From positions 248,001 to 312,000 of the forward strand of contig PALM01000020.1 in the NCBI GenBank assembly GCA_002706365.1: 64,000 bases of DNA, read 5' to 3'. Positions 1-64,000 of this stretch are shown here, one piece after another (position 1 is the stretch's first letter; every line of letters begins with the position of its first letter). The stretch is from Flavobacteriales bacterium. GTDB taxonomy: Bacteria; Bacteroidota; Bacteroidia; Flavobacteriales_E; Vicingaceae. A program made the position numbers and the translations under genes. The notes under the pieces are model-generated. The model was given only the letters and a program-made list of their open reading frames with translations, had not been told where the DNA came from and ran no database searches.

Positions 1-2
1 GC

Positions 3-746
3 AACAGTGGAAACACTGGAGCACCGGGAGAGCCAACAACTTGTGGGAGCTGTCATGCCGGTGGCTCATATGGAGCAACTACTTATCAAATTGAGTTATT
101 GGATAGCAACAATCGTGTAGTTTCCTCCTACAATCCGGGTGATGTATATACTTTGAGAGGAACTTTCACTACCCCTTCCGGAAATCTTGTACCAGCTGCT
201 TATGGTTTTCAGGTGGTGAGCTTGATCAACACAAATGGCACTTATAATGCATGGTCGTCACCATCTGCCAACACCAGAATTGCATCTGCTTTTAATGGCA
301 GATCTTATGCAGAACAAAACGGTCCTATTACGAATAACACTTTTAGCGTAAGTTGGACAGCTCCTTCACAGGGAAGCGGCCCGGTAGACTTTTATAGCGC
401 TTCCAATGGTATCAATAACAATAGAGGCACATCTGGTGATAATGGTTATTCAGATCAGTTGACCATTACGGAAAATGTTTCTACAGCTATCAATGAAGTG
501 AATCTAAACGACTACTTCAACTTCTATCCCAATCCGGTTAGAAACACCTTGAATGTAGAGAATGCTAATGATGGGTTAATCAGCCTAAGGATCTTTGATT
601 ATCAAGGAAGACAACAAGCTGTTCACACAATTAATGGAACATCTCAGAAGTCTATTGATCTAAGCAATCTTAGTGATGGTCTTTATTTGATACAGCTCGA
701 AGATCAATCGGGAAATAAAGCAGTTCAGAAATTGATCAAACAATAG
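3..746 (+). CDS. Secreted T9SS cargo protein with choice-of-anchor-V-type N-terminal domain (5' partial)
   Basis: The reading frame is open from the left edge, so the true start lies upstream of the window. The visible part opens with a TGAPGEPTTCGSC-H segment. That Gly-rich stretch with one CxxCH is typical of the N-terminal 'choice-of-anchor V' domain of Bacteroidota exported proteins, and the CxxCH could bind heme or simply form a disulfide. A beta-rich middle follows. The last ~75 residues carry a T9SS type A sorting domain: YPNPVRNTLNV, an IFDYQGR-like strand, then GLYLIQL and a basic C-terminus. The protein is therefore expected to cross the outer membrane through the type IX system and be surface-anchored or released. 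Its function is unknown. The family assignment of the sorting tail is firm, that of the N-terminal domain moderate. Confidence 0.85.
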   Translation, partial: NSGNTGAPGEPTTCGSCHAGGSYGATTYQIELLDSNNRVVSSYNPGDVYTLRGTFTTPSGNLVPAAYGFQVVSLINTNGTYNAWSSPSANTRIASAFNGRSYAEQNGPITNNTFSVSWTAPSQGSGPVDFYSASNGINNNRGTSGDNGYSDQLTITENVSTAINEVNLNDYFNFYPNPVRNTLNVENANDGLISLRIFDYQGRQQAVHTINGTSQKSIDLSNLSDGLYLIQLEDQSGNKAVQKLIKQ

Positions 747-755
747 ATATTCATT

Positions 756-989
756 CTACTTTTTCACTTTCGACTTTAAGTCGTAGAGCAGATATTCCAA
801 TCCGTTCAATTTGATCTCGTAAAGGGTTTCCAATAGCACTCCCAATTTGCCTTTTGGAAATCCTTTTTGTTTGAACCATACCAAATAGGGTTCAGGTAGA
901 TCACAAAGTACTCTGCCTTTGTATTTACCAAAGGGCATTTTCATTTGAACTAATTGCAAGAGTAGTTTGGAATTGGCTTCTTGGTCCAT
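756..989 (-). CDS. DUF3820 family protein
   Basis: This 77-residue protein has the DUF3820 signature: MPFGKYKG near residue 18, then LPEPYLVWFKQKGFPKGKLG. It is a small, cytosolic, single-domain protein with no signal peptide or membrane segment. The family is common in Bacteroidota and gammaproteobacteria and has been called a putative quorum-sensing-regulated virulence factor by similarity, but no biochemical function is established. It starts with ATG, converges on the T9SS gene to its left (9 bp between stops), and is 34 bp downstream of the 2OG oxygenase gene on the same strand, so the two may be cotranscribed. Confidence 0.8.
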   Translation of the reverse strand: MDQEANSKLLLQLVQMKMPFGKYKGRVLCDLPEPYLVWFKQKGFPKGKLGVLLETLYEIKLNGLEYLLYDLKSKVKK

Positions 990-1023
990 GCTGAGCTTTG
1001 CTCAAAACTAAGGGTTTAGATCC

Positions 1024-1737
1024 TTATAAACCTCTTCGCTTCATCCAGCCTGTTAAACTAACTCTTAATGCATTTGATGTAAGCACTTCGTGTTCTAGGG
1101 CGCTATCGAAGAACACAAGTCGACCTGGCAAAGGTTCTATGATGATGCTGTTCGAATTCGAGGTCCGAGTTCGTTCATTTCCGTCTATGACTCCCATTTC
1201 AGATTTCTGATTCCTGATTTCTGATTTACTTTCAGCCTCTTGCTCACTATTCAACCTCTTGCTGTATATCACTAACTCTCCTCCATCTCCATTCTTCCAA
1301 TCTTCACTGAGGTAAAGCACCATGGAGAATTTACGTTGATCCCTATTGTGGAATTGATCTGAATGTCGCTCGTAGAAACTGCCCTCCTCATAGATAGCAT
1401 AGTGGAAATTATAATCGAGAATACCAGCAAAACAGCTGTAATTGAGATACTCTACGAATTCAGCAACCCAATTCATATAGTCTTGCTGTACTCCTTCTAT
1501 ACCGGTCTTTGGAAGCCAGTAGATCTGATCTGATCGAATGGATTTCTCTTTGGTAAAATTGAAACGATCACCTATGCCGGCAAGACGAAAATCATTGTTT
1601 TCGTATCGATTGATAGCAAGTTCTCTAAGCTCGTCTATAAAACTTTTAGAAAAGCATTCATCGTAGATGGCATAACCTTTATCAAGGTATCCATCGATTA
1701 ATTTCTCAAATTGAGAAATAGATTTGGTTGTCTTCAA
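1024..1737 (-). CDS. 2OG-Fe(II) oxygenase with a repeat-derived insertion
   Basis: The protein is a 2-oxoglutarate/Fe(II)-dependent dioxygenase of the prolyl-4-hydroxylase-like (SM-20/PiuC-type) fold. The iron ligands are H125 and D127 in YERHSDQF and H216 in LEHEVL, and R225 is placed to bind 2-oxoglutarate. The core strands GGELVIY (152-158) and EPLPGRLVFF (201-210), which are normally joined by a short turn, are separated here by about 40 hydrophilic residues (159-200). These include SEIRNQKSE, the translation of an intergenic repeat found elsewhere in the window. The start is a TTG only 3 bp from the preceding terminator hairpin, and no ATG occurs before residue 88, so the start is uncertain. 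The substrate is unknown; hydroxylation of a protein side chain is the family's usual reaction. Confidence 0.8.
   Translation of the reverse strand: MKTTKSISQFEKLIDGYLDKGYAIYDECFSKSFIDELRELAINRYENNDFRLAGIGDRFNFTKEKSIRSDQIYWLPKTGIEGVQQDYMNWVAEFVEYLNYSCFAGILDYNFHYAIYEEGSFYERHSDQFHNRDQRKFSMVLYLSEDWKNGDGGELVIYSKRLNSEQEAESKSEIRNQKSEMGVIDGNERTRTSNSNSIIIEPLPGRLVFFDSALEHEVLTSNALRVSLTGWMKRRGL
1195..1232. repeat. TTTCTGAT-type short repeat inside a coding sequence
   Basis: The stretch reads as repeated units of the type ATTTCTGATTCCTGATTTCTG. The same unit recurs between genes at about 23.06, 23.60, 24.31, 26.04 and 27.65 kb. Here it lies inside the 2OG oxygenase gene and keeps the frame, adding the SEIRNQKSE segment. 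The following bases (about 1233-1262) contain CCTCTTGCTCACT, which also follows the repeat near 26.09 kb, so the inserted block is probably longer than the repeat itself. Confidence 0.75.
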
Positions 1738-1738
1738 T

Positions 1739-1777
1739 CAAAAAAAAATAGCTGCACAAAATTGCAGCTATTTTCAA
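1739..1777 (-). terminator. Intrinsic terminator of the 1801-2442 gene
   Basis: The hairpin AATAGCTGCA / TGCAGCTATT has a four-to-five base loop and is followed on the minus strand by a run of nine T. It sits just downstream of the stop of the T9SS gene at 1801. The A/T flanks on both sides make it potentially bidirectional. It ends directly at the proposed start of the 2OG oxygenase gene. Confidence 0.8.
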
Positions 1778-1800
1778 TTCAATACTCTTTTTGAAAAATA

Positions 1801-2442
1801 TTAATTCACCACGATCTTTCTCGAGATTCTTTCATCTCCTCTTTGAATACTTAAGAAGTAGATTCCCTTATCCAAGTCTTCCAGATCTAGACTCAATCTT
1901 CCATTCTGAAAATTCAATGGCAAGCTCACTTCCTTACCTCTAATATCTAGAAGCATAATTGAGCCATAATTCCCTTTTACTAATCCATCTACATATAGAT
2001 TCCCCTTAGTTGGGTTTGGATATACTTTTAATTGTCCCAGTGAATTCTCTTTCACAGATGTCACACCACAGCTAGCTACTGTTAGAGATGGACCAGAAAT
2101 ATTATTGGTTTGTACCCCATCTAGAAATGCTGTAGCAGTAGTTGTATATGTGCCAGGAGGAATGGAATCCATATTAATACTAAATATAGGCCAGCTAATC
2201 GCTCCTGCGCAAATAGGTGAAGAAGTATAGTTGACAGTAAATTCTATATTGCTGCCATTTCTATTAAAGGATGATGGACCTTGTGTAAAATTTATACAGC
2301 CCAAATAGGTATGAACACTCACATTTATGGTTGTACAGCTATCGGGCCTTACTGTATTCACTCTAATCGAGTCTACTCTAAAATTCTGTGCAGATAGGGC
2401 TGAAAAGCTTATTAATAAAGCAATAAGTAGAGATTTTCTCAT
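1801..2442 (-). CDS. Secreted protein with T9SS C-terminal sorting domain
   Basis: This 213-residue protein has an N-terminal signal peptide (MRKSLLIALLISFSALSAQ, cleavage near residue 19). A beta-rich region of about 110 residues contains three cysteines. The T9SS type A sorting domain runs from about residue 138 to the end (VYPNPTKGNLYVDG, then GIYFLSI and a basic end). The middle domain is not recognised; its length and strands suggest a single immunoglobulin-like or jelly-roll domain. A TAnnTTTG box lies at 2471-2478, about 30 bp upstream of the ATG, and a strong terminator follows the stop. The gene is thus a single transcription unit. The export route is well supported, the function unknown. 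Confidence 0.85.
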   Translation of the reverse strand: MRKSLLIALLISFSALSAQNFRVDSIRVNTVRPDSCTTINVSVHTYLGCINFTQGPSSFNRNGSNIEFTVNYTSSPICAGAISWPIFSINMDSIPPGTYTTTATAFLDGVQTNNISGPSLTVASCGVTSVKENSLGQLKVYPNPTKGNLYVDGLVKGNYGSIMLLDIRGKEVSLPLNFQNGRLSLDLEDLDKGIYFLSIQRGDERISRKIVVN

Positions 2443-2470
2443 TCTGATATGGTTTGGTTTATCGTTAAGT

Positions 2471-2478
2471 CAAAGTTA
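2471..2478 (-). promoter_or_regulatory. Bacteroidota -7 promoter box
   Basis: The minus strand reads TAACTTTG, a perfect match to TAnnTTTG, 29 bp upstream of the ATG at 2442. No clear -33 TTG was found at the usual spacing. Confidence 0.5.
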
Positions 2479-2540
2479 AGTCCTTTTTTAATTTGGATAA
2501 CAGTCTTCTGAATCTGTTATTTTAGTTGATAAATATCATG

Positions 2541-2569
2541 TTTTGTGGATCGTTGGCTCTATATCTTTG
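2541..2569 (+). promoter_or_regulatory. Bacteroidota-type promoter of the PhyH-like gene
   Basis: A TTTTG at 2541-2545 and a perfect TAnnTTTG box (TATCTTTG, 2562-2569) are 16 bp apart. Transcription would begin near 2576, which rules out the upstream TTG start at 2543 and supports the ATG at 2588. Confidence 0.65.
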
Positions 2570-2587
2570 AAACATAAATCACAGCAA

Positions 2588-3340
2588 ATGGAAATGGCAA
2601 CTAAGCAAGATGAATTGAAAAAGTACTTCTTGGATCCTGAAAAGAGCGGGATTAAAGCAGTATTTGATACAGTTAAAGAAAATGGCCTAGCAGTTCTACC
2701 CTCCTTCATTCCAGCCATGGAATTAGAGCAGTTGAACAATGAATTCGAAGAGTTGGTCAAAACCAGGAATAGAGCAATTAAGCCATTTGCATTGGAGAAA
2801 GGTGAAGGTGTTGGAATTCTGAGAAAGAAGCTTAAGAGCAAGGATTTTCCGGCAACGGCCGACTTCTTTAATCGTCCTTTCATGCATGTGTTCATTGAGC
2901 ATTATGTGCATCCTACTGCAAAACTCAATTCAAAGATCTATGTCGTAAGAGATGTGGTTGGAACGACCACATATGCCAATGATCTGCATTTTGATGTGCA
3001 GAAATGCTTAAAATTCTTTATTTACCTCAATGATGTAAGTGCCAACAATGGTGCATTTGAATTTGTCCCGGGAACCCATAAATGGGTGGAAGATATCCGA
3101 AGGTCCGACAAAGCTTCAGAGATCACATTTGAGAATAGAGAACTTTCTCGTCAGTTGCCATACAAGGAAGAAGATGTGATATCCTTAGAAGCTCCTGCTG
3201 GTACAATGTTCATCTTTGATACGGATATGTTCCATAGAACGGGTACTACATCTATGGGTGAGCGCAAGATCATGAGAGGTCATACCTATTTCGACGAGGT
3301 TAAGGATCCAGATCCGATCTTTGCAAAGACCATTAGATAA
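2588..3340 (+). CDS. Phytanoyl-CoA dioxygenase (PhyH) family protein
   Basis: This 250-residue cytosolic protein has the PhyH fold of Fe(II)/2OG dioxygenases. The first iron motif is HFD in NDLHFDVQK. The strand pair LKFFIYLNDV and GAFEFVPGTHKW is characteristic, and the distal histidine lies in DMFHRTG with an arginine further on for 2-oxoglutarate. Family members hydroxylate diverse small molecules, and the substrate here cannot be predicted. I chose the ATG at 2588 because a good promoter lies directly before it. It is a single gene, convergent with the hypothetical gene at 3349. Confidence 0.85.
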   Translation: MEMATKQDELKKYFLDPEKSGIKAVFDTVKENGLAVLPSFIPAMELEQLNNEFEELVKTRNRAIKPFALEKGEGVGILRKKLKSKDFPATADFFNRPFMHVFIEHYVHPTAKLNSKIYVVRDVVGTTTYANDLHFDVQKCLKFFIYLNDVSANNGAFEFVPGTHKWVEDIRRSDKASEITFENRELSRQLPYKEEDVISLEAPAGTMFIFDTDMFHRTGTTSMGERKIMRGHTYFDEVKDPDPIFAKTIR

Positions 3341-3348
3341 GGCGCTAA

Positions 3349-3927
3349 CTAAACCAATAATCTAGGACCTACTTTATCGAGTATGTCCTGCAGTTCTGGA
3401 GGACCAGAAGTTAGCCTATCCTTGAATCGATTCAATTCATCAAGTGTTTCAGATGAAAGCAATTCCACTATTTCATCCATAGCTTCCAATCTGATCATAT
3501 AGGGGAATTCACCATAAATGAAATTATCGCCGTCACATAAGCCATAGATCTGTGCTTCACCCTCTTCTCCTACTCCACTTTTATGAATAAGGCACTCCTT
3601 CAGCCATTCTTCATCATCCTTGCCTAGAAGCTTGTATGATCGTGTTGCAAAGTCGATCTGTGACATATACTCATCTATATTCTTTATTGATTCTTCAGAT
3701 AATTGCTCCCGATACTCTTCTGCGCAATCTAGACAGATAGCATATTCAAAAATGGTCTTCTCAGCTTTTTCACTTCCAAATGAGCGATAGGCTTTCTCAA
3801 TAATGTAATGCACACCCTTATGCAATAGCTCCTTATTGCACAATAAGCAATGCTCAAATGGCTTCTGATCCAGATCTGAATAGAAACGTTTTGGAATATC
3901 TCCCCAATATCGAATAGGCTCTTTCAT
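3349..3927 (-). CDS. Hypothetical protein with a possible CxxC zinc ribbon
   Basis: This 192-residue soluble protein has two CxxC pairs: CLLC (about residues 27-30) and CLDC (about 66-69). They are spaced like a treble-clef or zinc-ribbon metal site. The rest is acidic and helix-rich, ending with PPELQDILDKVGPRLLV. There is no signal peptide or membrane segment. The gene follows the membrane-anchored gene 3933-4616 after 5 bp, so the two are almost certainly cotranscribed. I do not recognise the family; zinc binding is inferred only from the cysteine pattern. Confidence 0.65.
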   Translation of the reverse strand: MKEPIRYWGDIPKRFYSDLDQKPFEHCLLCNKELLHKGVHYIIEKAYRSFGSEKAEKTIFEYAICLDCAEEYREQLSEESIKNIDEYMSQIDFATRSYKLLGKDDEEWLKECLIHKSGVGEEGEAQIYGLCDGDNFIYGEFPYMIRLEAMDEIVELLSSETLDELNRFKDRLTSGPPELQDILDKVGPRLLV

Positions 3928-3932
3928 GAATT

Positions 3933-4616
3933 CTATAGATCTCCTTCTTTAGAATTATTCTCCTCTTCCCAGATCAAATAGAAGAACAGAAAGGTTTCAT
4001 CAAAGAATCTTTTAACCTTATTGCCATTCCCTTGTAAATTACCTTGAGCAGGAACATCTCCCAAAGCTGCCTTTATGGATCTGATCTGAGAAGAAAGCTT
4101 TGGATATTGGTTTTCCTGAATTACATAGATCTTCTTTAGGAAGGTCCTTCCACAGTAATGAAAATGATTTCCGGTTACTCTGGGATTAATCTTCAATGCC
4201 TGCATTTCCTCCTTCAGTTTTGCCTCATCTGTAGCTGCTTCAAGTTCTAATGCACTCAATCTGTCATTCAAGATATTATTCAGCTTCTCACTCGGCTTCA
4301 GAATGGAAATTCCACTGGCGAAATTCTTTGTTTGGACGATCTCTCTATAATAATCGGCTAGTTCTTGAGGTAAGTCATTTAGTTCATCCTCACTCAGGTT
4401 CAAGAATGCTACTTGATTGCTTAGATCAACCTCTACCTTCTTAGCTGATGAATCAATTTCTATCACTGTTTCAGTAGAAGCTGTTGATTCCTCTGTAGTT
4501 TGCTCCTTCGGAGCATCATTAGTAGCCGTATTCTTATAGATCAGCAAGATTGCTACTAGAGCCACGGTTCCAATTATCCATGGTATAAAATTGAAAGAAG
4601 CGTTTTTCTCGGTCAT
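3933..4616 (-). CDS. Hypothetical single-pass membrane protein
   Basis: This 227-residue protein has one N-terminal membrane segment (about residues 10-27, IPWIIGTVALVAILLIY). A Thr/Ser/Glu-rich linker to about residue 65 leads to a mainly helical C-terminal domain, probably in the periplasm. It is transcribed with the CxxC protein downstream. The family is not recognised. The two genes may encode partners (membrane anchor plus soluble zinc protein), but that is only inferred from the 5-bp spacing. Confidence 0.6.
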   Translation of the reverse strand: MTEKNASFNFIPWIIGTVALVAILLIYKNTATNDAPKEQTTEESTASTETVIEIDSSAKKVEVDLSNQVAFLNLSEDELNDLPQELADYYREIVQTKNFASGISILKPSEKLNNILNDRLSALELEAATDEAKLKEEMQALKINPRVTGNHFHYCGRTFLKKIYVIQENQYPKLSSQIRSIKAALGDVPAQGNLQGNGNKVKRFFDETFLFFYLIWEEENNSKEGDL

Positions 4617-4701
4617 ATTGTCTTTTGATTGAAGGTTAAAATTATCATTTCATTAGCAGATTCTATATCCGAATAGACGACTAATCCACTATATTAGACT
4701 C

Positions 4702-5562
4702 ATGAAAAGTTCTATAAGCTTGATTCTTTTGCTCTTAGCAATAGGATTAAATGCCCAGAATCAATATTTCTCAGCATACAATCAAGGTGATCTTTCCTAT
4801 TGTATTGAACAGGCTGAAGAGCGAATGCAGCTCGATTCAGCTACAGCTATCGATTACTTCTATCATGCCGCTGCCCTAATGCGGAAGGGCGACTTAAAGA
4901 CAGCAGAGCAATCATTTAAGAAAGCCAATGAATTGAAGTTTCAGGGAAGAAGCTTTTACTTCTACCATATGGCGATGTTATCTACATCACAAAAGAATTA
5001 TGAGAGATCGATAGCCTATCTAGATTCAGTCCTCAGTCTTTCTACATTTAGCTACTTCCCTATTGAAGACAGCTTATTCATGCCAATAAAGGATCAAGCT
5101 GAATTTAAATCTAGAAAAGCGCAAATTCGAGCAAAAGTATTTCCATGCGATGAAGACCCTAAACATACCAAGCTCGATTTCTGGATCGGAAATTGGGATG
5201 TGTTTGTCAATGGCAGTAAACGAGCCGACAGCAAGATCAGTCGGCCTGAGGGTAATTGCATGCTTTACGAATACTACACTACACTTGGTGATTTCTCTGG
5301 TCAAAGTTTCAACTTCTTTGATCAGCAAAGGAATGCCTATCACCAAATTTGGATCAATTTCAAAGCTGGAAAGACCGAATATTATGAAGTTGAAGCTAAG
5401 GATGGCTATTTGATGATGGAAACAGACTCCACTTCTAATCCACGCTTGAGAATGAGTTATACCTTATTGGAAGATGGCAATGTAAGGCAATTAATGCATC
5501 AGTACGATAGCAGCAAAGCGACCTGGAATCAAGTCTTCGACGGACTCTACATTAAGAAATAG
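4702..5562 (+). CDS. Secreted TPR protein with a DUF1579-like beta-barrel domain
   Basis: This 286-residue protein begins with a signal peptide ending near LNAQNQYF. Two to three tetratricopeptide-type helical repeats follow (about residues 25-125; AIDYFYHAAALMRKGDLKTAEQSFKKA). The C-terminal half (about 150-286) opens with LDFWIGNWDVFVNG and resembles the DUF1579/calycin-like barrels that begin 'LdfliGkWev'. The protein is therefore exported, with a protein-interaction half and a small barrel that may bind a lipid or other ligand. Its function is unknown. The ATG at 4702 is the only sensible start with a signal peptide. Confidence 0.7.
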   Translation: MKSSISLILLLLAIGLNAQNQYFSAYNQGDLSYCIEQAEERMQLDSATAIDYFYHAAALMRKGDLKTAEQSFKKANELKFQGRSFYFYHMAMLSTSQKNYERSIAYLDSVLSLSTFSYFPIEDSLFMPIKDQAEFKSRKAQIRAKVFPCDEDPKHTKLDFWIGNWDVFVNGSKRADSKISRPEGNCMLYEYYTTLGDFSGQSFNFFDQQRNAYHQIWINFKAGKTEYYEVEAKDGYLMMETDSTSNPRLRMSYTLLEDGNVRQLMHQYDSSKATWNQVFDGLYIKK

Positions 5563-5636
5563 AAAAGTTTCACAGCATTCCTTGCTTATTAGCAATTGTA
5601 GTCGGATTTTTGCTATTTAGAATCATTCTAAACAAG

Positions 5637-6281
5637 ATGTCAATATCAATATTGCATGCCAATGCAAATGTGCTCATGGCTAATGGCCTCTCTGCGATCC
5701 TAGCCAATGGCGGAGGAATAGAGAGGATTAAGATTGCCTCAACTGAAGAGCAAATGTTTGATAGTCTTAGGCAAGATCACTTTGATCTCTTGGTAATTGA
5801 CCCTTTGGATGAAGAGGCTTTCTCTCCTAACACCACTCATAGGATCCGAGAAGAATTCCCAAAACTCAAAGTCCTTATCATATCAAATATTGCCAGCTCA
5901 AATGAAGTGCTTTCTGTACTAGAAAAAGGTGTTGAAGGCTATCTAACTCGTCAATGCGACGAAGCGGAGATCAAACATGCGGTATTTGCCATCAATAAAG
6001 GAGAGAAGTTTTACTGCAATAAGGTATTGGACATCATTCTCAACAAGCAATTTGGTCCGGAAGAAGAGGAGAATTGCGAACCTACTGTCCTTTCAGAGCG
6101 TGAGAATGAGATCACAGCATTGATTGCCAAGGGAAATACAAATAAAGAAATCGCAGAACAGCTACACTTGAGTCATCACACTGTACACACCCACCGTAGA
6201 AATATCTTGAAAAAGCTGGGTGTAAAATCGACTTCCGAGCTTACGGTCTATGCCATGAATGTGGGCTTGATCACTGCTTAA
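5637..6281 (+). CDS. LuxR/FixJ-type response regulator
   Basis: From the ATG at 5637 the product is 214 residues. An N-terminal receiver-like domain (about 1-120) keeps DLLVIDP as the likely phosphoacceptor strand, and a LuxR-type helix-turn-helix (about 150-210) contains LSEREnEItaLIAKGNTNKEIAEQL and HTVHTHRRNILKKL. It should be a DNA-binding transcription regulator. No histidine kinase gene is adjacent, so the input signal is unknown. An upstream in-frame TTG at 5610 would add nine residues without family support. The 3' end overlaps the convergent oxidoreductase gene by 11 bp. Confidence 0.85.
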   Translation: MSISILHANANVLMANGLSAILANGGGIERIKIASTEEQMFDSLRQDHFDLLVIDPLDEEAFSPNTTHRIREEFPKLKVLIISNIASSNEVLSVLEKGVEGYLTRQCDEAEIKHAVFAINKGEKFYCNKVLDIILNKQFGPEEEENCEPTVLSERENEITALIAKGNTNKEIAEQLHLSHHTVHTHRRNILKKLGVKSTSELTVYAMNVGLITA

Positions 6282-7527
6282 ACTGCTTGTTCATTTCCTT
6301 ATCCACTATTGCCGACACCACAGCTTCGGCAGATAGTATTGCCGCATTTTGTGAGGGATTGATCTGCTGGTCGCCTATGACGTATACATTTTCACTCAAC
6401 ATACTTTCTTCTGCCGAGAGATCATACTGCATGCGCTCAAATCTTGGCAAAGCTTTCTCAATCTCATATTGCTTGATCAATCGAGCTTCACTCAATCCCA
6501 ATTTCTGATCTAGATAGTCTTCAATATGCCTTTTTAAATTGTCGGTAGACTCATTTTTACGCTTGACCACATTCACAGAGATAAGTTCTTTCTCTCCTCT
6601 GCTTACCACAGATACAGATTGAGGATAGAATAGATGATTTATGAAGTCGTCATTAGTCTCCAATCCAAGAATGGGTTTATTAAAGACATCTTTATCCACT
6701 TCATAGTAAAAGGTATCCAATCTATTCCAAAGCACACTGTCATTCGCTAACTGAGGCACTATCTTAGAAGGATCGCAAGCGATTATCGTGAAATCTGACG
6801 CTATTTGATCCACTCCATTGATGATCAGTTTACCCTCCTCTATTCTATCGATCTTAGTATTGAAATGAAGTTTGGTATCCTTGAGTTTCTCAGCCAATTG
6901 TTTGGGTACAGCTTCTATTCCAGCCTTCGGTATTACTGCATTTCCCTTTGAAAAAAGGGCGTAGACAAATTGCAGCATTTCTGAGGAAGTCTTTAATTCA
7001 TTCTCGAGAAAAATACCCGAGAAGAATGGCCTAAAGAAATTCTCAATCACCTGATCAGAGAAACCATATGACTTAAGAAATTCTAGACTAGTAGTTCGTT
7101 CACCCTTAAAATGATCCCTTAAGTCTTTTGAAGCCAAGTCATTCCTCAATCTGAAGAGTTTAGATAAGTCGGAGAGCTTAGCGACAGGACTGAAAGCAGA
7201 TGACCAAAAGCTGGAAAATGAACGCAGAGGGTCGCCAAATGAATACCTTTTATTGTCTTTGATGATCAATACTCCTGGAAGAAGCTTCTGTAATTCGAGC
7301 TCATCGAAGTTTAGATACTTCTTTAGGCTGGGATACTGATCCAAAAGGACTTGAAAACCTCTATCCAATTGGTATCCATCGATCAGATCGGTTTTCATGC
7401 GTCCACCAGGACGATCACTTGCCTCCCAAATCACTGGCTTAAAACCATAGCTTTCAAGTAAATGAGCGGCGATCAATCCACTTATTCCTGCTCCAATAAT
7501 ATTGATCTTAACTTCCGATGCATTCAT
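6271..7527 (-). CDS. FAD-dependent oxidoreductase, amine oxidase / phytoene-desaturase-like
   Basis: The N-terminus has a classical Rossmann FAD site (INIIGAGISGLIAAHLL) followed by GRMKTDLIDGYQLDRGFQVL. This is the pattern of the flavin monoamine oxidase / protoporphyrinogen oxidase / carotenoid desaturase superfamily. The C-terminal FAD-closing segment is VYVIGDQQINPSQNAAILSAE. At about 418 residues it is of normal length. The substrate cannot be told from sequence; no carotenoid genes are nearby. The ATG at 7527 is preferred over a TTG 18 bp upstream. The gene lies 42 bp downstream of the GH106-like gene on the same strand and could be read through from it. Confidence 0.85.
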   Translation of the reverse strand: MNASEVKINIIGAGISGLIAAHLLESYGFKPVIWEASDRPGGRMKTDLIDGYQLDRGFQVLLDQYPSLKKYLNFDELELQKLLPGVLIIKDNKRYSFGDPLRSFSSFWSSAFSPVAKLSDLSKLFRLRNDLASKDLRDHFKGERTTSLEFLKSYGFSDQVIENFFRPFFSGIFLENELKTSSEMLQFVYALFSKGNAVIPKAGIEAVPKQLAEKLKDTKLHFNTKIDRIEEGKLIINGVDQIASDFTIIACDPSKIVPQLANDSVLWNRLDTFYYEVDKDVFNKPILGLETNDDFINHLFYPQSVSVVSRGEKELISVNVVKRKNESTDNLKRHIEDYLDQKLGLSEARLIKQYEIEKALPRFERMQYDLSAEESMLSENVYVIGDQQINPSQNAAILSAEAVVSAIVDKEMNKQFKQ

Positions 7528-7569
7528 GGTATTAATACACAACAAAAGGCAAAAAGAGTTCTCCTATCA

Positions 7570-9573
7570 TTAAAAATAAGTCTTCTGAGGCTCAGCTTCA
7601 CGCACTATTGGATCTTCCGGAATGTAATTGATATCTATGAATTCGATATCTCCATTTGTACTAATTCTCAATGCTACCGACTGATATGGCTTGAATTCTA
7701 TCTTCTTCACAATGCTATTCCCAGCATAATTGAATGTGAGATCATTCCATTCAGACTCTTTCATATAAGATTGACCGGAATAGACCGGATACCCCAGATC
7801 TTTCGACTTGGATTGTGCCAAAAAGACGATCAAAGAACCATCCTTCTGCTCCCTAGCCCAATAAGCGGGCAAGTCCTCTCCTTCTATCAAAGCTTTATGA
7901 TCGATCACTTTCTCGAATACTCCATTTACATTCTCAAGCGTCATTAAGTCCTTAATAATGGAATTGAAATCAGCAGATTTTTTATGGCCTGGCTCCTTAG
8001 GCTTGCGCTTTATGCATACCGGCAGCCCTTCTTTAGCCAGTTCTAGTATGCGCTCAAGAGCACTGTAATCAAGGAATTCTAAATCCACATAAAGCAAGGA
8101 GAAAGAAGCATCTCCAACCCTTAGCTTTTCGCCATCCCATTTCGCTTTGTCGAGGAAGTGACCATTGATCCACAGTGGGTGATATCCTTTAGTTTCTTCA
8201 GCAACATCGATATAACGCATCTCATATTCTCCCCAAACCCAAACTCTTTGTCGCTCTTTGGGGTAAGCGCCCTTCATTACACCATCTTCAAATGGAATAT
8301 AAACCGCCACATCGCTATAGCTCACACCTTTCCTCATCAATGCAGATACCTTTTGCATATAGGCATTGAAATCGCTTAAATGAGGATCTAAGCTCCCTCC
8401 TTTTCCAAAATAGGTGGTGGCAAAGAAGTCGATAGAATCAACACCTTTCGGATTATAAGGCAATCCATGATAGAAGTGTTGATTCACCCCTTTGGCAAAC
8501 ATGGCATCTGCAACCATTTTTAGATCTGCTACTTGCTCTTCTCTCAAATAAGTAGCCGGAAATCCATACATGCAAGTAAAACTCTCACTTGAAACAATAT
8601 CTTTTGAAGCCAAACATGCTGAGGAACTCACAATGAGTGAGTAATTGGGATTATTCAACATGCTTTCAGTCTCTGGCACATCCACCATAGCGTAGGTAGT
8701 CATCACATCAGTGGGCGAAGCCAAACACTGCACTCTTGATATCGCTCCAAGCTCCTCACATATCTCCACATAGGGCTTGTAGAAGTTCTCCCTTACCAAT
8801 TCATCAAGAAGCATCATATAGTCGTATCGCACATCCGGAAAGGAATCTAAACCCTCATCCATATAGGGAATAATATCATAGCCAAACCGACTTTGAAACA
8901 GACTGTCGAAACCCTCCGTCCATATCTTGTTTGTGGAGTTCAACTTGATCTCCCAGGAATCGGTAAATAATGCAGACCTACTTCCTTTTAAAGATTCTTC
9001 TAGCGCTTTCGCGATTGGATTGGCAAAAGTTTCAAAAGCCTCCTTCTTCAAATGATCGATCACCAATAAGGTATCTGGCCAAGACCAAGCGAAAGTTAAA
9101 GTCTGACGAAAGCTAGTATCACCGTAGATCTTAGTGGTCAGGTCTTTGCCGATATTATCTCCTGCTACTGGCCAAGCACTGCCGAAGGTAAAATCGCAGT
9201 ATAATCCAATGGAGTCTGCATAGCGCTTTGTGTATGTGACCATATCTACCCATTCTTCGCTCAACCACTCTTGTGCAGAAGTGTCTACAGGATAATGCCG
9301 ATCGTACTTTCTGGCATACATCCTTTGGTATCTGTGCAGAGGATACACCCAAGCAATCTCAACACCTCCAAAATTCTTGGATTTAAGCCAATCCAATTGA
9401 TGCTTTACATCTTCAGCTTTGATTTCTGTTGCAAACCACCACCATCTAAGTCCGGGCTTTGCAGAACTGTAATAGGGATCATCTGTTTCAACTTTAGTCG
9501 ACTTATCTCCTTCGCCAATGCAAGAAAGGAGTAAAACAATAGCAGAGTAAAACGCAATTTTGATCATTCTCAT
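7570..9573 (-). CDS. GH106-like glycoside hydrolase lipoprotein (putative alpha-L-rhamnosidase)
   Basis: The protein starts with a lipoprotein signal peptide (LLLSC, Cys at about residue 18). It then shows the hallmarks of the GH106 / 'glycosyl hydrolase, FGGVEI' family: LRWWWFATEI, NFGGVEIAW near residue 70, then a long TIM-barrel region containing VQCLASPTDVMTTYAMVDVPETE. GH106 enzymes remove alpha-L-rhamnose from pectic rhamnogalacturonans. At 667 residues it is shorter than typical members (about 1000), lacking the extra C-terminal beta domains, so specificity may differ. Anchoring at the outer membrane or periplasm is expected. The GH28 gene at 11.9 kb and the sugar porter at 13.4 kb fit a pectin-type diet. 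Start codons at 9573 and 9567 are both possible. Confidence 0.75.
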   Translation of the reverse strand: MRMIKIAFYSAIVLLLSCIGEGDKSTKVETDDPYYSSAKPGLRWWWFATEIKAEDVKHQLDWLKSKNFGGVEIAWVYPLHRYQRMYARKYDRHYPVDTSAQEWLSEEWVDMVTYTKRYADSIGLYCDFTFGSAWPVAGDNIGKDLTTKIYGDTSFRQTLTFAWSWPDTLLVIDHLKKEAFETFANPIAKALEESLKGSRSALFTDSWEIKLNSTNKIWTEGFDSLFQSRFGYDIIPYMDEGLDSFPDVRYDYMMLLDELVRENFYKPYVEICEELGAISRVQCLASPTDVMTTYAMVDVPETESMLNNPNYSLIVSSSACLASKDIVSSESFTCMYGFPATYLREEQVADLKMVADAMFAKGVNQHFYHGLPYNPKGVDSIDFFATTYFGKGGSLDPHLSDFNAYMQKVSALMRKGVSYSDVAVYIPFEDGVMKGAYPKERQRVWVWGEYEMRYIDVAEETKGYHPLWINGHFLDKAKWDGEKLRVGDASFSLLYVDLEFLDYSALERILELAKEGLPVCIKRKPKEPGHKKSADFNSIIKDLMTLENVNGVFEKVIDHKALIEGEDLPAYWAREQKDGSLIVFLAQSKSKDLGYPVYSGQSYMKESEWNDLTFNYAGNSIVKKIEFKPYQSVALRISTNGDIEFIDINYIPEDPIVREAEPQKTYF

Positions 9574-9628
9574 TCGATAAAGATATCAAAAGCTAAATGC
9601 GGAATAGAGAGCTCAGACATCAATAATC

Positions 9629-9636
9629 TATTTTTG
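9629..9636 (+). promoter_or_regulatory. Bacteroidota -7 promoter box
   Basis: TATTTTTG matches TAnnTTTG exactly and lies 14 bp before the ATG of the pentapeptide-repeat gene, implying a very short leader. No good -33 element was seen. Confidence 0.5.
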
Positions 9637-9650
9637 GATAAATTCACCAA

Positions 9651-10859
9651 ATGATCTCGAAAAGCAGAAGAATAGTCATAATTCTCGCAGTTTTTATTGT
9701 CGGTTGGAGCCTCGGCTATCTCAGTTTGCCATACATACCAAACAAGGATCAATTCTGGATAGGGGCACTAAGTGCAATAGCAGCTTTCATATTCTTCTTC
9801 CTGATTAGAGGTAGAATCCTCAAGCAGAAAAAAAGAAGTGGAATCATCCTGCTTATCACTTTGATCGCCTTCACCACTACAAGCCTTTACCTTTTCTCTG
9901 AACTGGTTCAGGAGCAGAAAGAAGCAAACTTTGAAGCTGAAGAAATCCTTGTGAAGACCGAGAAGAATGAGCTGCAAATGATCTATGCACAGGAGAGAAT
10001 AGATCAGAGAAGAATGGTGGATAAGACCTTAAAGCAAATTGAGTTTAGCTTAGAAAACACCGACACTACTTTAAGTGTATTAAGGAAATTGATAGGGGAA
10101 TTAGAAGTGCTTGAGATATACATCAATGATTCAAGCAAGTACAAACTCAGTCCAGGTAAAGGACATCTACTCACCACAATCCTAAAGCTCGATCTACAAA
10201 AAGAGATCTATGATGTTTTAATTGACAAGCTGGATTTCTCCTATTCTGATCTAAATAATGCAGATCTAAAAAATGCCGAGTTCATCGGCATGAATCTAAA
10301 GGGATCCAATTTGAATAAGGCCAATCTGGAAGGAGTCAAGTTCAGGAACTCCGACTTAAGCAAATGCTTGCTGTATGAGGCCCAACTTGACAATTCCACT
10401 CTACTACATTGTCAAATAGTTGGAGCATATTTTGACTGGTCTAGTATGAATAATTCCAACTTTACTGGATCGGATCTTACAGGTTCTCAGATCAAATCTT
10501 CTTCCTTGTTGAACTCAGTGCTAGATAGTGCAGACATGAAGTGGACTGTACTCAACAATAGCAATTTCAAAGGATCCAGCTTGATCGAAACAGACCTATG
10601 GTCGGCTCAGCTAATTGATGCAGACCTTTCCAATTGCAATCTCACAGATTCTAGACTTCATGATACAAAGCTTTACCGTTGTAATCTCAATGGAAGTAAT
10701 CTCGATGGTTCTGCGGTAACAAAGGAATGGATCAAAAAAGTAAAAAAGTATAAGCCTCTAGGATTGGATTATGTATTGGAGAGCTTTGAAGTTAGAAGGG
10801 ATTCTTCTGAGCGATTCAAGTATAGAAAGTATTTCATCAAAGCAAAAAGAAGCAGCTAG
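9651..10859 (+). CDS. Membrane-anchored pentapeptide-repeat protein
   Basis: This 402-residue protein has three N-terminal hydrophobic segments (about residues 8-28, 36-52 and 63-83). A charged, probably helical linker (about 85-190) leads to some 25 pentapeptide units of the A(D/N)LXX type (about 195-360; NLKGSNLNKANLEGV, NNSNFTGSDLTGSQI). These form a right-handed quadrilateral beta-helix, which usually acts as a protein-binding surface. The fold is clear, the partner unknown. It is divergent from the GH106-like gene, and its stop overlaps the convergent lipoprotein gene at 10856 by 4 bp. Confidence 0.85.
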   Translation: MISKSRRIVIILAVFIVGWSLGYLSLPYIPNKDQFWIGALSAIAAFIFFFLIRGRILKQKKRSGIILLITLIAFTTTSLYLFSELVQEQKEANFEAEEILVKTEKNELQMIYAQERIDQRRMVDKTLKQIEFSLENTDTTLSVLRKLIGELEVLEIYINDSSKYKLSPGKGHLLTTILKLDLQKEIYDVLIDKLDFSYSDLNNADLKNAEFIGMNLKGSNLNKANLEGVKFRNSDLSKCLLYEAQLDNSTLLHCQIVGAYFDWSSMNNSNFTGSDLTGSQIKSSSLLNSVLDSADMKWTVLNNSNFKGSSLIETDLWSAQLIDADLSNCNLTDSRLHDTKLYRCNLNGSNLDGSAVTKEWIKKVKKYKPLGLDYVLESFEVRRDSSERFKYRKYFIKAKRSS

Positions 10860-11797
10860 ACTTCGTATTTGATCCAGTAATAGCTATTGAGCTTTTCTGT
10901 GAATTTCTTTATCACTTCTTCATCTGACTCAAATGGTTTCATCTGTATCTGAAAGGATCTTGAATAGAAATCCTGGAGATCATTGAGATAGTTAGCCAAT
11001 AAGCTAGTTGTCCATCTTTGTTGTGTTTCAATCCCATACTTCATCTTGAGCTTGGTGCCTAGGATCTGACCAATCTCATTGTTGATCACATCTACATAAT
11101 TGTCGACCGGATTGTTATTCTTATTCTCCAACTGCTCTTGAGTAAAGCTTCCATGGATTAGCTCGGGCATATTGTAGCGTTCGTGTACATCTGCAATTAC
11201 ATCGGCTATTTTGGCCGAGTATAATGAACTTATCATTGCCTGTGCAGTAATGTGGTTGAATGAATTAATAAAGCCCTTCTCACTGCTATCTCTTGGGTTT
11301 TGATAAGCTCTCTTATTTAATTTGATCTTGTTTGAGGCTTCTAAGGCGAGATCGTAGAATGCCACATCGCCATAACCATATACATCATACCTTCTTCTAG
11401 CTAATAGGTAGATATCCTTGAAATGCTGACGATTGGAGATAAGATATGGCTCCGACCAAAGGATATTGAATTTATCGATGAAGGTGCCATCTTTTGCTTC
11501 TTCAATTTCAGTTTGGCTGATACCCTCTTTCAGTATGCTGATTATTGTATCTAGCCGACTGCAATAGATCAGTTTAACCTGATCATTCTTCAATTTACCG
11601 GCTTCTGAAGCTTCGCCATTTGAGGAGTATTGGATCTTGATGTGCTCTTCTAGTTCTTGAAGGTTATCTATTCTACTTGCCAATAAGGCATACTGTTGCT
11701 CTATTTTCTCTGGTCTAATGCATGCTGATGACTTCTCTGCGCTATCTTCACCACAACTTAGCAAGGCTGCAAATAGCGCTGAGAAAATGAGTATCAT
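10856..11797 (-). CDS. Lipoprotein of unknown function
   Basis: From the ATG at 11797 the product is 313 residues with a lipoprotein signal peptide (MILIFSALFAALLSCGED, lipobox Cys at residue 15). A longer start at 11869 would put 24 extra polar residues before the signal peptide and overlap the divergent GH28 gene, so I rejected it. The mature protein is mostly helical and charged, with no domain I recognise. It may sit in the periplasm or at the outer membrane. There is no operon partner. Confidence 0.65.
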   Translation of the reverse strand: MILIFSALFAALLSCGEDSAEKSSACIRPEKIEQQYALLASRIDNLQELEEHIKIQYSSNGEASEAGKLKNDQVKLIYCSRLDTIISILKEGISQTEIEEAKDGTFIDKFNILWSEPYLISNRQHFKDIYLLARRRYDVYGYGDVAFYDLALEASNKIKLNKRAYQNPRDSSEKGFINSFNHITAQAMISSLYSAKIADVIADVHERYNMPELIHGSFTQEQLENKNNNPVDNYVDVINNEIGQILGTKLKMKYGIETQQRWTTSLLANYLNDLQDFYSRSFQIQMKPFESDEEVIKKFTEKLNSYYWIKYEV

Positions 11798-11897
11798 GCT
11801 CGCTTTCGACAGCAAAATTGAATTCTCAATCTTTGAGTTGAGACTATTATTTAAATGAATGGCCGACAAATTGCGCGAAAATCTTGAATTTAGAAGG

Positions 11898-13397
11898 ATG
11901 AAATTAAGATTTCTAGGTCTTTTTATTCTACTGCTGCTTACAAAGCTTTCGATAGCTCAAGAATATAACATTCTCGATTATGGTGCCGTAGGAGATGCGA
12001 AGAAACTGAATACTCAGTCCATTCAGGCGGCAATTGATGATGCTTTCAAGAATGGTGGCGGCAAGGTGATCATTCCCTCGGGAAGATTCCTCAGCGGTAG
12101 TATTCGCCTAAAATCGAATGTACATCTGCATTTGAATGGTGATGCTGTCTTGCTAGGTAGCACTCAGCCGGCTCATTATTATGCTATACAAAGATGGAAA
12201 GCCTTGATCTTAGCTGATTCAGCTACTAACATATCTATTGGTGGCAAGGGGATAATCGACGGACAAGGAGCAGAATTAGCCTTGAGGATCGATAGCCTTT
12301 TCTATGCCGGTGACGTAGATAGTGCGGATTATAATTTCAAGGATAAACGCCCCAAAGCAGATATCCGTCCGCAGATCATTGAGATGGTCAACTGCAAAGA
12401 CATTGAGATCACTGATGTTACCATAATGTCGGCAGCTAGCTGGGTGCAATCCTATTTCCGCTGTGCTGATCTTTTGATCGATGGGATCAAGGTGGATAGT
12501 GATACTTATTGGAATAATGATGGGATCGATATTATCGATAGCAGGAATGTGATCATCCGCAACTGCGATATCAATGCTTCAGATGATGGGATATGCCTAA
12601 AATCTTATGCCGGTGGCTATGACGGTCCGCAAGACTGGAGTATGATGTGTGACAATATCCTCATTGAAGACTGCAAAGTGAGATCGAGTGCCAGCGCAGT
12701 CAAGCTAGGCACCTCCTCCTATCGCGGCTTTAAAAACATTACCATTCGCAATATCCTGGTTTATGATACCTACAGATCGGCTATTGCTATTGAATCTTAT
12801 CACAATGGCTTGATCGAAAATGTATTGGTTGAGAATATCAATGCCACATGGACCGGGAATGCGCTCTTTGTGAGACTCGGACAATTTAGGAATGACGGTA
12901 GAAAGGGTGGAATACGAAATGTGACCATTCGAAATATGAAGGTAGAAGTACCTATTACTGCTCCAGATGAATTGTATGAGATTAGGGGGCCTGCTCTACC
13001 CTTCTTTCACAACATTTTTCCTTCTTCTATAGTGGGATTAGCAGATTACGAAATTGAGGATATCACATTAGAGAATATAGAGATCATCTATCCTGGAGGT
13101 GGAAATCCAGCTTATGCAAATCTTCCTCTAGATCGACTAGATGATGTGCCAGAGCTTCCCACTGTATACCCTGAGTTCTCTATGTTTGGAGAGCTACCCT
13201 CTTGGGGATTGTATGTGAGACATGTAAAAGGATTGACCTTAAAGAATATAAAGCTCACAAGAAATAAATATGATTACCGTCCGGCAATAGTCTTCGATGA
13301 TGCAAATGAGCTTTTGATTGAAGGCTTAGAGCTTACTGAATCAAGCAAGATGAAAGAAATCATCTTCCACAATTGCGATCCTGCTCCTATTCATTAG
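11898..13397 (+). CDS. Glycoside hydrolase family 28 (polygalacturonase-like) enzyme
   Basis: The ATG at 11898 gives a 499-residue protein with a signal peptide (MKLRFLGLFILLLLTKLSIA) followed by the pectate-lyase-type opening YNILDYGAVGDAKKLNTQSI. The right-handed beta-helix carries the GH28 aspartates NNDGIDI and SDDGICLKS. At the third family motif, where plant and fungal enzymes have GHG, this protein has SAVKLGTSS. That is usual for the Bacteroidota subgroup acting on rhamnogalacturonan or modified pectins, so simple polygalacturonase activity should not be assumed. It is secreted to the periplasm. It converges on the sugar transporter gene (11 bp overlap). Confidence 0.85.
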   Translation: MKLRFLGLFILLLLTKLSIAQEYNILDYGAVGDAKKLNTQSIQAAIDDAFKNGGGKVIIPSGRFLSGSIRLKSNVHLHLNGDAVLLGSTQPAHYYAIQRWKALILADSATNISIGGKGIIDGQGAELALRIDSLFYAGDVDSADYNFKDKRPKADIRPQIIEMVNCKDIEITDVTIMSAASWVQSYFRCADLLIDGIKVDSDTYWNNDGIDIIDSRNVIIRNCDINASDDGICLKSYAGGYDGPQDWSMMCDNILIEDCKVRSSASAVKLGTSSYRGFKNITIRNILVYDTYRSAIAIESYHNGLIENVLVENINATWTGNALFVRLGQFRNDGRKGGIRNVTIRNMKVEVPITAPDELYEIRGPALPFFHNIFPSSIVGLADYEIEDITLENIEIIYPGGGNPAYANLPLDRLDDVPELPTVYPEFSMFGELPSWGLYVRHVKGLTLKNIKLTRNKYDYRPAIVFDDANELLIEGLELTESSKMKEIIFHNCDPAPIH

Positions 13398-14700
13398 GCC
13401 TTAATTCACCCACGATCTCTTCCAGGCTTTTCCCCTTGGTTTCAGGCATATAGAAGTACACCCAAAACAATTGTACGATCATCAATATGCCGAAAATCAT
13501 AAAGACTGTCGCGGCACCGATCATTGAAAAGAGATATGGTATTGCCGAAGGTATTAAAGCAGCCAAGATCCAGTGTACAGAGGACCCCAATGCTTGTCCG
13601 GAAGCCCTCAGCTCCGTAGGAAAGATCTCGGCCATAAACACCCAGATCACCGTTCCTTGTCCGATTGCATGAGCGGCGATGAAAAGAAAGAGGAATATGC
13701 TAAGGCTTGCAGATTGTATTCCCTGAAAGAAATAGAAGGCTATGATTGAAAGTGAAACAATATAGGCTACACTTCCGATGTACATCAGCTGCTTTCTACC
13801 TGCTCTGTCGATCAACCACATGCCAAGAAGTGTAAATACCAAGTTGACAATTCCGATTCCCACTCCACCCAATAAAGCAGCACTCCTTTCCAAACCACCC
13901 AATTCAAAGATCCTAGGAGCATAGTACAATACTGCATTGATACCGGAAAATTGATTGAAGAATGCGATGAGAATGACCAGATAAGTTATTCTAAGGTTCT
14001 TTCTTTTAAAAAGTTCCTTAAGGCCTCTTTTCCTTGACTTTAATGGCTTATCTAGCAATGCCTTTTCATCGATTTCCAAACTATATTTCAACTTCAGTTC
14101 TTGAAATTCTTCAACTCTCCCCATTGAAAGCAACCATCGTGGACTCTGAGGGATCTTCAAGATCAGCAAGCAAAAGAAAAGTGCAGGTAAAGCCTCTACT
14201 CCGATCATCCATCTCCAGCTTTCATCCCCATTGCCTTCTATAAGATAATTAGAAGCCATTGCAGCCAGTATGCCAATCACAATACTAAGTTGATACATAG
14301 CCACTATCCTTCCTCTCTCTTTGGAAGGAGATATCTCGGTGAGATAAGCAGGTGCTGCAATAGTAGATGCACCAATACCCAAACCGCCAATAAATCGAAA
14401 GATCGCAAAGGAAATAGGATCACTCACCATAGCTGAACCAATAGCTGAGATAAGAAAGAGTAAACCTATGATAATCAGCGTTTTCTTACGGCCATATCTA
14501 TTCGATGGATAGCCGCCAAAAATGGCTCCGATCACCGTCCCCCAGAGAGCAGTCCCCATGACGACAAAACCGTGAAAGAGGTCTGAACTGTTCCAAAGAT
14601 CTTGAAGCACTTGATCCACTCCGGAGATCACTATGATATCAAAGCCAAATAAGAAGCCAGACAGGGCGACAATAAAACAGATCCTATTGAGTCTATTCAT
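13387..14700 (-). CDS. Sugar porter family MFS transporter
   Basis: The 437 residues form twelve membrane segments. The sugar-porter signatures are GGYPSNRYGRKKTL (loop 2-3), PQSPRWLL before the central loop, NQFSGINAVLYYAPRIFE (helix 7), DRAGRKQLM (loop 8-9) and PETKGKSLEEI after helix 12. These proteins import hexoses or pentoses by proton symport or facilitated diffusion across the inner membrane. The gene begins 6 bp after the class V aminotransferase-fold gene, so it is probably cotranscribed with it. Together with the GH28 and GH106-like genes nearby it could take up galacturonate-, rhamnose- or galactose-type sugars. Confidence 0.9.
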   Translation of the reverse strand: MNRLNRICFIVALSGFLFGFDIIVISGVDQVLQDLWNSSDLFHGFVVMGTALWGTVIGAIFGGYPSNRYGRKKTLIIIGLLFLISAIGSAMVSDPISFAIFRFIGGLGIGASTIAAPAYLTEISPSKERGRIVAMYQLSIVIGILAAMASNYLIEGNGDESWRWMIGVEALPALFFCLLILKIPQSPRWLLSMGRVEEFQELKLKYSLEIDEKALLDKPLKSRKRGLKELFKRKNLRITYLVILIAFFNQFSGINAVLYYAPRIFELGGLERSAALLGGVGIGIVNLVFTLLGMWLIDRAGRKQLMYIGSVAYIVSLSIIAFYFFQGIQSASLSIFLFLFIAAHAIGQGTVIWVFMAEIFPTELRASGQALGSSVHWILAALIPSAIPYLFSMIGAATVFMIFGILMIVQLFWVYFYMPETKGKSLEEIVGELRPNE

Positions 14701-14706
14701 AGCGAA

Positions 14707-15966
14707 TTAGGCCTTAAAGATTGAAGTAAGGCTATTTTGCAGATACTTCATCTCCTTCTCTGAAGTATAGATTGGAATGGATATACGAACTGCGTCGAGA
14801 TTTCCTTCATATACATAACGCAAATTGATCTTGTATTCCTTTCTCAACTGATCTACGATCTCTTTACTGGAGACTTTAGCGCTTTTAAAGCTGAGCATAG
14901 CGTGATGGCATTGCTCTTTAGGACTAATGACTTCTACATGATCTTGCTTAGAGAGGTAATCATATAGGTATTCTCTATACTCCAGGCTTCTCGACTGTAT
15001 TTGATCTAGATTCAATTCATTTAAGAGTTCAATTGCTGCGGCAATAGCAGCCACATTCGCCGCATTTCTAGTCCCGTATTCATCCCTAGAAGCAGTTTTC
15101 AAGTAATCTAGAGCCAAGTCATCCATATCGAATTTGGAATCGCTGTATGCGCCGGCAAAAACAGGATCAAGGCTTTGCAGTATCTCATTGTTTGTAAACA
15201 GAAAGCCACTTCCAATTGGTCCGTACATCCATTTATGTCCGCTCGCTGCATAGAAATCGGGAGAAAGAGCATCTAAGTCCAATGAGAGCATTCCGGCTGC
15301 CTGAGCACCATCAACAACGGAATAGATGCTATTCTGGCGACATAGATCGACAATCTCTTCTGCGGGAAGTATCATGCCATTAGAACAGCACACATGCGAG
15401 AAGACTATTGCTTTTGTCTTTTCGGTAACCATCGATTGAATCGATTCAAACAGGCCATCTCCTTTAGGATCGAGCTTTGCCACTTTCACGATAACTCCTT
15501 TCGACTTTTGCAGAGCAATAAAAGGAGCCGCGCCACCAACATGCTCCTGATCCGTTAGTATGATCTCATCTCCCTCTTTGAATGGGATAGCCTGGGCGGC
15601 GAGATTCATGCCTTCGGTGGTATTTCTTGTGAAGGATAAACAACTTGGATCTGCTTTTACAAAATTCCCGAGCGATTCTCTTGCCTCTTTAAATAGCCAC
15701 CTTCCATCTCTAGCCTTAGAGGCAAGCTCTCTATTCACTTCATTAATCCTGTCGAGAACAGCTTCAGATGTGGGTCCCAGGCTTGCAATATTGAAATGGA
15801 ATAAGTCATCTTTCAGAGGGAACTGACTTCTCAGCTGATCCCAAGTGATAGTAGTAACCCTTTGTCTATTAGAGGTATTGGCGATCAATGGACTAAACCA
15901 TGCCATGGAAGCAAGAAAGCTTGTACTAAGGACACTCTTTTGTATGAATTCTCTGCGATTTCCCAT
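14707..15966 (-). CDS. Exported class V aminotransferase-fold PLP enzyme
   Basis: This 419-residue fold-type I PLP enzyme is of the isopenicillin-N-epimerase / cysteine-desulfurase-like (class V) group. The PLP lysine lies in YAASGHKWMYGP (about residue 251), with VVDGAQAAGM holding the cofactor aspartate. The N-terminus MGNRREFIQKSVLSTSFLASM resembles a Tat signal (twin Arg, then a hydrophobic stretch), so the enzyme is probably folded with PLP in the cytosol and exported. The reaction is unknown; epimerase, desulfurase or lyase activities all occur in the family. It lies 53 bp downstream of the diheme peroxidase gene and may belong to the same operon. Confidence 0.8.
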   Translation of the reverse strand: MGNRREFIQKSVLSTSFLASMAWFSPLIANTSNRQRVTTITWDQLRSQFPLKDDLFHFNIASLGPTSEAVLDRINEVNRELASKARDGRWLFKEARESLGNFVKADPSCLSFTRNTTEGMNLAAQAIPFKEGDEIILTDQEHVGGAAPFIALQKSKGVIVKVAKLDPKGDGLFESIQSMVTEKTKAIVFSHVCCSNGMILPAEEIVDLCRQNSIYSVVDGAQAAGMLSLDLDALSPDFYAASGHKWMYGPIGSGFLFTNNEILQSLDPVFAGAYSDSKFDMDDLALDYLKTASRDEYGTRNAANVAAIAAAIELLNELNLDQIQSRSLEYREYLYDYLSKQDHVEVISPKEQCHHAMLSFKSAKVSSKEIVDQLRKEYKINLRYVYEGNLDAVRISIPIYTSEKEMKYLQNSLTSIFKA

Positions 15967-16019
15967 GGAAGAAAGATAAGCAGATATGCTATTTATGAAT
16001 TATCTCTTGTAAAAAGACT

Positions 16020-17060
16020 CTATATATCAGTCTCTACCCATCTAGGGTCATTTGTAAATTCCTTATCAGTCAACGACTCCAGAAATGCAATGAGAGATTC
16101 CATTTCTTCTTGACTCAGATTCAAGGCCTTGATCTTTTCACTCTTGTTTGGATGCTGCCTTCCACCGCTATTATAGTGTTCGATCACCTCTTCTAAAGTA
16201 CTTAAGCTCCCATCATGCATATAAGGTGCGGTAATGGCAACATTGCGTAATGAAGGCACTTTGAAAAGGGCTATATCAGCAGAATCATGAGAAAACCTAA
16301 ATCTACCTGAGTCGGCATAGACCTCATACAATCCATTGTTCTCTAAACTATAATTGGTGAAGTTGAAATCAGAATGACAAGATGAGCAATTGGTTTTTTC
16401 GCTATAGAATAGTTTCATTCCGGCCTTAGCTTTGTCGCTTAGTGCGGAGGAATCAGATTGGAATTTATACTTATCGAAGTCGCTATTCCCACTGATCAGG
16501 GTTCTTTGAAATACTCCTAATGCCCTTGTGATCACATATGGATCCATCTCTCTTCCATATGCTTTCTCACTTAATGCCTGATATCTTTCATCTTCTTTGA
16601 GCTCTTTGGCGATGAGCACAATGTTGTGGTTGAACTCATTTTCTTCTTGAATAGGCACTAATACCTGCATTTCTAAGGTTGGAATACTCCCTTCTCTTAG
16701 GAAATATGGATGATATGCTACATTGGCTAGAGATGGAGCGTTTCGTGTGCCTAAGGCTTTAAAAGCACCTATACTCAATGCTTTATTATCTGAGAAAGCA
16801 AATTCTGGTTTATGACAAGAAGCGCAACTTAATTTTCCGTCTTTCGAAAATCTCTTTTCAAAGAATAGTTTCTTCCCTAACTTCCATCTATCCAATGAAT
16901 AAGTATTCTCCTCTTCTACTGAAATTGCAGGAAAACCTTTAGGTAATTGAGCATTAAGCTCATCTATTTCATCATCTCCAATATGTTCTTTGGATATGAA
17001 CTGGCAAGAGAAAAGAAATACGATTAGGGCTACGAACCAATTAGTTCTTAAAAGGATCAC
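16020..17060 (-). CDS. Diheme cytochrome c peroxidase / MauG-type lipoprotein (second copy)
   Basis: This 346-residue protein has a lipoprotein signal ending LFSC-Q and two heme-binding motifs, C79-ASC-H and C225-SSC-H. The family segments FSKDGKLSC, RNAPSLANVAYHP and APYMHDGSLSTLEEVIEHYN are present. The bacterial CcpA/MauG/MbnH family reduces peroxide or uses a bis-Fe(IV)-type state to oxidise protein side chains. Translation starts at GTG, overlapping the upstream peroxidase gene by 20 bp, which implies translational coupling. It is located in the periplasm. Its place beside an MbnP-like gene favours a protein-modifying (MbnH-like) role for one of the two paralogues. Confidence 0.9.
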   Translation of the reverse strand: MILLRTNWFVALIVFLFSCQFISKEHIGDDEIDELNAQLPKGFPAISVEEENTYSLDRWKLGKKLFFEKRFSKDGKLSCASCHKPEFAFSDNKALSIGAFKALGTRNAPSLANVAYHPYFLREGSIPTLEMQVLVPIQEENEFNHNIVLIAKELKEDERYQALSEKAYGREMDPYVITRALGVFQRTLISGNSDFDKYKFQSDSSALSDKAKAGMKLFYSEKTNCSSCHSDFNFTNYSLENNGLYEVYADSGRFRFSHDSADIALFKVPSLRNVAITAPYMHDGSLSTLEEVIEHYNSGGRQHPNKSEKIKALNLSQEEMESLIAFLESLTDKEFTNDPRWVETDI

Positions 17061-18159
17061 TGAATTCAGGATTGGTGATCAAAGAGTAGTCGGTTAGGGT
17101 TTTTAGGAAAGCGATTAGATCTCTCTTATCTTCTTCTGTCAACTGCAGTCCGCCATTATTCAAAGGATAAACCAATGTGGGGTCTAATGTAGTTGAGTTT
17201 TGTAAGCCAACATTGTAATGGTCGATCACTTCTTCTAAAGTTTCGAAGCGACCATCATGCATATAAGGAGCAGTAAGTTCGATGTTTCTCAATGAAGGGA
17301 CTTTGAACTTCCCTTTATCGGATGCTGAGTTTGTAGCCTTCATCCTTCCATTATCAGTCATTTGAGCATCTGTATCAAGCCCGTTGTTCATGTAAGCGTC
17401 ATTCTCAAAGTTTGGCGCCGAATGACAATGCTGACAATCTGCTCCTGATAAAGAAGGGAATGCAGGATTGAATTCGGAAAAGAACAGTACCCTACCTCTT
17501 TCTTCATTACTATCTAAACTAACAAGGCCATTGATGTAACGATCATACTTACTATCGTTTGATACAATGCTGTTCATGAATTGCTCCATAGCTAGAGACA
17601 TCTTTTCAGTAGTAATCTCCGGACTTCCAAAAGCTCTTGTGAACTGATCTTTATATTGCTGATCTGCAGATAGCTTTTGAATGACGTTTTCAAGACTTTC
17701 ATCCATCTCAAGCGAATCTTCAATAGGCATTAATGATTGATCCCTCAACAAATGCGCTCTACCATCCCAAAAGAACTCATTTGAATTCCAGGCCATGTTA
17801 AAGACCGACATCGACTGTCGAGACCCTTCTTTATTCCTTACACCCAGAGAAAACCTTGCAGTATCTGTGAATGCATGTTCTTGTCTGTGACATCCTGCAC
17901 AAGAAAGAAGATTATTCTTGGAAAAACGCTTTTCATAAAAAAGCATTCTACCTAGTTTAACTCCTTCAACTGTAAGGGGATTGTCGGCAGGAATATTAGG
18001 TGTACCTAAAATTCCAACCTCCAATTGGTATGGTGTATCATCGTATTTTACACCAGAGTCATTCCCATTGTCGCTCTCATCATCTTTTTGACAAGCAAAC
18101 AAGATAGCAGATGCACAAAATGCAACTGCAAATATTTTGAGATATGTTTTAACAGCCAT
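17041..18159 (-). CDS. Diheme cytochrome c peroxidase / MauG-type lipoprotein (first copy)
   Basis: This 372-residue protein has a lipoprotein signal (LFAC-QKDD, Cys23) and two heme motifs, C87-AGC-H and C242-QHC-H. The family features RFSKNNLLSC, FFWDGRAHLLRDQSLMPI and APYMHDGRFETLEEVIDHYN are all visible. Length and domain order are standard for the CCP/MauG superfamily. The gene starts 5 bp after the MbnP-like gene and overlaps the second peroxidase gene. Being a lipoprotein, it should be tethered in the envelope where the MbnP-like partner passes during export. Confidence 0.9.
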   Translation of the reverse strand: MAVKTYLKIFAVAFCASAILFACQKDDESDNGNDSGVKYDDTPYQLEVGILGTPNIPADNPLTVEGVKLGRMLFYEKRFSKNNLLSCAGCHRQEHAFTDTARFSLGVRNKEGSRQSMSVFNMAWNSNEFFWDGRAHLLRDQSLMPIEDSLEMDESLENVIQKLSADQQYKDQFTRAFGSPEITTEKMSLAMEQFMNSIVSNDSKYDRYINGLVSLDSNEERGRVLFFSEFNPAFPSLSGADCQHCHSAPNFENDAYMNNGLDTDAQMTDNGRMKATNSASDKGKFKVPSLRNIELTAPYMHDGRFETLEEVIDHYNVGLQNSTTLDPTLVYPLNNGGLQLTEEDKRDLIAFLKTLTDYSLITNPEFSDPFKN

Positions 18160-18164
18160 AAGAA

Positions 18165-19115
18165 CTACTGTACAATGACTTTCTTAGTAGCAACAAGTCT
18201 TTCAGCTTTATAGATCGATAAAAGATAGATACCTGCATCTTGGATCTCAAGAAGCTCATTCTGTTTTGTAACTGGAGCAGAGTAAACCATTTTTCCACTC
18301 AGATCACTGACTTGGATTTTCAAATCAGTAGTGAACCTTTCAAAACGAACATTCAATTGACCTTTAGAAGGGTTCGGCCAAACATTTAGATTCAATTTGA
18401 TCTTTTCTTGATCCTCCAATCCAACTGTATTTTCACTAAACACATTTCTTGTGAAGTTCGAGATCAAGGTACTGCCATGACTAAACTCTCCATGATAATT
18501 CAAATTCTGATCTACGGGAATATTTGTGAGTGATTGTAGATAATCTGCCGTAAGATTAAAAACCTTACCTCCATTTAGATCAGTTGGTGTAACAGTATGA
18601 CTTTGAAGTTCATAATTACTATCTCCGAGTCCGTGAATAGAGATCAAGGTATTAAAACCTGCGCCAATCTGCCCTTCAAATGCCACAAAACGATATCCTG
18701 CAGCCCAACCCCAGTGCATAGATGGGAATTTTGGAGCTAGGGGATGATTTGTAGGCCAAGAATTAGGGTCCAAATGATTGTTATTTGGATCTACTCCAAC
18801 AAAGAACTGTATACCTTCAATATTATTCACATTGAGATTTCCCAAATAGAAAGTTGAATCTATCTCTGCATTTATCAATAAGAACTTTGAAGGGATACTA
18901 GTGACTTGTCCACTATCATGGATCACACTAAATCCGGATAGATAGTATTCAATCCTAGTGAAACGGTAAGGATCATTCTCATTCGAAATGATTTCGGAAG
19001 TAGAATAATCCGCATTTCCAAGCTTATGATCTATATTCAGATATATATCAGTCTGAGAATATAGTGAGATCGCAAAGGCTGATATGAGGCTTAAAAGGAG
19101 TAGTAATTTCTTCAT
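18165..19115 (-). CDS. MbnP-family protein with T9SS sorting tail
   Basis: This 316-residue protein has a signal peptide (to about residue 20). The MbnP-like domain (about 22-230) opens IYLNIDHKLGN and contains FTRIEYYLSGF, FFVGVDPNNN and the HWGWAAGYRF segment (H134, W135, W137). The Trp-rich motif is the most conserved part of the MbnP family, where a Trp can be converted to kynurenine by a diheme MbnH enzyme to make a copper site. A T9SS type A tail follows (about 248-316; VWPNPSKGQLNV, GIYLLSI). Two diheme peroxidase genes follow 5 bp downstream. I infer an exported copper- or metal-binding protein; the exact modified Trp cannot be told from this sequence alone. Confidence 0.8.
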   Translation of the reverse strand: MKKLLLLLSLISAFAISLYSQTDIYLNIDHKLGNADYSTSEIISNENDPYRFTRIEYYLSGFSVIHDSGQVTSIPSKFLLINAEIDSTFYLGNLNVNNIEGIQFFVGVDPNNNHLDPNSWPTNHPLAPKFPSMHWGWAAGYRFVAFEGQIGAGFNTLISIHGLGDSNYELQSHTVTPTDLNGGKVFNLTADYLQSLTNIPVDQNLNYHGEFSHGSTLISNFTRNVFSENTVGLEDQEKIKLNLNVWPNPSKGQLNVRFERFTTDLKIQVSDLSGKMVYSAPVTKQNELLEIQDAGIYLLSIYKAERLVATKKVIVQ

Positions 19116-19151
19116 ATTCCACGAATTTACTCAAAATTAACAATTAAGAAA

Positions 19152-19159
19152 CAAAGATA
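19152..19159 (-). promoter_or_regulatory. Bacteroidota -7 box of the mbnP-ccp operon
   Basis: The minus strand reads TATCTTTG (TAnnTTTG), 37 bp before the ATG at 19115. A second match, TAATTTTG, lies at 19132-19139. Neither has a clear -33 TTG at ideal spacing, so the choice between them is open. Confidence 0.5.
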
Positions 19160-19167
19160 GTCGACTA

Positions 19168-19323
19168 ATGTTGAGGGGATTGGGTATAGAAGAAGAACCT
19201 AGAGCCTTGAATCTAGACTTAATGATGAATTACATTTCCGAACATAATTTAAAAACTCTAGGCATTCTAGCTGCACTCTTTGCACTTCGAAGCCATGGCG
19301 TAGAAGTATTAGGGCACTTTTAA
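19168..19323 (+). CDS. Possible small protein (51 aa), unrecognised
   Basis: A short open frame starts at ATG 19168, divergent from the MbnP-like gene. It reads MLRGLGIEEEPRALN, then LMMNYISEHNLKTL and ILAALFALRSHGVEVLGHF. The composition is protein-like (amphipathic helices, few rare residues), but there is no clear promoter and no family match I can name. It could be a real small protein or the remnant of a larger gene. Confidence 0.3.
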   Translation: MLRGLGIEEEPRALNLDLMMNYISEHNLKTLGILAALFALRSHGVEVLGHF

Positions 19324-19331
19324 CTTCATCA

Positions 19332-19360
19332 GGATTGAGTTCCTTTCAGTCGCTCCATCC
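19332..19360. repeat. 29-nt hairpin repeat, copy 1 (tRNA-Pro side)
   Basis: The motif opens GGAT, closes ATCC and has the conserved 11-base loop TCCTTTCAGTC. The pairing continues outside the motif (CATCAGGAT with ATCCTGATG), giving about 13 paired positions with one mismatch. It is followed by an A-rich stretch and a terminator-like hairpin ending in a T run (about 19385-19412). Confidence 0.75.
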
Positions 19361-19452
19361 TGATGGGCAGAAACTTAATAAAAGCCACAGCTGCTAGCGC
19401 AGCTTTACTTTTTTATTTCTCACTTCGCTCTGAAGCAAGCTTCGAGTTTGAA

Positions 19453-19481
19453 GGATTGAACTCCTTTCAGTCGCTCTATCC
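19453..19481. repeat. 29-nt hairpin repeat, copy 2 (tRNA-Pro side)
   Basis: The frame is the same as copy 1 (GGAT, loop TCCTTTCAGTC, ATCC), 121 bp further on. The outer arms here are AAGGAT and ATCCTT, different from copy 1 but still complementary. Confidence 0.75.
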
Positions 19482-19582
19482 TTAAGGGATGTCGATTCAA
19501 CAGAAAGCCTTCATCTCACTTCGTGAGCTGTTGCTTTTTTTGTTTTTCGCTTCGCACTTAAGCAAGCTTTGTGCTTGCTCAA

Positions 19583-19622
19583 ACAAAAAAAGCCTCCAAT
19601 CTTTCGATTGAAGGCTTTTTGT
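19583..19622 (-). terminator. Terminator of tRNA-Pro
   Basis: The hairpin GCCTTCAATC / GATTGGAGGC around a CGAA-type loop is followed on the minus strand by seven T. It begins directly after the tRNA 3' end. A T run on the opposite side makes it symmetrical. Confidence 0.85.
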
Positions 19623-19700
19623 TGGTCGGGGTGGCAGGATTCGAACCTGCGACCTCCTGCTCCCAAAGCAGGCGCGATAACCGGGCTACGCTACACCCCG
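19623..19700 (-). tRNA. tRNA-Pro (TGG)
   Basis: A full cloverleaf can be drawn. The acceptor CGGGGTG pairs with CACCCCG, the anticodon stem CCTGC / GCAGG encloses TTTGGGA (anticodon TGG), and the T arm is CAGGTTCGAATCCTG. The 3' ACCA appears to be encoded. A terminator follows at once. Confidence 0.97.
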
Positions 19701-19829
19701 ATAAGTCTTTCTTCTCCTTCTTTAAGCAGGTGAGAAAAACCTGACCAATTACATCTTTGAACTCCTTCAAAAACGGGAGCGCAAATATAACCCATTTCCT
19801 TTATTCTACTCAAGAAAAAAAGGAAGAAA

Positions 19830-22094
19830 TTATTCCACCCAAAATTCAAGTCGGAATTCATGTGATGAAACATTGCTTTTTAGAGAATCCGGAGGCATTA
19901 CGCTAAAGCGAATTCTTGTAGGATCAATGCCTTTTTCAACACTTAAGTATTCTATTATCGCATTTTGCCTGTGAGTCCCTATACGATCAACCTTTTTGAG
20001 TGCATTTTGTTCGCCAACGGCTTCTATGCATGCCTTTTCAACGCTCACCTCCCCTTTGGCTTTTGGACTCTGTTTAAATACAAATTCCACAAAAGCACTA
20101 TCATTCTTATCAAGCTCTAACATTTCAAGGTAGACATCTCTATTGATCTTATCTACATCGGGAAGTGAATCATTAGGGAACATATAGCGATAGCGCATTT
20201 CATTCAAGGCATACTCTTGTAATTCATAATATATCTTTGTACTGCGTTTGAAATCTACATTGATATCCTTTTTATTCTTCATTATTCTAGAGAGGTGATC
20301 CAGTTTCATCTTATCCTTCTTAAAAAGCCTCTGCTGCAAGAAATTGAAATTAATCGACTCCAAATCACGGGGTTCGAAGTCGAACAGCTCCCCCAATCCC
20401 TTTAATGGTGCAGAGACTGCTTTATTTAGTAACTTCTTGACTATCCTCCAGATTACTTTTCCAATATTGAAATTTGGGTCATTCAAATCACCTTCGATAG
20501 GTATATCCAATTCAATATTTCCATCGACATCTTTGAGCAATGAAGTACCGAGCTTTACAGGAAGCTTTTCATTTTCAGCTTTGAGCTTGCTCCTTTTCCC
20601 CCAATTCAATTGATCGACCTCAATGAGATTAATACTCTTCAATTTATTGTTGCGTATCTCCACTTCACAGTGATATGCCATCGTTCCATTTTCCAGTGGA
20701 AAATCAACATAATCAATGGTGTAGGGCGAGAATGGAGTCAAGTCGAAATTCTTCAGCTCCATCTGCATGTCAAGATCTTTTGGTTTTTGGGTGTACGGAC
20801 GAATAAAACCCCTTACTTCACCTCTTTCATTCAATGCGGCACTGAAATCAACTTTCAGTCTTTCGTCCTTAGAGCTCAATTCTTTGGCTATCAATCCCGC
20901 ATCATGAATCTTGAAATCGAACTCTCTAGTTTGCCTTTTGTAATCAGTGAAGTTTACTTTCACACCTTCAACTTTGAACAGATCCAAGCGATAGGAAGAT
21001 TCATCATATGACTTTACGATATTCTTCACATGCTTAAATACCATTAAGAAAGGGTTCTCATATTCAGTAACTTCTTTGTCACTAAACGAAGTTGTGTTAG
21101 ATTCTATGGTATCTACTTTCATTAGGTTGGAGAAGGTGTTTCCACCCTCATATATCTCAAAAGCTACCTTTAAGCCACTGCTTTGAATTTTTTCAATATT
21201 GTAGACTGCTTCTGAGAATTGAACGGTATCAATATCAAACTCAAACTCATCTTGGTACAGTATTGATTTCGCTCTGGCATCAACAAATTCAAAGTCGCTA
21301 ACTGTTACCTTTCCACTAAAATTCAAATTTTCCGAATCAACAAAGCTGCCATTCAATCGCATTTCGGAATTGTACTTTCCATTCAACTCATTGAAGTTGA
21401 GAATGGGACGTAAATAAGGTTCAATAAGTGCAAGATCAATATCTGAGGTTTTAAGATCTACTGTAAACATAGAATCAATAAGATCTATGGCCCCAACCAC
21501 CTTTACTCCTCCCCCGCTTGATAGACTAGAGGTCGTATTGAATTTTACCGAAGTACTGCCATCACTGAAAAAGGGAAGGTAAAATTCGATCGAATCAATA
21601 GTGGTTAATGGATATAAGATACTACTGTATCCTATTTGTCCTCCACTCACCTTCACATTCTTTATCTCAAAATGCAAATCACTGTCTGAATTGTCAGTAT
21701 CATTTGAACTGGCTGTTTCACTTAACTTTTCAATGATATCATCAAAGTTGAACTGATTTCCACTTTGTTTGATGCGCGTATACCAATCATTTAATTCGAA
21801 TGATTCTATATGCAGCTTCTTCGAGAAGAGATCAGTAAGTGAAAGATTCACATTCATATGCTCAAAGCGAATGAATACAGAATCACTTTGGTATTCGTAA
21901 AGTCTAAAGCCCTCAATACTAGCGCTCCCGCTGAGATAGCCAATATGTAGATCCTCAATAACTACTTCTCTACCGATGAGTTCTAGGTCATTTTTCTCAA
22001 CATAGTCAATGATAATCTTCGGAAGGAAAGTGAGCAGCAGGAAAACACCAACAATGAGGATGGCTAGTATGATGAGAAGAACTCTTCTGAACAT
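19830..22094 (-). CDS. AsmA/DUF748-type envelope protein
   Basis: This 754-residue protein has one N-terminal membrane anchor (about residues 4-25) and then IIIDYVEKNDLELIGREVVIEDLHIGYLSG, the start of the DUF748 family of AsmA-like proteins. The middle consists of long beta repeats (FDFKIHDAGLIAKELS; FDLTPFSPYTIDYVDFPLENG). The last ~80 residues (VDRIGTHRQNAIIEYLSVEK) resemble an OmpA-C-like tail as seen in other DUF748 proteins. AsmA-like proteins span the periplasm and are linked to lipid or envelope homeostasis; the specific role is not known. It is a single gene just upstream of tRNA-Pro on the same strand. Confidence 0.75.
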   Translation of the reverse strand: MFRRVLLIILAILIVGVFLLLTFLPKIIIDYVEKNDLELIGREVVIEDLHIGYLSGSASIEGFRLYEYQSDSVFIRFEHMNVNLSLTDLFSKKLHIESFELNDWYTRIKQSGNQFNFDDIIEKLSETASSNDTDNSDSDLHFEIKNVKVSGGQIGYSSILYPLTTIDSIEFYLPFFSDGSTSVKFNTTSSLSSGGGVKVVGAIDLIDSMFTVDLKTSDIDLALIEPYLRPILNFNELNGKYNSEMRLNGSFVDSENLNFSGKVTVSDFEFVDARAKSILYQDEFEFDIDTVQFSEAVYNIEKIQSSGLKVAFEIYEGGNTFSNLMKVDTIESNTTSFSDKEVTEYENPFLMVFKHVKNIVKSYDESSYRLDLFKVEGVKVNFTDYKRQTREFDFKIHDAGLIAKELSSKDERLKVDFSAALNERGEVRGFIRPYTQKPKDLDMQMELKNFDLTPFSPYTIDYVDFPLENGTMAYHCEVEIRNNKLKSINLIEVDQLNWGKRSKLKAENEKLPVKLGTSLLKDVDGNIELDIPIEGDLNDPNFNIGKVIWRIVKKLLNKAVSAPLKGLGELFDFEPRDLESINFNFLQQRLFKKDKMKLDHLSRIMKNKKDINVDFKRSTKIYYELQEYALNEMRYRYMFPNDSLPDVDKINRDVYLEMLELDKNDSAFVEFVFKQSPKAKGEVSVEKACIEAVGEQNALKKVDRIGTHRQNAIIEYLSVEKGIDPTRIRFSVMPPDSLKSNVSSHEFRLEFWVE

Positions 22095-22187
22095 TGATTG
22101 GTGAATTAGGCTTCGACTTCAAATATAAAATATAGAGGTTCTAAAACCGAATTATCAAGAAATTGACAATTCACCAAAGACTCTGTT

Positions 22188-22913
22188 CTATTCGGGGATA
22201 TAAAGTTTAATGTTTCTAGTCTCCAATTGCTCAATATGACCCATCATTTCTAGATCATCTGAGAGCAAATGCATGTGGACATAACTATCAATATGAGTGA
22301 AGATACCCTTATGTCTTCTAGAGAAGAAACCGATGATCTTAGAAGGTCTTGCCCTGAGTTCGTAGTTGATCTGTCCCGAATGAGCTTGTTTAGGAGAAGA
22401 CACCTCAGTTCCCAAAGGGAGATTTTGAATGTGAATTCTGGCTCTTTTCACCACCCCTTCAAGTCTGAAGACAAATGGCTTGTCCTTTTCCGGATTTAGT
22501 GAATCAATGATCAGTTCTAAATGTCGAGTATTGAATATTTCCGGTAACTCTAGCTGTTTCCACTTGGTCACATTGGTGTACACAAAGAAAGGAGCGGAAA
22601 CATTGTATTCTTCATTGACTTTCATAAAAGGGTAATCCCCTACTCTAGAAACATAGCTCCTTCCATTATAAATCATCAGCTCACCACGCAAATTTTCAAG
22701 CGGGCCAAGTCCGTATAAGCCTTCCCTTTCCTCAAGCGTATCTAGATCGATCTTACTTCCCAATTCTCCTCTCAGCATCACTTCCTTAACAGAGCCGGTT
22801 ATTTTGATTTCCAGTGTATCACTAGTGGTCTCTTCTTGTTTAGACCCTTCTATTTGAGGCTCGCATGCAATAAGACTTAAGAAAGAAAGTAGTATAAAAA
22901 TCATTTTATTCAT
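22188..22913 (-). CDS. Acetolactate-decarboxylase-family lipoprotein
   Basis: After a lipoprotein signal (LSLIAC, Cys17) the sequence follows the alpha-acetolactate decarboxylase (BudA) fold: LGSKIDLDTL, LYGLGPLENLRGELMIYNG, FVFRLEG and YVHMHLLSDDLEMMGH. The zinc ligands H213, H215 and H226 keep the family spacing (0, +2, +13). BudA converts acetolactate to acetoin. A lipid-anchored envelope version is unusual, since Gram-negative BudA is cytosolic. No budB-type synthase is adjacent, so the natural substrate may differ. The gene ends the minus-strand series that follows the cassette-like region, but no core site flanks it. Confidence 0.8.
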   Translation of the reverse strand: MNKMIFILLSFLSLIACEPQIEGSKQEETTSDTLEIKITGSVKEVMLRGELGSKIDLDTLEEREGLYGLGPLENLRGELMIYNGRSYVSRVGDYPFMKVNEEYNVSAPFFVYTNVTKWKQLELPEIFNTRHLELIIDSLNPEKDKPFVFRLEGVVKRARIHIQNLPLGTEVSSPKQAHSGQINYELRARPSKIIGFFSRRHKGIFTHIDSYVHMHLLSDDLEMMGHIEQLETRNIKLYIPE

Positions 22914-23054
22914 CTTGCTGATTCATTTTGGGAGTACAATTTCGCAAAAATCAATAAAAACAATGAGGAGTGCATCTTAGTGTGGAAATATCTTGGTTTT
23001 GAGGATGGAGGAGGAAAGATTAAGGATTAAGGAGAAAGGAGGGTTTTATAATCC

Positions 23055-23112
23055 AGATTTCCGATTTCCGATCTTGGTTCCCGAGCGCAGCCGAGGGACA
23101 GATTTCTGATTT
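23055..23112. repeat. TTTCYGAT-type repeat with CCCGAG..CCGAGGG hairpin
   Basis: Repeated ATTTCCGATTTCCGAT-type units flank TTCCCGAGCGCAGCCGAGGGA, a short inverted repeat. The same composite appears at 24.31 kb and in variant form at 23.60 and 26.00 kb. The element lies within the spacer that follows the last cassette-like gene. Confidence 0.7.
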
Positions 23113-23147
23113 GCGAATGGGTCCATGGTTTTTAGCCATTGTTAGGC
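23113..23147 (-). other. Candidate attC site, gene-distal half (after the last cassette)
   Basis: On the minus strand the sequence reads GCCTAAC (23147-23141), a perfect RYYYAAC core, then AATGGCTAAAAACC. The stop codon of the gene 23132-23518 lies within it. No matching GTTRRRY core was found further along, so the array appears to end here. Confidence 0.5.
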
Positions 23148-23518
23148 TCAGTTCCTTTTTCAAGCTTTTCAACACCGCTATCGGTTTCGATATAAAAGTC
23201 TATATCATGAATTCTAGCGAATTCAACTAGCTGCACATATCTCTTTTCGTCATCTGATGGTCTGATTCTGAAAATTCTATTCTTTGTTGTAATTCTAAGG
23301 ACCGATGATTTTCGCTTCTTTTCAATTAATCTAAAGGATGTTATAGAATCAGAGTAGACTAGTTTTACCGATGACAATAGCCTTTGAATTTCTAGATAAT
23401 CACTATGAACCTCTATTAATTCATAGTTTTTTCTAATGTAGTCGTAGATAGCAATGCACGCTATGATTAGAGTGCAAACTAAAGCTCTAATTGTTTTTTC
23501 GTCGATATTATCAATCAT
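23132..23518 (-). CDS. Cassette-like gene: small membrane protein, PH-domain-like
   Basis: This 128-residue protein has one hydrophobic segment (about residues 9-25), then a beta-rich domain with YDSITSFRLIEKKRKSSVLRITTKNRIFRIRP. That resembles bacterial PH-like domains seen in small membrane proteins; the match is weak. The gene starts 8 bp after a GTTAGGC core and its last codons (GAG CCT AAC AAT GGC TAA) run through the next core, exactly as in an integron cassette. I do not recognise a function. Confidence 0.55.
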   Translation of the reverse strand: MIDNIDEKTIRALVCTLIIACIAIYDYIRKNYELIEVHSDYLEIQRLLSSVKLVYSDSITSFRLIEKKRKSSVLRITTKNRIFRIRPSDDEKRYVQLVEFARIHDIDFYIETDSGVEKLEKGTEPNNG

Positions 23519-23525
23519 GAATTGA

Positions 23526-23676
23526 GCCTAACTAGCGATTAAAATACTCAAAAGTCTAGAAAATAGCCTTGACTAGGTGAGCAGAAGTAGCCATTTCTGA
23601 TTTCTGATTCTTACCCTGAGTGGAGCCGAAGGGTCAGATTTCCTACAGGGTCCATGGTTATTAGTCAATGTTTTTT
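23526..23676 (-). other. Candidate attC site J5
   Basis: The end nearest the next gene is a perfect GTTAGGC (minus strand, 23532-23526), followed outward by the conserved block found in four other spacers (ACTAGCGATTAAAATACTC on the plus strand). The other end is degenerate (GTTTTTT where GTTAGGC is expected) but keeps GGTCCATGGTTATTAGTC, like the site at 23113. A TTTCTGAT repeat lies in the middle. Confidence 0.5.
23592..23642. repeat. TTTCTGAT-type repeat with CCCTGAG..CCGAAGGG hairpin
   Basis: This is a variant of the composite repeat: two ATTTCTG units, then ACCCTGAGTGGAGCCGAAGGG, a short palindrome of the widespread Bacteroidota CCTTCG..CTCAGG type. Confidence 0.65.
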
Positions 23677-23678
23677 AT

Positions 23679-24233
23679 TTAGTAATTACCAAGTGTCGGG
23701 AGCATATGTACCTCACTTTGATTAAATCCGACTTTATATTTTTCATTTCCAAGGCTATCAAATTCTTGCACAGTTTCATTTTCGTAATCCACAACCGCTT
23801 TTATTTTCCCATTCAGATGATAAACCCTATGGATTCCTGACCTATATGGAATTCGATTACCGTTTTTTAATGTATCGTCAGGAAAAGTAATAAAGTTGCC
23901 CTCATACCAAGTTTTGCCATTAATGTAGGGCGCTTTAACAAAAACAGAGTCTACAAATATTCCAAATTCTTTGAGTGGAATGACATAGTCGCGACCAGCT
24001 GCTGGATAACCAATCCATTCTCGAATTCCATCTTTAAAATGCTCAACTAGCAATATGCTTTCTTTGTCTGGATAGTAAATGAAATGATACCCATCCTCTT
24101 TACTTTTTGTACTATCAATTACACTTTGACCAACCTCAGTTTCAACCTTTAGTGTGCTGTTTAAAGAATTTATTTTAGGCATGCCAAAGGTGACTACTAA
24201 AAGAAATGATGCGATGTATAGAAAATAAGTCAT
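23679..24233 (-). CDS. Cassette-like gene: exported hypothetical protein
   Basis: This 184-residue protein has an N-terminal hydrophobic signal (about residues 3-18). The beta-rich body has repeated short motifs such as FIYYPDKESILLVEHFKDG and HRVYHLNGKIKAVVDYENE, which resemble MORN/YwqK-type strands. It probably acts in the periplasm. Its function is unknown. Spacers on both sides belong to the repeated attC-like family. Confidence 0.55.
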   Translation of the reverse strand: MTYFLYIASFLLVVTFGMPKINSLNSTLKVETEVGQSVIDSTKSKEDGYHFIYYPDKESILLVEHFKDGIREWIGYPAAGRDYVIPLKEFGIFVDSVFVKAPYINGKTWYEGNFITFPDDTLKNGNRIPYRSGIHRVYHLNGKIKAVVDYENETVQEFDSLGNEKYKVGFNQSEVHMLPTLGNY

Positions 24234-24244
24234 CTTTATATTGG

Positions 24245-24400
24245 CGGTAACTAGCGGTTAAAATACTCAAAGGCAGAATAACGGTTTTGAAGTGGTGAAC
24301 AGAAAGCATCATTTCTGATTTCTGATCTTGGTTCCCGAGCCCAGCCGAGGGACAGATTTCAGATTTGCCAAGGCGCTCATAATTTTAGCCAGTGAAAGGC
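24245..24400 (-). other. Candidate attC site J4 (degenerate cores)
   Basis: The spacer keeps both conserved halves (ACTAGCGGTTAAAATACTC at one end, TTTTAGCCAGTG at the other), but both cores have drifted (CGGTAAC and GAAAGGC on the plus strand). It looks like a decayed member of the family. Confidence 0.4.
24311..24367. repeat. TTTCTGAT-type repeat with CCCGAG..CCGAGGG hairpin
   Basis: This is nearly the same composite as at 23055-23112: TTTCTGAT units around TTCCCGAGCCCAGCCGAGGGA. Confidence 0.7.
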
Positions 24401-24404
24401 TAGT

Positions 24405-25469
24405 TCATTTTTCTTTAAGAATTCCAATAATTATATCTCTCGTCCTACGAAAACTCTCAATCTCTACCGACTCAAGCTTAGATATTAATTGAGAAATCTC
24501 AATATTATCATGAATAGGATTGGCTAATTCAGTAGCTATTTGATTTCTATAAAGTGAGCTGTTTTTATCAATAATGTTTAAGGCCGACTCTGGATGAAGA
24601 CTAAGAACTTTAAATAGAAGCTCATTTGACCACTCCGAATATTCAATATTAGTAGTACAAGAAGGGTGAAAAGTTGCTAGAAAGGCAGCCACTTCAGATA
24701 GAGAAAGGTTTTCAATATTAGTGTGAGTTCTATTTAGGATCTCAATAGAGCACCAGTATTCTAAATAATTTGAATCAGGCTTGATTAAGTGTGGATTACT
24801 TAGACGATAATTCCTTTCATACTCTATTTCAAACGGATCGGGTAAATGGTTGTTCTGTGCACTGGAGACAAGCACTTTTAATTTTTTATTTGTCAATGCG
24901 TTTAGTTCGTCTTCACAACTATCTCCCGAAACAGAAACTAAAGCGTAGACATTTTCAGACTTATCTTTTGCAATGTTTTGATTACCTAACCCAATAAAGT
25001 CGAGACAAAAATTATCAGTTTCAGTTACGTAATAATGGGTGATCATGTATTCCCCATCTGAGAAACCAACTGTTTCCATTCCCAGATAGAAATATGGAAA
25101 CAAAGAAGCCTTTCCTCTAAACTTCTCGTCATTATATTCGATTTCGAACTCAATATCGGTATAGTTAATCTGTCTTATGGTAATTGAACTTCCATTTTCT
25201 GCTTCAAATTTTACATTTTGGTTTCTAGGGATATACTCAGGTATGAGGGCAATCATTGAGTCCTTCTCCCCTGGAAACAATATAGAATCTTCCTTAAGTG
25301 TCAGCTTACTCTCTTGAAAATGGTTGTGAAACTCTTCTGAATAGTCTGAAACATTTGAATTGGAAATTTGCACCTTTACCCTTGTCGGATTCTCTTTGTC
25401 TTCGTTCTTTTTTTGTCCGCACGAACTAAGAATTAGAACTGACAGTGATATTTTTATCCAAATTTTCAT
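24405..25469 (-). CDS. Cassette-like gene: lipoprotein of unknown function
   Basis: From the ATG at 25469 the product is 354 residues with a lipoprotein signal (MKIWIKISLSVLILSSCGQ). A longer start at 25508 would put 13 polar residues before the signal and cross the preceding spacer, so it was rejected. The mature protein has a beta-rich first half and a helical C-terminal third. I do not recognise a family. It is larger than the neighbouring cassette-like genes but lies between the same kinds of spacer. Confidence 0.6.
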   Translation of the reverse strand: MKIWIKISLSVLILSSCGQKKNEDKENPTRVKVQISNSNVSDYSEEFHNHFQESKLTLKEDSILFPGEKDSMIALIPEYIPRNQNVKFEAENGSSITIRQINYTDIEFEIEYNDEKFRGKASLFPYFYLGMETVGFSDGEYMITHYYVTETDNFCLDFIGLGNQNIAKDKSENVYALVSVSGDSCEDELNALTNKKLKVLVSSAQNNHLPDPFEIEYERNYRLSNPHLIKPDSNYLEYWCSIEILNRTHTNIENLSLSEVAAFLATFHPSCTTNIEYSEWSNELLFKVLSLHPESALNIIDKNSSLYRNQIATELANPIHDNIEISQLISKLESVEIESFRRTRDIIIGILKEK

Positions 25470-25479
25470 TTTAAAGGTC

Positions 25480-25529
25480 GCCAACGGTTTAGCTAAACTT
25501 CGTTTCAATTCAGTTTAGATTCTGTAGGC
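25480..25529 (-). other. Candidate short attC-like inverted repeat J3
   Basis: This 50-bp spacer has ends that form an imperfect inverted repeat (GCCAACGG...AAACT against GCCTACAG...AAACT) with unpaired bases. The size and layout resemble a short attC, but neither end is a perfect core. Confidence 0.4.
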
Positions 25530-25530
25530 A

Positions 25531-25893
25531 TTAGTTTTCTAATTTTAGATTCTTTACTACATATCCAATTACTTCGGGATCATAGTAAATTTCGCAAGAG
25601 AAATCTTTTCTAGTCGTGTCACCTTTTTCATCAACCATATCAAACCACGATTTAATTTTATGTCCATTCTCTATTTCTTCAACATGATTTCTTCTGATCT
25701 CTTGGTCTGGAAAATTACGATCAGATATCTCTCTTTCTTTCATTAATTCGCGCTGAGCCGTGTAATATACAGTGCAGATTTCGTCACAATCACCAACTGT
25801 AGCGCCCCAATCTCCTTCACCGTAGCTGCATGAGACTGTTGTGATTGTCATCAGAAGAAGGGAATAATATGTCCAGAGTTTTCCTATTCTCAA
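25531..25893 (-). CDS. Cassette-like gene: small lipoprotein
   Basis: This 120-residue protein has a lipoprotein signal (LLLMTITTVSCS, Cys about residue 22) and several further cysteines (in GDCDEICTVYY and FSCEIYY). The start is TTG; the only in-frame ATG nearby would leave too short a signal peptide. No family is recognised. It lies between the short J3 spacer and the long J2 spacer. Confidence 0.55.
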   Translation of the reverse strand: MRIGKLWTYYSLLLMTITTVSCSYGEGDWGATVGDCDEICTVYYTAQRELMKEREISDRNFPDQEIRRNHVEEIENGHKIKSWFDMVDEKGDTTRKDFSCEIYYDPEVIGYVVKNLKLEN

Positions 25894-25903
25894 TTCTAAT
25901 TAA

Positions 25904-26161
25904 TGTCAACTTGCGGTAAAATACCCAAAAGTCTAGATAATAGCCTTGTTTAGGTGAGCAGAAAGCATCATTTCTGATTTCAGATCTTGGTTCACGAGCC
26001 CTTCGACCTTGCTCAGGATAAACTCCGCCGAAGGACTGATTTCTGATTTCTGATCTCAGATTTCTGATTTGGAATTACCTCTTGCTCACTTGTCCTCCAT
26101 AGCTTTAGCGAAGGAGGAAAACTCACACTCTTGCTGCACGCGGGTATGGCCAGTGTTAGGC
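25904..26161 (-). other. Candidate attC site J2
   Basis: This 258-bp spacer has a perfect GCCTAAC core on the minus strand at 26161-26155, followed by ACTGGCCATACCCGCGTGCA, nearly identical to the end of J1. The other end shows the conserved block TTGCGGTAAAATACCCAAAAG but a drifted core (TGTCAAC on the plus strand). The inner part is filled with TTTCTGAT repeats and a CCTTCGAC..GCTCAGG hairpin. Confidence 0.5.
25970..26070. repeat. TTTCTGAT-type repeat block with CCTTCGACCTTGCTCAGG
   Basis: Several TTTCTGAT units surround CCCTTCGACCTTGCTCAGG, a short palindromic repeat seen widely in Bacteroidota intergenic DNA. Confidence 0.7.
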
Positions 26162-26171
26162 AACGTATTTA

Positions 26172-26513
26172 TTATTCGATCTCTAGACAAGCAATATCTT
26201 GATAGTCTTTACTAGAGAGAAATTCTTCAATTACCTCTTGATTTTTATTCAAGAGCTTGGCTAGCGAATCCGTAGTAGAATTGCCAGAGCGAACCCAAAT
26301 TATCTTTGGTGGATGACCTTTCATGATGCTGATATCATAGAAATCTGCATCAAATGTGACAATAGTGAAGTGGTGTTTCTTAGCGAATTTCCATATATCG
26401 CTATCATTGGCATTATTTAGCCTAGCTTCTGAGACATGCAAAGAATCTTCGAAAGCAGGATTTAACTTTTTAAGAATTCTAAAGGAAATATTTTGATCAA
26501 AGATCAACTTCAT
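26172..26513 (-). CDS. DUF5615 PIN-like toxin
   Basis: This 113-residue protein has the DUF5615 (PIN-like, Mut7-C-type) pattern: MKLIFDQNIS with the first acidic residue, HVSEARLNNANDSDIWKFA, and VTFDADFYD. The family is taken to be the RNase toxin partner of DUF433 antitoxins. Its start overlaps the antitoxin stop (ATGA, 4 bp). Together they make a type II toxin-antitoxin module in the cassette-like array. Confidence 0.85.
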   Translation of the reverse strand: MKLIFDQNISFRILKKLNPAFEDSLHVSEARLNNANDSDIWKFAKKHHFTIVTFDADFYDISIMKGHPPKIIWVRSGNSTTDSLAKLLNKNQEVIEEFLSSKDYQDIACLEIE

Positions 26514-26734
26514 GAGGCATGTCTTAATTTATGCTCTCTATCAGCAGCATAAGCTAGACAAGCTCTAATGTCATCATTTTCGAGTTCAGGAAAGTCTTCA
26601 AGAATTTGTTTGTTGGTCATTCCGGAGGCCAGCCATCCAAGAACATCAAATACGGTAATTCTGGTATTACGAATACAAGGTTTTCCAAAGCGTTTCTCTG
26701 GGTCTCTTTTTATTCTGGATTTGTATTCGAACAT
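26510..26734 (-). CDS. DUF433 antitoxin
   Basis: This 74-residue protein shows the DUF433 signature KPCIRNTRITVFDVLGWLASGM followed by ILEDFPELENDDIRACLAYA. This is a small helix-turn-helix antitoxin that should bind its own promoter and neutralise the DUF5615 protein. The gene starts 67 bp after the GTTGGGC core of site J1. Confidence 0.88.
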   Translation of the reverse strand: MFEYKSRIKRDPEKRFGKPCIRNTRITVFDVLGWLASGMTNKQILEDFPELENDDIRACLAYAADREHKLRHAS

Positions 26735-26800
26735 GATGTTTAATTTATAGTCTTATCAAAGTTAATGTTTTCGCTGGAAAACCTTTTATAGCGATATGTT

Positions 26801-26946
26801 GCCCAACTAGCGATTAAAATACTAAAAAGTCAAGGTAACATTATTCAAGTAGTGAGGAGAAAGCATAATTTCTAAACTCTGAACAACAAACACCACTTGC
26901 TCTCAACTCACACTCTTGCTGCACTCGGGTATGGCCAGTGTTAGGC
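26801..26946 (-). other. Candidate attC site J1 (both cores intact)
   Basis: This 146-bp spacer has a perfect RYYYAAC core (GCCTAAC, minus 26946-26940) at one end and a perfect GTTRRRY core (GTTGGGC, minus 26807-26801) at the other, in the correct orientation for the genes. The stop codon of the RelE-like gene lies inside the first core (GCC TAA C). The inner boxes are only weakly complementary in this copy. Confidence 0.55.
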
Positions 26947-27255
26947 CCCGTTTTTTATTATTTTCTTCAGTTGGTTAGGATCTTGACGGTTATCCCAGAA
27001 GGCTTCAATTCTAATTGAAGAAGGAGTGAAGCGATAATAGATGCTGTAGTGATTCATAGCTGCCACCCTGACTTCTGGGTAAACAGATTCCGGACTCTTC
27101 TTAGGATACTTTTTGATCTGTTCGAGATTATCCTCTATTCGATCTAGAAGTTTTAATGAAAAGGTGTTTGAACCGTTTCTTTTGATCCAGAATTCTAATA
27201 TGTGACGAAGCTGCTTGCTGGCTGTGACCGACCAGATTACTGTTCTTTCAGCCAT
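26941..27255 (-). CDS. RelE/ParE-family toxin
   Basis: This 104-residue toxin has the RelE/ParE fold pattern: WSVTASKQLRHILEFW, DRIEDNLEQIKKYPKKSPE, VRVAAMNHYSIYYRFT and IEAFWDNRQDP. Such toxins cleave ribosome-bound mRNA (RelE) or inhibit gyrase (ParE); the two cannot be told apart here. The gene overlaps its antitoxin by 19 bp. Its stop codon TAA is part of the GCCTAAC core that begins the next spacer. Confidence 0.85.
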   Translation of the reverse strand: MAERTVIWSVTASKQLRHILEFWIKRNGSNTFSLKLLDRIEDNLEQIKKYPKKSPESVYPEVRVAAMNHYSIYYRFTPSSIRIEAFWDNRQDPNQLKKIIKNGA

Positions 27256-27476
27256 TCTCTTTCTCTCGCAAATAATTCTTCATGACCAATGACTCTTCCA
27301 TTTTCGAAATCGTCTTCACTCATTTTGAGCATTTCAATTTGATCTTCGGTAAGTTCTATTTTTTGATCAATGCTTGTTTTGCTCACGAGCTTGTCTAAGG
27401 CTGAAAGAACATCACGATCTTTAATAGCCAGCAATTTGCTGATAAGAGAGTTTCTTATGTTATCTACTGTAGCCAA
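27237..27476 (-). CDS. Antitoxin partner of the RelE/ParE-type toxin
   Basis: This 79-residue protein is helix-rich (ISKLLAIKDRDVLSALDKLV) with a C-terminal segment of acidic and Trp/Glu-rich residues typical of toxin-wrapping antitoxins. The start is TTG, supported by AAAGGAG seven bases upstream. The family is recognised mainly from context and size. A GTTAGGC core lies 52 bp upstream. Confidence 0.75.
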   Translation of the reverse strand: MATVDNIRNSLISKLLAIKDRDVLSALDKLVSKTSIDQKIELTEDQIEMLKMSEDDFENGRVIGHEELFAREREWLKEQ

Positions 27477-27527
27477 AATTTCTCCTTTCTTTCAAAGTTC
27501 GTAAAAAAGTTCAACCTATAGAATGGG

Positions 27528-27670
27528 GCCTAACTAGCGGTTAAAATACTTAAAAGTTGGGATAGCGTCTTTAGCTCTAATTTCCGGCTATCGACCATCG
27601 GCAATCGGTCCTTGAGGGATTGCAGCAAACAAAAATCATTTCCGATTTCCGATTTCTGATTTCTGATTTG
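27528..27670 (-). other. First cassette-like boundary J0 (one core) with TTTCTGAT repeat
   Basis: GCCTAAC on the plus strand at 27528-27534 (GTTAGGC on the coding strand) is followed by the conserved block ACTAGCGGTTAAAATACTT. The other half of an attC is not seen; the sequence runs into a TTTCCGAT/TTTCTGAT repeat (27637-27670) and then the tRNA-Ser repeats. If this is an integron, an attI or integrase would be expected on this side, but none is present. Confidence 0.45.
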
Positions 27671-27703
27671 GAGGGATTGTATCGCGTGATACCGAATTAA
27701 ATA

Positions 27704-27732
27704 GGATTGCCCTCCTTGCAGTCGGGCCATCC
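27704..27732. repeat. 29-nt hairpin repeat, copy 3 (tRNA-Ser side)
   Basis: This copy has the same frame as copies 1 and 2 (GGAT, loop TCCTTGCAGTC, ATCC), with inner arms GCCC / GGGC in place of GAGT / GCTC. The arms change but pairing is kept. Confidence 0.75.
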
Positions 27733-27844
27733 CGAGGGGGTAACCAACAACAAAAAGCTGACAAGCCGTTTGCACGGCTCTTCTTTTTTTATGCCTTTAC
27801 TGCGCTCTCAAGCGAGCTTGGAGCGGCTGTTCCATAAAGGGTAA

Positions 27845-27873
27845 GGATTCCGCCGACTGCGTCGCCGGCATCC
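27845..27873. repeat. 29-nt hairpin repeat, copy 4 (diverged)
   Basis: The GGAT and ATCC ends are kept, but the loop here is itself self-complementary (CGAC TGC GTCG). It is followed by ATCCCGGACGGGAT. I treat it as a diverged member. Confidence 0.55.
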
Positions 27874-27971
27874 CGGACGGGATTACCAGCAAATAAATCC
27901 CAGCTAGCCGCTCTGCGACTTGGGATTTTATGGTTCTACGCTCTTTGAAGCTAGCTTCAATCGCTAGAAAC

Positions 27972-28003
27972 AGAAAATCCCAGCTATCACTAGCTGGGAT
28001 TTA
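27972..28003 (-). terminator. Terminator of tRNA-Ser
   Basis: The strong hairpin AATCCCAGCTA / TAGCTGGGATT has a four-base loop, with T runs on the minus strand. It starts 5 bp after the tRNA end. The AATCCCAGCTA arm also occurs in the adjacent repeat unit (about 27895-27906). Confidence 0.85.
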
Positions 28004-28007
28004 TTTG

Positions 28008-28094
28008 CGGAGAGAGGGGGATTCGAACCCCCGATACCCTTGCGGGTATAACACCTTAGCAGGGTGCCGCTTTCAGCCACTCAGCCACCTCTCC
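28008..28094 (-). tRNA. tRNA-Ser (GCT)
   Basis: The cloverleaf has acceptor GGAGAGG paired with TCTCTCC, anticodon loop CTGCTAA (anticodon GCT), a long variable arm (TACCCGCAAGGGTA) as expected for serine, and T arm GGGGGTTCGAATCCCCC. CCA is not encoded. Confidence 0.97.
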
Positions 28095-28194
28095 TTTGAA
28101 GGTTGACAAAAGTAACAAGTATATTTTAGTCGCGGAAGAAAAAAATGTGGATTTCAAGATATTATTTACATCCCGCATGCTTAATTATCCATGC

Positions 28195-28202
28195 TATATT
28201 TG
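28195..28202 (+). promoter_or_regulatory. Bacteroidota -7 box before the oligopeptide ABC operon
   Basis: TATATTTG is a perfect TAnnTTTG. It overlaps the first in-frame ATG (28191) of the binding-protein gene and so argues for the later start at 28224. Confidence 0.5.
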
Positions 28203-28223
28203 TTTAACACTTATCTAATCTTC

Positions 28224-29924
28224 ATGCATCTACTTACACCTAATCCCAAAGTCTATTTTTCTGCGCTGCTACTACTCTCTGTTCTAAGTTCTTGTATCCA
28301 AGAACAGCCAAAGGAAAAAGTGAGCAGCGAAATCAAGATCAGCGAGTCTGCTGAGCCTTCTTCCATCAACCCTTTCTTTATTCGCGATGAGCTGGGATTC
28401 TACATCTGCAGCCAGATCTGGCAACCATTATTGGCTGTCGACTACCAAAAAGAAGTCCTCGTGGGTGTTTTGGCTGAAGAACGTCCTCAAATCAGCTCCT
28501 CAGAGAATTGGTCAATGGAGATCAAATACAAACTGCGCAAGGATGCCAAATTCTCAAATGGTAAGCAAGTGAAGTATTCCGATGTGCTCTTCTCCCTTAA
28601 AGCCAACATCTCCCCTCTTGTAAATCCTTTCTATAGCTCTTATTATGAGTTTATCGATAGTGTTTCGGTCGACTGTGCCGACAGCTCTTGCTTTACCATC
28701 TATAGCAAAGACACCTACTACCTTTCCGAATTCAGTAGCGGCGATTATTTCATAGTCTCTGAAGATCAATTCGATCCTGAGCATACTCTCAGATCATATT
28801 CCATCGCTCAGCTAAAGAATGCTTCCGAAAATAAAAGTGATACCACCCTCATCAACTATGCTGAGGAGATCCAAGCTATTGATTTTCGCGACTCCACCCC
28901 TACTATCGGCTCTGCTCCATATGCTGTAGATAGCTGGATGGCCGGCGAGAAAATGAAACTCACCAAAGTTCTCAACTGGTGGGGTGAGAATCACCGTGAA
29001 GCCAATTCATACTTCAAAGCCAATGCCGAAAGCTTCTCCTTCTACTTTATCGAAGATGCCACAACTGCCATCAATGCGCTTGAAAATGGCGATTTCCACC
29101 TAATGAGAGCCATCCCTCCTAAACAATTCCGCAGATTGGAGAAAGATGAGCGCTTTTCTAGCCAATTCGACCTAAAATCGGTTCCTCGTTTTGCTTATCA
29201 ATACCTGGGCTTCAACTTAAGCAAGCCTCTGCTTAGCGATATTAGGGTAAGGAAAGCCATTGCCTATAGTGTTCCAACTTCTGAGATCATCGATAATTTG
29301 TACTACGGACTGGCAAGTCCATGCCTTTCTTTCCAGCCGCAAGCTGATGAATCTACTGCAAATGCTACTGCCAAATACGATCTAAACCAAGATTCGGCCA
29401 AGGCATACATCAATGCATTCAGAGCAGATCATCCAAATAAAGAACTTAAACTCACCTACACTTACAATGCGGGCAATGATAAACGAAAGGCTATCGGACT
29501 CATCCTCAAAGAAAGCCTGAAAGACATTGGTATAGAGCTAGAAATAGAGACTTATGAATGGACGGTCTACCTCGAAAAATTAAGAGGTGGAGAGCTGGAT
29601 CTCTTCCTTAATGGAGCCGTAAACTCGGCTATCACTCCCGACCTATCTAATAGCTTCCACTCAAGCGCAATACAGTCGGGCCGTAACTACTTCCAATACC
29701 AAGATGAGCTTAGCGATCAATTGTTAGATAGTATTCACGACTGCCTGGATGCCGAAAAGAGAGATCGCCTTTTCAGCAAATTGGAAAAGAGGATATTTGA
29801 GCAACTTCCTATGCTACCCCTCATTCAACCAATGGAAACCATCGCTTTTAGTAAGCAATTGCAAAACGCCAATGCATACCGACTGCGACCTAATTTCTGG
29901 GTAGCTGAAATCAGTTTGGAGTGA
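28224..29924 (+). CDS. ABC transporter substrate-binding lipoprotein (SBP_bac_5, oligopeptide type)
   Basis: The ATG at 28224 gives 566 residues with a lipoprotein signal (SALLLLSVLSSC, Cys at about 24). The SBP family 5 pattern of peptide/nickel/dipeptide binding proteins follows: AEPSSINPFFI, YKLRKDAKFSNGKQVKYSDVLFSL, APYAVDSWMAGEKMKLTKV and FNLSKPLLSDIRVRKAIAYSV. It would be lipid-anchored and hand peptides or similar ligands to the permeases encoded directly downstream (1 bp gap). The ATPase genes are not in the window. Confidence 0.9.
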   Translation: MHLLTPNPKVYFSALLLLSVLSSCIQEQPKEKVSSEIKISESAEPSSINPFFIRDELGFYICSQIWQPLLAVDYQKEVLVGVLAEERPQISSSENWSMEIKYKLRKDAKFSNGKQVKYSDVLFSLKANISPLVNPFYSSYYEFIDSVSVDCADSSCFTIYSKDTYYLSEFSSGDYFIVSEDQFDPEHTLRSYSIAQLKNASENKSDTTLINYAEEIQAIDFRDSTPTIGSAPYAVDSWMAGEKMKLTKVLNWWGENHREANSYFKANAESFSFYFIEDATTAINALENGDFHLMRAIPPKQFRRLEKDERFSSQFDLKSVPRFAYQYLGFNLSKPLLSDIRVRKAIAYSVPTSEIIDNLYYGLASPCLSFQPQADESTANATAKYDLNQDSAKAYINAFRADHPNKELKLTYTYNAGNDKRKAIGLILKESLKDIGIELEIETYEWTVYLEKLRGGELDLFLNGAVNSAITPDLSNSFHSSAIQSGRNYFQYQDELSDQLLDSIHDCLDAEKRDRLFSKLEKRIFEQLPMLPLIQPMETIAFSKQLQNANAYRLRPNFWVAEISLE

Positions 29925-29925
29925 A

Positions 29926-31251
29926 ATGAACTATTTCATTAAACGTCTGCTCTGGTTGTTACCAACCATATTCGTGCTTTCCCTCTTGATCTTTGGGATC
30001 TCACTAACTGCACCATATTTGCCCGACTCCCAACTCGAAAACTATGCCTCAAAGTCGACCAATATTGATTTCCTCAATTATGAATCACGACTCGACCAGT
30101 ATAGAAAGTCGACAGGCACCTTTGCTCCTGCATTCTATATAAGCATCTACCCCGCTTCGCTTAGTGATACCCTTTACAAGATCAGCAATCCTAAAGTTAG
30201 AGCAACTTTAGAAAAGTGGGCGCTTGATATTTGCAATTGGAGCGCAACGAATGCACTATATGCCAGGATCAAGCAAGACATCAAGGAGAATCCGGAGAAT
30301 GCGAATGAACGAATAGCCCTTTTCGAAAATTCAAATTTCAATAGATTAAAAAGCGAGAATGCCTATTTCTCATCTATTGTTGAGGACCTAGAGCATTCCT
30401 TCACAGGGAATCAGTGGCTCAACTTCATCCCCTCCCTTTCATGGAATGGCTCCAATAATAGATACCATCAGTGGATAAAGGGTGTGCTTTCATTCGATCT
30501 CGGTCGCTCTATGGTCGATAATCGTCCGCTTAGTCAGACCATCGCCTATGCCTTAAAATGGACAATTAGTCTAGGCATGATTTCTTTAATCATCGCTCTT
30601 CTCATTGCAATTCCATTGGCCGCCAAAGCTGCTTCTAATCCAAATGGCTTCTCGGATAGATTCTGTAATGTAGTTTTCTTCGGATTGTATTCCATACCGC
30701 TCTTTTGGATGGCCAGCTTGCTGATCATCTTCTTCGCTTCTGTGCATTATTTGCATTGGTTCCCTTCATTCGGAATTGGTGAAGTGCAGGAAGGCATGGG
30801 ATTCTTCGATATTCTTTCACTGAGAATGAGTCATCTTGCATTGCCATTGGTCTGCTGGACCTATGGAGCGTTGGCGATCATTTACCGACATATGCGAGCC
30901 AAGCTCAAAGAAGAGATCGCCAAGGACTATACTTTAACTGCTAGGTCTAAAGGACTATCAAATAGGGAAGTGATCTGGAAACACGCATTCAGGAACAGCA
31001 CTTTCCCTTTGATCACCATGCTTGGCGCGATACTTCCCGGCATGATCGGGGGTTCATTCATTATTGAAAGTGTTTTTTCAATTCCCGGTATGGGAAAGCT
31101 TACGCTGGATGCTTTTCTGCAAAGGGATTATCCACTGATCTTCAACATTAGCTTTTTAGCTTGTGTGCTAACCGTTCTTGGCGTCTTTTTGGCAGATATC
31201 GCCTACTATTTTGCCGATCCACGCTTAAATTTCTCAGAAAGCAATGGCTAA
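29926..31251 (+). CDS. ABC transporter permease, DppB/OppB type
   Basis: This 441-residue protein has six membrane segments and the permease EAA loop (AKDYTLTARSKGLSNREVIWKHAFRNSTFPLI). It starts MNYFIKRLLWLLPTIFVLSLLIFGI, typical of DppB. About 150 residues inserted between the first and second membrane segments form a periplasmic domain, an extension common in Bacteroidota members. It forms the inner-membrane channel with the next gene product, which overlaps it by 8 bp. Confidence 0.9.
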   Translation: MNYFIKRLLWLLPTIFVLSLLIFGISLTAPYLPDSQLENYASKSTNIDFLNYESRLDQYRKSTGTFAPAFYISIYPASLSDTLYKISNPKVRATLEKWALDICNWSATNALYARIKQDIKENPENANERIALFENSNFNRLKSENAYFSSIVEDLEHSFTGNQWLNFIPSLSWNGSNNRYHQWIKGVLSFDLGRSMVDNRPLSQTIAYALKWTISLGMISLIIALLIAIPLAAKAASNPNGFSDRFCNVVFFGLYSIPLFWMASLLIIFFASVHYLHWFPSFGIGEVQEGMGFFDILSLRMSHLALPLVCWTYGALAIIYRHMRAKLKEEIAKDYTLTARSKGLSNREVIWKHAFRNSTFPLITMLGAILPGMIGGSFIIESVFSIPGMGKLTLDAFLQRDYPLIFNISFLACVLTVLGVFLADIAYYFADPRLNFSESNG

Positions 31252-32314
31252 GCAATCCTTCATATGGGATCGAATTCGAAGAAATTCGAGATTCAGCCTT
31301 TATTTGATCGTCATTTGGATCATCTTAGCCCTTTTTGCCTCCATTCTCGCACATGAAGAAGACAGCTTATCTATTCCGGCATTGATCCCTTATTCAGCCA
31401 CCTCAATCGACTTTGCCAATGCAGGCGCTGTTGGTCCGTTTGAATCACAGGAAGTTGAGAATGTGTATCACCGACATTGGTTGGGGACAGATGAGCTTGG
31501 AAGAGATGTGCTCTCACAATTGATCCATGGAAGTAGAACTGCACTGATTGTTGGTCTGTTATCTGTACTGATCTCAGCCATTATTGGGATCACTTTAGGA
31601 ATGACAGCTGCCTACATTGGAGATGAGGGCTTGAAAGTATCAAAGTCAAGAGTAATTGGAATTTCTTTCTTCGGATTGCTCTTCCTATGCTATATCACTT
31701 TTATTGTTCCTTATAGCAAGATCGTCTTTTCGCAGTTCTTGATTTTGCTTCTACTCTTTGCGCTCATCTTTTGGTTGATCCTCAAACTCACAAAGGCTCC
31801 AGCTGGAAAGAGATCCAACTTCCCATTAGACCTAATTATCGGAAGAATGATCGAAGCCATGGATTCCTTACCAATACTCTTTTTGATCATTAGCCTGTCA
31901 GCGATCATCAGACCCTCGATCTATTCAGTGGTATTGATCATAGGAATTAGCAATTGGGCGAAAATTGCCCGTTTTGCAAGAGCTGAAACCTTGAAGATCA
32001 AACATTCCACATACATCGAGTCTGCTAGAGTGATCGGCTTGAATAGGATGCAGATCCTTTGGAAGCATATTCTCCCGAATGCATTACCAACTTTAGCTGT
32101 AGCTCTGGCATTCAATATTGCCGCTGCAATACTAATAGAGGCTACCTTATCTTTCTTAGGTGTGGGAATAGCTGCGGATGAAGCCAGCTGGGGAGCAATG
32201 TTGGCAGAAGCCAGACGCACGCCTTTTGCCTGGTGGCTGGCTGTTTTTCCAGGTCTAGCCATCTTTGCGGTGATCTATGCTTGCAATAAGTTAGGCGAAA
32301 CTATTGCCGATTAG
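31244..32314 (+). CDS. ABC transporter permease, DppC/OppC type
   Basis: This 356-residue protein has the DppC features: HWLGTDELGRDVLSQLIHGSRTAL near residue 80, and the EAA motif THYIESARVIGLNRMQILWKHILPNALPT-like segment near residue 260. An extra pair of membrane segments (about residues 135-180) lengthens it relative to E. coli DppC. It pairs with the DppB-type protein. The gene ends 4 bp into the convergent PgpH-like gene. Confidence 0.9.
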   Translation: MAKQSFIWDRIRRNSRFSLYLIVIWIILALFASILAHEEDSLSIPALIPYSATSIDFANAGAVGPFESQEVENVYHRHWLGTDELGRDVLSQLIHGSRTALIVGLLSVLISAIIGITLGMTAAYIGDEGLKVSKSRVIGISFFGLLFLCYITFIVPYSKIVFSQFLILLLLFALIFWLILKLTKAPAGKRSNFPLDLIIGRMIEAMDSLPILFLIISLSAIIRPSIYSVVLIIGISNWAKIARFARAETLKIKHSTYIESARVIGLNRMQILWKHILPNALPTLAVALAFNIAAAILIEATLSFLGVGIAADEASWGAMLAEARRTPFAWWLAVFPGLAIFAVIYACNKLGETIAD

Positions 32315-34398
32315 TCGGGATACTCTACCCTAACGTGGTAGATGCTCATCAACTTCTTCTTGAAGATCTTCTTAATGGTGGTGATATCGCTGAAAGTGAT
32401 GTTCGACATCACAAATTGATCTTCTTGAATTTGATGGTCGATAATGGAATTCACCAATTTCTCTATGCCTTTACCATCGTAAGAGCTCAAACTTCTGGAA
32501 GCTGCTTCAACTGAATCGGCCATCATTAGAATAGCAGTTTCCTTTGAGTATGGGATGGGACCCGGATACTGGAAGATCGATTCATCAACATCCTCATCGG
32601 GATGCTCTTCCTTATACTTTTTCAAAAAATACTGGGTCTTGGTAGTACCGTGATGTGTTCGAATAAAATCGATAATGATATCCGGCAACTTATACCTTCT
32701 GGCCATTTCAATACCGCGAATCACGTGCTCTATGATGATCTTGGAGCTTTCTTCCGGAGCCAATTCATCATGCGGATTGTAATCTGAATTCTGATTCTCG
32801 ATAAAATAATTGGGCATATTCATCTTACCGATATCGTGATACAAGGCACCGGCTCTAACCAATAGTGCATTGCCCCTCACCGCTCTGATAGCCTCTTCAG
32901 CCAAATTTGATACCTGCAATGAGTGTTGGAAAGTCCCTGGAGCCTTCATATTGAGCTTTCTGAGCAATTTGCTGTTGGTATCTGCCAACTCCATCAAAGT
33001 CACATCAGAAACAAAACCAAAGATCTTCTCGAGGATATAAACCAATGGGTAGGTAAATAGAGTCAGTAATGCACTTAAGAAGAACCAGCTTAGGAATTTC
33101 CAATTGGTATTGGCCAGACTTCCCTCCTGTATCAAACCAATAGCAAGATAAACGGCTGCATAGACTCCAAAGATGATCAAGGCCGAGATAAAGAGCTGAG
33201 ATCGCTTGTGCAGTGTGATCACTGAGAAGACGGTGAGTATACCTGCCATCATTTGAATGATGATGAACTCATATGGATTTGGTGCAATAAAGCCCACGAT
33301 CAATATGGCCACCAAATAAGTGAAGAGAGCCACCCTCACATCGAAGAATGTACGAATGATCAGCGGCAGCATACAGAATGGAATGAGATACAAGTTCACA
33401 CTCTCACTGTCGATCGCATATTTAGACGCTACCACATAAAAAATGATCATCAGCAAGAGAAAGGTGATCTGCATATCGGAACGCATGATCTCTCTTCTGT
33501 AATTCAATAAGAACAGTGCAAGCGAAAGGATCATCAAACTCACCAGAAGTATTTGACCCAAAAGGATCCAGCTCAACTGACTTTCGTCCCCTGTTTGAGA
33601 TTCATATTCCTTTTTAAGTGATGATAATACTTGAAAACGCTGATCATTTAGAATATCTCCCTTGGCGATCACCCGCTCTCCCTTTTGGATCATGCCGGCG
33701 GTAGGTGAAATATCTTCTAATGCTAATTGTAAGAAATGCTCATTGGTTTCTTTATCGTAACTCACATTCCTTCTCAAACTCTCTTCAAGGGTATTCAATA
33801 TCAAGGATTCTTCAACCTCATTCAAGTCTAAGAGCTGTTTTCGAATGAAATCAAAAGCTTCTGAGATAGAAAAGAGGTCGCCAATGGTCTGACTTTCCGC
33901 CACATTATTCCTCAATACCTGAATCTCAAAATCCTTTCCCTTTCCTTCTATTTTGGAATGCAGTTCAATAAGACCCTTTGCATAGATCTTACCCATCAAT
34001 TCCTTACCGCGAGCATAGTAGGTCTCTCTCTTTTCTTCATCTAGCTGTGAGCTGATGCTATCAGACATTCCCATGAAGCGCTGCCATTCAGTATCAAAAT
34101 TCAACTGATACTCTTCATAGGCCTCTTCTACTTCTCTTGGACTATCGAAAAAGTAAATGGCTTGCTTTTCGGCTATCTCCGCTCTTTCTTTTTCTAGCCC
34201 TTCTTCTGATTTGTAGATGGGAAAATCAAAGTCGGCAATAAGGTCTTCATGAGGCCAGGGTTTGCCTTTTTGAAACTCGTATTTGAACTTTCCTTCTCTC
34301 GGAAAGACAATCACTATCAATATGATAGCCAGGAGGAAAAGCATCACCTTATAGATCTGATGATGGAAGTTCCTCAAGAATTCGATGATCTTCTTCAT
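32311..34398 (-). CDS. 7TM-HD cyclic-dinucleotide phosphodiesterase (PgpH-like)
   Basis: This 695-residue protein has one N-terminal membrane anchor and an extracytoplasmic domain (about 35-270, the 7TMR-HDED domain). Seven membrane segments (about 275-470) follow. The cytosolic HD domain has HSLQVSNLAEEAIRAV and GALYHDIGKMNMPNYF, then HVIRGIEMARRYKLPDIIIDFIRTHHGTT. The architecture equals PgpH, which hydrolyses c-di-AMP. The metal-binding HD residues are intact. A TACTTTCG box lies 16 bp upstream with a TTTTG element further on. Confidence 0.9.
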   Translation of the reverse strand: MKKIIEFLRNFHHQIYKVMLFLLAIILIVIVFPREGKFKYEFQKGKPWPHEDLIADFDFPIYKSEEGLEKERAEIAEKQAIYFFDSPREVEEAYEEYQLNFDTEWQRFMGMSDSISSQLDEEKRETYYARGKELMGKIYAKGLIELHSKIEGKGKDFEIQVLRNNVAESQTIGDLFSISEAFDFIRKQLLDLNEVEESLILNTLEESLRRNVSYDKETNEHFLQLALEDISPTAGMIQKGERVIAKGDILNDQRFQVLSSLKKEYESQTGDESQLSWILLGQILLVSLMILSLALFLLNYRREIMRSDMQITFLLLMIIFYVVASKYAIDSESVNLYLIPFCMLPLIIRTFFDVRVALFTYLVAILIVGFIAPNPYEFIIIQMMAGILTVFSVITLHKRSQLFISALIIFGVYAAVYLAIGLIQEGSLANTNWKFLSWFFLSALLTLFTYPLVYILEKIFGFVSDVTLMELADTNSKLLRKLNMKAPGTFQHSLQVSNLAEEAIRAVRGNALLVRAGALYHDIGKMNMPNYFIENQNSDYNPHDELAPEESSKIIIEHVIRGIEMARRYKLPDIIIDFIRTHHGTTKTQYFLKKYKEEHPDEDVDESIFQYPGPIPYSKETAILMMADSVEAASRSLSSYDGKGIEKLVNSIIDHQIQEDQFVMSNITFSDITTIKKIFKKKLMSIYHVRVEYPD

Positions 34399-34413
34399 AG
34401 TATGCTAGGCTAG

Positions 34414-34448
34414 CGAAAGTAAGAAAAGCTCCTTTTATACTTTCAAAA
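34414..34448 (-). promoter_or_regulatory. Promoter of the PgpH-like gene
   Basis: On the minus strand TTTTG (34448-34444), then 22 bp, then TACTTTCG (34421-34414), a one-mismatch TAnnTTTG, 16 bp before the ATG. Confidence 0.5.
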
Positions 34449-34488
34449 GCTGTGGAAATTGGCCTTAGATAATCCTCGGGCTTTTGGT

Positions 34489-34496
34489 TAATTTTG
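34489..34496 (+). promoter_or_regulatory. Bacteroidota -7 box of the thiolase gene
   Basis: TAATTTTG matches TAnnTTTG and lies 24 bp before the ATG at 34521, excluding the upstream TTG start at 34494. Confidence 0.55.
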
Positions 34497-34520
34497 CCCT
34501 CGAACGAAAGAAATCTATCA

Positions 34521-35702
34521 ATGAAAGAAGTATATATAGTTGCAGCGAAACGAACTCCAATGGGAAGCTTTAATGGAAGCCTATCCGGCATATCAGCTAC
34601 CAAGCTAGGTGCTACCGCCATTAAAGGAGCAATCGACAGCATTGGAATCGATAAGAATGAGGTTCAAGAAGTGTTCATGGGCAATGTGATCCAGGCTAAT
34701 TTAGGTCAGGCTCCTGCTCGTCAGGCTGCTATTTTCGCCGGTTTAAGTGATAATATCCCTTGTACAACCATCAATAAAGTATGTGCTTCAGGAATGAAAG
34801 CTGTAATGCTTGGCGCTCAGTCGATCATGCTTGGCGATAATGATGTAGTTGTTGCGGGAGGAATGGAGAACATGTCGCAAGCTCCTTATTATCTTGATAA
34901 AGCAAGAACTGGTTACAAATATGGAAATGGCACTTTGGTGGATGGACTTACTAAAGACGGCTTGATCGATGTGTATAACAACTACCCTATGGGTAATGCT
35001 GCTGAATTGTGCGCAAAAGAATGCAATATCAGTCGCGAAGATCAAGATGAGTTTGCCATCACTTCATATAAAAGATCTGCTAAAGCATGGGAAGAAGGTA
35101 AATTCAATGATGAGATCGTTCCTGTTGAGATTCCACAGCGTAAAGGAGATCCTATTCTATTTTCAGAAGACGAAGAGTACAAGAATGTCTTCTTCGACAA
35201 GATCCCTAACCTAAGACCGGTATTTGATCCTGAAGGTTCTGTTACTGCTGCAAATGCATCTACTATCAATGATGGTGCTTCTGCTTTGATCTTGGTAAGT
35301 AAGGAGAAAATGGAAGCATTGGGATTGAAGCCATTGGCAAAGATCGTTTCCTTCGCCGATGCTGCTCAAGCACCTGAATGGTTTACTACTGCTCCAGCTA
35401 AAGCATTGCCTAGAGCTGCTGAGAAAGCAGGTATTTCCCTAAAGGATCTAGATGCAGTTGAATTGAACGAAGCATTCTCTGTGGTGGGAATTGCCAACAC
35501 TCAGCAAATGGAATTGGATCCTGCAAAAGTGAACATCAATGGAGGCGCAGTTTCTTTGGGTCATCCATTGGGTAATTCTGGTTCTCGTATTTTGGTCACT
35601 TTGATCAATGTATTGAAACAGAATAATGGAAAACTAGGTGGCGCCGGTATTTGTAATGGTGGCGGTGGAGCATCTGCACTTATTCTAGAAAACATCCAAT
35701 AA
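34521..35702 (+). CDS. Acetyl-CoA C-acetyltransferase (thiolase)
   Basis: This 393-residue cytosolic enzyme is of normal thiolase length. The catalytic residues are visible: Cys88 in INKVCASGM, His in SLGHPLGNSGSR and the second Cys in GAGICNGGGGASA. It condenses two acetyl-CoA to acetoacetyl-CoA or runs the reverse in fatty-acid degradation. No other beta-oxidation gene is adjacent. The ATG at 34521 gives the usual MKEVYIVAAKRTPMG start. Confidence 0.93.
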   Translation: MKEVYIVAAKRTPMGSFNGSLSGISATKLGATAIKGAIDSIGIDKNEVQEVFMGNVIQANLGQAPARQAAIFAGLSDNIPCTTINKVCASGMKAVMLGAQSIMLGDNDVVVAGGMENMSQAPYYLDKARTGYKYGNGTLVDGLTKDGLIDVYNNYPMGNAAELCAKECNISREDQDEFAITSYKRSAKAWEEGKFNDEIVPVEIPQRKGDPILFSEDEEYKNVFFDKIPNLRPVFDPEGSVTAANASTINDGASALILVSKEKMEALGLKPLAKIVSFADAAQAPEWFTTAPAKALPRAAEKAGISLKDLDAVELNEAFSVVGIANTQQMELDPAKVNINGGAVSLGHPLGNSGSRILVTLINVLKQNNGKLGGAGICNGGGGASALILENIQ

Positions 35703-35716
35703 AGGCCATTCCCTGA

Positions 35717-36502
35717 ATGAAATATGGCATTTGTCATCTAAGCGTAGTTCCTTGTCGCGCAGAAGCTTCTGAAAAGAGCGAACAAGTCACTCAATTGCTC
35801 TTCGGAGAACTCATAAAGGTGTATGAGAAGAAGTCGACTTGGTTTCGCATCAAGCATCAGAATGATGGCTATGAATGCTATATCGATGAGAAGCAGTTCA
35901 TCACTATCTCACAAAGGGAATTTGAAGCGATCAGAGATGCAAAACCAAATGTATTGCACGATCTGGCTGATGTAGTGAGCAACAAAGAGAATGGAGAGCG
36001 CATGAGCATCTTGATCGGCAGTCAGCTCAGTGGTTACCAATCCAACGCTCAGAGCCTGAAATTTGCCAATCTAGAGTTTGAACTGGCTTCTAAATACGAA
36101 GAGAAGCTAGCTGTGCTAGATAAGAGTCGATTAAAAGACAATGCTCTGCTCCTACTCAATTCTCCTTATCAATGGGGAGGTCGCAGTCCTTTCGGTATTG
36201 ATTGTTCCGGTTTTGTGCAATTGGTCTACAAGCTAAACGGTATCCAATTGCCAAGAGATGCGTCTCAGCAGGCCAAAATGGGACAAACACTATCCTTTAT
36301 AGAAGAATCTGAAGAAGGAGATCTTGCTTTCTTCGACAATGAAGAGGGAAATATCACCCATGTGGGTATACTTTTGGATGGAAACAGAATAATTCACGCT
36401 TCCGGTAAAGTAAGGATTGATAAATTAGATCATCAGGGTATCTTTAACCAGGAAAAAAACGACTACACTCACCGATTGAGATTGATCACCAAGATCATTT
36501 AA
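35717..36502 (+). CDS. C40 (NlpC/P60) peptidase with SH3-like domain
   Basis: This 261-residue protein has an N-terminal SH3-like part (MKYGICHLSVVPCRAEASEKSE, about 1-75) and a C-terminal NlpC/P60 domain. The catalytic residues are Cys in GIDCSGFVQLVY and His in NITHVGILLD, with IIHASG completing the site. Such enzymes cut D-Glu/diaminopimelate-type bonds in peptidoglycan peptides. No signal peptide is visible, so it may act on recycled muropeptides in the cytosol. It lies 14 bp downstream of the thiolase gene. Confidence 0.88.
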   Translation: MKYGICHLSVVPCRAEASEKSEQVTQLLFGELIKVYEKKSTWFRIKHQNDGYECYIDEKQFITISQREFEAIRDAKPNVLHDLADVVSNKENGERMSILIGSQLSGYQSNAQSLKFANLEFELASKYEEKLAVLDKSRLKDNALLLLNSPYQWGGRSPFGIDCSGFVQLVYKLNGIQLPRDASQQAKMGQTLSFIEESEEGDLAFFDNEEGNITHVGILLDGNRIIHASGKVRIDKLDHQGIFNQEKNDYTHRLRLITKII

Positions 36503-36541
36503 AATCGGTCTAAAAATTGCTATAAACTAAATAAAACGAAG

Positions 36542-37153
36542 ATGATGAATCCTATGAAACGACTATTTAACTTGTTATTTGTGGCTCTATTGAGCATCGG
36601 ATTTACAAATTGTAATGCACAATCTGATCTTGCAGACGGACTATATGCGAAGATCAATACCACTAAGGGTACGATTACCATCAAGCTTACTTATCAAAAA
36701 ACTCCACTCACGGTGGCTAATTTCGTAGGCCTTGCAGAAGGAAACATCAAGAATACAGCTAAAGGAGAAGGCGAACCTTTCTATGATGGTTTGAAATTCC
36801 ACAGAGTGATCCAGGATTTCATGATCCAAGGTGGAGATCCTTCAGGAACTGGTGCAGGCGGACCGGGATACAGCTTTAGAGATGAATTCGATCCGGAATT
36901 GAAGCACGATCGTGCAGGAACCGTTTCAATGGCAAATGCAGGACCTGGAACCAATGGTAGTCAGTTCTTCATTACTCATAAAGACACCCCATGGTTGAAT
37001 GGCAAGCATTCTGTCTTCGGTTATGTGGTAGACGGACAAAGTGTGGTGGATATGATCCAACAAGGAGATATGATCAAATCTATAGAGATCATCCGCATAG
37101 GAAAGGATGCTAAGAAATTTGATGCTGCAAAAGTCTTTGCAGAAATGAGATAA
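36542..37153 (+). CDS. Cyclophilin-type peptidyl-prolyl isomerase, exported
   Basis: This 203-residue protein has an export signal ([16 protein letters not shown]; the Cys may make it a lipoprotein). The cyclophilin core includes [52 protein letters not shown] and [14 protein letters not shown]. It should assist proline isomerisation during folding of envelope proteins. MKRLF at 36554 is an equally good start. A strong hairpin terminator follows. Confidence 0.9.
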
Positions 37154-37176
37154 GTTATAATTTGAGGATTATTATC

Positions 37177-37203
37177 GAAAAAGGAGCCAATGGCTCCTTT
37201 TTT
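37177..37203. terminator. Bidirectional terminator between the cyclophilin and coiled-coil genes
   Basis: GGAGCC AAT GGCTCC is flanked by A5 and T6, lying between two convergent genes and usable by both. Confidence 0.8.
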
Positions 37204-37765
37204 AGTTTAATAGCTCGATCTTTCTGATTGTCTCTGCACAATCCTCTAATGAAATGGCAAGCTCGGAGTTGACAAGGATTAAATTACGTTTATAATCCTT
37301 CTTCACCCTCTTCAATTCTTCTGAAAATGAAAAGAGGATATTGTTCATCTGTTGCAGGCTATTGATCTTATGGCGGAATTTGCGAATGACCGCATCTAAG
37401 TAGAGAAGTCTCTTTCTGGCCTCCAAAATAGCACTCAACTCTCCTTTTTCTCCGCTATATGACAGACAAGCATCTTTGTACATCTTTGTAAGGGCCTTGA
37501 TCTCTTTGCTAAAACCATTGATTTGCTTCTCAATGGATTCATTGAACTCAGAAATATCACTACCAAGAGCTTTGATATTCTGTTCCATCGCTTTGAAGTC
37601 CTCATCCGGCTCTAGAAGTCCGTCCTCTATATTTGAAACCTGGTTCATATACTTTCGAGAACGATTCTTCAGGCTATCAATGAGATTGATAGTCGATTTA
37701 TACAGTTTATTAAGCTGTAACTGTGCCCTTTTGGCTTCATTAATCTGGTCTACGAAGCTTCCCAA
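37202..37765 (-). CDS. Coiled-coil hypothetical protein
   Basis: This 187-residue protein is almost wholly alpha-helical with heptad-like patterns (KALGSDISEFNESIEKQINGF, INSLQQMNNILFSFSEELK). There is no signal peptide or membrane segment. No family is recognised; it looks like a cytosolic structural or scaffolding protein. The gene stands alone on this strand. Confidence 0.6.
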   Translation of the reverse strand: MGSFVDQINEAKRAQLQLNKLYKSTINLIDSLKNRSRKYMNQVSNIEDGLLEPDEDFKAMEQNIKALGSDISEFNESIEKQINGFSKEIKALTKMYKDACLSYSGEKGELSAILEARKRLLYLDAVIRKFRHKINSLQQMNNILFSFSEELKRVKKDYKRNLILVNSELAISLEDCAETIRKIELLN

Positions 37766-37814
37766 TTAGAAAAATGGATAAAATGGTTAGTGTGACTCTA
37801 AAGATAGTAAATAC

Positions 37815-38411
37815 TTAAAAGAGTCGAAAGAGAATGACTGCATATATGTAGAAGCGAACGATTCTGAAGGCAGAAAAAACCAGAAAATGTTTAATGGGAA
37901 ATCGAACCGATCCGGCAGCGATACAGATGGGTGAAAATGGCAGTGGAAAGAGGGCGGCAATTACAATGAGGAAAGATCCCCATTGCTTGATCAAGCCTAC
38001 ATGCTTCACCAATTGTCGTTCTAGCCAATCTTCAAGAATCCTTAAGTGGCTTAGGCGAATGCCGATCTGATAACTCACCAATCCTCCGGCATAAGACAAA
38101 AAGGCTAAGAAGGTGACCCCCAAATAGGGCAAATCCAGTTTTTGAGCCCATAAAATGAAGAGATCAGGAGGAATTAAGCCAAGAATAGATTCAGACAGGA
38201 AGAATATCAAATAAATGATATGATCAGGGTATTGACTAATTCTCTCATCTATGCTTTTAACAGTATCTGGAAGCAGGTATTCGATCAAACTCACAATACC
38301 CAAGAATAAGAGCATTAGGATCAGGAGTTTAGAGAGGTTTTTCCACAAGAACTTGCCTCCTCCTTTAGCTTTGTAGCTCCTGTAATATACTCTCCAACTC
38401 TTTTTTAACAT
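37815..38411 (-). CDS. VTT-domain (DedA-like) membrane protein
   Basis: This 198-residue protein has about five membrane segments and the VTT/SNARE-associated core: FFLSESILGLIPPDLFILWAQ, FLSYAGGLVSYQIGIRLS and SFLIVIAALFPLPFSPICIAAGSVRFP. DedA/VTT proteins are linked to flipping of undecaprenyl phosphate or phospholipids. The motif order is right but the N-terminus is short, so the exact substrate is not predictable. Confidence 0.8.
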   Translation of the reverse strand: MLKKSWRVYYRSYKAKGGGKFLWKNLSKLLILMLLFLGIVSLIEYLLPDTVKSIDERISQYPDHIIYLIFFLSESILGLIPPDLFILWAQKLDLPYLGVTFLAFLSYAGGLVSYQIGIRLSHLRILEDWLERQLVKHVGLIKQWGSFLIVIAALFPLPFSPICIAAGSVRFPIKHFLVFSAFRIVRFYIYAVILFRLF

Positions 38412-38528
38412 CCTTAAAACACTTTTTATATTGCTCTGTTATTGAATTTGCAAAAGTAGGTCTAAGAGGCACTTTTTAATTCAATCATCGTAAACAAAAA
38501 GTTCAAAGTTTCTGTTTCAATTCTTGTG

Positions 38529-39098
38529 ATGTACGCAGTTTTCCCCTTAAATATTGTAGTTCTACCTGAAGAATGTGTTGCTCTTCATTTGTTTGAACCC
38601 AGATACCGCCAACTTTTCAAAGACCATAAAGAGGGCGAAGAGTTTGTAATTGTGAGGCAACATCAAGGAAAACGATCCGAATTTGGGACATTGGTTTACA
38701 TCGAAAAGATCGTCAATGAATTCCCAGATGAAACCGTAGATGTAATTGTTAAGGGCAGCTCTATTGTTAGAATCAATGAGTTCCATGAGTTATATCCTAA
38801 CAAATTATATTCAGGGGTAGATGTGGAGATCAACGAGATCAATGCTGAACCGAACAAAGAGCTTCAAGAAGAATTCAAAAAATATCTACTTAGCTCAAAG
38901 AAGAGACATGTAAAGGAGCATAGCAATTCGCTATTCTATATTGCCAATCGACTTGAGTTAGATACGGATACTAAGAACGAGATGATTGAGCATCTGAATG
39001 GTGAAAGCATTAACCGTTTCTTATTGAATCAGATCAAATTCCTCTCTAAGATCAGGGAACAAGAAAGCTTGCTCGATCAGAATTTCTATTTGAACTAA
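38529..39098 (+). CDS. Lon protease substrate-binding-domain protein
   Basis: This 189-residue protein begins MYAVFPLNIVVLPEECVALHLFEPRYRQL, the classic start of the LON substrate-binding (PUA-like) domain. The rest of the domain reaches about residue 180. There is no ATPase or protease domain, so it is a stand-alone LON-N protein as found in many bacteria. The role is unknown. The start is the ATG directly after a GTG. It overlaps the convergent CoA-binding gene by 4 bp. Confidence 0.85.
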   Translation: MYAVFPLNIVVLPEECVALHLFEPRYRQLFKDHKEGEEFVIVRQHQGKRSEFGTLVYIEKIVNEFPDETVDVIVKGSSIVRINEFHELYPNKLYSGVDVEINEINAEPNKELQEEFKKYLLSSKKRHVKEHSNSLFYIANRLELDTDTKNEMIEHLNGESINRFLLNQIKFLSKIREQESLLDQNFYLN

Positions 39099-39460
39099 TA
39101 GGTTCCTGCTGATAGCATTACCAAAGTGCAAGCTTCAACAGTTTCAATGCCATTCTCTTCCAATTTTCGGATAAAGTCGGGATTGTAAGTTCCAGGATTG
39201 AAGATCACCCTTTTGGGTTTAAGATCGATTATTGGATCTATGTAAGTCCCTTGATTTTGCGGTCCTACATAGAGCGTTAGGGTATCCACCTCTTCTATCC
39301 CATCAAAATCATTCTTGATCTCTAATCCAGCTACTTCTCCATGCTTTATTCCTACGGGAATTACTTCATGGCCATTTTCTAGCAATCGATGAGTTGCGAT
39401 GTAGGAGTAACGACTAGGGTTGGTTGATGCGCCTAAAACAAGGGTCTTTTTTGAATCCAT
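39095..39460 (-). CDS. CoA-binding protein (YccU-like)
   Basis: This 121-residue Rossmann-like CoA-binding domain has TLVLGASTNPSRYSYIATHRLL, GHEVIPVGIKHGEVAG, YVGPQNQGTYIDPII and RVIFNPGTYNP. It is related to the CoA-binding part of succinyl-CoA synthetase but stands alone. It presumably binds CoA or an acyl-CoA in the cytosol; no pathway is known for the short forms. A gap of 59 bp separates it from the divergent purT. Confidence 0.85.
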   Translation of the reverse strand: MDSKKTLVLGASTNPSRYSYIATHRLLENGHEVIPVGIKHGEVAGLEIKNDFDGIEEVDTLTLYVGPQNQGTYIDPIIDLKPKRVIFNPGTYNPDFIRKLEENGIETVEACTLVMLSAGTY

Positions 39461-39519
39461 AAGTCAAAATAAATCAATTAAACTATCTTCGTGGGCCAAT
39501 CCAAAAAAAGAACAACTAA

Positions 39520-40692
39520 ATGTCAAAAAAGATCCTTTTACTCGGCTCTGGAGAATTGGGAAAAGAGTTCACCATCAGCGCACAGCGCTATGGTTTAACC
39601 ATAATTGCAGCAGATAAGTATGAAAACGCTCCTGCTATGCAAGTTGCCGATTACGCTGAAGTGATCGATATGCTTTCTGGAGATGAATTGCAGAGGATAG
39701 TCGATAAGCACAAAGTGGATATCATAGTCCCTGAAATTGAAGCTATTCGAACTGAAAAGCTATTTGAATTCGAAGAGGCCGGTATACAGGTAGTTCCTTC
39801 AGCCAAGGCTGTGAATTTTACCATGGATCGCAAAGCTATTAGGGATCTAGCAGCTAAGGATCTAGGATTGAAGACAGCTGCATTTGAGTATGCCAAAAGC
39901 GAAGAAGAATTGCGCAATGCTGCAGAAAAAATTGGATTGCCTGCAGTGGTAAAGCCGCTAATGTCGTCTTCAGGCAAAGGACAGTCCGTGTTGAAGTCTT
40001 TCGATGATGTAGCTCTAGTATGGAAGTACGCCATAGAAGGATCAAGAGGCGACAAACAGGAGGTGATCATAGAAGAATTCATTGAGTTCGAGAGTGAGAT
40101 CACTTTGTTGACTGTCACTCAGAAGAATGGACCTACTTTGTTTTGTCCGCCAATTGGGCACCGACAAGAAAGAGGAGATTATATGGAAAGCTGGCAAGAG
40201 GCTAACGTAGAGCCCTCACTATTATCCAAAGCTCAAGAAATGGCATCTGAGGTTTGCAAGGCCTTAGGAGGTGCTGGATTATGGGGTGTGGAATTCTTTC
40301 TTGGGAAGGATGAAGTCTATTTCTCAGAACTATCTCCTCGTCCGCACGATACCGGTATGGTGAGTCTTTCCGGCAGTCAGAACTTCAGTGAATTCGAATT
40401 GCATTTGAGAGCAGTACTTGGATTGGATATCCCCGAGATCAAATTGAATTATAGAGCGGCAAATGCAGTGATCCTGGCTCAAAGCGAATCTTCCACTCCA
40501 CCTGCCTATGAAGGACTAGAAGAAGTTGCGAAGGAAAAAGACACCGACTTCAGGATCTTTGGAAAGCCCTCAACTAGGCCATACAGAAGAATGGGTATCG
40601 TAATCTGCAGAGGAGAGCTATATACACCTATAGATGAACTTAGAGAAAAGGCAGCGAGAATAGCTGCAAAGGTTAAAGTGGTGAATAAATAG
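39520..40692 (+). CDS. purT: Formate-dependent phosphoribosylglycinamide formyltransferase
   Basis: This 390-residue ATP-grasp enzyme has [17 protein letters not shown] at the start, [35 protein letters not shown] in the ATP-grasp domain and [22 protein letters not shown]. It formylates GAR with formate and ATP in de novo purine synthesis. Length and motifs match E. coli PurT. A TATCTTCG box (39484-39491) lies 29 bp before the ATG. It is a single gene. Confidence 0.93.
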
Positions 40693-40745
40693 AATATCAT
40701 TTGATTTCCTTACACTAACTTAACCTATAATCACATTTGAATAGA

Positions 40746-40753
40746 TAATTTTG
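40746..40753 (+). promoter_or_regulatory. Bacteroidota -7 box of ndk
   Basis: TAATTTTG is a perfect TAnnTTTG 22 bp before the ndk ATG. Confidence 0.55.
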
Positions 40754-40775
40754 CGCCACATTTAAAAAACGAACA

Positions 40776-41195
40776 ATGTCAGGAAAGCAAACATTTACAA
40801 TGATCAAACCGGATGCAGTTGAGAAGAACTACATCGGAGCAATCTTAAAGCAAATCACAGAAGCGGGATTTCGTATCAAGGCAATGAAGTACACTAAATT
40901 GAGTACTGAAGGAGCTGGTAAATTCTACGAAGTTCACAAAGAGAGACCTTTCTACGACGAGCTAGTTGAATACATGACTTCAGGTCCTATTGTTGCAGCT
41001 ATCCTTGAAAAAGACAATGCTGTTGCTGATTTCAGAACCCTAATTGGAGCTACTAATCCTGAAGAAGCTGCTGAAGGAACTATCCGTAAGCTATACGCTG
41101 AATCTATTTCTGCGAATGCCATTCACGGTTCTGATAGTGATGAGAACGCTGCTATTGAAGGTAACTTCTTCTTCTCTACTCTAGAGAGATTCTAG
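40776..41195 (+). CDS. ndk: Nucleoside-diphosphate kinase
   Basis: This 139-residue enzyme begins [17 protein letters not shown] and keeps the phosphohistidine H117 in NAIHGSDS. It transfers the gamma phosphate among nucleoside triphosphates and is a standard house-keeping protein. It is followed after 8 bp by the 3-methyladenine glycosylase gene, probably on the same transcript. The gene uses codons typical of highly expressed genes. Confidence 0.97.
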
Positions 41196-41203
41196 CATAT
41201 TGA

Positions 41204-41782
41204 ATGTCTAAACTCCCGGCAGATTTTTATTTGAGGAGCGATGTGGTACAGATCAGTCGCGACTTGATAGGAAAGAGAATCTGCAGCAGGATCAATGGTG
41301 AATATTGCTCGGCAATCATCACTGAAACTGAGGCTTATGCCGGAGTTGAAGATAAGGCCTCCCATGCTTATGGAGGTAAAAGAACTAAGCGCACAGAAAT
41401 AATGTATGCCAAAGGTGGGGTAACTTATGTATACCTCTGCTACGGCATACATTATTTGTTTAATGTGGTCACCAATCAAGAAGATATCCCTCATGCGGTG
41501 CTGATCAGAGGCATTAAAGCCGAAGAGGGAATAGCTACAATTCAGCGCAGAAGAAAGCTGAATTTGCTGAAAAAAGATAGTCTTAGTGGACCTGGAAAAG
41601 TGAGCCAAGCCTTGGCAATCACCTTAGCACACAACAAACTGAGTCTTCATGAAGATAAGATCTGGATCGAAGAGGGAAATACTCAAATTGATGATTCTGA
41701 GATTCTTATAAGCTCTAGAATTGGCATTGACTATGCTGAAGAGGATGCACTTCTACCCTATAGATTCCAATTGAAAGAATAA
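41204..41782 (+). CDS. 3-methyladenine DNA glycosylase (AAG/MPG family)
   Basis: This 192-residue protein has the MPG fold: YLRSDVVQISRDLIGKRICS, IITETEAYAGVEDKASHAYGG with the catalytic Glu, and VYLCYGIHYLFNVVT. It removes alkylated purines in base-excision repair. The size is typical of the bacterial family. It lies 8 bp downstream of ndk. Confidence 0.92.
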   Translation: MSKLPADFYLRSDVVQISRDLIGKRICSRINGEYCSAIITETEAYAGVEDKASHAYGGKRTKRTEIMYAKGGVTYVYLCYGIHYLFNVVTNQEDIPHAVLIRGIKAEEGIATIQRRRKLNLLKKDSLSGPGKVSQALAITLAHNKLSLHEDKIWIEEGNTQIDDSEILISSRIGIDYAEEDALLPYRFQLKE

Positions 41783-41827
41783 TCTTGGGATTTTTTTCAA
41801 ACATCAACTGAGAATATTCTAAAATGC

Positions 41828-41835
41828 TATTTTTG
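41828..41835 (+). promoter_or_regulatory. Bacteroidota -7 box
   Basis: TATTTTTG lies 19 bp before the ATG of the acidic protein gene; no -33 match at ideal spacing. Confidence 0.45.
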
Positions 41836-41854
41836 TTTTGATACAGCCCTCATT

Positions 41855-42190
41855 ATGGAAGATCAAAATAAACCTAGAGTAGTTACTTCATTTGAAAAGA
41901 TCAGCACGAATCTTCAAGAGCAGATCAAATTGGAATACCCTTACGGTTTTAGCCAGAACCTTATTAGCTTCAATGATAAAGAAGGCAATAGAATTTCTGC
42001 CTTGCGCTTTGAAACGGATGAGAAGATCTATCTGATCAAAATGACTCCGAGCATTGCAGAGCAACTCATTGACGATGATGATGATTATGGTGATGATGGA
42101 AATCTCACTGATGACGCTCGTGAAGAGTACGAAGAAAAGTACGATTCCGATGATGAAGATGGCGACATGGATGATATAGAAGATCTCTAA
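41855..42190 (+). CDS. Small acidic hypothetical protein
   Basis: This 111-residue protein has an N-terminal globular part (about 1-75; ISTNLQEQIKLEYPYGFSQ, NRISALRFETDEKIYLIKM) and a long tail almost wholly of Asp and Glu. Similar proteins occur across Bacteroidota without known function. The acidic tail suggests binding to a basic protein or competition with nucleic acid. It stands between the repair glycosylase and fmt and has its own -7 box. Confidence 0.65.
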   Translation: MEDQNKPRVVTSFEKISTNLQEQIKLEYPYGFSQNLISFNDKEGNRISALRFETDEKIYLIKMTPSIAEQLIDDDDDYGDDGNLTDDAREEYEEKYDSDDEDGDMDDIEDL

Positions 42191-42229
42191 GTAATAGAGT
42201 TCTCCTACACTCCCCTCAAATAAATAACT

Positions 42230-43195
42230 ATGCGAATTGTCTTTCTAGGCACACCAGACTTCGCTGCACATTCACTGCAGGCTTTGCTTGAAGCCAAACT
42301 TAATATTGTTGCTGTGATCACAGCTCCAGATCGAAAAGCCGGTCGTGGACAAAAAGTACAGCAATCGGCTGTAAAGAAATTAGCCCTTGAACACCAACTT
42401 CCTTGCTTACAGCCAACAAACCTTAAAGACCCTTCATTTATTGAAGAATTGAAAAGCTATAATGCCGAACTGCAGATCGTAGTGGCATTTAGAATGCTAC
42501 CAGAAGTGGTTTGGGATATGCCTCCAAAGGGCACTATGAATCTTCACGCTTCTCTGCTTCCGGCATATAGAGGTGCTGCACCAATTAATTGGGCTATCAT
42601 AAACGGAGAGGAAAAAAGTGGAGTTAGTACCTTCCTTCTAAAGCACGAGATCGATACAGGAGAGATTCTAAAGCAGCGAGAAGTAAAGATTGAAAGTAGA
42701 GAAACCGCAGGAAGCTTGCACGATAAGCTCATGGAGGTCGGTGCCGAGCTATTGGTGGAGAGTGCACATGAATTGGCTAAAGGAGAAGTTAAAGCTATTC
42801 CACAATCAGAACTCCTTCCGGAAGGCAAAGCTCTATCAGATCTTCCTCACGCCCCTAAGATCTTTAGGGAAGATTGTAAGATAGACTGGAGCAAAAGCAT
42901 TATAGAGGTTGATCAAAAGATCAGGGGCCTCTCCCCCTACCCAACTGCATGGACAAGCTTAGTGAGAAAGTCAGATGGGAAGAAATTCAATCTGAAGATC
43001 TACAATTGCCTTCCAGGGGAAACAAAGAGTGCTGTTAAGGGCCAGATCAGTTCTAAAGCCTCCCAACTATTCATATCCACGGCGGATTTTGAGCTAGAGA
43101 TCTTGGAGCTGCAATTGGAGGGCAAAAAGCGAATGAATGCCAAGGATTTCCTAAATGGAGTTAATTTAGAAGATTATGAAAGCATTCTATCTTAA
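42230..43195 (+). CDS. fmt: Methionyl-tRNA formyltransferase
   Basis: This 321-residue enzyme begins MRIVFLGTPDFAAHSLQAL. It has the folate site region MNLHASLLPAYRGAAPINWAIINGE, the catalytic Asn-His-Asp set (N, H and EIDTGEIL), and the C-terminal tRNA-binding domain with LSPYPTAW. It formylates the initiator Met-tRNA. Its 3' end overlaps the cupin gene by 20 bp, so fmt, the cupin gene and lnt form one operon. Confidence 0.96.
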   Translation: MRIVFLGTPDFAAHSLQALLEAKLNIVAVITAPDRKAGRGQKVQQSAVKKLALEHQLPCLQPTNLKDPSFIEELKSYNAELQIVVAFRMLPEVVWDMPPKGTMNLHASLLPAYRGAAPINWAIINGEEKSGVSTFLLKHEIDTGEILKQREVKIESRETAGSLHDKLMEVGAELLVESAHELAKGEVKAIPQSELLPEGKALSDLPHAPKIFREDCKIDWSKSIIEVDQKIRGLSPYPTAWTSLVRKSDGKKFNLKIYNCLPGETKSAVKGQISSKASQLFISTADFELEILELQLEGKKRMNAKDFLNGVNLEDYESILS

Positions 43196-43553
43196 GGTTA
43201 CTGCTTTACTTCTGTTCGGATTTATTAACTCATCTCTATACTCCCAATCAAAAAACATTGAGGTGAAGTCGCTCTACACCGATAGTCTTTCATCTTCCTA
43301 TGAGATCATAGTTCAAGACAGTGTTAGGCTGCATTATCATGCAGAGCATACCGAGCATTTGTTTGTGTTGGAAGGTAAAGCGAGAATGCAGATAGATGAA
43401 GAGCTAATTGAGATAAGTAAGGGCGAGTATTACACCATTCCAAAGGGAGCAAAGCATGCCGTTTGGGTATTGTCTGAATCTCCTCTCAAGGTGATCTCGG
43501 TTCAATGTCCACAGTTTTTCGGCAATGACAGGCATTTTATAGAGAATGACTAA
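43176..43553 (+). CDS. Exported cupin-domain protein
   Basis: This 125-residue protein has a signal peptide (VTALLLFGFINSSLYS) and a small cupin with metal-type motif pieces HYHAEHTEHLFVLEGKARM and GEYYTIPKGAKHAVW. It is probably a periplasmic metal-binding or sensing protein; the reaction is unknown. It overlaps both neighbours, fmt (20 bp) and lnt (8 bp), so it is translationally coupled. Confidence 0.85.
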   Translation: MKAFYLKVTALLLFGFINSSLYSQSKNIEVKSLYTDSLSSSYEIIVQDSVRLHYHAEHTEHLFVLEGKARMQIDEELIEISKGEYYTIPKGAKHAVWVLSESPLKVISVQCPQFFGNDRHFIEND

Positions 43554-44994
43554 GAAGGAGAAAATGTCCTATTGGCTAGCCGGCCTTATTCTATGTCTAT
43601 TGGCCTGGCCACCTTCACCTTTCAACTTCATTATTTTCCTGAGCAATTTCCCGATCTACTATGCTTTTCTCAAGATTGAGAAGGCTAGATCAGCATTCAC
43701 ATTCCTTTACAGTTTCTTCTTTGTCTTTCTCTTGATCAAGAGCTTGAGCTTATTTGCAGAAGGCGACTACTCCTCCACCATGTTAATTGGCCTCTTCCTT
43801 GCACCTATCTTCTGGACCCTACCATTCATTCCTGTTTATATAGTAAGAAGGAGAATTGGCCTGCTCGCATCACTTCTTACATTGATAATAGCTGTTAGCC
43901 TGCATGAATACTGGCAATACTATTGGGAGCTTTCTTTCAATTGGTATACCCTGGGATTATCATTGGGTAATCGCGATCTTGCCAGTCCATTGTATCAAGT
44001 CCTAAGTATAAATGGATTAAGCATATTGATCTTGATCACGAATTCGATCTGTGTGTTTTTATGGGATAAGTATACTGTTAAGTTGAAGTGGAGATTCCTG
44101 GCTTTTTCTACAATTCTCGCTCTCTCTTTGATTTCTATTATCAATCTAGAGCAAGACAAAGCTAAAGGTGAAGATAAAATTGAAATTATCGCTTTTAGCC
44201 CAAGTACAGAAGACTACAGCGCCATAGAAAACAAGCTACCGGCTCAGATAGACTACCTTGTGGAGCGGATTGAGAAGGAAGACATCAAGGGCCCGACTTT
44301 GTTGGTTGGCCCCGAGAGCTATCTTCAAGACCTTAGAAATAACCCCATTTTTGTAAATCGCTTAAATGAAAATGAAATGATCAAACGATTGCAGAAGGTT
44401 TGTGATCAAAGATCTATTTCCATGGTATTTGGAGCGATCTTGGTAGAACTCATACCCGCTAATGATTATCCATCATTTACTGCTAAGAAAAAAGAAGATG
44501 GTCTCTACTTTGAAGTGTACAATGGCAGCATATATCTTCAGCCTTTAAAGAAAGCTGATTGGAGAAGTAAGCGAGTTCTCTTGCCATTTACAGAGAGCAT
44601 CCCATTTGCGAAGAATATTAATCAAGCAGCTAAGCGTTTTAGTTGGATACCCCGATTCGATAACACCTATGGTATAGACCGAAACGATAGGCCCTATACT
44701 TATCAAGGAAAAAACTTCATTACCTCTGTATGCTATGAGAGCCTATACCCTCACATAATCGAGCAAAAGAATCACACCAAGGATCTAAAATTCCACTTGA
44801 TCCTAACCAATGATTGGACAAGAGATTCAAATACCATTCAACAATACCAATCCTATTGTCATGCCATTGTAAAGTCGACTAAGATCCCCGCCCTTTACGT
44901 TGGTATGGACAAAACTTCAATATTTCTCGATTTCCCAACGAATAGAGTGTCATTGAACGAATTTGAGTTTAGTCAAATAGAAATTGTTAATTAA
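43546..44994 (+). CDS. lnt: Apolipoprotein N-acyltransferase
   Basis: This 482-residue protein has about seven membrane segments in the first 200 residues and then a nitrilase domain. The catalytic Glu-Lys-Cys set is visible: Glu in LVGPESYLQ, Lys in SKRVLLPFTESIPFA and Cys in TSVCYESLYP. It adds the third acyl chain to lipoproteins in the inner membrane. The many lipoproteins in this window would be its substrates. It is the last gene of the fmt-cupin-lnt operon. Confidence 0.88.
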   Translation: MTKKEKMSYWLAGLILCLLAWPPSPFNFIIFLSNFPIYYAFLKIEKARSAFTFLYSFFFVFLLIKSLSLFAEGDYSSTMLIGLFLAPIFWTLPFIPVYIVRRRIGLLASLLTLIIAVSLHEYWQYYWELSFNWYTLGLSLGNRDLASPLYQVLSINGLSILILITNSICVFLWDKYTVKLKWRFLAFSTILALSLISIINLEQDKAKGEDKIEIIAFSPSTEDYSAIENKLPAQIDYLVERIEKEDIKGPTLLVGPESYLQDLRNNPIFVNRLNENEMIKRLQKVCDQRSISMVFGAILVELIPANDYPSFTAKKKEDGLYFEVYNGSIYLQPLKKADWRSKRVLLPFTESIPFAKNINQAAKRFSWIPRFDNTYGIDRNDRPYTYQGKNFITSVCYESLYPHIIEQKNHTKDLKFHLILTNDWTRDSNTIQQYQSYCHAIVKSTKIPALYVGMDKTSIFLDFPTNRVSLNEFEFSQIEIVN

Positions 44995-45056
44995 TTGATC
45001 CTTCATGGCAATTATTGAAACATAAATTGCCCAATTTCGTAGTTAACTATCTCGAA

Positions 45057-47111
45057 ATGACCATAATAATGAGGTGTTCAAGAGTTTTATATAGCCTACT
45101 TATCCTTCTAGTAGTATTTATTTCATTTAATTCGAAGCTATACGCTAGTGCAGATTACATTTGGGATGGGTCTGTGAGCTCGAATTGGGTTACCAATGGG
45201 AATTGGGACCGAAATCCCGGTTCTCAAAACGGACAACAGATCTATATTGTTGAAGGGCCTACTACTTACACAAATGCTCCAGTTATTTCAAGTACACCAT
45301 CTTTTTCCAGAGGGATTGATGGAATCGTTGTAAGTGAAGGTGGAGTCTTAACTATGAATTCCGGGACAGTCACCGTAGATGCTGAATTTGCGGTTATTGG
45401 AGGCGGTACCTTTATTATGAATGGAGGTACATTGAACATTAGCGGGGATATGGGGATCTATGATAATGGCTCATCTATGACCTTTAATGGGGGGACAGTT
45501 AATATTGATGGTGATTTTGTACTAGGCAGAGATAACGCTGACTTTCCAGATGGCGCTAGCGGTCAAACTACCATTACAATTGCTGGTGCAACCTTTAATT
45601 GTGGTGATCTTGTTTTTGATGATAATACCGGAGACACCCATCAACTCATTATCAGTGGAGGTGGATTATACACAGATGGAGATGTGAGAAGTGCCGGTGA
45701 AGATGTAAATATTACAATATCGGGAGGAGGAGTATTGGATATTGATGGTGATCTGGATATGACCGGAGGGAATGATAATCTAACAATGACAAATGGTAGT
45801 CTTTTCTTGACTGGGGACTGGGACAATGATGGAACCACCACTTTAAGTGGTGGTGAAATTGAGTTTATTGGCAGTTCCAATCAATCGATCAGCAATTCAA
45901 ATGGTGGTGAGACATTCTACAATCTGACAATTGATAACTCTTCCGGCAATGTTTCTCTAAATGATTCCATTATCATTACCAATCGTCTTGATCTAACTGA
46001 TGGATTGATCATAGGAAATGGAAATTCGGTAACCATTGTAGATAATGCCACAGTTATTAATGCAAGCTCTTCTTCATATGTAGATGGTGACATTAATAAG
46101 ATAGGAAATGAAGCCTTCTCTTTCCCCACTGGTGATGGCGCATTTTACAATCCAATTGGCATATCAGCCCCATCTTCTGCAACAGATATGTTTAGAGCTC
46201 AATATTTCAGAGGAGATCCTCAAGGGCTATTAGGACTACTATTTAGTCTAATAGATGCAGTGGTGAGAATTAGTGATGCTGAATCATGGGAGGTTGATAG
46301 GCTTGTAGGTACTTCATCTGTGGCCATTACACTCAATTACAATACTCTTGGCGACTATACCGGTTCTATTGGTGTTGCTGACTTAAGCGACTTGAGGGTA
46401 GCTAGATATGATGATGGTGATACAGAATGGCATGATGAAGGAAATGCATCCACTACTGGTAATACCACTCTTGGAACAGTAACCTCCCCTCCACTTAGCG
46501 CCTTTAGTCCATTCACACTTGGCTTTGTTACTTACCCTTTGCCTGTTGAATTGATGGAATTCAATTTAAGAGCAATTGGTAATCAAGCGAGAATTGAATG
46601 GGGGACTTCATCTGAGATCAACAATAACCACTTTATACTTCAACGTACTCTAGATGGTAAGAATATCATCGATATTTCGACAATCCCTTCAAAAGCAGAA
46701 GGTGGAAATTCAACTGAAAGCATACAATATGCTTATACAGATCTGATAGATTATACAGATGTAGCATATTATAGGTTGATTCAAGTAGATCATGATGGAA
46801 CTTCAAAGACCTACCCTTTTGAAGCCTTAAAAGTAAGTCCATCCCTAAGCCTTCAGTCAAAAGAGGCTAAAGTTTATCCAAATCCAGTTGAAGACGGAGT
46901 CTTTAGATTAGAAATTGCCCATGAAGGAGAATTGGACTTCAGGTTCATTAGCATGGAAGGTAAGATCCATAGGCTCAAAGCAATCAAACTGGGCAGTCAA
47001 AGCTATGGCTTAGAGATTATGGATCAAGTAGATAAAGGAATCTACCTTCTGTCCATCTTCGATAGGACTAGTGGAAAGCAATTGAGCACTCAGAGAGTAC
47101 TAATTAAGTAG
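45057..47111 (+). CDS. Large secreted protein with repeated beta structure and T9SS tail
   Basis: The product is about 681-685 residues. A signal peptide (RVLYSLLILLVVFISFNSKLYA) comes first; start at 45057 or 45069. A Gly/Asn/Thr-rich region (about 40-300) follows, with repeats such as GTFIMNGGTLNISGD and GGTVNIDGDF that suggest a right-handed beta-helix. Further beta-rich modules include PLPVELMEFNLRAIGNQARIEWGTSSE, a fibronectin-like piece common before T9SS tails. The T9SS type A domain (YPNPVEDGVFRLEI, KGIYLLSIFD) ends the protein. It is probably a surface adhesin or structural protein. Confidence 0.85.
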   Translation: MTIIMRCSRVLYSLLILLVVFISFNSKLYASADYIWDGSVSSNWVTNGNWDRNPGSQNGQQIYIVEGPTTYTNAPVISSTPSFSRGIDGIVVSEGGVLTMNSGTVTVDAEFAVIGGGTFIMNGGTLNISGDMGIYDNGSSMTFNGGTVNIDGDFVLGRDNADFPDGASGQTTITIAGATFNCGDLVFDDNTGDTHQLIISGGGLYTDGDVRSAGEDVNITISGGGVLDIDGDLDMTGGNDNLTMTNGSLFLTGDWDNDGTTTLSGGEIEFIGSSNQSISNSNGGETFYNLTIDNSSGNVSLNDSIIITNRLDLTDGLIIGNGNSVTIVDNATVINASSSSYVDGDINKIGNEAFSFPTGDGAFYNPIGISAPSSATDMFRAQYFRGDPQGLLGLLFSLIDAVVRISDAESWEVDRLVGTSSVAITLNYNTLGDYTGSIGVADLSDLRVARYDDGDTEWHDEGNASTTGNTTLGTVTSPPLSAFSPFTLGFVTYPLPVELMEFNLRAIGNQARIEWGTSSEINNNHFILQRTLDGKNIIDISTIPSKAEGGNSTESIQYAYTDLIDYTDVAYYRLIQVDHDGTSKTYPFEALKVSPSLSLQSKEAKVYPNPVEDGVFRLEIAHEGELDFRFISMEGKIHRLKAIKLGSQSYGLEIMDQVDKGIYLLSIFDRTSGKQLSTQRVLIK

Positions 47112-47123
47112 ATTTCTATGTAG

Positions 47124-47153
47124 GCCGCTACTATCTAAGAACTGCGGCTTTAT
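47124..47153 (+). terminator. Possible terminator of the T9SS gene
   Basis: GCCGC and GCGGC form a short stem with a 15-base loop, followed by TTTATT. It is weak. Confidence 0.35.
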
Positions 47154-47204
47154 TAACATTCGTCCATACTTTTCAACAAATCTGCCTGATTTTGCATGAA
47201 TTCC

Positions 47205-47234
47205 TTGCACCGCTTGACTTTTACTCTATATTTG
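47205..47234 (+). promoter_or_regulatory. Promoter of the HU gene
   Basis: TTG at 47205-47207, 19 bp, then TATATTTG (47227-47234): the full Bacteroidota -33/-7 pattern. The leader to the ATG is about 47 bases. Confidence 0.75.
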
Positions 47235-47287
47235 TACATGCTTCACGAGAAGCATTAATCTAATTCATTAACCAAAAATTCAAAAAA

Positions 47288-47560
47288 ATGAACAAAGCAG
47301 AATTAATTGATTCTATGGCAGATGGTGCTAACCTTTCTAAAGCTGACGCAAAAAGAGCTCTAGATGCATTCCTTGATGCAACTGGTGGTGCGCTTAAAAA
47401 AGGCGACAAAGTAGCATTAGTAGGATTCGGAACATTCTCAGTATCTAAAAGAGCTGCTCGTAAAGGTAGAAACCCTCAAACTGGTAAAGAGATTAATATT
47501 GCTGCTAAAAATGTTGTTAAGTTCAAAGCTGGAAGCGAACTTTCTAACAAAGTAAAGTAG
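47288..47560 (+). CDS. HU-family DNA-binding protein
   Basis: This 90-residue protein has the HU/IHF pattern: [54 protein letters not shown] and the C-terminal [15 protein letters not shown]. It binds and bends DNA as a dimer and is a main nucleoid protein. It has a consensus promoter and a strong terminator, so it forms a single, highly expressed unit. Confidence 0.97.
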
Positions 47561-47587
47561 AGGTCTTAACCACTAAAAATTATAAAA

Positions 47588-47620
47588 GCGCCTTTCCGTT
47601 ATCGGGAAGGCGTTTTTTTT
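47588..47620 (+). terminator. Terminator of the HU gene
   Basis: CGCCTTTCC / GGGAAGGCG hairpin with a six-base loop and eight T. Confidence 0.9.
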
Positions 47621-47658
47621 ATCTCATATTCTCCAAATACCCCTCTATCAATTTTTCT

Positions 47659-47666
47659 ATATTTGT
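47659..47666 (+). promoter_or_regulatory. Bacteroidota -7 box of the bTHX-like gene
   Basis: TATATTTG, a perfect TAnnTTTG, 40 bp before the ATG at 47707. No good -33. Confidence 0.5.
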
Positions 47667-47706
47667 TTTAGAACATATGTAAATACGTTTAACGCTAAAA
47701 TCAATT

Positions 47707-48000
47707 ATGGGAAAAGGTGATATAAAAACTAAAAAAGGAAAAAGAGCAGCCGGATCATTCGGCAAAAGCAGACCTAAAAAATCAGCAAAGACTATAGCTT
47801 CAAATGCTAAGGCAAAAGCTGCAAAGAAGTCTACTACTGCCAAGAAAGCTACTGCTGAAAAAGCAAGCACTACCACCAAGAAGTCAACTACCGCTAAGAA
47901 AGCAAGTAGTGCTAAAAAGACTCCAGCTAAGAAGAAGACAACTACTGCAAAGAAATCAAGTAGTACAGCTAAGAAATCAACTACTAAAACGGATAAATAG
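47707..48000 (+). CDS. Ribosomal protein bTHX with a histone-H1-like tail
   Basis: The first 26 residues, MGKGDIKTKKGKRAAGSFGK and then SRPKKS, match the 30S protein bTHX (Thx/S31), a short basic peptide that sits in the head of the small subunit. The remaining ~70 residues are Lys/Ala/Thr/Ser-rich (AKKSTTAKKAT-like units) and resemble histone H1 C-terminal tails. The usual bTHX is under 50 residues, so the tail is an extension that could bind rRNA or DNA. It lies directly after the HU gene, with its own promoter and terminator. The repeat-rich tail may vary in length between strains. Confidence 0.82.
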   Translation: MGKGDIKTKKGKRAAGSFGKSRPKKSAKTIASNAKAKAAKKSTTAKKATAEKASTTTKKSTTAKKASSAKKTPAKKKTTTAKKSSSTAKKSTTKTDK

Positions 48001-48015
48001 TAGACTAAATATCAT

Positions 48016-48053
48016 AAAAAAGGCCTCGATGATTATCGGGGCCTTTTTATTTT
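48016..48053 (+). terminator. Terminator of the bTHX-like gene
   Basis: GGCCTCGAT / ATCGGGGCC hairpin with a four-base loop, then TTTTTATTTT. The A run on the other side could also serve the convergent M48 gene. Confidence 0.85.
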
Positions 48054-48066
48054 AGAGCAATTTGCT

Positions 48067-48867
48067 CTATTTATATTTTGCAGCAATCTCCTTTGCCTTT
48101 GGAATGAATTCTTTTATCTCTTTGATCCTAGTGGCATCGCTTGGGTGCGTGCTCAAGAATTCAGGTGGAGCAGCTCCTCCTTTATTTGCAGCCATTCTAG
48201 ACCAAAAATCAACGGCTTCTTCTGCATCATAGCCTGCCATGATCATGAAAACTAGCCCCATTTTATCAGCTTCTGACTCATGATCTCTAGAGTATTTCAG
48301 CATACCCAATTGAGATCCGGCTCCATAGGCTGTCATAAACAAAGCTTCTGTTGCCTCTGGTTTTTGCTCCATTGCTGCAGCAAGTCCCATACCTCCCATT
48401 TGAACCAATAATCCTTGACTCATTCGCTCATTTCCATGTCGTGCTACAGCATGTGCAATCTCATGTCCCATTATAGTAGCTATTCCACCTACACCATCAC
48501 AAACAGGTAGTATGCCTGTATAGAACATCACCTTACCACCGGGCATACACCAAGCGTTCAAAACATCCTGTTCAGCAACATTGAATTCCCAATCGAATTC
48601 TTCTAAACGGTTCTTCATATGATTACCTACCATGAATTTCTCTACAGCAATGGCAATATTATTACCGATCTCTCTCACCGTTTTCACCCTTTGATCTGAA
48701 TCGGGTAGAATTTTCTCATTCTTTTTAAAACTATCATATTCTGCAAGCGCCATGCTACTTAATTCGCTAGACGGTAGAAGTTTAACTTGCTTTCTTCCCG
48801 TGATCGGGACAGTGGCGCACTGACTTAGTAAGGCGCCAAGAATTAGAAGGACAAATCCTTTTCTCAT
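48067..48867 (-). CDS. M48-family metallopeptidase lipoprotein
   Basis: This 266-residue protein has a lipoprotein signal (LILGALLSQC) and VPITGRKQVKLLPSSELSSMAL, typical of LoiP/YcaL-type M48 proteins. The zinc site is HEIAHAVARH, with the third ligand Glu in DHESEADKMG. It probably degrades misfolded outer-membrane proteins in the periplasm. It lies 18 bp downstream of clpS on the same strand. Confidence 0.9.
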   Translation of the reverse strand: MRKGFVLLILGALLSQCATVPITGRKQVKLLPSSELSSMALAEYDSFKKNEKILPDSDQRVKTVREIGNNIAIAVEKFMVGNHMKNRLEEFDWEFNVAEQDVLNAWCMPGGKVMFYTGILPVCDGVGGIATIMGHEIAHAVARHGNERMSQGLLVQMGGMGLAAAMEQKPEATEALFMTAYGAGSQLGMLKYSRDHESEADKMGLVFMIMAGYDAEEAVDFWSRMAANKGGAAPPEFLSTHPSDATRIKEIKEFIPKAKEIAAKYK

Positions 48868-48885
48868 TGTATATTTTCTATACTA

Positions 48886-49155
48886 TTATTTGATCTCAGC
48901 AGTTAACTTCTGCTGTTGTAAAGCTACCAAAAGAGGCTCTAGCTTTTCTTTGCTTCCCTCCTTCACTACACACTTTCCTTTGTAGTGAACAATGTAAGCA
49001 CACTGCTCTGCTTGCGTTGTGCTATGGTCGCATATACTCACTAAACAATCGATCACATGATCAAAAGTATTCACATCATCATTCCATAAGATCAAGCTCG
49101 CTGAGTCTATCAACTGATCAGTTTCGAGAATCTGGTTCTGTTTCTGAGTTTCCAT
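48886..49155 (-). CDS. clpS: Clp protease adaptor ClpS
   Basis: This 89-residue protein has the ClpS core LILWNDDVNTFDHVIDCLVSIC and HYKGKCVVKEGSKEKLEPL. It delivers N-degron substrates to ClpAP/ClpCP in the cytosol. It starts 2 bp after the stop of the giant SPOR protein gene, so the three genes (49158, clpS, M48) form one transcript. Confidence 0.93.
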   Translation of the reverse strand: METQKQNQILETDQLIDSASLILWNDDVNTFDHVIDCLVSICDHSTTQAEQCAYIVHYKGKCVVKEGSKEKLEPLLVALQQQKLTAEIK

Positions 49156-49157
49156 AC

Positions 49158-52100
49158 TTATTGATTTTGATTCAAAATTCTTGCTGCTTCGCTTAAGCTA
49201 ACTCTTCTGCCTTTATAATAAGCAACTACGAAAGCATCTGCGATGTTTCCTGAGAGTTGGTCTTTATAAGCTTGTGCAGATTGTAGATCGGTGAACATTC
49301 CGGCATTGTATCGGAATAGCCCTGATGGTAGTCTAACTGCATTCACATCTCTGTAAGAATCGAATGAGCCATCTGTTACCTCTTTTGAGAATACACCAAT
49401 TTGAACGCTAAAGAAGAGATCTTCTATCGTTTCAATATTCTTCACTCCTGAAGTTTGGAATTGATAGCTTGCTTGTCTTGGTGTAGAAGTCGAAGATGAA
49501 GATCCATTTGTAGAACCTCCGCTGCTAGCACCGCCTTCTGATCTAGCAGAAGTTATTGATGTTCGTTGTCCATCATTGAAAACTACAACAAAGGCATCTC
49601 TGTAGCCTAGCTCTCTGATCTGATCCCTTGCTCTTATAGCATCAGCTTCATTGTCGAACAGTCCGGCGCTATATCTGGTAATTCCATTTGGACCTGGTTC
49701 TGCCATCAAAGGAGCAAAGCCCTTGAATAGATCTTGAGAAATTGGATTTCTAAATGCCCCAACCTGAACCTTATAGATGATTCCACTTGGCAATTTCTTC
49801 ATTGTTGGAATAGGCTTCTCCTCGCTATATGCTGAACTTCTAGAACCTAGAAGTTGGAAAACTGCATCATCTAATACTGCAGGCACTTCATCTAGTTCAG
49901 AGGTATTGGTATTTGGAGTTTCTCTTGGTCTTTCACTTGTAGAAGTGCTTGTATTGTTCACAACTGGGTCAGAGGCTTGATTGTCAGTTACAGGCTCATA
50001 AGTTTCTGAAGGATTTGTTTCCTCATTAGATTGATTGATCACATCTGCAACTGGTTGAGAAACGGCAATTCCACCTTTAGCTTCTTCTTCTTCTTCAATT
50101 TGTCGGCTGGCAAAATAGGCGATCTCCGTTTGCTCTTCAGCACTGAGCTCAGCGACACTCTTACGCATCTGACCTTCTGAAGTGCTCACTAAGAAATTCT
50201 TGATCTTAATGATCTTGTTCAGTGAGTCTATACTTTCGTCTATTCTTTGAGCTCTCAGCTCAATTACCCTTGCCTCCTTAACCCTTCTCTCTTTCTCTGC
50301 AGGATCATCTACCGTAGCTGCTGATTGCAAAAGTTGCTGAGATTCGGCATCTAATTTTAATTGTAACTTTCTCAAGTCTACTGCCTTTTGATATTCGATC
50401 TCAGCTGCCTTTACCTGCTGATGGTTCGTTTTTGCAGCAGTTAAGAATTCGCTGTACTCTTCTTTAGAAGTTACTTCCGGCTTGCGTGTTTCATCTATTT
50501 GAACATTATCCAACTCAAATTGAGATTCTGCATACTTCTTTGTCGGACGAGTAATTCCTTCATCGATATTCGCATCAGCTACAAAGCCACTTTCTAACTG
50601 CTTTTGTCTCTGATAATAAACTGAGGCTTCATTTCTCAACTGAGAAGCTGAATCCTCTTTTTTCTCGGCAAGCATCATTAAACTGTCTCTTTCCGGGCCA
50701 ATGCTAACCACATCTGCAGCTTTGGTCAAACGATCCGCTTCTGCGAGCAAGCTATCTGCTTCAGCATTCTTTTCATCTCCAATCACTTGAGCTTCTCTAG
50801 CATCAGAAATGGCTAAGACTTCAGGATTAGTGATGGTTTGAACATTGGCATCTCTTAGCTTACTAAGTGAAAGATCTTCCACCAATCCAGCCTCTTCAAC
50901 TTCAGCATCTACAAGTTTCAATGATTCCAATGCTTGTCTTTGCTTACTTAAAGCCAACATCTCTAGATCATATGCTTTTTGCAGTTTGTTTTTCTGACTG
51001 ATGTTGGATAGACCATCGGCTTCTGCTTCAGTTCTCATTTCCTCAGCTTGAATAAAATAAGAGTCGGCTTCATCTTGAAGCAACACTGCTAGATCAAGAT
51101 TCTTAGAGTCGATCTCATCCTGATCGTAGTCGTTCAAGTTCTTGAGGATTGCAGAGTTTCTATAGAATTCTTGCTGATTCACATTGCCAAATGCTTGCAT
51201 AGCCTCAAGCTCTCTGATCAATGCTGCCTTCTCAAATCTATTTACATCACTAAAGGCTTGTCTTCTATCTTCTGGAGTAGGCAATTCATATGCTTTCCTC
51301 CTGGCCTCATCTGCAGACACATTGTACTTCTTAGCTTGATACAATGCAACTTTCGCATTCTTAAGCGGTTCTTGTGCATTCTTAGAATTATACTCGTAAT
51401 TCTTATCAAAGTCGAATGTGTAAAGTCCTGAAGGGTATGGAGTTTTCTCATCCACTTTGCTTACATCTACTTCAACATAACCTTCCGGCAGATCTGATTC
51501 TTCATTATCTCCAATGATCACATCACCGCTGTTGTATTGATCTTCAAGAGATGTTTCATCAGCTTCATCTATCTGATTATCCTTGATCTGCGCTATATCT
51601 CCTTCTAGTTCCGCCTTAGAAGCAGTAACTGCAGACCTTTCTCTGCTCAATTGATTGATCTCTTCTTGCAATTGGTTCTTAAAGGCTTCTGAATCAGCTT
51701 CTGCTAGAGCATTTCTTCTTAAGCTTTCTTGATTGTCGATCTCCTCTAACCAATCATCGTATATCTCTCTCTTCTTCTCATTGGCTTGTGTCTTATTCTC
51801 CATTGCAGCTGTAGAAGCAATTCTATCACCAAAGTCCTTTTTGAGTGCGGTAGTCGAACGAATTCCCTCTATGTCTGTCTTACCAAGCTCAGGTGATGAG
51901 ATTTCTTCGTTTACATACTCTTCTGAAGGTACACTTAGATCCTCATCCTTTGATTTGGGAGATAGATAGGCCAACTGACGATTGTTACGGTAGGTTTTCA
52001 GATCTTCAACAACTACATCTTTCTCTTTTTGGGTCACTTCAGTTACTTCATCTGAATTTGAAGCTACTCCCATTAAACTTTCTACTTCTCCTTTCTCCAG

Positions 52101-54296
52101 GTCTAAAGCAGCCACTTCTACCTGCTTAAGGTCAACATCTAATTGTGTACTCTTCAATTGGAATTGTATGTCATCTCTATCGGTCTTGAGCTCTTTTAAT
52201 TGCTCCTCTTGTGACGCACTTAATGCTGTGCCACTTTCCAATTCAGATATCTCTTCTCCAATTCTTCTGTCGTCTTCTTGCAGTGAGGCAAGTTTAGCTT
52301 CTTCTGCTTTTAATGCCTGTGCTTCTCTGTTCAATGTCGCAATCAACTGCTTGTCGTATTGCTCTAGATATTGTTGACTATCAGGTATTCCATCACCTTG
52401 TTTTTTGTAGGCATTCACAGTAGTTTCAGCCTCATCATATTCTTCTAGCTCAATCTGTTCTTCAATTTCTGAACTTCTGTCGTCTACTTCATCGGCCAAT
52501 TGATCTGCTTGAACAGACTCCTTTTCCATTTTCTGAGCTAGGGCAGTCATAATTGCTGCTCTACTGGCTAATTCCTGAGCATTTCTCAATGCTTCATTCT
52601 CTTCTATTTCAGCATTGCTAGATGCCTTCTTAGGGTCAACTCCTGCTTCTGCAAAGGCTTTATCTGCTTCAGCCTTTAGTTGTGCAGCCGATTTATATGC
52701 TCTTTCGCTGCCTTTTCTCAAGGCTGCCGACTTATCTCTTAAACTCGATCTAAGACTTGCCAGTTCTGCTTCTGTTTTAGCACCTCTTCCTCCTGAAACA
52801 GACCCTCTGCTTTCTTGATTAGCATTATCGCTAAGTGCTGCCACAGCTGATGCATCGGTATTCACATCTATCAATGCTTTCATCTTCAAGGTTTCTGAAC
52901 TGATGTTTGGACCGCTATTATTCGCATAGGCAGATCCATCGAAGATGTTCTTGATCACTAATTGTTGATCATCACCAACTCCTACCAATCTCAATTCTTG
53001 ACCTAATACAGCAAATTCATCTTGCCTAGGAATCTCTACCGCTCCTGTATGAAGTGGAGCTTCTTCAGTAGTTTCTACATTGAATCTGTAGTTACCTCCA
53101 TTGCTTGCAATCTCAACTTGGTAGTTTCCATTTGCATCGGTTTCGTAGATACCCACAGTTTGTTGGCTACTTTCATCCACCACGGTTATCCTTGCTTTCT
53201 TGAGATTTGGATCGCTTTCAGCGATGAATTGCCCCTTGATCACAGTGAGATTGGCCGGTGCTTTTTCAACTAGAACTTTGTAGACAGTGATGTCGCCAGC
53301 TGAGTTTGCACGATCTGAGGCAAAGTAAGCAAGTGTTTGATCCTGATTGGTAACGAACATAATGTCATCGTCCACAGTACTAAATGCAAAATCTAGATTC
53401 ACTGGCTCTGTCCATTCCGCATTGGCTTCATCGTAGGTACTCTTGAAGAGATCATAACCTCCTATACTGCTATGTCCTTTTGAAGCAAAATACAAGGTTC
53501 TTCCATCAGGATGAATGAATGGAAAGTCCTCATCATAAGGTGTGTTAATAGAAGGACCAAGTTTCACAGGTTCAGACCAAGTATTATTACCCAATTTAAC
53601 TACACGGTAAATGTCTTTCCCTTCATCTCCTTTCTTTCCATAAGAAGAATAGTATACTTCTTGTGCATCATTGGGGAAATAGATCACAGATCTTTCGCCG
53701 ACTTTCTCATCGTACTTCGATCTAAAATCATTTGGCTTGGCAATGATCTTTCCGTCTATACCTTCTAGCTCATAGATCCTGAAGAAATCCTTTCGAGGAA
53801 CAACTTGCTTCTCAATTACTTGAACCTCATTCATTCTTCCTAGCATATTCTTGCCATTCTTGGCCATCTCTATTTGTCGGTCTACTTGAAACTCATCTAC
53901 AAGCTGCTTATCTGCCTTTTGCTTGAAACGAGTATAATACTTAACCGCATCGCTAAAATTATAGTTGAGATGATATGCCTTTCCCATGAAGAAGAAGGCC
54001 AAAGGATCCACCTGACTGCTTTTGGATATTGCAAACTTCAAGTACTTCAACGGCTTCTCTCGATCAGCCGAAGTACTTAGCATAGTTGCAGCATACTTGT
54101 AATTATAATTGGGATCCTGAGGGTATAAACTGAGAAGTTGGGCCAATAAGGGTGATGCCTCTTCGAATTTTCTTTCCTCAAAAAGTTGATTTGCCCTCTC
54201 CTTTAACTCATCTTCAGACTGGATGTTACTCTGTCCGAAAGCAGTGATAGAGAAGAGCAGCAATAGAAACGTAGTTAGTAAATTGCTAGCCTTCAT
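49158..54296 (-). CDS. Giant TPR-PD40-coiled-coil protein with two SPOR domains
   Basis: This 1712-residue protein has a signal peptide (LLTTFLLLLFSITAFGQ) and a TPR region (about 25-120). PD40/WD40-like strands follow (about 190-345; YPPFIHPDGRTLYFASKGHSS-type DEDFPFIHPDGRTLYFASKG), then a carboxypeptidase-regulatory-like domain (about 350-415; VIKGQFIAESDPN, YETDANGNYQVEI). A coiled-coil region of about 900 residues comes next, and two SPOR domains at about 1505-1590 and 1630-1705 end the protein. The N-terminal order matches PorE, the T9SS envelope protein whose end is an OmpA-like peptidoglycan-binding domain. Here SPOR domains, which also bind peptidoglycan, take its place. It is likely a periplasm-spanning structural protein. 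Confidence 0.82.
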   Translation of the reverse strand: MKASNLLTTFLLLLFSITAFGQSNIQSEDELKERANQLFEERKFEEASPLLAQLLSLYPQDPNYNYKYAATMLSTSADREKPLKYLKFAISKSSQVDPLAFFFMGKAYHLNYNFSDAVKYYTRFKQKADKQLVDEFQVDRQIEMAKNGKNMLGRMNEVQVIEKQVVPRKDFFRIYELEGIDGKIIAKPNDFRSKYDEKVGERSVIYFPNDAQEVYYSSYGKKGDEGKDIYRVVKLGNNTWSEPVKLGPSINTPYDEDFPFIHPDGRTLYFASKGHSSIGGYDLFKSTYDEANAEWTEPVNLDFAFSTVDDDIMFVTNQDQTLAYFASDRANSAGDITVYKVLVEKAPANLTVIKGQFIAESDPNLKKARITVVDESSQQTVGIYETDANGNYQVEIASNGGNYRFNVETTEEAPLHTGAVEIPRQDEFAVLGQELRLVGVGDDQQLVIKNIFDGSAYANNSGPNISSETLKMKALIDVNTDASAVAALSDNANQESRGSVSGGRGAKTEAELASLRSSLRDKSAALRKGSERAYKSAAQLKAEADKAFAEAGVDPKKASSNAEIEENEALRNAQELASRAAIMTALAQKMEKESVQADQLADEVDDRSSEIEEQIELEEYDEAETTVNAYKKQGDGIPDSQQYLEQYDKQLIATLNREAQALKAEEAKLASLQEDDRRIGEEISELESGTALSASQEEQLKELKTDRDDIQFQLKSTQLDVDLKQVEVAALDLEKGEVESLMGVASNSDEVTEVTQKEKDVVVEDLKTYRNNRQLAYLSPKSKDEDLSVPSEEYVNEEISSPELGKTDIEGIRSTTALKKDFGDRIASTAAMENKTQANEKKREIYDDWLEEIDNQESLRRNALAEADSEAFKNQLQEEINQLSRERSAVTASKAELEGDIAQIKDNQIDEADETSLEDQYNSGDVIIGDNEESDLPEGYVEVDVSKVDEKTPYPSGLYTFDFDKNYEYNSKNAQEPLKNAKVALYQAKKYNVSADEARRKAYELPTPEDRRQAFSDVNRFEKAALIRELEAMQAFGNVNQQEFYRNSAILKNLNDYDQDEIDSKNLDLAVLLQDEADSYFIQAEEMRTEAEADGLSNISQKNKLQKAYDLEMLALSKQRQALESLKLVDAEVEEAGLVEDLSLSKLRDANVQTITNPEVLAISDAREAQVIGDEKNAEADSLLAEADRLTKAADVVSIGPERDSLMMLAEKKEDSASQLRNEASVYYQRQKQLESGFVADANIDEGITRPTKKYAESQFELDNVQIDETRKPEVTSKEEYSEFLTAAKTNHQQVKAAEIEYQKAVDLRKLQLKLDAESQQLLQSAATVDDPAEKERRVKEARVIELRAQRIDESIDSLNKIIKIKNFLVSTSEGQMRKSVAELSAEEQTEIAYFASRQIEEEEEAKGGIAVSQPVADVINQSNEETNPSETYEPVTDNQASDPVVNNTSTSTSERPRETPNTNTSELDEVPAVLDDAVFQLLGSRSSAYSEEKPIPTMKKLPSGIIYKVQVGAFRNPISQDLFKGFAPLMAEPGPNGITRYSAGLFDNEADAIRARDQIRELGYRDAFVVVFNDGQRTSITSARSEGGASSGGSTNGSSSSTSTPRQASYQFQTSGVKNIETIEDLFFSVQIGVFSKEVTDGSFDSYRDVNAVRLPSGLFRYNAGMFTDLQSAQAYKDQLSGNIADAFVVAYYKGRRVSLSEAARILNQNQ

Positions 54297-54424
54297 TTAA
54301 TATAGTTGCATACGAGGCTTGTTATACAAATTTGGAAACATATTCCGGTCTTTAAGGTATTAAGACTCTTTTTAATCAACATTTTTTTGTGGACAGCCAT
54401 TATTTAATCTCCTCAGTTTCAGAA

Positions 54425-57400
54425 TTAAAAATCACTTTCAAATTTTCTCACGAAACTGATTCGCTCTCTATCAGAGCCAAACATAAAGGTAAACGGCTCC
54501 TCTCCTTTCTTATTATCGTAGCGCCTGTCGTCTCTTTTCAGCTCTTTAATTCGATTATTGAATTCTTCATTTGAAGAAATAACTTTCATCAACCCTCTTC
54601 TATAATTGAAGTAATACCATGTTTGAGGGTTTATTTCAATATAGATGTCCACTATATCTCCGCTTCTTTTCTTCTCAATCATTATGCCACCATCCACATA
54701 CTTATTGATTTCCTCCTTATTCACATTGGCAATTCCCAATTGTCCAAAGGACTTGTATGTATTGGTCTCTTCATTCCACTTAAACTTCACATCATTGAAA
54801 ACCAGACGCTTATTCAATTCATCCGGCAATTTTTTGATCTTTCCATTCAAGCTCAATTGAGTAATCATCTCATCGGCCTCTTCTACCCCAACTAATTCTC
54901 TTAATGCTTTATCAAATGTCTCTCTCATCACATCAGTTGGTGCCAAATTGATGTTGGCATTAAGATCTTCAGACAAGGTTTTATAAGCGTTGTTGTCGAA
55001 AAAGAAATCTATAGTCATTAACAGGTCAAAGACGACATCATTGTCAATTTGGTTGTGATTGATATTTCCAGCTGCCTGAAATTCTACATTACCTGTCCTA
55101 GCACCTATATCAATTAAGCCTTCTCCGTATACCTTACAGCTTTTTGGATCCAGACTGAGATAATTACCCGCTAGATCATTCAATTTGATCTTATCTTGAG
55201 AAGATATTCTATACTCCCCTGAAGATCTGTGGTAGGTAAGATAACCATATGCTGGTAACACATTGATATCACTGTAATTAGACCTTTTAGTCAGGAATCC
55301 CGAATAGAAATAGATTGAATCTACATTGAGATTCATACTCGTGGCGAGAAATGCATCATCAGCTGCTCTCATTCCACTGTCTATAGGAATATAGATCTCC
55401 CTTGGATCGATTTCCGCCTCAAACTTGATCGCTGGTCGCATTAAACGTTCACAATCGTGATTGATCTGGGTTGCACCATGGAAGACCAAATGCTCTTTAT
55501 TCGCAAAGAGTTTCACTCCTCCTAAGAAGGTAAACTCAGGACTTAAAGTAAATTCAGCAGTGTCTGAGATATTACCATTTGCAATGGTTTGACCGGTGGT
55601 ATCTACTCCAATCTCATCCAAATAGATAGTCTGCGTACTTCCATTCGCATCTACATAATCTATAAGTCCAGCCGATCTGTAATCTCTCTTTCCAAATATC
55701 TTAGTGCTGGCATTGTAGATCTTGTGATACTCCGTTACACTATTCGCAACGATCTGCGAATTCTTAAGTGGATCCATAGCTGCTTTCTTGCGGATTGTCA
55801 CATATCCGGAATCGGGAATGATCCTCGCATCTGCAGATGCAATGTACTGCACATCAGAAGCTACTATAACATGCTTTCTGGTATCATAGGTACCAACTGG
55901 AGCGTAAAAGAATAAACTGTCTTGTTCGGGATTTGTCGATATGAATTTAGAACCTTCAAGGTTCACATCAGCTGATACTTGCTTGCTGCTTGTGCCAATA
56001 AGATCGATCTTCCCATTGTCCATATACCATTTGAATTGATCCATATAGCAGATGTATTGATTAATGGGGAATTCAATTGGATCTGTCTTTCCATTCATTT
56101 TGAATTCGGCGAAGCGACCTTCATAATCCACATGGGCATTGACATTATCGGTCTTTAAAGCAAACGATTCTACCTCAGGGTCTCTCAACCAAAATGCGGC
56201 CGTATCAGCATCGAAGGTTTTCGACTGGAATACAATTTCCTTGGAAGTTAGATCAGCTGTTTCGAATCTATAGATACCGTTACCTCTGTAGCCATCTGGA
56301 CGGATGGAAGTTGTTCCTTCAAAAATGGATTTACCATCGTAGAACAACATTCCTGTATCTGTTGATGTGGCATACAAGACATCATCATAGGGTAACCAAC
56401 GCATATCTGTTCTTTTTCCGATTACCTCTGGAGTTTCAACACCTTCACCTACTTCCTCAACTAAATACTGATATGCTTTTGTTTCCATCGAGTCTGGATA
56501 GAAAATAAAATCCCTTGAATAGGTCGTTGAAGCTAGATATTCCAATTTACCGTCTCCTCTTAAGCCTTTATGACTCATATTGATCTGACTGTAATATTGC
56601 CCTTTGCCTCCATAAGCTGGATAACCACTTTCCGGAGTACTTCTTACAAAACCGAGAGAGAAATCGGGCTGCAGCCTTAATGTCTCATCGAATTCAGGAA
56701 AGATTCCCGCTGAAGTGAATGTACCTGTAAAGCGAAGTTGCTTGTTGTCGAAGTTGTCTAGACTATCCACCTTAAAGGGTTCAAGCTGGAAATAAAAGCG
56801 ATTACGATCATAGACTCCTCCAAGAATTTCATCCTTATCATAATACACATAGCTCATATCGAAGCTATTGAATATTGGATATTCAGGGAAGTCACGTAAA
56901 CCCGACTTATTAAAAGGATCATCAATAAGCAGATCGCCATTTACCCCTTCAATTACGGTCTTCACAGGAGCGAGTATTGGGTTGCCTTCTAGATCCTTCT
57001 TACCGCTTAAGGCCTTCATTCTCAATGAATCTACATTGGTAAGATTCACCTTAAAGCCTTCATAATCAAAGCTGAACTCCTTACCATAGAAATCGAGACG
57101 ACCTGCCTTAACCTGTCCGGCAAATTCAAAGAATAGATCCCTCTTCATTTTGATCTGACCATTATTAGGTAAAATCACTACCTTCTGTGAATCACTGGCT
57201 ACAATACCTCTAACTCCGTTTATGGTTAGATCGAAGTTGAGTAGGTTGACCTGTCCATTGGGAGCACCTTCAACATCCGAGTAGATATTGATCACATCAT
57301 AATCGATCTTTCTTTGGAAGGCCAAAGCATAATCTATGAGTTTTTGATCTACGTACATATAATCCCTTGTAAAATCAAAGTCGACAAAGCCCAGGCTTGC

Positions 57401-58873
57401 AAGACCCATGGTAAGGTTCTTAGCCGAATTATGATCCATGCCCAAGGCAAATCCCACATCCTTTATAATGAGGACCTGACTACCAGTTCGGTCCACCATA
57501 TTCTTTATTGTAATGATTGGATGTTGCCTGAATCCTTCGCCAATCTTGTAAAAGATCTCTTCTTTAAAGAAATTCTCCGAGGTAAAAAGAGCGTCTGTTT
57601 TGGTACTCCCTACCAGATTCTCAAACCTCATTATTGGCTCATCTATCTTCCAATTCAATACTTCAAAATTCATTTCAAGATTGTGATAGCTATTCGAATA
57701 AGGTGCAGAGGCCAAACCTTTGTCCTCTTTGTAAAGGGTGACTAGTTTATCCTCATGCAAATACTTAAAGTTCAATCCAGGATGAGAAATGGAATCTCCA
57801 TCGTAGTAAAATCTGACAAATGCATTGGATGAAACGATCTTATCAATTCGAATGGAAAAACTCTCCGATCCTGCTCTAAAGAAAAAAGTGTCTTCTCTAA
57901 TGAAATCGACAAAAGCCTTATTCAACTCATCACCTGTACCTAATAGTTTGGGACCAACCATAGAGAATCCACCATCGTAATTGATTCCCGGGAATATGTT
58001 CTCAATCTTTATTCGCTTATCATATGAATCAAATCTTGGATAAGTAGCTTTATCCGGAGTCATATTCGCCAATAGTTTATCCTCTAAGACGCCGAGTAAA
58101 GGTTCATTGAGGTAGAACGAATTGTAGAACTTCACTGAATCTACGATGTATCCATATTTTCGCGTATCAATGATGTAATCACCTATTTCTGCATAGACTT
58201 CATCTTCCATTAAGCCAGCTCTCGACCAATTGACTACTCCTCCATCTCCTTGCCAGATGTTCTCTGTGGGATAATAAATCCCTTTGGTTTCATTGATCTT
58301 CATGCTATCTCGCTTTGCAAAGCAGATCAGGTCGAGGGATTCAAATTTTATGTATGGAAGACTATCGTATCCGAAAATGTAATTGCTATTAGAAGATGTC
58401 CATGAAGAAGAAGCGGAATAGTAGATGGCGTTCTCTCTGAATAATCCATCACAGAATTCGAGAAAACTGATGAAGTTCTTATTCCTTCTTTCTTCCAAGA
58501 GCTGAAGCAGGATCTCTTCCCAGGCTGCATAACTCGCATCCGTTTGATTACTATCTAACACAAAGCTTCCAACGGTGTATAGAAAGTTCCTGAAGTCGGG
58601 AAATGCTCTCATTTTCTTCTTGAGCATCTTATTACTGATCAGGTATACCCCTTCTCGCTCACGCTCGCTGAAGTAACCTCCATACCAAACCTCTTCAAAT
58701 TCCTTCATGAAGTCCTTTCCATCCTTTCTAGCACTAGTCAAGTAGGATTCCATCGTTTCGAAGAACTCAATCGAGTCTTGAGGAAAGGATGAAGGTGTTT
58801 GCGACTTAAGCTCAGAAAGCAAGCCAGCAAAGAAGATTAAAAGAATTGTGAGTCTAGTTAGAAGAGCTTTCAT
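54425..58873 (-). CDS. Giant secreted protein of unknown family (1482 aa)
   Basis: This 1482-residue protein has a signal peptide (LLIFFAGLLSELKSQ). A helical N-terminal part (about 20-170) leads into a very long beta-rich body in which strands repeat about every 20-30 residues (GKEFSFDYEGFKVNLTNVD, EADINVNLEGSKF-like units). No C-terminal sorting domain, OmpA or SPOR domain is seen; the end is SDRERISFVRKFESDF. The strand pattern is reminiscent of OstA/LptA-type beta-taco repeats, but this is only an impression. It lies 128 bp upstream of the SPOR-protein gene on the same strand. Confidence 0.65.
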   Translation of the reverse strand: MKALLTRLTILLIFFAGLLSELKSQTPSSFPQDSIEFFETMESYLTSARKDGKDFMKEFEEVWYGGYFSEREREGVYLISNKMLKKKMRAFPDFRNFLYTVGSFVLDSNQTDASYAAWEEILLQLLEERRNKNFISFLEFCDGLFRENAIYYSASSSWTSSNSNYIFGYDSLPYIKFESLDLICFAKRDSMKINETKGIYYPTENIWQGDGGVVNWSRAGLMEDEVYAEIGDYIIDTRKYGYIVDSVKFYNSFYLNEPLLGVLEDKLLANMTPDKATYPRFDSYDKRIKIENIFPGINYDGGFSMVGPKLLGTGDELNKAFVDFIREDTFFFRAGSESFSIRIDKIVSSNAFVRFYYDGDSISHPGLNFKYLHEDKLVTLYKEDKGLASAPYSNSYHNLEMNFEVLNWKIDEPIMRFENLVGSTKTDALFTSENFFKEEIFYKIGEGFRQHPIITIKNMVDRTGSQVLIIKDVGFALGMDHNSAKNLTMGLASLGFVDFDFTRDYMYVDQKLIDYALAFQRKIDYDVINIYSDVEGAPNGQVNLLNFDLTINGVRGIVASDSQKVVILPNNGQIKMKRDLFFEFAGQVKAGRLDFYGKEFSFDYEGFKVNLTNVDSLRMKALSGKKDLEGNPILAPVKTVIEGVNGDLLIDDPFNKSGLRDFPEYPIFNSFDMSYVYYDKDEILGGVYDRNRFYFQLEPFKVDSLDNFDNKQLRFTGTFTSAGIFPEFDETLRLQPDFSLGFVRSTPESGYPAYGGKGQYYSQINMSHKGLRGDGKLEYLASTTYSRDFIFYPDSMETKAYQYLVEEVGEGVETPEVIGKRTDMRWLPYDDVLYATSTDTGMLFYDGKSIFEGTTSIRPDGYRGNGIYRFETADLTSKEIVFQSKTFDADTAAFWLRDPEVESFALKTDNVNAHVDYEGRFAEFKMNGKTDPIEFPINQYICYMDQFKWYMDNGKIDLIGTSSKQVSADVNLEGSKFISTNPEQDSLFFYAPVGTYDTRKHVIVASDVQYIASADARIIPDSGYVTIRKKAAMDPLKNSQIVANSVTEYHKIYNASTKIFGKRDYRSAGLIDYVDANGSTQTIYLDEIGVDTTGQTIANGNISDTAEFTLSPEFTFLGGVKLFANKEHLVFHGATQINHDCERLMRPAIKFEAEIDPREIYIPIDSGMRAADDAFLATSMNLNVDSIYFYSGFLTKRSNYSDINVLPAYGYLTYHRSSGEYRISSQDKIKLNDLAGNYLSLDPKSCKVYGEGLIDIGARTGNVEFQAAGNINHNQIDNDVVFDLLMTIDFFFDNNAYKTLSEDLNANINLAPTDVMRETFDKALRELVGVEEADEMITQLSLNGKIKKLPDELNKRLVFNDVKFKWNEETNTYKSFGQLGIANVNKEEINKYVDGGIMIEKKRSGDIVDIYIEINPQTWYYFNYRRGLMKVISSNEEFNNRIKELKRDDRRYDNKKGEEPFTFMFGSDRERISFVRKFESDF

Positions 58874-58951
58874 AGTGATTGGGCTGAAAGGATAAATAAA
58901 GCCATTTTGCCCCGATAATCAAAAGCTATTCCATAGTAAATCCGAGGAGAA

Positions 58952-59785
58952 CTATGACTTTTTGAATGCCACTGCCATCCAATCCTCCTCAACAGTTTCC
59001 ATTATGCTGCTTAAAGCAGATTCTGTGCACTTTGATTTGATATCATTTAAGTCATTGGAATAGAAGCCACTCAGCATTAAAATGCCATTTGGTTTAAGCA
59101 TTTTGGCATAGAGAGGAATCTGTTCCAAAAGCACATTCTTATTGATATTGGCCAGTACCAAATCAAATTCTTTATTGTTGAGTTCCTCAAGTGGCAAAGA
59201 ACCTTGAATTGAGATAATTGATGGACAGGCATTCCGCTCAAAATTCTCTTGCATATTTTCATATGCCCATTCTTCTATGTCGGTAGCATAGATAGATATC
59301 GCTCCCATCTTGCTAGCCAAGATGGCCAAAATACCAGTCCCACTACCTAGATCGGCGACAGCATTAACCGACCAATCCACATCTCTCATCAAGCGTATCA
59401 TACCCCTGGTGGTGGCATGATGACCAGTGCCAAAAGACATTTTAGGCTCTATGATCAATTCATGCTCAAAACCCTCTTTTTTAGGATGGAATGGCGCACG
59501 AATATGGCAAAAGGTATCTATGGATAAAGGCTGGAAATTCTTTTCCCACTCCTCATTCCAATTGATCTGCTCCATCTCTTCAGCTCCTTCGAATTCAACT
59601 CCCTCATAATCGGAGATCAAGCTATTTAGCTGTTCTTCAGAGAACTCATCCTTCTCGATATAAGCCTTGAGTAGAGGGTCTTCTTCCTGAAAGCTATCAT
59701 AGCCTATCTCGGCTAGCTGAGCAATGAGAATCTCATTGAATGGCTCAAAAGGTGAGAGACGAAAGGTACATTCTAAAAAGACCAT
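58952..59785 (-). CDS. prmA: Ribosomal protein L11 methyltransferase
   Basis: This 277-residue protein has a substrate-recognition N-terminus (about 1-100) and a class I SAM methyltransferase domain: EPKMSFGTGHHATTRGMIRLM, VADLGSGTGILAILASKMG and LVLANINKNVL. It trimethylates ribosomal protein L11. It overlaps the end of tpiA by 13 bp, so it is translationally coupled. Confidence 0.94.
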   Translation of the reverse strand: MVFLECTFRLSPFEPFNEILIAQLAEIGYDSFQEEDPLLKAYIEKDEFSEEQLNSLISDYEGVEFEGAEEMEQINWNEEWEKNFQPLSIDTFCHIRAPFHPKKEGFEHELIIEPKMSFGTGHHATTRGMIRLMRDVDWSVNAVADLGSGTGILAILASKMGAISIYATDIEEWAYENMQENFERNACPSIISIQGSLPLEELNNKEFDLVLANINKNVLLEQIPLYAKMLKPNGILMLSGFYSNDLNDIKSKCTESALSSIMETVEEDWMAVAFKKS

Positions 59786-60543
59786 GAAGCAGCTTTGATT
59801 ATTTCTACAAATGAGTCTGCATCTAATGAAGCTCCTCCAATCAATCCACCATCAACATCCTTCTTTGAGAAGAGCTCAGCTGCATTATCTGGCTTACAAC
59901 TACCACCATAGAGAATGCGGATCTCATCAGCAATGGAAGATCCATACTTGTTTGAGATCTCTGCTCTAATGTGAGCGTGCATCTCCTGCGCTTGATCTGA
60001 ACTTGCAGTCTTTCCTGTACCAATGGCCCAAACAGGTTCGTAGGCAATGATCAGATTGGAAAAATCACTTTCATCCAAGTCGAATAAAACAGCTAATTGA
60101 TCGGCAATTACCTCTTTCTCTTTGCCGGACTCTCTTTCTTCTAAAGATTCTCCAACACAAAAGATCGCTTGAATATCCTCCTTAAGTAATTGATTCACCT
60201 TGGCAATCAATTCATCGTCACTTTCTTGCTGATATACTCTTCTTTCGGAATGTCCAACCAGACAGTAATCCACACCAACCGACTTCACCATGCTTGCAGA
60301 AACTTCTCCTGTGAAGGCACCGGAAGTCTCTTTATGCACATTTTGAGCACCCAGAGCTAGCCTACTATCCTTTAAAAGGCCATTTAATTCGTTCAAATGA
60401 ATAAATGGAGGAATTAACACCACATCTAGGTCATTCTCCATTTCCATACTCTTTAATGAATTGACAATTCCCTTTGCAAGACTTAGTCCCTCATCGAGGT
60501 TCATATTCATTTTCCAATTTCCGGCTACTACTTTCTTCCTCAT
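59773..60543 (-). CDS. tpiA: Triose-phosphate isomerase
   Basis: This 256-residue TIM barrel has VVAGNWKMNMN at the start, catalytic His in CLVGHSERR, Glu in IIAYEPVWAIGTGKTA and the phosphate loop IRILYGGSCKPDNA with GGLIGGASL. It interconverts DHAP and GAP in glycolysis. It lies 14 bp after the DppB-like gene. Confidence 0.97.
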   Translation of the reverse strand: MRKKVVAGNWKMNMNLDEGLSLAKGIVNSLKSMEMENDLDVVLIPPFIHLNELNGLLKDSRLALGAQNVHKETSGAFTGEVSASMVKSVGVDYCLVGHSERRVYQQESDDELIAKVNQLLKEDIQAIFCVGESLEERESGKEKEVIADQLAVLFDLDESDFSNLIIAYEPVWAIGTGKTASSDQAQEMHAHIRAEISNKYGSSIADEIRILYGGSCKPDNAAELFSKKDVDGGLIGGASLDADSFVEIIKAASWSF

Positions 60544-60557
60544 TTACGGTTTTATAT

Positions 60558-61631
60558 CTATTTGATTCTCAGTCTTGGATCGAGTAATCCGTAGATCACA
60601 TCCACTATAATATTGATCAGCACAAAAATAATCGCGATAAGCAAAACAGCCCCCATAACTATGGGTAAATCATACTGCTCTAGCGCATTTACTATTTCCC
60701 ATCCTATTCCTTTCCAGGAAAAGATGATTTCCACAAAGACCGCACCTGCCATTAAGCTTGCAAACATACCTGAAAGCGCTGTCACTACGGGATTCATAGC
60801 ATTCTTCAAAGCGTGTTTCCAGAGGGTGACGGAATTGCTTAAACCTTTGGCTCTAGCAGTTCTCACATAATCCATCGAAAGTACATCTAAAAGAGAGTTC
60901 CTGCTTAATTGCAAGACTACGGAAAGCGGCCGAATACCTAGTGTAAGCGCTGGAAGCACCAAATTAGCCCAATTGATGTACTCTCCCCTTCCCAGATCAT
61001 CTACCTCATACAAACTGCCACTCATATTCAAACCGGTTAGATCGGTAAGAAGGTAGCCAAATAGCCAAGCGAAGATTACACCTACAAAGAATGAAGGCAA
61101 TGCCATTCCAGAGGTGGCTATAAGCAATAGAAAGCGATCCAAAAAGGAATCCCTGAACAAGGCAGCTAGCGTGCCTAGGAAAATACCGAGAATTGCGGCC
61201 AAGAGTATTGAAGCTAAGGCAAGTATTGCAGTCTCAGGCAAGCTCTCGAGCAATATCTCAGAAACCCTTCTCCTGCTCTGATACGACTGCCGCAAATAGG
61301 GTTTCTTCAAGAGAAAAGTATAATTCTCCGTCTCAAACAAGCTTACTCCCTTGTACTTATTCTCATCCAGAAAGTAAGGAGACTCTTTATCTAGGCTATG
61401 ATAGGAAAGCGGTGAAAGATCATTGAGATAAAGTGCATATTGATAGAAAATAGACCTATTGAGGCCTAACTCCTCTCTAATCTCATCAATAGCTTCCTGA
61501 TCAGCTCTCTGTCCGAGCATCATCCTTGCAGGGTCACCCGGAAGGACATTGAAAATGAAAAACACCAAAGTAACTACTCCCAGGAGCACTAAGACTCCGT
61601 ACAGCAACCTTCGGATGATGAATGCGAACAA
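60558..61631 (-). CDS. Orphan DppB-type ABC transporter permease
   Basis: This 357-residue protein begins MFAFIIRRLLYGVLVLLGVVTLVFFI, has GDPARMMLGQRADQEAIDEI and the EAA loop MDYVRTARAKGLSNSVTLWKHALKNAMNPVV. It should be an inner-membrane permease half. The start is TTG, 1 bp after the DoxX-like gene's stop; no ATG fits. No partner permease, binding protein or ATPase is nearby; it may work with the partly complete system at 28-32 kb or another locus. Confidence 0.88.
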   Translation of the reverse strand: MFAFIIRRLLYGVLVLLGVVTLVFFIFNVLPGDPARMMLGQRADQEAIDEIREELGLNRSIFYQYALYLNDLSPLSYHSLDKESPYFLDENKYKGVSLFETENYTFLLKKPYLRQSYQSRRRVSEILLESLPETAILALASILLAAILGIFLGTLAALFRDSFLDRFLLLIATSGMALPSFFVGVIFAWLFGYLLTDLTGLNMSGSLYEVDDLGRGEYINWANLVLPALTLGIRPLSVVLQLSRNSLLDVLSMDYVRTARAKGLSNSVTLWKHALKNAMNPVVTALSGMFASLMAGAVFVEIIFSWKGIGWEIVNALEQYDLPIVMGAVLLIAIIFVLINIIVDVIYGLLDPRLRIK

Positions 61632-61632
61632 A

Positions 61633-62898
61633 TTATCTCAGTTGATTAACATCAGGCATATCATTCAAATGCCATTTTCCTTTAACGGTACCTCTTTCTA
61701 GATACACTATACCAGGATTCGACCTGACAATAGTTTTCAACACGATTCCGTCTGTCACGTAGAACTCCAATGGCAAATTGTATTCTGCAATAAGTTTATC
61801 CTTTTCCTCTCTTGAGGCTGCTGACAAACCAATTGTGATCACATCTTGCTCTGAACCTTTAATAGCAAATTCCCTGATCTTATCCCAAGCTGAATTATCG
61901 GCAGCAGAAAGATCATAAGCTACAATAAGCACGAGACGCTCTTGCGACATAAAGATATCTGTCATTTCGCCACCACCATGTGCTACAATTGAAAAGTCGG
62001 TAATGGGGGCTACATCTCCCTCATCAATGAGCGTATTGTCTGTACTCACCCATTCCCAATCTTTATCTTCCCAGATCTTAGAAGCGGTATACTCTTGCAT
62101 ATTCATTTCAACTACTTCTCCGGTTTCTGTATTCTTATAGGTTAGGATATTCTCATAGACAGGAGGCTTCGCATTTGGAGGCAATGTCATTTGCTCTGGA
62201 ATATTCTTTCCAACCGCATATGGTCTAAAATCTTTGAAAGGAAGGTGCTCAACCGCCCAAATTCCAATGATCAAACTCAACAGTGCCGAGCTAATTGTTG
62301 AAATAGGCGCTCCAAGCTTATTGGCCCTGCTGAATTTCAGAATAAGATTTATTGCCAACACTCCTACTGTGAAGTAGAATGGCATCCACCATTCCAGCTG
62401 AATAGATAAGAATACCATTGCGATTGCTGAGATCACAAAATAGATCGTATCAAAATTCCTGTCAGGGAATGGAATGATCTCATTTCGCTTGAAGAACAAC
62501 AAGAGGATCAATACCAGCAATATGAGGTCTTTGTAGAATGATTCCCATGGAGTGAGTGGAATTGCATCGCCAAAGCAACCGCAAGAACGAACGATCTCGA
62601 ATACTGCAGAAGCAAATGTCAAGATCGTAAAGAAGATGATCATCAAGAGCAGTAGCCAGGATGCATTCTTGAATTTATAACCAACCAAAACCGCAATACC
62701 CAATACAATTTCAAAGATGCAAAGAGCAGCGGCTAAAGGCACTAAGATCTCATGAAGCCAGCCCCAATCCATTCCAAACTCGATGAAATACTCCTCAAGT
62801 TTATAGGAGAAGCCCAATGGATCGTTCAACTTCACCAAACCACTGAAAATAAATAGGTTTCCTACTATTAGTCTCGCTAAGTGCAAAATCGTTCTCAT
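61633..62898 (-). CDS. DoxX/MauE-like membrane protein with a thioredoxin-like C-terminal half (BT_3928 family)
   Basis: This 421-residue protein opens with a DoxX/MauE-like four-helix membrane domain (MRTILHLARLIVGNLFIFSGLVKLNDPLGFSYKLEEYF; CGCFG near residue 110). Further membrane segments (to about 220) lead to a periplasmic C-terminal half with a thioredoxin-like pattern lacking a CxxC. The family is conserved in Bacteroidota beside DUF1599 and tpiA. A redox or electron-transfer role is suggested by the MauE-like part and the CGC motif, but is not shown. Confidence 0.82.
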   Translation of the reverse strand: MRTILHLARLIVGNLFIFSGLVKLNDPLGFSYKLEEYFIEFGMDWGWLHEILVPLAAALCIFEIVLGIAVLVGYKFKNASWLLLLMIIFFTILTFASAVFEIVRSCGCFGDAIPLTPWESFYKDLILLVLILLLFFKRNEIIPFPDRNFDTIYFVISAIAMVFLSIQLEWWMPFYFTVGVLAINLILKFSRANKLGAPISTISSALLSLIIGIWAVEHLPFKDFRPYAVGKNIPEQMTLPPNAKPPVYENILTYKNTETGEVVEMNMQEYTASKIWEDKDWEWVSTDNTLIDEGDVAPITDFSIVAHGGGEMTDIFMSQERLVLIVAYDLSAADNSAWDKIREFAIKGSEQDVITIGLSAASREEKDKLIAEYNLPLEFYVTDGIVLKTIVRSNPGIVYLERGTVKGKWHLNDMPDVNQLR

Positions 62899-62918
62899 CT
62901 ATTTGTTGTTTTAGATTA

Positions 62919-63461
62919 TTATTTCTGTTCCGACAATTGAATTAACGCAAATAAGGCATAATTGATCATATCGAAATAATTGGCATCCAATCCTTCTGAA
63001 ATTATGGTCTTGCCATCGTTCATCTCGATCTGACGAATACGCATAAGCTTTTGAAGGATCATATCGGTTAGAGAAGATGTGCGCATTTCTCGCCATGCTT
63101 CATCGTAATCGTGATTCTTATTCTCCATCAATTGCTTGGCTTCAGCCAAATACTGATCATATAGTTTTAACAAAAGCGCTTCGTCTAGATCAGATTCTTC
63201 ACTGTAACCCTTCTCCAATTGGATCAAGGCCATGATCGAGTAATTCACAATTGCCTTATACTCATCATCAATTCCCTCATCTACTTTTGAGCTGAGCTTT
63301 TCCTCTAAACTGCGAATCCGCTTTGCTTTGATGTAAAGCTGATCTGTGAGTGAGCTCGATCTGAGGATTCTCCAGGCAGAGCCATAATCTTTCATCTTCT
63401 TCTCAAAGATCTCTCTACAAGCTGCTGCTTCGCGATTGTATTGTTCAGAGGTCTTTCTCAT
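62919..63461 (-). CDS. DUF1599 domain protein
   Basis: This 180-residue protein has two repeats of the DUF1599 unit: EKKMKDYGSAWRILRSSSLTDQLYIKAKRIR and ENKNHDYDEAWREMRTSSLTDMILQKLMRIR, each with the acidic D-Y...W pattern. It resembles nucleotide-pyrophosphatase-like (MazG/dUTPase-type) helical proteins. Its position next to folP and the DoxX-like gene is the standard Bacteroidota arrangement. The function is not established. Confidence 0.88.
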   Translation of the reverse strand: MRKTSEQYNREAAACREIFEKKMKDYGSAWRILRSSSLTDQLYIKAKRIRSLEEKLSSKVDEGIDDEYKAIVNYSIMALIQLEKGYSEESDLDEALLLKLYDQYLAEAKQLMENKNHDYDEAWREMRTSSLTDMILQKLMRIRQIEMNDGKTIISEGLDANYFDMINYALFALIQLSEQK

Positions 63462-63482
63462 GCTTTGTCTTACTTTTGAGGA

Positions 63483-64000
63483 ATGGATTATAGTCGCGAA
63501 AATAGCCCTTTTTCAACGAAATTTTCCCTGCGAAGAGGGGGTGATTTGTTTGAGTGGGATAGCCCATTGATCATGGGGATTCTCAATCTAACTCCCGACT
63601 CCTTTTATGACGGTGGTGAGTATCAATCAGATGCAGCAATATTGAAGCAAGTTGAAAAGATGATTGAAGAAGGAGCCGATATGATCGACATAGGTGCTTT
63701 TAGCTCTAGACCAAATGCTAAACTCATCGACGAAGAAGAGGAGAAAAAGCGACTTATGGGTCCTCTTAAAACCATTCGAAAGCAATTTCCAGATGTGTTA
63801 ATTTCTATTGACACATACAGAAGCACCATTGCAAATGAAGCGATCTATCTTGGGGCTGATATCATAAATGATATCTCAGGGGGCAATTTTGATAAAGAGC
63901 TACCTAAACTGCTAGCAGAAAGAGGTATTCCATATATATTAATGCATATGCAGGGAAAGCCCGATAATATGCAGGACAAGCCAGAATATGAAGATGTAAG
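63483..64000 (+). CDS. folP: Dihydropteroate synthase (3' partial)
   Basis: The frame from ATG 63483 is open to the right edge. It reads SPLIMGILNLTPDSFYDGG, the folP signature, then GADMIDIGAFSSRPNAK, LISIDTYRSTIANEAI and GADIINDISGGNFD, all matching the pterin- and pABA-binding parts of DHPS. It condenses pABA with the pterin pyrophosphate in folate synthesis. The gene is divergent from the DUF1599 gene (21 bp between starts). It runs past the window edge. Confidence 0.94.
   Translation, partial: MDYSRENSPFSTKFSLRRGGDLFEWDSPLIMGILNLTPDSFYDGGEYQSDAAILKQVEKMIEEGADMIDIGAFSSRPNAKLIDEEEEKKRLMGPLKTIRKQFPDVLISIDTYRSTIANEAIYLGADIINDISGGNFDKELPKLLAERGIPYILMHMQGKPDNMQDKPEYEDV

Follow-up and report, generated by a model that had tools for sequence, protein, structure and literature searches.

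tRNA-linked repeats (TLRs) have been known since 1978, and those at tRNA genes are without an explained function (available text of PMC8144298). The same source describes the Escherichia coli TLRs (tyrT/rtT repeats, rrA/B/F) as sets of one to five units that follow a tRNA or rRNA gene, with the last 18-19 bp of each unit repeating the 3' end of the gene upstream, and reports that the rrA/B/F TLRs yield Hfq- and CsrA-binding RNAs. Among fungal mitochondrial elements, mORFs have been described in Allomyces atp6 and in Glomus atp6, atp9, cox2 and nad3, one of them of the GIY-YIG type (available text of PMC3630166). Within the open literature (subscription journals were outside our reach), we found nothing joining GIY-YIG genes, tRNA remnants and Bacteroidota. 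Here we describe TLR-like units behind the tRNA genes of a Flavobacteriales genome, together with related units in other genomes that carry small GIY-YIG genes.

Results

Two units trail each tRNA gene of the window

The window, the whole stretch of 64,000 nucleotides analysed, corresponds to G000:C20:248001-312000, where G000 is the 3.0-Mb draft genome and G001 its sister species. ARAGORN and Rfam located only two tRNA genes in it, tRNA-Pro(tgg) and tRNA-Ser(gct), both on the minus strand, so that the stretch 19332-19622 lies directly downstream of tRNA-Pro. The first-pass annotation had described two hairpin-terminator units behind each gene, and coordinates and folds agree with this: the 29-nt hairpins of the Pro units are spaced by 121 bp and the 30-nt hairpins of the Ser units by 141 bp. 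The features are as follows.

19623-19700, minus strand: tRNA-Pro(tgg), parent gene of the Pro units (ARAGORN; Rfam RF00005, 69.2 bits)
19609-19624, minus strand: Pro P1 5' arm, the final tRNA bases plus trailer, complementary to 19498-19513 (locus-specific pairing)
19585-19620, minus strand: T1, the intrinsic terminator of tRNA-Pro (terminator scan)
19548-19580, minus strand: Pro unit 1 central hairpin with the AAGCTTGCTT core
19534-19547, minus strand: Pro A-run, partner of the T1 T-run in the alternative fold (P3)
19513-19529, minus strand: Pro P4 hairpin, loop CGAAG, core of the second bidirectional terminator (plus-strand terminator call at 19515-19527)
19498-19513, minus strand: Pro P1 3' arm, able to pair with the trailer of tRNA-Pro
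19453-19481, minus strand: Pro T-arm remnant 1 (29 nt, with a hairpin occupying the T-loop; the orthologous L293 and L294 continue into the tRNA-Pro 3' end)
19419-19446, minus strand: Pro unit 2 central hairpin
19380-19404, minus strand: Pro unit 2 second terminator, still complementary to the G001 tRNA-Pro terminator (GCCACAG)
19332-19360, minus strand: Pro T-arm remnant 2 (29-nt hairpin), at the start of the stretch 19332-19622
28007-28094, minus strand: tRNA-Ser(gct), parent gene of the Ser units (ARAGORN, Rfam)
27968-28002, minus strand: T1 of tRNA-Ser; the 5' arm at 27992-28008 pairs with 27889-27905
27936-27967, minus strand: Ser unit 1 central hairpin
27889-27905, minus strand: Ser P1 3' arm
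27845-27874, minus strand: Ser T-arm remnant 1 (30-nt hairpin)
27752-27825, minus strand: Ser unit 2 central hairpin and terminator
27704-27733, minus strand: Ser T-arm remnant 2 (30-nt hairpin)

The first modules folded more stably than all of 200 dinucleotide shuffles (z = -5.8 for Pro and -8.0 for Ser, no shuffle being equal), while the short hairpins by themselves were less striking (z = -3.3, -1.5, -2.9 and -2.7). Five terminator-like sites were called on both strands of 18900-20000, with 0.8 expected. The 15-nt core GAGCGACTGAAAGGA occurred twice in the window with at most 2 mismatches (0.13 expected; 2 of 100 shuffles reached two occurrences). At curated scores, Rfam matched the two tRNAs and no other family in the window, RtT included, and the units contain no ORF of at least 80 aa.

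Directly behind the Ser units, the minus strand of window positions 26941-27500 holds small overlapping ORFs that resemble a type II toxin-antitoxin pair. Runs of AAATCAGAAATCGGAAATC-like short repeats trail the remnants at many G000 tRNA loci, for example at 27600-27680 on the minus strand of the window.

The 29-nt hairpin as a T-arm remnant

At the orthologous tRNA-Pro(tgg) loci of G002 and G028, the hairpin continues into CCACCCCGAC, the end of tRNA-Pro: G002 has the hairpin AGGAT..CATCCT and then ACCACCCCGAC, and G028 has GGATATTCAATCC and then TGCCACCCCGAC, the tRNA-Pro end. Likewise, the hairpin at Pro(ggg) of G003 and G006 is followed by the tRNA-Pro end, in G003 with an additional copy of the terminator. 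Within G000, the Phe remnant retains its cognate stem (GCTGG..TTCCAGC), and the His remnant and one Met remnant continue into CCCGATCTTCCA and TCGTGTCC. Because the orthologues and the Phe, His and Met remnants continue into or match the tRNA, the 29-nt hairpin is, on sequence grounds, the parent tRNA's T-arm, its loop carrying a hairpin, and not an independent motif. For the window's Pro and Ser sites themselves, this identity is suggested by the orthologues and the common design. Their units have kept the T-arm and lost the acceptor part that relatives retain, and a cognate-versus-noncognate T-arm score did not single out the cognate tRNA at either site. Such ranking was abandoned as a test, being informative for a minority of tRNAs with a mean rank near chance.

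We also tried the hairpin as an autonomous motif. A pattern scan of the genome allowing 1 mismatch found 10 places, mostly away from tRNAs, against 6 for the reversed control; so close to the control level, the letters alone do not make the hairpin a conserved motif, and the candidate was rejected.

The module lies behind tRNA 3' ends

A covariance model built from 14 module copies was searched in 16 whole genomes (E <= 1e-3) and gave 37 matches in 8 of them, including 16 in G000 and 10 in G001. Comparison with tRNA tables and extra sequence stretches placed all 37 matches behind tRNA 3' ends (14 of the 37 places being the model's own sources), which strongly supports the link to tRNA 3' ends proposed by the first-pass annotation. 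Complete tRNAs directly precede 32 matches. Of the other five, one follows a tRNA end truncated at the border of its contig, one a tRNA-Ser(tga) end that has been displaced and two tRNA-Ala 3' remnants, and the last is a second Pro(ggg) unit. With every model match at a tRNA 3' end, a dispersed repeat of the REP/MITE type is ruled out. The further expectation that the module would follow most tRNA genes did not hold: the two-terminator module is present behind 13 of the 34 tRNA genes of G000, a few others bear related forms, and most tRNAs of G003, G006 and G008 are without it.

The tRNA-Ser(tga) module of G001 trails a displaced 21-nt tRNA-Ser end, with a putative integrase-like ORF behind the tRNA. 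At L290 (G001:C106, 1024-1143) and at L087, an island seems to separate tRNA-Ser(tga) from the module.

Module architecture and locus-specific pairing

Read outward from the tRNA, the module begins with the P1 arm, T1, the AAGCTTGCTT hairpin and an A-run able to pair with the T-run of T1. Beyond these come a second hairpin, whose loop is of the CGAAG type and which together with its flanks reads as a terminator in both directions, then the arm that partners P1, a linker rich in C and finally the 29-nt hairpin. A four-way junction is the minimum-energy fold of the Ser module; for Pro, it is the centroid, the minimum-energy fold being the terminator alone.

P1 pairing proved locus-specific (permutation p at the floor of 1e-4). 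In G000, the mean duplex energy was -22.1 kcal/mol with the own tRNA trailer and -10.3 kcal/mol with others (n = 12, the own pair being best in 9; Val(tac), one of the 13 loci, was left out), and in G001 the values were -19.0 and -9.3 kcal/mol (n = 9, own best in all 9). The own pair was not the strongest for Ala, Ser(tga) and Arg(acg). Compared with swaps between G000 and G001, own pairs averaged -20.7 versus -14.8 over 8 tRNAs, some of which deviate. Kept up and co-varying between species, P1 pairing looks more like the outcome of selection or conversion than of simple decay; Pro unit 2 did not track the change in T1. The likely effect of the two bidirectional terminators and of the locus-specific P1/P3 pairing would be to shield the tRNA from its remnants.

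An inverted copy of the tRNA 3' end was considered as well, as the P1 partner arm at Arg(acg) heads towards an acceptor-like GACCTCG. It was dropped because this string also trails the modules of other tRNAs.

Partial tRNA copies across genomes

Each of 183 tRNA genes (G000, G001, G003, G006, G008 and G036) was compared with its own flanks after masking other tRNAs. Partial self-copies flanked 46 of the 183, against 3 of 183 in a mismatched control that used the flanks of a different tRNA. Downstream copies on the plus strand reached the tRNA 3' end in 34 of 41 cases, upstream copies began at the tRNA 5' end in 18 of 27, and seven self-copy matches were on the minus strand. The hairpins within remnants are located at the T, anticodon or D arm. 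Gln and Lys remnants share the arrangement GCGAGAAGTTTAT, hairpin, AAGCCC, with a similar form at His. Copies of the 5' half upstream of tRNA-Leu, Phe and Cys (L031/L047, L157, L140, L152, L138) carry D-arm palindromes resembling CCTGCCTGCC..GGCAGGCAGG.

Small GIY-YIG genes in tRNA-linked units

Several units hold an ORF of the GIY-YIG family of 78-104 aa. All 25 genomes searched had PF01541 matches, UvrC being counted among them. Where tRNA tables were available (five genomes), 13 of the 25 small GIY-YIG genes lay less than 1 kb from a tRNA (0.51 expected, p about 5e-16), and none of the 9 long ones, which include UvrC, did so; in G000, 1 of 4 small genes stands beside a tRNA. Behind tRNA-Met of G010, we found 10 identical or nearly identical 457-bp GIY-YIG units interspersed with an ORF-less mini-unit, and behind its tRNA-Asn a five-unit GIY-YIG array with 5'-half copies upstream. 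An eight-unit GIY-YIG array follows tRNA-Met in G014.

With three such nucleases as queries, a scan of 84,980 species genomes yielded 44 loci, mostly from Flavobacterium and also from Aquimarina, Chryseobacterium and Epilithonimonas. A tRNA lies upstream of the nuclease on the same strand at 36 loci (35 tRNA-Met), the other 8 being without one. A 3' remnant of this tRNA was found at 26 of the 36, usually with an anticodon-arm hairpin similar to CATATCCGCC..GGCGGAC. Searched across 395 genomes of the class, this hairpin pattern turned up in 27, and its reversed control in none; six of eight inspected loci adjoin tRNA-Met, and two had no tRNA in the stretch examined.

Across 14 aligned nucleases, Y19, G21, R29, H33 and E66 are invariant and Y8 nearly so. 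NCBIfam searches with ten of the nucleases returned only two sub-threshold matches, to a group I intron endonuclease model, and the PDB contributed one weak sequence relative, the UPF0213 protein BH0048. In 40 loci around GIY-YIG genes (some overlapping), Rfam found no further RNA family behind tRNA-distant nucleases except tmRNA at L228 and DUF805 RNA at L230; the tmRNA gene may be a further nuclease target.

No two-terminator module with an ORF inside was seen, and among the nuclease loci searched with the model the module occurred at tRNA-Pro(ggg) only. There, the nuclease ORF lies on the opposite side of the tRNA, and upstream ORF and downstream module coexist, with the ORF intact in G006 and a fragment in G003.

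On the minus strand of L228 (G003:C2), a small GIY-YIG ORF (1386-1628) is located downstream of tmRNA (2071-2469), among repeats. From a Candidatus Yanofskybacteria contig, and hence outside Bacteroidota, comes a relative of the tRNA-Met nuclease that lies 121 nt behind tRNA-Ala (L280).

An empty and an occupied tRNA-Met allele

Four Flavobacterium loci provided a pair of orthologous sites, occupied in F. nitrogenifigens (L336, from L241) and empty in F. pectinovorum (L338, from the genome of L256). The flanks upstream match at 90% over query positions 1-547, up to a point about 11 nt beyond the tRNA, and those downstream at 88% over 180 bp. In L338, tRNA-Met is followed by the terminator AAAACCCTAATC..GATTAGGG; in L336, it is followed by the terminator ACACCACTTT..AAAGTGGTG, a GIY-YIG ORF, the remnant and then AAAACCCTTAAA..TTTAAGGG. 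The front terminator of L336 resembles that of F. piscis (L337). The L338 terminator is similar to the one that follows the remnant in L336, not to the one that follows the intact tRNA; the native terminator of L336 thus seems to have been displaced behind the hairpin-blocked remnant, with an element-borne one in front. Judged from the aligned alleles, the pair demonstrates the insertion architecture for tRNA-Met: a unit inserted in the tRNA gene, bringing its own 3' half and terminator.

An uninserted allele among relatives was found for Flavobacterium tRNA-Met (L336 versus L338). L339 is a second site without a unit; no downstream matching was obtained for it, nor between L337 and the empty sites. 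A genus-wide search in the genus of G154 recovered tRNA-Met loci and no shared flanks. The comparison of Chryseobacterium and Epilithonimonas, with a second intact tRNA-Met, is suggestive, if less clean than the Flavobacterium pair.

Comparison with described systems

For E. coli K-12, the loci read were a selection that covers part of the genome (45 tRNA or 5S genes). A TLR-type repeat lay within 420 nt of 11 of the 45, some repeats being common to neighbours, and the single 5S gene tested was not picked up by the repeat criterion. In 9 of 11 repeats, the 5' strand of the T-arm matched at 9-10 of 12 bases, with an insert in the loop. The TLRs at tyrV, arg and lys have T-arm strands and a hairpin-rich T-loop insert, for example GGAT..AATCC as in the window; this common GGAT..ATCC frame is striking and could reflect homology or convergence. 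As in TLRs, the window units stand immediately downstream of the tRNA, and their number, two each at Pro and Ser, falls within one to five. In contrast to TLRs, the window Pro and Ser units do not end in 18-19 bp of 3'-end identity and retain the T-arm only; shorter or similar identity is found at tRNA-Pro of relatives (L293, L294) and, over 14-18 nt, at Ala, Gln, Trp and Lys of G000. The K-12 loci read contain no GIY-YIG nuclease gene, which implies that remnants can persist or arise in the absence of a nuclease. Set against a GIY-YIG homing element, the window units have no nuclease ORF, whereas units of relatives have one with the catalytic residues.

Group I introns with homing nucleases reside in tRNA anticodon loops, for example that of cyanobacterial tRNA-fMet. 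There, too, the nuclease target is a tRNA anticodon loop, but in the present units the tRNA gene is contiguous and splicing unneeded. The mORFs are similar in that an endonuclease gene in the 3' part of a gene supplies a replacement 3' end, leaving the native end downstream; they differ in affecting mitochondrial protein genes, and tandem arrays and hairpin-blocked remnants are not described in the available text of PMC3630166. SegB of phages T4/T6, a free-standing homing endonuclease of the GIY-YIG type, resembles the nucleases in its association with tRNA genes and with tandem amplification, which SegB produces by recombination, but belongs to phage, and the available text of PMC13096335 does not describe a replacement tRNA half. 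As far as these texts go, mORFs are a precedent for nuclease genes that bring along a new end for a gene, and SegB for a GIY-YIG enzyme linked to tRNA genes and tandem amplification.

Discussion

On balance, we consider it probable that the window units are decayed, ORF-less tRNA-linked repeats, most likely derived from homing elements that target tRNA genes and restore their target. This reading starts from what the loci directly display, namely that the units are remnants specific to tRNAs, that related units are linked to nuclease genes and form tandem arrays, and that one orthologous site is seen both empty and occupied. To these it adds that the nucleases would cut, that the elements would home or move, and that the window units would descend from nuclease-bearing ones. 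The first-pass suggestion of a mobile element using tRNA terminators came close: besides a terminator, the units hold a part of the tRNA itself, and an endonuclease gene is found in related units.

In this model, a unit is a partial copy of the neighbouring tRNA's 3' end, its T-arm bearing a hairpin within the T-loop, plus a terminator. A complete element would encode a small GIY-YIG nuclease cutting a tRNA gene within the anticodon arm or the T arm; repair from an occupied copy would then bring in the unit, comprising a replacement tRNA 3' half, a terminator, a nuclease gene or short filler, and a hairpin blocking the displaced native arm. The tRNA would thereby be restored and its old 3' half left as a remnant, which the hairpin would shield from cutting. 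Tandem arrays would expand by recombination, and nuclease units would decay to ORF-less ones. This descent of the ORF-less window type is the weakest link, supported rather than proven: it draws on the mini-units in arrays and on the coexistence of upstream ORF and downstream module at Pro(ggg). Weighing against the model are the lack of an ORF in every two-terminator module seen, the single tRNA-adjacent gene among the four small GIY-YIG genes of G000, the 8 of 44 nuclease loci with no tRNA upstream on the same strand, the nuclease-free E. coli loci, the T-arm scores at the window's Pro and Ser sites, and a P1 pairing that looks maintained rather than decayed.

Without any mobile element, hairpin-rich and highly transcribed tRNA genes might gain palindromic partial tandem copies by replication slippage and template switching, with nuclease genes settling later. 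Copies are indeed local and beside their cognate tRNA, some (7 matches) are on the minus strand, the inverted-repeat design with near-perfect P1 complements would fit fold-back copying, and the E. coli TLR loci read are without a nuclease. We nevertheless regard this origin as unlikely: the end points of the copies are fixed at mature tRNA ends, unit bodies (the AAGCTTGCTT hairpin, the GAGAAGTTTAT or TCCGCC..GGCGGA ends) are common to different tRNAs and families, the occupied allele has an element-borne terminator that sets it apart from the empty one, and 13 of 25 small GIY-YIG genes lie at tRNAs.

The module could also be a functional RNA or DNA device under selection whatever its origin, acting as a tandem bidirectional terminator, a four-way-junction trailer or a processed small RNA. 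Its absence behind 21 of 34 G000 tRNAs and most of those in G003, G006 and G008, a Pro unit 2 out of step with the change in T1, and own pairing that is not best at Ala, Ser(tga) and Arg(acg) make this improbable in our view, despite fold z-scores of -5.8 and -8.0, locus-specific P1 arms in G000 and G001 whose own pairs beat cross-species swaps on average, and the binding of Hfq and CsrA by E. coli rrA/B/F TLR RNAs (available text of PMC8144298). Hairpin inserts in T or anticodon loops, 5'-half copies upstream, tandem periods of 100-180 bp and units without an integrase render it very improbable that the copies are attR-like scars of tyrosine-integrase islands entering at tRNA 3' ends. Such scars would account for the 3' pieces of 17-18 nt, a length typical of tRNA-end integration sites, and the displaced tRNA-Ser(tga) end of G001, where the module stands apart from the gene, is one likely case.

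Beyond the preferred origin from target-restoring homing elements, we tentatively put forward that natural home-and-rescue elements may exist in bacteria, in which a minimal GIY-YIG nuclease would cut tRNA (perhaps tmRNA) genes and travel with a spare tRNA half, in 5' and 3' mirror forms. TLRs across phyla, including those of E. coli, would then be ORF-less fossils of such elements. Finding the same TLR architecture with a nuclease gene, arrays and an empty and occupied pair in Bacteroidota makes the origin of TLRs testable. There are synthetic gene drives that disrupt an essential gene while supplying a rescue copy of it; if our reading is true, the elements described here would be a natural counterpart of these break-and-rescue drives, acting on tRNA genes.
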